14,500 nt of DNA from Clostridium sp. CAG:921. Its GTDB lineage: Bacteria > Bacillota > Clostridia > TANB77 > CAG-465. Shown here piece after piece: positions 1 to 14,500 of this stretch. Each line of letters begins with the position of its first letter. Position 1 is the stretch's first letter. Below the pieces are notes generated by a model. That model did no database searches, was not told the origin of the DNA, and saw nothing but the letters and a program-made list of their open reading frames with translations. The stretch spans positions 5,646-20,145 of the forward strand of contig HF991957.1 of the NCBI GenBank assembly GCA_000433135.1, in the 5' to 3' direction. The translations under genes were made by a program, and so were the position numbers.

Positions 1-2074
1 ATCCATATCTTATGGCCATTTTTCTAGAATAATTTTTTGCTTCTTCATATGATACATAGTTCCACAAGTATCCCTCATATGCAGGCGTTCTTTTTGTAGA
101 CCAATCATCTTGTGTTATATTAGTACTTTTTTTTGACATTGCAGCTATATTTCCATTATTATATGAAAATGCTGCTTCATATCTACTTACATAAAATCCA
201 CCATACTTTAACTCGTAACTTTTTTCATCTTTAACACTTGTTATAGATGTATACTTTGGATATTCTGAGAACCTACTTTTATAGTTACTACTTTCTATAG
301 GTATCCATACAAATTCGTTTCCTGCCCTATCTACTATAACAATTCCTTCCTTAATTTTTTTATCGTTAAAATATGTATTATTCCAATTAGACATTTTTAC
401 ATATTCTTTTATTGTTCCATCAGTATTTAAAGTGACTGGGGTAAATCCTGCTGGTATTACAAAAGTTAACGTATTTCCAGTAGATGGTGCTATTTCACAT
501 GTTGTTGTAGAATATAGTGGATTGGATGTAAGTTCAATTTCTTTTATTCTAACTTCTTTTTCATTTGTATCTAAATATATAACTTCAACTTTTATATAAA
601 TTTTATTTGTTATACCATTTAAATTATTATAATTTACTGCATCTTTATATACGCTAGAAGTTTCTTTTTTTAATTTTAGTACTCTTTCATTACTAAAATT
701 AACTCCATCTGTACTTGTATAGCATTTTGCAGACTTTACTTCAGAATCAGATCTTACAACAAAGTTTATATTTGCCTCTTTCCTTGTAACACTGACTTCT
801 TCAATACCTACATATATATACGGCGATGTTTCTTCTATAATGTAACTAGCGCCGTCTTTTTGAGTTATATTTCCAGCCTTATCTATAGCTACAATTTGTA
901 CACTTGCTACATTTTTTGGTACTTCGAGTTCTACTACTCCGTCACTTGCAAGCTTAGCAACTTTAGAACGTGCCCTCATATAATTTACATCATACCTTGA
1001 AATATTATCATAATAACTTACAATATTTCCATCACTATCATACTTTGTTAAATACTCATATCTTACTTCTTTTATTCCACTATCATAGTCTTGCATTTTT
1101 AAAGTAAGTAAATTATACTCTTCTTTTGAAGTTAAAAGTGCAGCCTGAGTTTTTACAGGTACCGTTAATTCAAAATTTGAAAAATCAACTACTAGTATTG
1201 CAACTACACTTCCAGACTTTTTCTTCATAATAGTAATTTTCTTATCTTTTTGAATCTTTTTAGAGAAATTTTCTATATCATTATCTATTGTTGAATTTGA
1301 AATATTAAACTCTTTATTTTGATTCAAACTATTATAACTTTTAAAACTATCCCCAAAATAAATTTTATTTTGACCACTGACTACATTTAGTTGATTTTCA
1401 GTTCCATCTCCTATTTTTATGTATAAAGTCTCTCCATTTTCAACAAAAGATTCAACGTACATATTAACTTTATTTGTCCATTCTTTTGCTTCTTTTCTTA
1501 CTGTAATTCCTTGGCTTGAAGTAATTGTTGTATAATCATTTACTTTAGCACCAGTGCCCTTATTTATTTTTACTATTGAAGTTAAATTAGAAGAAAGCGA
1601 AAAATAAAATTTAGATTTAGCTTCAATTCCCTTTACGTAGTATACATTAAGTGATGGATAGGACACTACATATATATCACTTGTATCTCCACTATCTTTT
1701 GTACCTCTTTTAGTTGAAGCTACACCTATTTTACTTAAATCTATTTTATAAAAAGCTCCTAAGTTCCCATTTTCTATATAATCTCCATTAAGCCTTAATT
1801 CATCTTCTAAATATGACTTTCCATCTGATATTAAACCTAAAAGTGCATTTTGTGATAAAGCATTTTTATCAGAATCGCTAGTTGGAAACTCATCTTTTTC
1901 CACATAATATGTTCTAACAGCATCTTCAATTTCTACTAAATCATTAGCAAATGCAGATATTCTCGAATTATCTACAGCATTGCCCATAAATCCTATAGAT
2001 GTTGCAAGTAAAATTAATATTACAATCACTGTAATTATAAGTGATATCATTGACATTCCCTTTTTATTTTTCAT
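1..2074 (-). CDS. Pilin-like N-terminus / Ig-like / SUMF-domain surface protein, 3' end cut off by window
   Basis: About 691 residues are visible; the C-terminus lies beyond position 1. The start at 2074 is an ATG six bases after GAGGTG (2081-2086). The N-terminus (MKNKKG, then a hydrophobic stretch to about residue 28) resembles a type IV pilin leader with cleavage after Gly6, but position +5 of the mature form is Ser instead of Glu. A polar pilin-like segment follows, then a long beta-rich region with an Ig-like part ending in DKAGN. At the visible C-terminal end is the beginning of a formylglycine-generating-enzyme-like (SUMF/C-type-lectin-like) domain: EFVWIPI, then GGFYVSRYEAA, then VSYEEAKNYS. 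It is clearly paralogous to the gene at 2271-4784, for example NVYYVKG against NVYYLKG and ETLYIK in both. I infer a membrane-anchored or pseudopilus-displayed binding protein. The domain order is seen in the sequence; the function is not known. Confidence 0.8.
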   Translation of the reverse strand, partial: MKNKKGMSMISLIITVIVILILLATSIGFMGNAVDNSRISAFANDLVEIEDAVRTYYVEKDEFPTSDSDKNALSQNALLGLISDGKSYLEDELRLNGDYIENGNLGAFYKIDLSKIGVASTKRGTKDSGDTSDIYVVSYPSLNVYYVKGIEAKSKFYFSLSSNLTSIVKINKGTGAKVNDYTTITSSQGITVRKEAKEWTNKVNMYVESFVENGETLYIKIGDGTENQLNVVSGQNKIYFGDSFKSYNSLNQNKEFNISNSTIDNDIENFSKKIQKDKKITIMKKKSGSVVAILVVDFSNFELTVPVKTQAALLTSKEEYNLLTLKMQDYDSGIKEVRYEYLTKYDSDGNIVSYYDNISRYDVNYMRARSKVAKLASDGVVELEVPKNVASVQIVAIDKAGNITQKDGASYIIEETSPYIYVGIEEVSVTRKEANINFVVRSDSEVKSAKCYTSTDGVNFSNERVLKLKKETSSVYKDAVNYNNLNGITNKIYIKVEVIYLDTNEKEVRIKEIELTSNPLYSTTTCEIAPSTGNTLTFVIPAGFTPVTLNTDGTIKEYVKMSNWNNTYFNDKKIKEGIVIVDRAGNEFVWIPIESSNYKSRFSEYPKYTSITSVKDEKSYELKYGGFYVSRYEAAFSYNNGNIAAMSKKSTNITQDDWSTKRTPAYEGYLWNYVSYEEAKNYSRKMAIRYG

Positions 2075-2120
2075 ATATAACACCTCAAATTTTTCTTAAA
2101 TTTGCCCAATATTCACATAT

Positions 2121-2149
2121 ATTTTACCGTCTTTTAGAACATTTTTCAA
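2121..2149 (-). promoter_or_regulatory. Sigma-A type promoter for the truncated pilin-like/SUMF gene
   Basis: On the minus strand, TTGAAA (2144-2149) and TAAAAT (2121-2126) are separated by 17 bases. The box pair lies about 47 bases upstream of the start at 2074 and downstream of the terminator at 2190-2215, so this gene can be transcribed independently of its paralogue. Confidence 0.65.
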
Positions 2150-2189
2150 GTAAATTTCATATATTTTTAAATAATTTTACAAAGTAGCA

Positions 2190-2215
2190 AAAAAGCGGGA
2201 TAATTCCCGCTTTTT
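2190..2215 (-). terminator. Rho-independent terminator after the 837-residue paralogue
   Basis: A perfect 11-bp inverted repeat (arms 2190-2200 and 2205-2215, loop of 4) has a GC core GCGGGA/TCCCGC flanked by A and T runs, so on the minus strand the stem runs into a U tract. It lies about 55 bases past the stop at 2271 and separates the two paralogues. The flanking A and T runs make it potentially bidirectional. Confidence 0.85.
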
Positions 2216-2270
2216 AAGTATTTTTATTACGATTTTATTACATTTAAATTACAACTTTTGTAATATTAAA

Positions 2271-4784
2271 CTATAAATATAAACACATCCTTGAGCCGTA
2301 CTCTTCTTTTATGGTAGTTGACTCGTTATCGCCAATTCTACCAGCGTACTTTTCGTTATAATCAGTATATTTATAATATCCTCCCATCAAAGCAACATTT
2401 CCATTAATTTTTTCACATGTATACTCCTCAACATTACCTGCCATATCGTAAATGTTATTTACAGAAACACTTTTTCCAGTTGCTTCTAATTTTTCTGAAA
2501 AGTTTCCTTGTTTTTCAGCATTTATTGGATATTCTCTTATAGAATCATCACTATTTTTTGCAAAATACCTCATTACTGCATACCACTGACTTCCATATAT
2601 CATATTAGACCTTACATTTACACCTGTAAGTGTACTTGCATACTTTTTCTCATTTGCATACCATGTGTACCAATTTTGATTATTAATATCAGTCATATTA
2701 GCTTTTGAAACTACTGAAAGAATAATTGTATTATTATAATTCATCATATTGGCTGTTTCATATCTGCCAATATAAAAGCCATGATATTTGTTCACACTTT
2801 CATATATTGCGTTATATTCATCTTGCATTAATTCTTTTAAATCTTTTGAAGTTGTAAGTTTAGTTCCAAGTATATTATTTATAATATTTAAGTTATCACT
2901 TTTATTATCATTTGTTGTGACAATTGGTTCAGTTCTATTAGTTACTAAAGTTCCATTTATATCACCATATTTTGAATAGTTATATAGTAATCCATTCATA
3001 TTTCCAGTTCCGTCATTTTTAGCAAATAAATTAATTTCATTTTCTGGAACAGGTACCCAAACAAATTCACTTTCATCTGGTGCAATAACCACAAGACCAC
3101 TGCTTATATTTTGTTCATTTTCTTTAACAGATATCTTAAATCCAGTAGGAATTATTGCAGAATTTCCTTGACTATCTACATATTTTTTATTTTCTCCTAA
3201 AACTGTAACGCCAGGCATTGCCATCTCATAATCATCATCTTGTTTTACTTTTATTTTCTTTATAACAGTAGTAGTTTTTGATCTATTATTGTATGTTATT
3301 ACAAGTTTTACATACACATAATCAGATAAATTCAAACTATCAAAGCTAACACTTGATGTCCATACATTTGATGATGTATTAACAAAGTCTACAAACTTTT
3401 CTTCACCATAAATACTGCCATTATCACTTATTTGAACTTTTGCAACGTTTATTTGATGCTTTGTTTTTGCCGTTAAATCAAGAGAAATTTGTGTATTAGC
3501 AACATATTTTTCATAAATACCAGCCCATATCTCAGCGCTTGTATTTTGCAAATTAGTATTTTCAGTCATAAGAAAACTATTACCAGCCTTATCATATACC
3601 ATAATTTCAATTCCCTCAACATCTGTTGGAACTTCTATTTTATATACTCCATCAGATACAAACTTTGCACTTTTTCCTCTACATATCATATAATCAGAAT
3701 TAAATGAAGTTATATCTTTTCCTTCTTTATCTTTATAATATTTTATTATATTACCTGATTTATCAAATTTAGTTAAGTATTCATACTTAACATCCTTTAT
3801 TCCACTTGTGTTATCATTTACATTTATCGTTAATGTATTATATTCCATACCAGGTGTAAATGTCGTTTGAGCTGATTTTATTGGTAAATCTTTTTCATAG
3901 TTTGACATATCTACTTTTAATTTTCCTATGACACTACTTCCTTTTTTCTTTATTACTTCAAAAAATTTATTACTTTGTACTAACTTATCAAAATTACTTA
4001 CCTCTGTATCTGTAATTGATAAATTATACTTAGTACCATTTAAAGTATATGAGTTTAAGTTATCACTAAAGTAAATTGAATTTTGTCCAATAACAGTTGT
4101 AAGCTGCTTTTCAGCTCCTGAGCCTCCAAATTTAATATATAATGTTTCTCCACTTGAAATACTAGCTTCAATCAAGAAAGCAGGTTTATTTGTCCAAGTC
4201 TTCTTTTCCTTTTTCACAGTAATCCCAGAAGCAGTTACAGTACTAGTATTTATATTAGCAATATCTCCTTTGTTTATCTTAGTTACGTTAGATATTTCTT
4301 TTGTAAGAGAAAAGTATGCCTTAGATCTAGCCAAAAGTCCTTTTAAATAATATACATTCATTGAAGGATACGATACAACAAACACATCACTTGTATCTCC
4401 ATTTTCTTCTATTCCTCTACTTACCTTTGTCGCTCCAATTTTTGCTAAGTCAATCTTATAAAATGCACCTAAAGAATCAGACGTTGGCTTATCTTCATTT
4501 TCAATCGTTTCATTTTCAAAAAACGATAAATTTTTACTTTCAACAAGCGATTTTACCTGTGCGTACGATAACGCAATATTTTCTCCAAGAACTGGCAAGT
4601 CATCATTTTCTATATAGTACATCTTGGTCGCATCTTCTACACTTTTTAAGTCCTCTGCAAAAGTTGTAACTTTTGAATTTTCTAAAAGGCTACCAGCTGT
4701 TGCTATTGTGACGCCTGAAATTATTATTATTACAAGTATTGTAAGTACTAATACTATCATAGTAACACCGTTATATTTTTTCAT
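2271..4784 (-). CDS. Pilin-like N-terminus / Ig-like / SUMF-domain surface protein (complete paralogue)
   Basis: 837 residues. I chose the ATG at 4784 because GAGGTGG (4788-4794) lies just upstream; an in-frame TTG at 4796 is part of that ribosome site. Residues 1-6 (MKKYNG) plus a hydrophobic helix at about 8-29 look like a pilin leader cleaved after Gly6, but +5 is Val, not Glu. Residues 35-160 are pilin-like. A beta-rich region follows, with an Ig-like part at about 300-402 ending in DKAGN and a second beta segment to about 515. Residues about 541-837 form a SUMF/formylglycine-generating-enzyme-like domain: EFVWVPVP (573-580), GFYIGRYETA (669-678), NIYDMAGNVEEY (777-788), GSRMCLYL at the end. 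The paired catalytic cysteines of true FGE are absent, so a C-type-lectin-like binding role at the cell surface is more likely than oxidation of sulfatases. It has its own promoter and terminator. Confidence 0.85.
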   Translation of the reverse strand: MKKYNGVTMIVLVLTILVIIIISGVTIATAGSLLENSKVTTFAEDLKSVEDATKMYYIENDDLPVLGENIALSYAQVKSLVESKNLSFFENETIENEDKPTSDSLGAFYKIDLAKIGATKVSRGIEENGDTSDVFVVSYPSMNVYYLKGLLARSKAYFSLTKEISNVTKINKGDIANINTSTVTASGITVKKEKKTWTNKPAFLIEASISSGETLYIKFGGSGAEKQLTTVIGQNSIYFSDNLNSYTLNGTKYNLSITDTEVSNFDKLVQSNKFFEVIKKKGSSVIGKLKVDMSNYEKDLPIKSAQTTFTPGMEYNTLTINVNDNTSGIKDVKYEYLTKFDKSGNIIKYYKDKEGKDITSFNSDYMICRGKSAKFVSDGVYKIEVPTDVEGIEIMVYDKAGNSFLMTENTNLQNTSAEIWAGIYEKYVANTQISLDLTAKTKHQINVAKVQISDNGSIYGEEKFVDFVNTSSNVWTSSVSFDSLNLSDYVYVKLVITYNNRSKTTTVIKKIKVKQDDDYEMAMPGVTVLGENKKYVDSQGNSAIIPTGFKISVKENEQNISSGLVVIAPDESEFVWVPVPENEINLFAKNDGTGNMNGLLYNYSKYGDINGTLVTNRTEPIVTTNDNKSDNLNIINNILGTKLTTSKDLKELMQDEYNAIYESVNKYHGFYIGRYETANMMNYNNTIILSVVSKANMTDINNQNWYTWYANEKKYASTLTGVNVRSNMIYGSQWYAVMRYFAKNSDDSIREYPINAEKQGNFSEKLEATGKSVSVNNIYDMAGNVEEYTCEKINGNVALMGGYYKYTDYNEKYAGRIGDNESTTIKEEYGSRMCLYL

Positions 4785-4831
4785 ATTCCACCTCAATATT
4801 TTACAATTTTTAAAACGTTTTCATACATTTA

Positions 4832-4860
4832 ATTGTAACTTTTTTTATAATTTTTTTCAA
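4832..4860 (-). promoter_or_regulatory. Sigma-A type promoter for the 837-residue pilin-like/SUMF gene
   Basis: On the minus strand, TTGAAA (4855-4860) and TACAAT (4832-4837) have a 17-base spacer. The predicted transcript starts near 4825 and gives a leader of about 40 bases, which contains the perfect 10-base palindrome AAAACGTTTT (4812-4821). The -35 box is identical to that of the downstream paralogue's promoter. Confidence 0.65.
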
Positions 4861-4915
4861 GACATATTTCTATTTTTGCGCTTTTTTTAAATAAAAATAT
4901 TAAACAATCTTCTAT

Positions 4916-4944
4916 TTGATATTTTTTATAAATTTTGATATAAT
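4916..4944 (+). promoter_or_regulatory. Sigma-A type promoter for tsaE-tsaB-rimI
   Basis: TTGATA (4916-4921) and a perfect TATAAT (4939-4944) are separated by 17 bases. Transcription would start near 4951, only about 10 bases before the TTG proposed as the tsaE start. Its distance from the divergent promoter at 4832-4860 is about 55 bases. Confidence 0.75.
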
Positions 4945-4960
4945 AGTATTGGTGATTTGT

Positions 4961-5467
4961 TTGGAAAAAATTAACTTAAGAAAATTTAATTTAAATGACT
5001 ATATAAAAAAAATTTTTGAAAATAAAGATTATTCTTTTAATTATGTTTTCACTTCAAAATCAGTAGACGATACTAATTTACTTGCATATACATTTGCAAA
5101 ATATTTAAGAAAAAAAGATATAATTGTACTAAATGGTGAACTTGGAAGTGGAAAGACTGTATTTGTAAACAGTATTGCAAAGTACTTTAATGTTGATAAC
5201 CAAGTATCTAGCCCAACATTTACAATAGTAAATGAATATGATTTAAAAAATAATGATAAGATATTTCACTTTGATGTTTACAGAATTGAAGATTCTGTTG
5301 ATTTTGAAGATAGCATAGGAACTGAATATTTTTCAAACGGAATTTGCATTATCGAATGGGGAAATATTATAAAAGATATACTACCCAAAAATACAGTTTT
5401 TATAGACATAAAAAAAGATGAAATGGATGACAATACTCGTCATTTTAATATATGGAGGAATGTATAA
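4961..5467 (+). CDS. tsaE: tRNA threonylcarbamoyladenosine biosynthesis ATPase TsaE
   Basis: TsaE is the ATPase that works with TsaB and TsaD to transfer threonylcarbamoyl to A37 of ANN-decoding tRNAs (t6A) in the cytoplasm. 168 residues from the proposed TTG start. Walker A is GELGSGKT (59-66), followed by the family motifs SSPTFTIVNEY (83-93), HFDVYRIE (103-110) and IEWGN (131-135). The frame is open further upstream, but an earlier start would fall inside the promoter (TATAAT at 4939-4944). No ATG or GTG lies between the TTG and the conserved core. GGTGA at 4951-4955 may serve as a weak ribosome site, and a leaderless GTG at 4952 is the alternative. About 27 residues precede the usual TsaE start, a short N-terminal extension. 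Its stop overlaps the tsaB start by one base (TAATG), which indicates coupled translation. Function is firm; the start is uncertain. Confidence 0.93.
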   Translation: MEKINLRKFNLNDYIKKIFENKDYSFNYVFTSKSVDDTNLLAYTFAKYLRKKDIIVLNGELGSGKTVFVNSIAKYFNVDNQVSSPTFTIVNEYDLKNNDKIFHFDVYRIEDSVDFEDSIGTEYFSNGICIIEWGNIIKDILPKNTVFIDIKKDEMDDNTRHFNIWRNV

Positions 5468-6216
5468 TGAACTTACTTTCTATTGATACAACTACAAAAG
5501 TAGCTGCAGTTGCTCTTAAAACTAATAATAAAATATATGAAAATAGTGTTTCAAATGAGATAACACACTCAGAAAAGCTTCTACCACTTATAAATAATAC
5601 TTTAAAAAATCATAGGACTAGCTTAAAAGATATACCAATTTTTTGCGTAATTAATGGACCTGGATCATTTACAGGAATTAGAATTGGACTTTCTACACTT
5701 AAAGCATTTTCTTATGTAAATAAACAAAAAATTTTTTCAATTACTTCTTCTATGTTACTTGCATATAAAGCATATGAAATATTTTGTGTAAATCATGAAT
5801 TTAGCAAAAAATATGTAATTTCTTTAATTGATGCAAAAAACAGCAGAATGTACTATGATATCTATAAAATAGAGAAAAATGAAAATGGAAAAATTTTAAT
5901 AGATGAACTTTTTGAGATAAAAAATGACGACATCCATGAATTACTAAAAGATGTTAAATCATATCTAAATGAAAACAATATAAATAGTAATGATATTATT
6001 ATTGCTGGAAATACGTTATCAGACTACGAAAATGATATAAAATCAATATTTTTAGTTGAAGATTTAAAACTTATAACATGCTATCCTACTCCTTCTGATA
6101 CTATAGATGCTTTTGAAAGATTTGAAAATCCAGAAAAGTATATATTTGACGCATTTACACTTGATGCTATTTATGCAAGGAAATCTCAAGCAGAAAGGCA
6201 AAAAAAAAGTGAATAA
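5467..6216 (+). CDS. tsaB: tRNA threonylcarbamoyladenosine biosynthesis protein TsaB
   Basis: TsaB is an ASKHA-fold protein that scaffolds TsaD and TsaE in t6A synthesis. 249 residues, typical length. The ATG at 5467 is chosen because GGAGG (5454-5458) sits 8 bases upstream and the protein then begins MNLLSIDTTT, the usual TsaB start; the in-frame ATG at 5452 overlaps the ribosome site. Diagnostic motifs are SIDTTT (5-10), THSEKLLP (33-40) and NGPGSFTGIRIGLSTLKAF (63-81). The C-terminal half is variable, as usual in the family. The gene overlaps tsaE by one base and rimI by eight, so the three are one tight operon. TsaD, the catalytic partner, is not encoded in this window and must lie elsewhere. 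Function is firm. Confidence 0.96.
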   Translation: MNLLSIDTTTKVAAVALKTNNKIYENSVSNEITHSEKLLPLINNTLKNHRTSLKDIPIFCVINGPGSFTGIRIGLSTLKAFSYVNKQKIFSITSSMLLAYKAYEIFCVNHEFSKKYVISLIDAKNSRMYYDIYKIEKNENGKILIDELFEIKNDDIHELLKDVKSYLNENNINSNDIIIAGNTLSDYENDIKSIFLVEDLKLITCYPTPSDTIDAFERFENPEKYIFDAFTLDAIYARKSQAERQKKSE

Positions 6217-6676
6217 CAATAATTCTATAATTAAAATTTATAATATGAGCGTAGAAGATATTGATAAAGCAAAGAAACTTGAAGATGAACAATGTATAGA
6301 CATACTATCAAAAACTTCTATGTTAAGTGACTTAAATGACCAAAATTTTTCATATTTTGTAATTAAATTAAATGATGATATAATAGGATATGTTGCTACT
6401 TCACATGTTATTGATACTATGGATATATTATCAATAGTTGTTTCAAAATCTCATCAACAAAAAGGAATAGCAACAAAGCTTTTATACTACATATTTGACT
6501 TTGCTAAAAATTTAAATATAAATAAAATATTACTAGAAGTACGTATATCAAATACAAAAGCAATCTCATTATATGAAAAATGCGGATTTAAAAAAATATC
6601 ACATAGAAAAAACTATTATCAATCACCTACAGAAGATGCAATAATAATGGAAAAAACTTTAGAGTTAGTTTTATAA
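6209..6676 (+). CDS. rimI: Ribosomal protein S18-alanine N-acetyltransferase RimI
   Basis: A GNAT-fold acetyltransferase of the RimI type, which acetylates the N-terminal alanine of ribosomal protein S18. 155 residues from a GTG at 6209, which overlaps the end of tsaB by 8 bases and has AAAGG (6194-6198) upstream. The start fits the first beta strand of the fold (IIKIYNMSVEDID). An earlier in-frame ATG at 6107 would add about 34 residues without GNAT character inside tsaB. The acetyl-CoA loop is QQKGIATKLL (83-92), followed by LEVRISNTKAISLYEKCGF (109-127) and the RimI signature NYYQSPTEDAIIMEK (135-149). The tsaE-tsaB-rimI order is common in Bacillota and supports the name over a generic acetyltransferase. 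The unit ends at the hairpin at 6812-6844. Confidence 0.93.
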   Translation: MNNNNSIIKIYNMSVEDIDKAKKLEDEQCIDILSKTSMLSDLNDQNFSYFVIKLNDDIIGYVATSHVIDTMDILSIVVSKSHQQKGIATKLLYYIFDFAKNLNINKILLEVRISNTKAISLYEKCGFKKISHRKNYYQSPTEDAIIMEKTLELVL

Positions 6677-6811
6677 AAAATTCAAGGACTATATTTTTGA
6701 GCTATATTTTTATATTAAATATTTATTTTATATAAATATAAGAATATTTGGTAATAATTTATAAAAAGCTCTTATATTTAAAATGTTATTATTCAATTTT
6801 AGAAAAAAGTA

Positions 6812-6844
6812 AAAAGCCTACAATTTTTTCAATTGTAAGCTTTT
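6812..6844. terminator. Bidirectional terminator between rimI and the convergent small gene
   Basis: Arms of 14 bases (6812-6825 and 6831-6844) with a 5-base loop. The one imperfect position is a C/A mismatch on the plus strand but a G-U pair on the minus strand. A T-rich run follows on both strands (6846-6856 on plus; the complement of 6801-6815 on minus). It serves the gene ending at 6869 and probably rimI, whose stop is 136 bases upstream. The stretch 6677-6811 is very AT-rich and I see no gene in it. Confidence 0.8.
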
Positions 6845-6868
6845 CATTTTTTTATTACTCATTTAATA

Positions 6869-7273
6869 TTAATCAACAATAAGCTTCACTGTTGCTTTCT
6901 TTCCTTCATTTCCTGATCTAAAGCAACAAATGACTATTTCACTTGTTTCTGGAAGTACCCCAGAAATTACATTTTTTCCGGGTTCCAGTAACATTTCACT
7001 GTACTTAAGCTTATTAGCTCCACTCTTTAATTCAATTGAGAGTTCAAGCTCATCTCCTTCAAAGCTTAGATCAATGGCATAATTCTCCTTCGGATGAGAT
7101 TCACCAGAAAAAATCATTGCAACAGCTGCACATTCTGGTTTTACCTGCCGTGACATATCAAATTTAACTACCAGTTCATTTACATCATTAGATAAAACCT
7201 GCCTTGCAGCCTGATACTCAGGTCCATACGCAAACGGAAATACAGTAGCTACCTCTAAAAAGTTCTTCTTCAT
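6869..7273 (-). CDS. Small orphan protein, predicted beta-rich, unknown function
   Basis: 134 residues; I do not recognise the family. The ATG at 7273 has a perfect AGGAGGT (7282-7288) 8 bases upstream, a -35/-10 pair further up and a good terminator downstream, so it is almost certainly a real, well-expressed single-gene unit. There is no signal peptide or membrane helix. The pattern of alternating hydrophobic and charged residues (VNELVVKFDMS, YAIDLSFEGDELELSIEL, KKATVKLIVD at the end) suggests a cytoplasmic beta-sandwich; there are three cysteines, two of them adjacent (ICCF). Base composition differs from its neighbours: three 60-base lines in it (from 6901, 7141, 7201) have 22, 19 and 28 G+C, against 14 for a line of rimI (from 6541). 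That fits either recent acquisition or codon bias for high expression. It stands apart from both flanking units, so context gives no role. Confidence 0.85.
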   Translation of the reverse strand: MKKNFLEVATVFPFAYGPEYQAARQVLSNDVNELVVKFDMSRQVKPECAAVAMIFSGESHPKENYAIDLSFEGDELELSIELKSGANKLKYSEMLLEPGKNVISGVLPETSEIVICCFRSGNEGKKATVKLIVD

Positions 7274-7321
7274 AAATTTTTACCTCCTAAATTTTATCGG
7301 TATATTTTTTCTAACACTTAT

Positions 7322-7350
7322 ATTTTAACACACTAATAAAACTTTGTTAA
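7322..7350 (-). promoter_or_regulatory. Sigma-A type promoter for the 134-residue orphan gene
   Basis: On the minus strand, TTAACA (7345-7350) and TAAAAT (7322-7327) have a 17-base spacer, about 50 bases upstream of the start at 7273 with AGGAGGT in between. Confidence 0.65.
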
Positions 7351-7584
7351 TATTATGTAATCTATTCATCAAGAATTATTGTAATTTTATAATAATGTCT
7401 TAATTAATACTTTTAGGAAAAATATTTAATACACCTCATTTATTCTACCTCTTTACACATAGTTTTTAGTAATTATATATATCCCCCTCATTTAGTATAT
7501 TTTTATATAAAAATGCTAGTTAAAAAATAACTTAAAATACTAAAAAAGGGTTGAATATTTTTTAATTATATAATACAATATAAC
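7351..7584. other. AT-rich divergent intergenic region
   Basis: The gap between the orphan gene and the Lon-like gene is about 350 bases. Apart from the two promoters listed separately, it holds AT-rich sequence with no convincing ORF, RNA gene or strong hairpin. TTGAAT at 7551-7556 lies only 12 bases before a TATAAT at 7569-7574, which is too close for a standard promoter. Confidence 0.5.
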
Positions 7585-7593
7585 TGTTATAAT
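7585..7593 (+). promoter_or_regulatory. Extended -10 promoter for the Lon-like protease gene
   Basis: TGTTATAAT (7585-7593) is a perfect -10 box with the upstream TG extension. No good -35 box is present at the right distance, which is usual for extended -10 promoters. Transcription would start near 7600, giving a leader of about 27 bases that carries the ribosome site. Confidence 0.6.
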
Positions 7594-7626
7594 AGAGGTA
7601 AACAAAAGATATTGGAGGAAATATAT

Positions 7627-10044
7627 ATGAAAATTAAAGAACTAAAACCTACTGATTTAAAAAACAATCAAAATCAAGACTATTTGGATTTTGAAACTAC
7701 GAAAGATTTAGAACCTTTTAACGGAATAATTGGTCAAGAAAGAGCTTTAAGTGCTATAAAATCTGCTATGCAAATTCCTCAAAAAGGATTTAATTTATAT
7801 GTATCTGGTAGCATTGGTATAGGGAAAACAGCATATGCACTATCTATTGTTAATAACTTAAGTCAAAAGCAAAAAATTCCTAATGATTATTGTTATATAT
7901 ACAATTTTGAAAACCCAAATGAGCCTATTGCAGTATCTTTAGAACCTGGTATGGGATCTGAATTTAAAAGAGATATGAATAGATTTATAAAAAACTTACT
8001 TGACAGATTACAAAAAGACTTGAGTGGTGATATGTATGAAAAAGAGAAAAAAAATATCTTAGACAGATATTCTCGCGCAAAAGAAAATATAATGAAAGAA
8101 TTCGATAAATCCACTTATGAACAAGGATTTAAAGTTAGAAATACAGAGGACGGAATCTATTTTTCACCAGTTCACAATGGTGTTATTTTAAATGAGAAAG
8201 ACTTTAACATATTAGATGAAAAAACAAAGAAATATTTTGAAGAAAAAAGTCCTAAGATTCAAGAACAAACTTTAGAGGTGTTAAAAGAGCTTGATGCACT
8301 TGATAAAAAAGCTGAACAAGTTATCCAAGAGTGGCAGTCAAATTTAACTACATTTGCTGTGACTCAATGTATGAGTGATTTAAAAATAAAGTATAAAAAG
8401 AATTTAAAAATTCAAAACTTTTTATATTCTATTCAAAGTGATGTTGTTAAAAATATTGATTATTTCAAAAGTTATGAAGATAGCATAAAGTCACAAAAAT
8501 CACCATCTTCTATGCAACAAATGATGATGATGCCACAGCTACTTCAAAGGCAACAAAAACCTTGGGACAATTACAAAGTAAATTTATTAGTGGACAATGA
8601 TAAGCTATTTCATGCTCCAGTTATATTGTGTAAAAATCCTAATTATTTTGACTTATTTGGAAAGCTTGAATTTGAAACTGGTCCATCTGGTGCTAAAACA
8701 AGCTATATGATGTTAAAACCAGGTCTTGTTCATAAAGCAAATGGAGGTTATCTAATAGTAAATATACGTGATTTACTAAGTAGCATGCCAACTTGGGAAG
8801 CTTTCAAAAGAGTATTAAGAAATCAAGAGTTATCTATTGACAGCTCACGTGATATAGCACAACCTGTTACTGTTGTATCATTAAAGCCTGAACCAATTCC
8901 TATGAATTTTCAAGTAATATTAATAGGTTCTGAATTGCATTACCAACAACTTTGTCAAATGGACGTAGACTTTAAAAAATTATTTAAGGTAAAAGCTGAT
9001 TTTGATGATTATTATCCAAGAAATAAAGATAATACAACAAAACTTGCTCAATATATTGCTTTTATAGCAAAAAAACATGAATTGCTTGATTTTGACAAAT
9101 CAGCAGTAAAAGAAATAATTGAATTTAGTTCAAGATGCGCTGGCAATCAAAAAAGACTTACGGCTATAAAACAAGACATTGTAGACTTGTGTATTGAATC
9201 AAATTTTGTTGCAAAAACTACTAAAAAGAAATTAATTACTATAACTGAGGTAAAAAAAGCTTTAGAAAGTAAAAAAGATAGATTTTCAAAATATAGAGAT
9301 AATTTAAATGAAATGATTTCAAGTGGAGATATTATGATTTCTACCTCTGGAAAAAAAGTAGGTCAAATAAATGGACTTACAGTAGCTATTACAGGTGATT
9401 ACTCATTTGGTCAACCAGTTAGGATTACAGCTAATACTTTCATAGGAAAAAGTGGAGTTGTAAATATTGAAAGTCAAGTTTCACTAAGTGGAACATCTCA
9501 TTCTAAGGGTGTGTACATACTATCTGCATATATTGGTGAAAAGTATGCACAAGAAGCTCCTCTTTCACTTACAGCTAGTATTTGCTTCGAACAAATATAT
9601 AATGGTATTGATGGTGATAGTGCTTCTTCTACTGAATTATACGCAATATTATCTTCTCTTGCTGGTATACCTATTAATCAAAGCCTAGCTGTTACTGGCT
9701 CTGTTAATCAAAAAGGTGAAATACAGCCTATTGGTGGGGTAACCGATAAAATAGAAGGATTTTATAAAGTGTGTAAAAATAGAGGATTAAATAAAGAAAA
9801 TGGTGTACTTATTCCTGTACAAAATGTTAAAAATTTAACACTTTCTGACGAAATTATAGAATCAGTTAGAAATGGTGATTTTCACATATACCCTGTATCT
9901 ACAATAGACGAAGGAATAGAAATATTAACTGGCGTATATGCAGGTAATTTAACAGAAGATGGTACATATGAAAGAGGTAGTATAAATTATCTAGTTTCTA
10001 AAAAATTAAATGATTATGCAATAAAAAGTAAAAACTTTAATTAA
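7627..10044 (+). CDS. Lon-family AAA+ protease (AAA_32 / LonB-like)
   Basis: 805 residues; an ATP-dependent serine protease with a Ser-Lys dyad that degrades unfolded or regulatory proteins. The ATG at 7627 lies 8 bases after GGAGG (7614-7618); the in-frame TTG at 7612 is part of that site. Walker A is GSIGIGKT (61-68). A long helical, charged insert (about 115-300) is typical of the AAA_32 type, and a Q/M-rich stretch (QQMMMMPQLLQRQQ) follows. The Walker-B-like region is GGYLIVNIRDLL (373-384). In the C-terminal Lon protease domain the catalytic Ser is S665 (GDSAS) and the Lys is K708 (IGGVTDK), 43 residues apart as in classical Lon. There is no N-terminal LAN substrate domain, so this is not housekeeping LonA. 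I see no transmembrane hairpin like that of archaeal LonB. It is a single-gene unit; the substrate is unknown. Confidence 0.93.
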   Translation: MKIKELKPTDLKNNQNQDYLDFETTKDLEPFNGIIGQERALSAIKSAMQIPQKGFNLYVSGSIGIGKTAYALSIVNNLSQKQKIPNDYCYIYNFENPNEPIAVSLEPGMGSEFKRDMNRFIKNLLDRLQKDLSGDMYEKEKKNILDRYSRAKENIMKEFDKSTYEQGFKVRNTEDGIYFSPVHNGVILNEKDFNILDEKTKKYFEEKSPKIQEQTLEVLKELDALDKKAEQVIQEWQSNLTTFAVTQCMSDLKIKYKKNLKIQNFLYSIQSDVVKNIDYFKSYEDSIKSQKSPSSMQQMMMMPQLLQRQQKPWDNYKVNLLVDNDKLFHAPVILCKNPNYFDLFGKLEFETGPSGAKTSYMMLKPGLVHKANGGYLIVNIRDLLSSMPTWEAFKRVLRNQELSIDSSRDIAQPVTVVSLKPEPIPMNFQVILIGSELHYQQLCQMDVDFKKLFKVKADFDDYYPRNKDNTTKLAQYIAFIAKKHELLDFDKSAVKEIIEFSSRCAGNQKRLTAIKQDIVDLCIESNFVAKTTKKKLITITEVKKALESKKDRFSKYRDNLNEMISSGDIMISTSGKKVGQINGLTVAITGDYSFGQPVRITANTFIGKSGVVNIESQVSLSGTSHSKGVYILSAYIGEKYAQEAPLSLTASICFEQIYNGIDGDSASSTELYAILSSLAGIPINQSLAVTGSVNQKGEIQPIGGVTDKIEGFYKVCKNRGLNKENGVLIPVQNVKNLTLSDEIIESVRNGDFHIYPVSTIDEGIEILTGVYAGNLTEDGTYERGSINYLVSKKLNDYAIKSKNFN

Positions 10045-10063
10045 ATTATTAAATTATTATAAA

Positions 10064-10123
10064 ATGCTTACGACAATAAAGATTGTTACTTTAACTGTAA
10101 CTTTAAACATATGTCGTAAGCAT
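10064..10123. terminator. Long-loop hairpin between convergent Lon-like gene and murE
   Basis: A perfect 12-bp inverted repeat (ATGCTTACGACA at 10064-10075; TGTCGTAAGCAT at 10112-10123) encloses 36 bases that contain a second small stem (GTTAC 10085-10089, GTAAC 10097-10101). It lies between two convergent genes, 19 bases past one stop and 21 past the other. The T-tracts are only moderate on both sides. A two-way terminator is most likely. Confidence 0.6.
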
Positions 10124-10144
10124 ATTTTATATAAATAGTAAAAG

Positions 10145-11709
10145 TTAATTATTATTTTCATAATTTTTTATACAATTAATTATATTCTCACTATCACCTG
10201 TATATTTTTTGTATCCACTTCCAACTTTTTGAGTATGCTCATTACCCTTTCCAAGAATCAAAATTATATATTTTTCATCTTTTAAAATAGCTTTATGCAC
10301 AGCCTTTTTTATAGCTAAATCTCTATCTTCAACTATTTCATAATTTTTAGTATTCTTTGAAACATACTTTTCAATTTCACTACATATTCCTAGCACTGAT
10401 TCATACGCCGGATCATCTTCTGTTAAAAATATATAGTCTGAATTAATTGATGCTACCTCTCCTAAGTCTTTTCTTCTTATTTGAGCTTTATTTCCAGGGC
10501 AACCAAAAATTGATATTATTTTTCTATCTGGATATTCCTTTTTTGTAGTTTCAAATATTTTTTCAAAACTTAATTTATTATGTGCATAATCAACAATTGC
10601 TAAAATTTTTTTATCTGATGAGCTATATATTTCCATTCTTCCTTCTGATTTTGCCTTCTTCAGTCCTGAAATTATATAATTTGTTGGAATTTTTAAGAAT
10701 TTAGCTATTGCAATTGCTGCCAAGGCATTTTCAACATTAAATAATCCCGGTATTGTAAGCATTACACTAAATTTTTCTTTTTCACTGTATTCATTATCAC
10801 TATATACTACATCAAATTCAGTAAAGAGTCCATTTTTATGAATATTTGTTGCGTAAACATTAGCAGTATTATCCTTAGTTGAAAAAGTGTGAATTTCACA
10901 TTTATTTTTATTTGCAACATTTAAAGCTCTAGGTGCAAAGTCCATATCTAAATTGATACAAGTTTTTATTGACTTTTTGAATATTTCAAGTTTTGAAGTA
11001 AAATAATCTTCAAAATCAGGATGCTCTACTGGGCTTATATGATCCTCTGAAATGTTCAAAAACGCTGAAATTTCAAAATTAACATCATTTACTCTAGCAT
11101 ATTTTAATGCTTGAGATGATACTTCCATTACAACATTTTCTATTCCAGTGTCATTTATATTATATAAATTTCTTTGAAGATCAAGTGATTCTGGTGTTGT
11201 AAGTTTTGACTTATAATAATTTTTACCATCGTATGTATAAATAGATGAAATTATAGCATTTTCTTTTTTATTATTTGATAATGAATATTCATCTAAAATA
11301 TATTTTACAAAGTATGATGTAGTTGATTTTCCTTTTGTCCCAGTTATTCCAATAACATTTAATTTATTCCAATAACATTTAATTTAGTAGCAGGATTATC
11401 AAAAAATTTTGCACTAAGCACTGATAAGGCTAACCTTATATCAGTAACAATTATTCCAGGAATACAAGTATCATATTTTTTATCTGATATGTATATAAAA
11501 CTCCCAGAATCAATGGCATCTAGTAAATATTCAATCTTAAATGTAGCTCCCTTACATATAAACATTGTACTTTTTTTTATATCTTTTGAATTATATGATA
11601 TATACTCTACATTTTCATTTAAAATTTCTTCTATATTATTATCAATAAATTTTATAAGATTTTGTCCTTTTAACAAATCTATATATTCTTTTAATTTAAA
11701 AAATTTCAT
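10145..11709 (-). pseudogene. murE: MurE-type UDP-MurNAc-peptide ligase, frameshifted by a 20-base tandem duplication
   Basis: MurE adds the third amino acid to UDP-MurNAc-dipeptide in peptidoglycan synthesis. The 5' part (11359-11709, 116 codons) encodes the MurE N-domain and stops at TAA 11359-11361. The frame resumes through the rest of the protein to 10145. Deleting one copy of the duplication at 11344-11386 gives 514 continuous residues: N-domain, ATP loop GTKGKST (117-123), TTPESLD, MEVSSQAL, IVDYAHN, GCPGNK and the C-terminal GKGNE. The start ATG (11709) has GAGGTG 6 bases upstream and an intact promoter, so decay is recent or the break is an artefact. Where meso-diaminopimelate MurE has DNPR, this has DDPAY, and GKGHE is GKGNE, so it belongs to a variant clade; the amino acid added is not predictable from this. 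No internal ATG, GTG or TTG would give a functional downstream product, and I see no slippery heptamer in the frame overlap. Confidence 0.88.
11344..11386. repeat. Exact 20-base tandem duplication inside murE
   Basis: The 20-base unit TTATTCCAATAACATTTAAT occurs at 11344-11363 and again at 11364-11383, and three more bases (TTA) continue the period. 20 is not a multiple of 3, so the second copy shifts the murE frame. The single-copy state would encode LNVIGIT directly before the GTKGKST loop. Confidence 0.97.
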
Positions 11710-11768
11710 TTATAACACCTCATAATTTAAAAAATCTAATAGTAATTAAAACTCAAAATCACATACTA

Positions 11769-11797
11769 ATTATACTATTAATATATTATTTTTGCAA
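11769..11797 (-). promoter_or_regulatory. Sigma-A type promoter for murE
   Basis: On the minus strand, TTGCAA (11792-11797) and a perfect TATAAT (11769-11774) have a 17-base spacer, about 60 bases upstream of the murE start. The rest of the gap 11710-11927 is AT-rich and I see nothing else in it. Confidence 0.65.
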
Positions 11798-11927
11798 TAA
11801 AATTAAAAATATAAAAAACTATAAATATTTAATAAAAAATTAAATTAATTTCATTGTCTTAATACAAGTTATTGTATTATTTATTACTATAATACTAAAT
11901 AATAAAAATAGTGTATTCTTATATAAA

Positions 11928-11962
11928 AAAGCATAGGGGTACTTATTTTCTCCCTATGCTTT
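11928..11962 (-). terminator. Rho-independent terminator of the PHP-domain gene
   Basis: A perfect 11-bp stem (AAAGCATAGGG 11928-11938; CCCTATGCTTT 11952-11962) with a 13-base loop begins 3 bases past the PHP stop codon. On the minus strand it is followed by T residues (complement of 11925-11930). It insulates murE from this gene. Confidence 0.85.
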
Positions 11963-11965
11963 CAT

Positions 11966-12841
11966 TTAATTTTTTTTAGCACGATTTTTTAAGTTTTCTA
12001 TTATATTAGTATCGGTTATATTTAAATTATTACCTATCCCCTTTCCTATTTCAAGTCCTTTTGGTTCTCTTGTTAAAATTCCATGATAATCTGTTCCAAC
12101 AGTAGGTATCAAATCAAATTTATCACAAATTTTTAGATATTCTTCCCTTCTTTCCTCATCATTATACGGAGTATATACCTCTATTCCATCAAGACCTGCT
12201 TCTGCTAAACTTCCAAAGAACCCTTCTTCACTACTCTTTGCAATTCTTAAACTTTTAGGATGTGCAACTACTATAGATCCGCCAACAGATTTTACATACT
12301 TTACTAATTCGATAGGTGTTTTTTTATGCCTTGAAACATAACACTTTGAATTAAAATCAAGATATTCACCATATGCCGTTATAGGATCAGATGAAAAACC
12401 AAGCTTATAGAGTGCTATTGCAACATCAAATCTAGTTACGTGTTCTTTATTTCTTGCTAAATCTTTAACTTGTGAATATGTAATGCTTATTTTTTGACCC
12501 CGATTTAATAATTCCAGTATTTTTTTTATGGATTTTTCACGGTTTTCTTCATATTCATCAAGCATTATACAAATTTTTTGACTTGGATAATAAACAATCA
12601 TATGACAGCTATGATTTTTGTTTAATCCATATCCTGAAATGTCAGTGCCTATTTCTATTGCTGGAATAATTTCTATTTTATCACCTGCAAGTCTTCTTGC
12701 AACATTATATGAAGCCAAATTATAATGCTCTGCAAATGCCAGATAACCGACATTATTTTTTAGTGCAATGCCAATTATCTCTTCAATTGATTTTTTACCA
12801 TCTGAAAAAAGACTATGTACATGTAAATCAATAGTTTTCAT
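11966..12841 (-). CDS. PHP-domain metal-dependent phosphoesterase (TrpH/YciV-like)
   Basis: 291 residues. The ATG at 12841 has AAGGAGG (12850-12856) 8 bases upstream and yields MKTIDLHVHS, the standard start; the frame stays open to 12901, but that part overlaps the promoter. The metal-binding residues of the PHP fold are all visible: HVHSLFSDG (H7, H9, D14), AEHYN (E38, H39), EIGTDISG (E63), H80, HVTRFD (H134), VVAHPKS (H194) and GTDYHG (D251, H253). Relatives of this length hydrolyse phosphate esters such as 3',5'-nucleoside bisphosphates or 5' ends of short RNAs; the exact substrate cannot be read from the sequence. It is a cytoplasmic single-gene unit with its own promoter and terminator, divergent from the membrane ferredoxin gene. 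It is not the PHP domain of a DNA polymerase and not a histidinol phosphatase by motif layout. Confidence 0.9.
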   Translation of the reverse strand: MKTIDLHVHSLFSDGKKSIEEIIGIALKNNVGYLAFAEHYNLASYNVARRLAGDKIEIIPAIEIGTDISGYGLNKNHSCHMIVYYPSQKICIMLDEYEENREKSIKKILELLNRGQKISITYSQVKDLARNKEHVTRFDVAIALYKLGFSSDPITAYGEYLDFNSKCYVSRHKKTPIELVKYVKSVGGSIVVAHPKSLRIAKSSEEGFFGSLAEAGLDGIEVYTPYNDEERREEYLKICDKFDLIPTVGTDYHGILTREPKGLEIGKGIGNNLNITDTNIIENLKNRAKKN

Positions 12842-12891
12842 GTTTTTTTCCTCCTTAATATTAGAAGTTTTTTTATAATAAATTCTTATAT

Positions 12892-12920
12892 AGTATAACA
12901 AAAATTTCCTAATATCTCAA
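12892..12920 (-). promoter_or_regulatory. Sigma-A type promoter for the PHP-domain gene
   Basis: On the minus strand, TTGAGA (12915-12920) and TATACT (12892-12897) have a 17-base spacer, and the -10 box also carries the TG extension. The leader is about 45 bases and ends in AAGGAGG. Confidence 0.7.
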
Positions 12921-13084
12921 GATGTAAGATAAATATTAGATAACAAAAAAATATATATCCATCTATACAGGCAAATAATAAAATTATTAACATTATGTAA
13001 CTAATGTATAATTTTTTATTTTATATTTTTGCTTGATTATACATTTTTTACTAAATATTAAGTGATTTTAATTTAAAGTTATAG

Positions 13085-13090
13085 TATAAT
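13085..13090 (+). promoter_or_regulatory. Probable -10 box for the membrane ferredoxin gene
   Basis: A perfect TATAAT (13085-13090) lies 26 bases before the ATG at 13117, with AAGGAGGT (13102-13109) between them. The -35 at the right spacing is poor (GTGATT at 13062-13067). TTGATT (13033-13038) with TATTAA (13056-13061), spacer 17, is an alternative upstream promoter. Confidence 0.45.
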
Positions 13091-13116
13091 ATGTATATAT
13101 TAAGGAGGTATAATCA

Positions 13117-13953
13117 ATGTTAAAATGGATAAAGAACAATTTTGTTCCAATTATTATTTTAATAATGTTTGAGACTATTGCTATACTACTTACATACTTT
13201 ACTAAAAAGATTTTTTACCTTTTCAATTTTTCATATATTGGAATTTGTCTATTTATAGGAATCTGTTTATATTCACATAAAGTTCATTATGCCAGAAATG
13301 TTGTTCAATTTTTAGTTGGAACGTATATGCTACTATATTTAGGTATTATTTCCAAAGAAAACATGCAACTAGAAGGCTTTTGGTATTATTTATTTTTAGG
13401 ACTATTTGAGGCTGCAGTGATACACTATCTTGTTGCAAAAATTTGTGGGCCACTATTTTTTGGAAGAGGCTGGTGCGGATACGCTTGCTGGACTGGCATG
13501 ATACTTGATTTACTACCATATAAAATTCCACAAAGTAAGAGAAAAAATATTGGATTTATACGATATATAATGTTCTTCATTTCACTACTTTATGTAATAT
13601 TACTATTTTCACTTAACTTAAGTAATCTAGACACAGTAATGTTTTATAGCTTCATCATTGGTAACATTATATACTATATAATAGGAATTATATTTGCATT
13701 TTTGTTTAAAGATAATAGAGCCTTTTGCAAATATTTTTGTCCGATAACTGTATTTTTAAAACCAGCCAGTTATTTTTCAAGACTCAGAATAAAATGTGAA
13801 AGTGACAAGTGTATTAAATGTAATAAATGTATAAAATCTTGTCCTATGAATGTTGATATGACTAATAATTCGAGAAAAAGGAAAAATGGAACAGAATGTA
13901 TTTTATGCCTTAATTGTATCAATAATTGTCCTAAAAAAGCCTTACATTTATAA
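13117..13953 (+). CDS. NapH-like membrane-bound 4Fe-4S ferredoxin
   Basis: 278 residues; an integral membrane iron-sulfur protein of the NapH/Fer4_5 type, expected to move electrons between the membrane and a partner. The ATG at 13117 follows AAGGAGGT (13102-13109). About five hydrophobic helices are visible (about 9-28, 36-52, 62-78, 88-107, 148-166, with more at 173-197). Two CxxxC motifs typical of the family are present: GRGWCGYAC (C120, C124) and FCKYFCP (C204, C208). The C-terminal tail has two four-cysteine clusters: C232, C235, C238, C242 and C261, C264, C267, C271, each ending in CP, so two [4Fe-4S] centres are predicted. In NapH the tail faces the cytoplasm. No nap, rnf or other redox partner lies in the window, so the electron donor and acceptor are unknown. 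It is first in its transcription unit. Confidence 0.9.
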   Translation: MLKWIKNNFVPIIILIMFETIAILLTYFTKKIFYLFNFSYIGICLFIGICLYSHKVHYARNVVQFLVGTYMLLYLGIISKENMQLEGFWYYLFLGLFEAAVIHYLVAKICGPLFFGRGWCGYACWTGMILDLLPYKIPQSKRKNIGFIRYIMFFISLLYVILLFSLNLSNLDTVMFYSFIIGNIIYYIIGIIFAFLFKDNRAFCKYFCPITVFLKPASYFSRLRIKCESDKCIKCNKCIKSCPMNVDMTNNSRKRKNGTECILCLNCINNCPKKALHL

Positions 13954-14002
13954 CACTAAGTTACTAAAAAAAATAATATATAATCACACGTAGTAGATTC
14001 TT

Positions 14003-14419
14003 TTGTCCTTATATTTAATAATTAGTAAGGGATATATTTCTTACTTTTTAGTTTACAAGAAAACAAAAATAAAAGAAGGATTTATTATTATCAAAAATTC
14101 TATAGTTAAGCAGATTTCCAAGAACTTAATATTTGCAATTTATTATTTTCTTGTATTTTTTATTCTATCCAAATTACTTTTAAATAGTAAAAATGTACTC
14201 TATATTACTATTATGTGGACTATATCATCTTCAATTGGCTTTTTTATTAGAAAAAGTGTAGATGGCACAAACAAAGGTATATTATTTGGCATTATATTAA
14301 AACTGCTAATAGCCATGATAATATTTATTTTTGTAGCACCAATAGTTAGACTTTTACTAGGTATAACACAATTATCTAAAATATTATTAAAAAATATACT
14401 TGAACCACTAAATCAATGA
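14003..14419 (+). CDS. Small unrecognised membrane protein, start uncertain
   Basis: The frame is open from a TTG at 14003 (138 residues), but that TTG has no ribosome site. The membrane-protein part begins at about 14093 (KNSIVKQISKN) and contains three hydrophobic helices, roughly FAIYYFLVFFILSKLLL, YITIMWTISSSIGFFI and GIILKLLIAMIIFIFVAPIV. A fair Shine-Dalgarno, AGAAGGA (14074-14080), lies before in-frame ATT (14084, 14087) and ATC (14090) codons, where an ATG would be expected. So either a rare ATT start is used, the start codon is mutated, or the upstream TTG is real. I do not recognise the family. It is 49 bases after the membrane ferredoxin with no terminator between, so it may be co-transcribed; a shared role is only a guess. 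Confidence 0.55.
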   Translation: MSLYLIISKGYISYFLVYKKTKIKEGFIIIKNSIVKQISKNLIFAIYYFLVFFILSKLLLNSKNVLYITIMWTISSSIGFFIRKSVDGTNKGILFGIILKLLIAMIIFIFVAPIVRLLLGITQLSKILLKNILEPLNQ

Positions 14420-14435
14420 CAGCATAATAGAACAT

Positions 14436-14460
14436 TAGAAAATTTCTAAAAAATTTTCTA
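14436..14460. terminator. Weak AT-rich hairpin after the small membrane protein gene
   Basis: A perfect 10-bp inverted repeat (TAGAAAATTT 14436-14445; AAATTTTCTA 14451-14460) with a 5-base loop begins 17 bases past the stop. It is almost all A-T and has no T-tract, so terminator function is doubtful. Nothing else is seen to the end of the window. Confidence 0.35.
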
Positions 14461-14500
14461 GAATTAATACAAAATAAATATAAAAAAAAATCGTAAATAG

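Follow-up and report, generated by a model that had tools for sequence, protein, structure and literature searches.

How can a bacterium carry a murE-family gene that is cut just ahead of its ATP-binding loop, when the wall enzyme MurE is normally essential? The question is raised by 14,500 nucleotides of contig HF991957.1 from Clostridium sp. CAG:921, referred to here as the window (the whole stretch of DNA that was analysed). Caution is needed from the start, as reading the cut gene as "the" murE would imply a bacterium without an essential wall enzyme. The first-pass annotation had described an essential murE, split by a 20-base tandem duplication that might act as a reversible switch. A murE-family gene split by such a duplication is indeed what the window holds, yet neither the essentiality nor the switch found support in the comparisons below. 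Judged from its sequence and that of its relatives, the broken gene appears to be an accessory paralogue (hereafter MurE-A), distinct from the canonical murE that belongs to the division/cell-wall (dcw) cluster, and there seems to be no paradox but a commonplace frameshift of recent origin, or else a slip in the assembly. The features of the locus, in window positions, are as follows.

11344–11363 and 11364–11383, plus three more matching bases, no strand: exact tandem duplication (TRF matches 100%; run 23)
11359–11709, minus strand: N-terminal piece of the MurE-A gene, an ORF of 116 codons from the ATG at 11709 to the TAA at 11359–11361
10145–11383, minus strand: downstream piece in another frame, stop to stop, containing the P-loop GTKGKST and the later MurE regions
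11716–11721, minus strand: Shine-Dalgarno-like GAGGTG, 6 bases ahead of the ATG, read by eye
7612–10044, plus strand: Lon-like protease of the LonB/LonC type, the convergent neighbour (AAA_32, LonB LID, LonC_helical and Lon_C matches)

The two perfect 20-base copies seen at first pass are exact. TRF gives positions 11344–11386 as an array of period 20 and 2.2 copies with 100% matches and 0 indels, the best-scoring of its 21 rows, and the same array is the sole exact tandem repeat in the window in our own scan (period 7–200, run of at least 15 and at least one period). The duplication exceeds chance: against the observed run of 23, the maximum among 100 dinucleotide shuffles of the window was 16, and a full tandem pair of at least 20 was seen in none of the 100. 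In 1.40 Mb of related loci (period 10–150, run of at least 18; loci L081–L100 and L110 onward left out) exact two-copy arrays occur 4 times, including an adjacent pair in L066; their periods are 14, 22, 24 and 28, and their density is roughly 1 per 350 kb. Two-copy arrays are thus uncommon in such loci, yet neither unheard of nor extraordinary. A footprint of mobile element excision with a 20-base target duplication was also considered and rejected, as the units abut directly and no other trace of an element was seen by eye.

The effect on the gene is a broken reading frame, and the stop at TAA 11359–11361 after 116 codons agrees with the ORF calls. The peptide KLNVIGI is encoded in both frames of the window and once in P0001, an intact near-twin described below, as expected from a duplication. 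The earliest ATG, GTG or TTG of the downstream frame lies at 11128, beyond the P-loop, so no ordinary start yields an ATP-binding fragment. In profile searches the N-terminal piece gave partial MurE family matches, and the downstream piece from 11128 matched Mur_ligase_M from profile position 62 and Mur_ligase_C completely; taken apart, the two pieces score 44.1 and 209.2 against TIGR01085, each below the cut-off of 257.3. It had also been claimed that promoter, ribosome site and both halves are intact. The GAGGTG motif, read by eye, and the absence of any second lesion seen in the gene besides the duplication agree with this, whereas the promoter claim is weak: the 10/12 match at 11797–11769, upstream of MurE-A, is one promoter-like site in a region (10000–12000) where 23 were found against 20.0 ± 3.7 expected.

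Perhaps one protein is still made across the array by translational frameshifting or transcriptional slippage. The two frames overlap over the duplicated stretch, so that a shift within the array would join them, and slippage that bypasses frame-shifting indels is described in the available part of PMC3812077. Yet the downstream frame has no ATG, GTG or TTG ahead of the P-loop, no clear slippery heptamer was seen by eye, and such a layout is found in none of the listed homologues, all of which makes this an extremely improbable explanation.

A protein search with the downstream piece found P0001, an intact protein of 514 residues (source ENA; longest contig 7,283 bases), whose cluster has 47 member sequences, full-length status being given for P0001 alone. 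The upstream piece is identical to its residues 1–115 at 114 of 115 positions (99%), and the downstream piece, from 11128, to residues 188–514 at 317 of 327 (97%), both ungapped; in the tree the C-terminal window piece adjoins P0001 at a distance of 0.033. P0001 is the one known 97% relative of the window gene, and it is known as a protein. The first-pass annotation had also proposed a comparison with the same locus in relatives. A window-type gene was present in 101 loci, and all but L025, which a contig end truncates, were compared from 60 bases before to 40 bases after the start of the P-loop codons: 0 of these 100 loci carry an array. At least three genes occur twice among the 100, their genomes having been found in two ways (L001/L082, L002/L087 and L008/L090). 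The longest near-tandem run at this site in the 100 loci is 9, versus 23 in the window. Likewise, of the 120 homologues listed, 119 have a P-loop (P0022 is a fragment that lacks it), and in 0 of these 119 do the six residues preceding the P-loop recur upstream. With P0001 intact and 100 of 100 loci free of the array, the one-unit state is ancestral on these sequences, and the two-unit state is, as far as seen, private to this record. The window gene thus has the form of a frameshift pseudogene, namely a frame-breaking lesion in a gene that is intact in near relatives.

The same comparison bears on the proposal of a contingency locus, in which the duplication would have evolved to turn MurE-A on and off reversibly. 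Perfect tandem duplications within genes can revert by slippage, as the available part of PMC4022640 indicates; it describes capsule loss by tandem duplication within wchA and counts the tandem repeat among potentially reverting changes. Works cited there (Waite et al. 2001, 2003) bear titles on phase variation and concern the type 3 capsule locus, cap8E and tts. As far as these sources extend, the pneumococcal capsule genes, with their spontaneous duplications, resemble MurE-A in that a tandem duplication within a single reading frame inactivates the gene and is in principle revertible by slippage. They differ in that the capsule cases are titled phase variation, whereas MurE-A is another gene and is known from one sequence record. 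In the main text of the review PMC11868660, "duplication" and "tandem repeat" are absent. Exact duplications are revertible in principle, so reversibility alone proves nothing. A slipped-strand phase-variable locus should be marked by a repeat tract that is conserved at its site or arises there again, and neither the 100 related loci nor the residues of the 119 homologues repeat there; moreover, the window has two units only and not a many-copy array. The same truncated N-terminal piece was not found as a protein elsewhere (0 of 18 candidates at E ≤ 0.001), a weak point, as the database searched missed even the window's own piece. The switch thus finds no support in the relatives and seems to us quite improbable. 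Its extension to cell-wall phase variation, in which some cells of a population would turn an accessory MurE on and off through the reversible duplication and thereby change the composition of a minor peptide pool, in the cell wall or otherwise linked to UDP-MurNAc, would be more improbable still.

That this gene should be the essential MurE finds no support in its place, its motif and its models, nor in its patchy occurrence in relatives. A dcw location is not what the window shows, the neighbours of the gene being the Lon-like protease and a PHP-domain gene. In DNA identity to the window, lonC of the genomes G025 (80%), G001 (79%) and G027 (78%) is the nearest among 36 family genomes, and in all three it is convergent with a window-type gene at most 1.1 kb away, as in the window. 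The presence of lonC beside MurE-A on the same contigs identifies the locus as orthologous in these nearest relatives. In G001 this orthologue lies on contig 12, and a second full-length MurE, of 38% identity, lies on contig 6. The latter carries the motif DNPR of canonical MurE and is found between a SpoVD-like PBP and mraY, with ftsW, murG, rsmH and mraZ; all of these dcw genes except the PBP score above a curated cut-off, and the DNPR MurE itself reaches 563 against a cut-off of 373 with the DAP-ligase model NF001126. By eye, G025 and G027 have the same dcw order as G001 from rsmH to murG. Not all of the 21 DNPR genes compared below lie in a dcw cluster; in some other Clostridia, such as L012, the DNPR gene is found directly 3′ of the window-type gene. 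A passage of PMC4015370 gives meso-diaminopimelic acid as a component of the wall peptide in Clostridia, as would be expected if the DNPR gene encodes the main enzyme.

Where canonical MurE has DNPR, both P0001 and the window piece read DDPA. The motif DNPR is found in 21 of 21 rows of the 27–37% identity class (canonical type) and in no window-type row; the latter have mainly DDPA, DDPG, EDPG, EDSG or EDAG, with EDPR in L004 alone. In the tree, window-type and canonical-type proteins form two separate clades with support 1.0 (n=115 rows: 96 window-type, 17 DNPR-type, P0001 and the C-terminal window piece; rows with fewer than 380 aligned residues were dropped). P0001 scores 322.7 bits against TIGR01085, above the curated cut-off of 257.3, which places it in the MurE subfamily, and among the families shown it reaches no equivalog cut-off for a DAP or Lys ligase. 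Hence, the window type is like the canonical dcw MurE (the DAP-adding UDP-MurNAc-tripeptide synthetase) in having Mur_ligase_M, Mur_ligase_C, the P-loop and TIGR01085, and unlike it in lying outside the dcw cluster, in having mostly [DE]D-[PSA]-[AG] for DNPR, in its separate clade and in the failure of P0001 at the equivalog cut-offs. P0001 also matches the Lys-adding MurE structures PDB 4c12 ("L-lysine ligase") and 4bub ("LD-lysine ligase"), which we take to be from S. aureus and T. maritima, with 103 and 146 bits, and it shares with the 4bub stretch shown the reading DDP instead of DNP. Yet it differs from the L-lysine ligases in falling below the cut-off of NF010628 (348.5 versus 536 bits).

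The distribution of the two types points in the same direction. Each place was classed by hand, among the matches listed, by its higher-scoring query (P0001 or the G001 DNPR MurE); the matches listed for both queries reach down past the scores on which the classing depends. A window-type gene was found in 43 of 95 related genomes and not found in 52, while the DNPR type is present in one frame in 88 of the 95, in two pieces in 2 (G037 and G080) and was not found in 5 (G002, G011, G019, G026 and G086). Among the 43 genomes with MurE-A, 38 have the DNPR type in one frame, including the nearest relatives G025, G001 and G027, one has it in two pieces (G037) and in 4 (G002, G011, G019 and G026) it was not found. 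Absences are soft in both directions, for MurE-A and the DNPR type alike, as the completeness of the assemblies is not given. The pattern says that the DNPR-type gene is near-universal and that the window-type gene comes and goes, at least in these sequences, and MurE-A is probably dispensable. Moreover, the window-type gene of G007 (L106:2000-3554) is broken too, in its case elsewhere in the gene, by a small indel around query residues 344–351 with no tandem array, and G036 has the window-type gene as partial pieces only. As a separate observation, G035 carries the window-type MurE gene twice at full length, with 47 and 46% identity to P0001, plus a DNPR-type gene.

If MurE-A were the only MurE of the organism, the lesion would hit an essential step. 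The 4 genomes with MurE-A and no detected canonical type could suggest this, as could a search with P0001 alone, in which a second full-length MurE was found in 4 of 6 genomes and not in G002 and G006, the latter giving a single match. However, the 4 exceptions are assemblies of 1.1–1.5 Mb, completeness not given, so either they are incomplete or MurE-A is their only MurE, and the 38 genomes with both types include those nearest by lonC DNA. That the lesion strikes an only MurE is in our view very improbable. In most relatives that have MurE-A a second MurE-type gene is present as well, and of the two it is the accessory one that the lesion affects. Among the ways out offered at first pass, the existence of another murE is thus the one favoured by the relatives.

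Is the second unit real? An intact near-twin at 97–99% identity, together with the lack of any other lesion, means that the lesion is very young, a minority allele or not real, and the good conservation of both halves makes a long-standing pseudogene unlikely. The duplication may be an artefact of assembly or sequencing, such as an unmerged contig-end overlap of about 20 bases, gap filling or a read error, in which case the gene would be intact in the cell. This explanation fits both the existence of P0001 and the conservation of the gene, in which no lesion but the duplication is seen. In addition, with the small k-mer of 21 in common use, k-1 is 20 bases, the length of such an overlap, and ftsW of G027 (L109:4380-5520), a normally essential gene, is found by eye in two overlapping frames, likely through an assembly or base-calling error, so split essential genes do occur in such records. 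Yet a 43-base array fits within an ordinary read, and graph assemblers collapse repeats more often than they add them. The ORFs of the window, inspected by eye, gave no sign of a second broken gene, and the arrays of the related loci, with their different periods, reflect no single k-mer length. An artefact is unlikely on balance, though it is the alternative to be taken most seriously.

We regard it as probable, with some reserve, that the lesion is a true one, a recent slippage duplication that inactivates the accessory MurE paralogue. A single recent 20-base tandem duplication, most simply produced by replication slippage, would have arisen just ahead of the P-loop of MurE-A in this uncultured clostridial bacterium and would be a true allele of the strain. 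In the sequence as given, the frame shift ends translation after codon 116, so no MurE-A with an ATP loop would be made from an ordinary start. We infer that the same cell has its own canonical murE elsewhere, as most of its relatives do, and that the loss of MurE-A would be tolerated.

What deserves biochemical study here is the accessory family to which MurE-A belongs: its specificity motif is altered and, in other Clostridia, it is linked to a racemase, an ArgB-like kinase and an ATP-grasp-like protein. Partners were counted in 80 loci (L001–L080), adjacent genes being those on the same strand within 1,500 bases; loci cut by contig ends were included, so the counts are lower bounds. An Asp/Glu-type racemase is adjacent to or fused with the window-type MurE in at least 55 of the 80, and an ATP-grasp-like protein (named by eye, with no NCBIfam match at the limit used) is adjacent in at least 53, L004:8162-9334 being a further example of such a racemase/ATP-grasp-like neighbourhood. 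An amino acid kinase is fused at the C-terminus in at least 44 of the 80 loci (e.g. L015:9440-11806 and L019:686-3118), and a DNPR murE is adjacent in at least 13. One ORF, L010:8130-11644, consists of MurE fused to an Asp/Glu racemase. As single examples, the racemase of L012 (L012:8702-9403) passes the cysteate racemase model (209.8 versus 190) and the kinase part of L015, the one fusion scored, passes the ArgB model (239.6 versus 151.3). These partners look like a cassette for an unusual amino acid, and their sequences hint that the family may ligate an unusual acidic amino acid.

The window gene may not share that role. None of the four partners was found in 8 of the 80 loci, and none in L001, L002 and L008, the nearest of the 80 to the window. 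An ATP-grasp-like partner was likewise not found in 8 genomes of the lineage of the window, which shows little, as there was no positive control among them. Titles and abstract openings of the papers listed gave no description of a MurE-amino acid kinase fusion and none of a second MurE of this kind in Clostridia. An asparagine synthase gene was also seen next door to the fused ORF of L010.

As for the rest of the window, no Rfam family at the gathering cut-off and no tRNA were found in it, and a plasmid search gave 72 records, every one below 60% identity. An imperfect array of period 18, with 2.7 copies and 77% matches, lies at 13225–13272 in a NapH-like ferredoxin gene starting at 13117. 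Finally, two long neighbouring proteins on the minus strand (2–2083 and 2271–4796), without a Pfam match at E 0.001, have by eye a pilin-like hydrophobic N-terminus; they resemble, by eye, each other and a gene that G001 has close to its dcw cluster (L101:232-1761).
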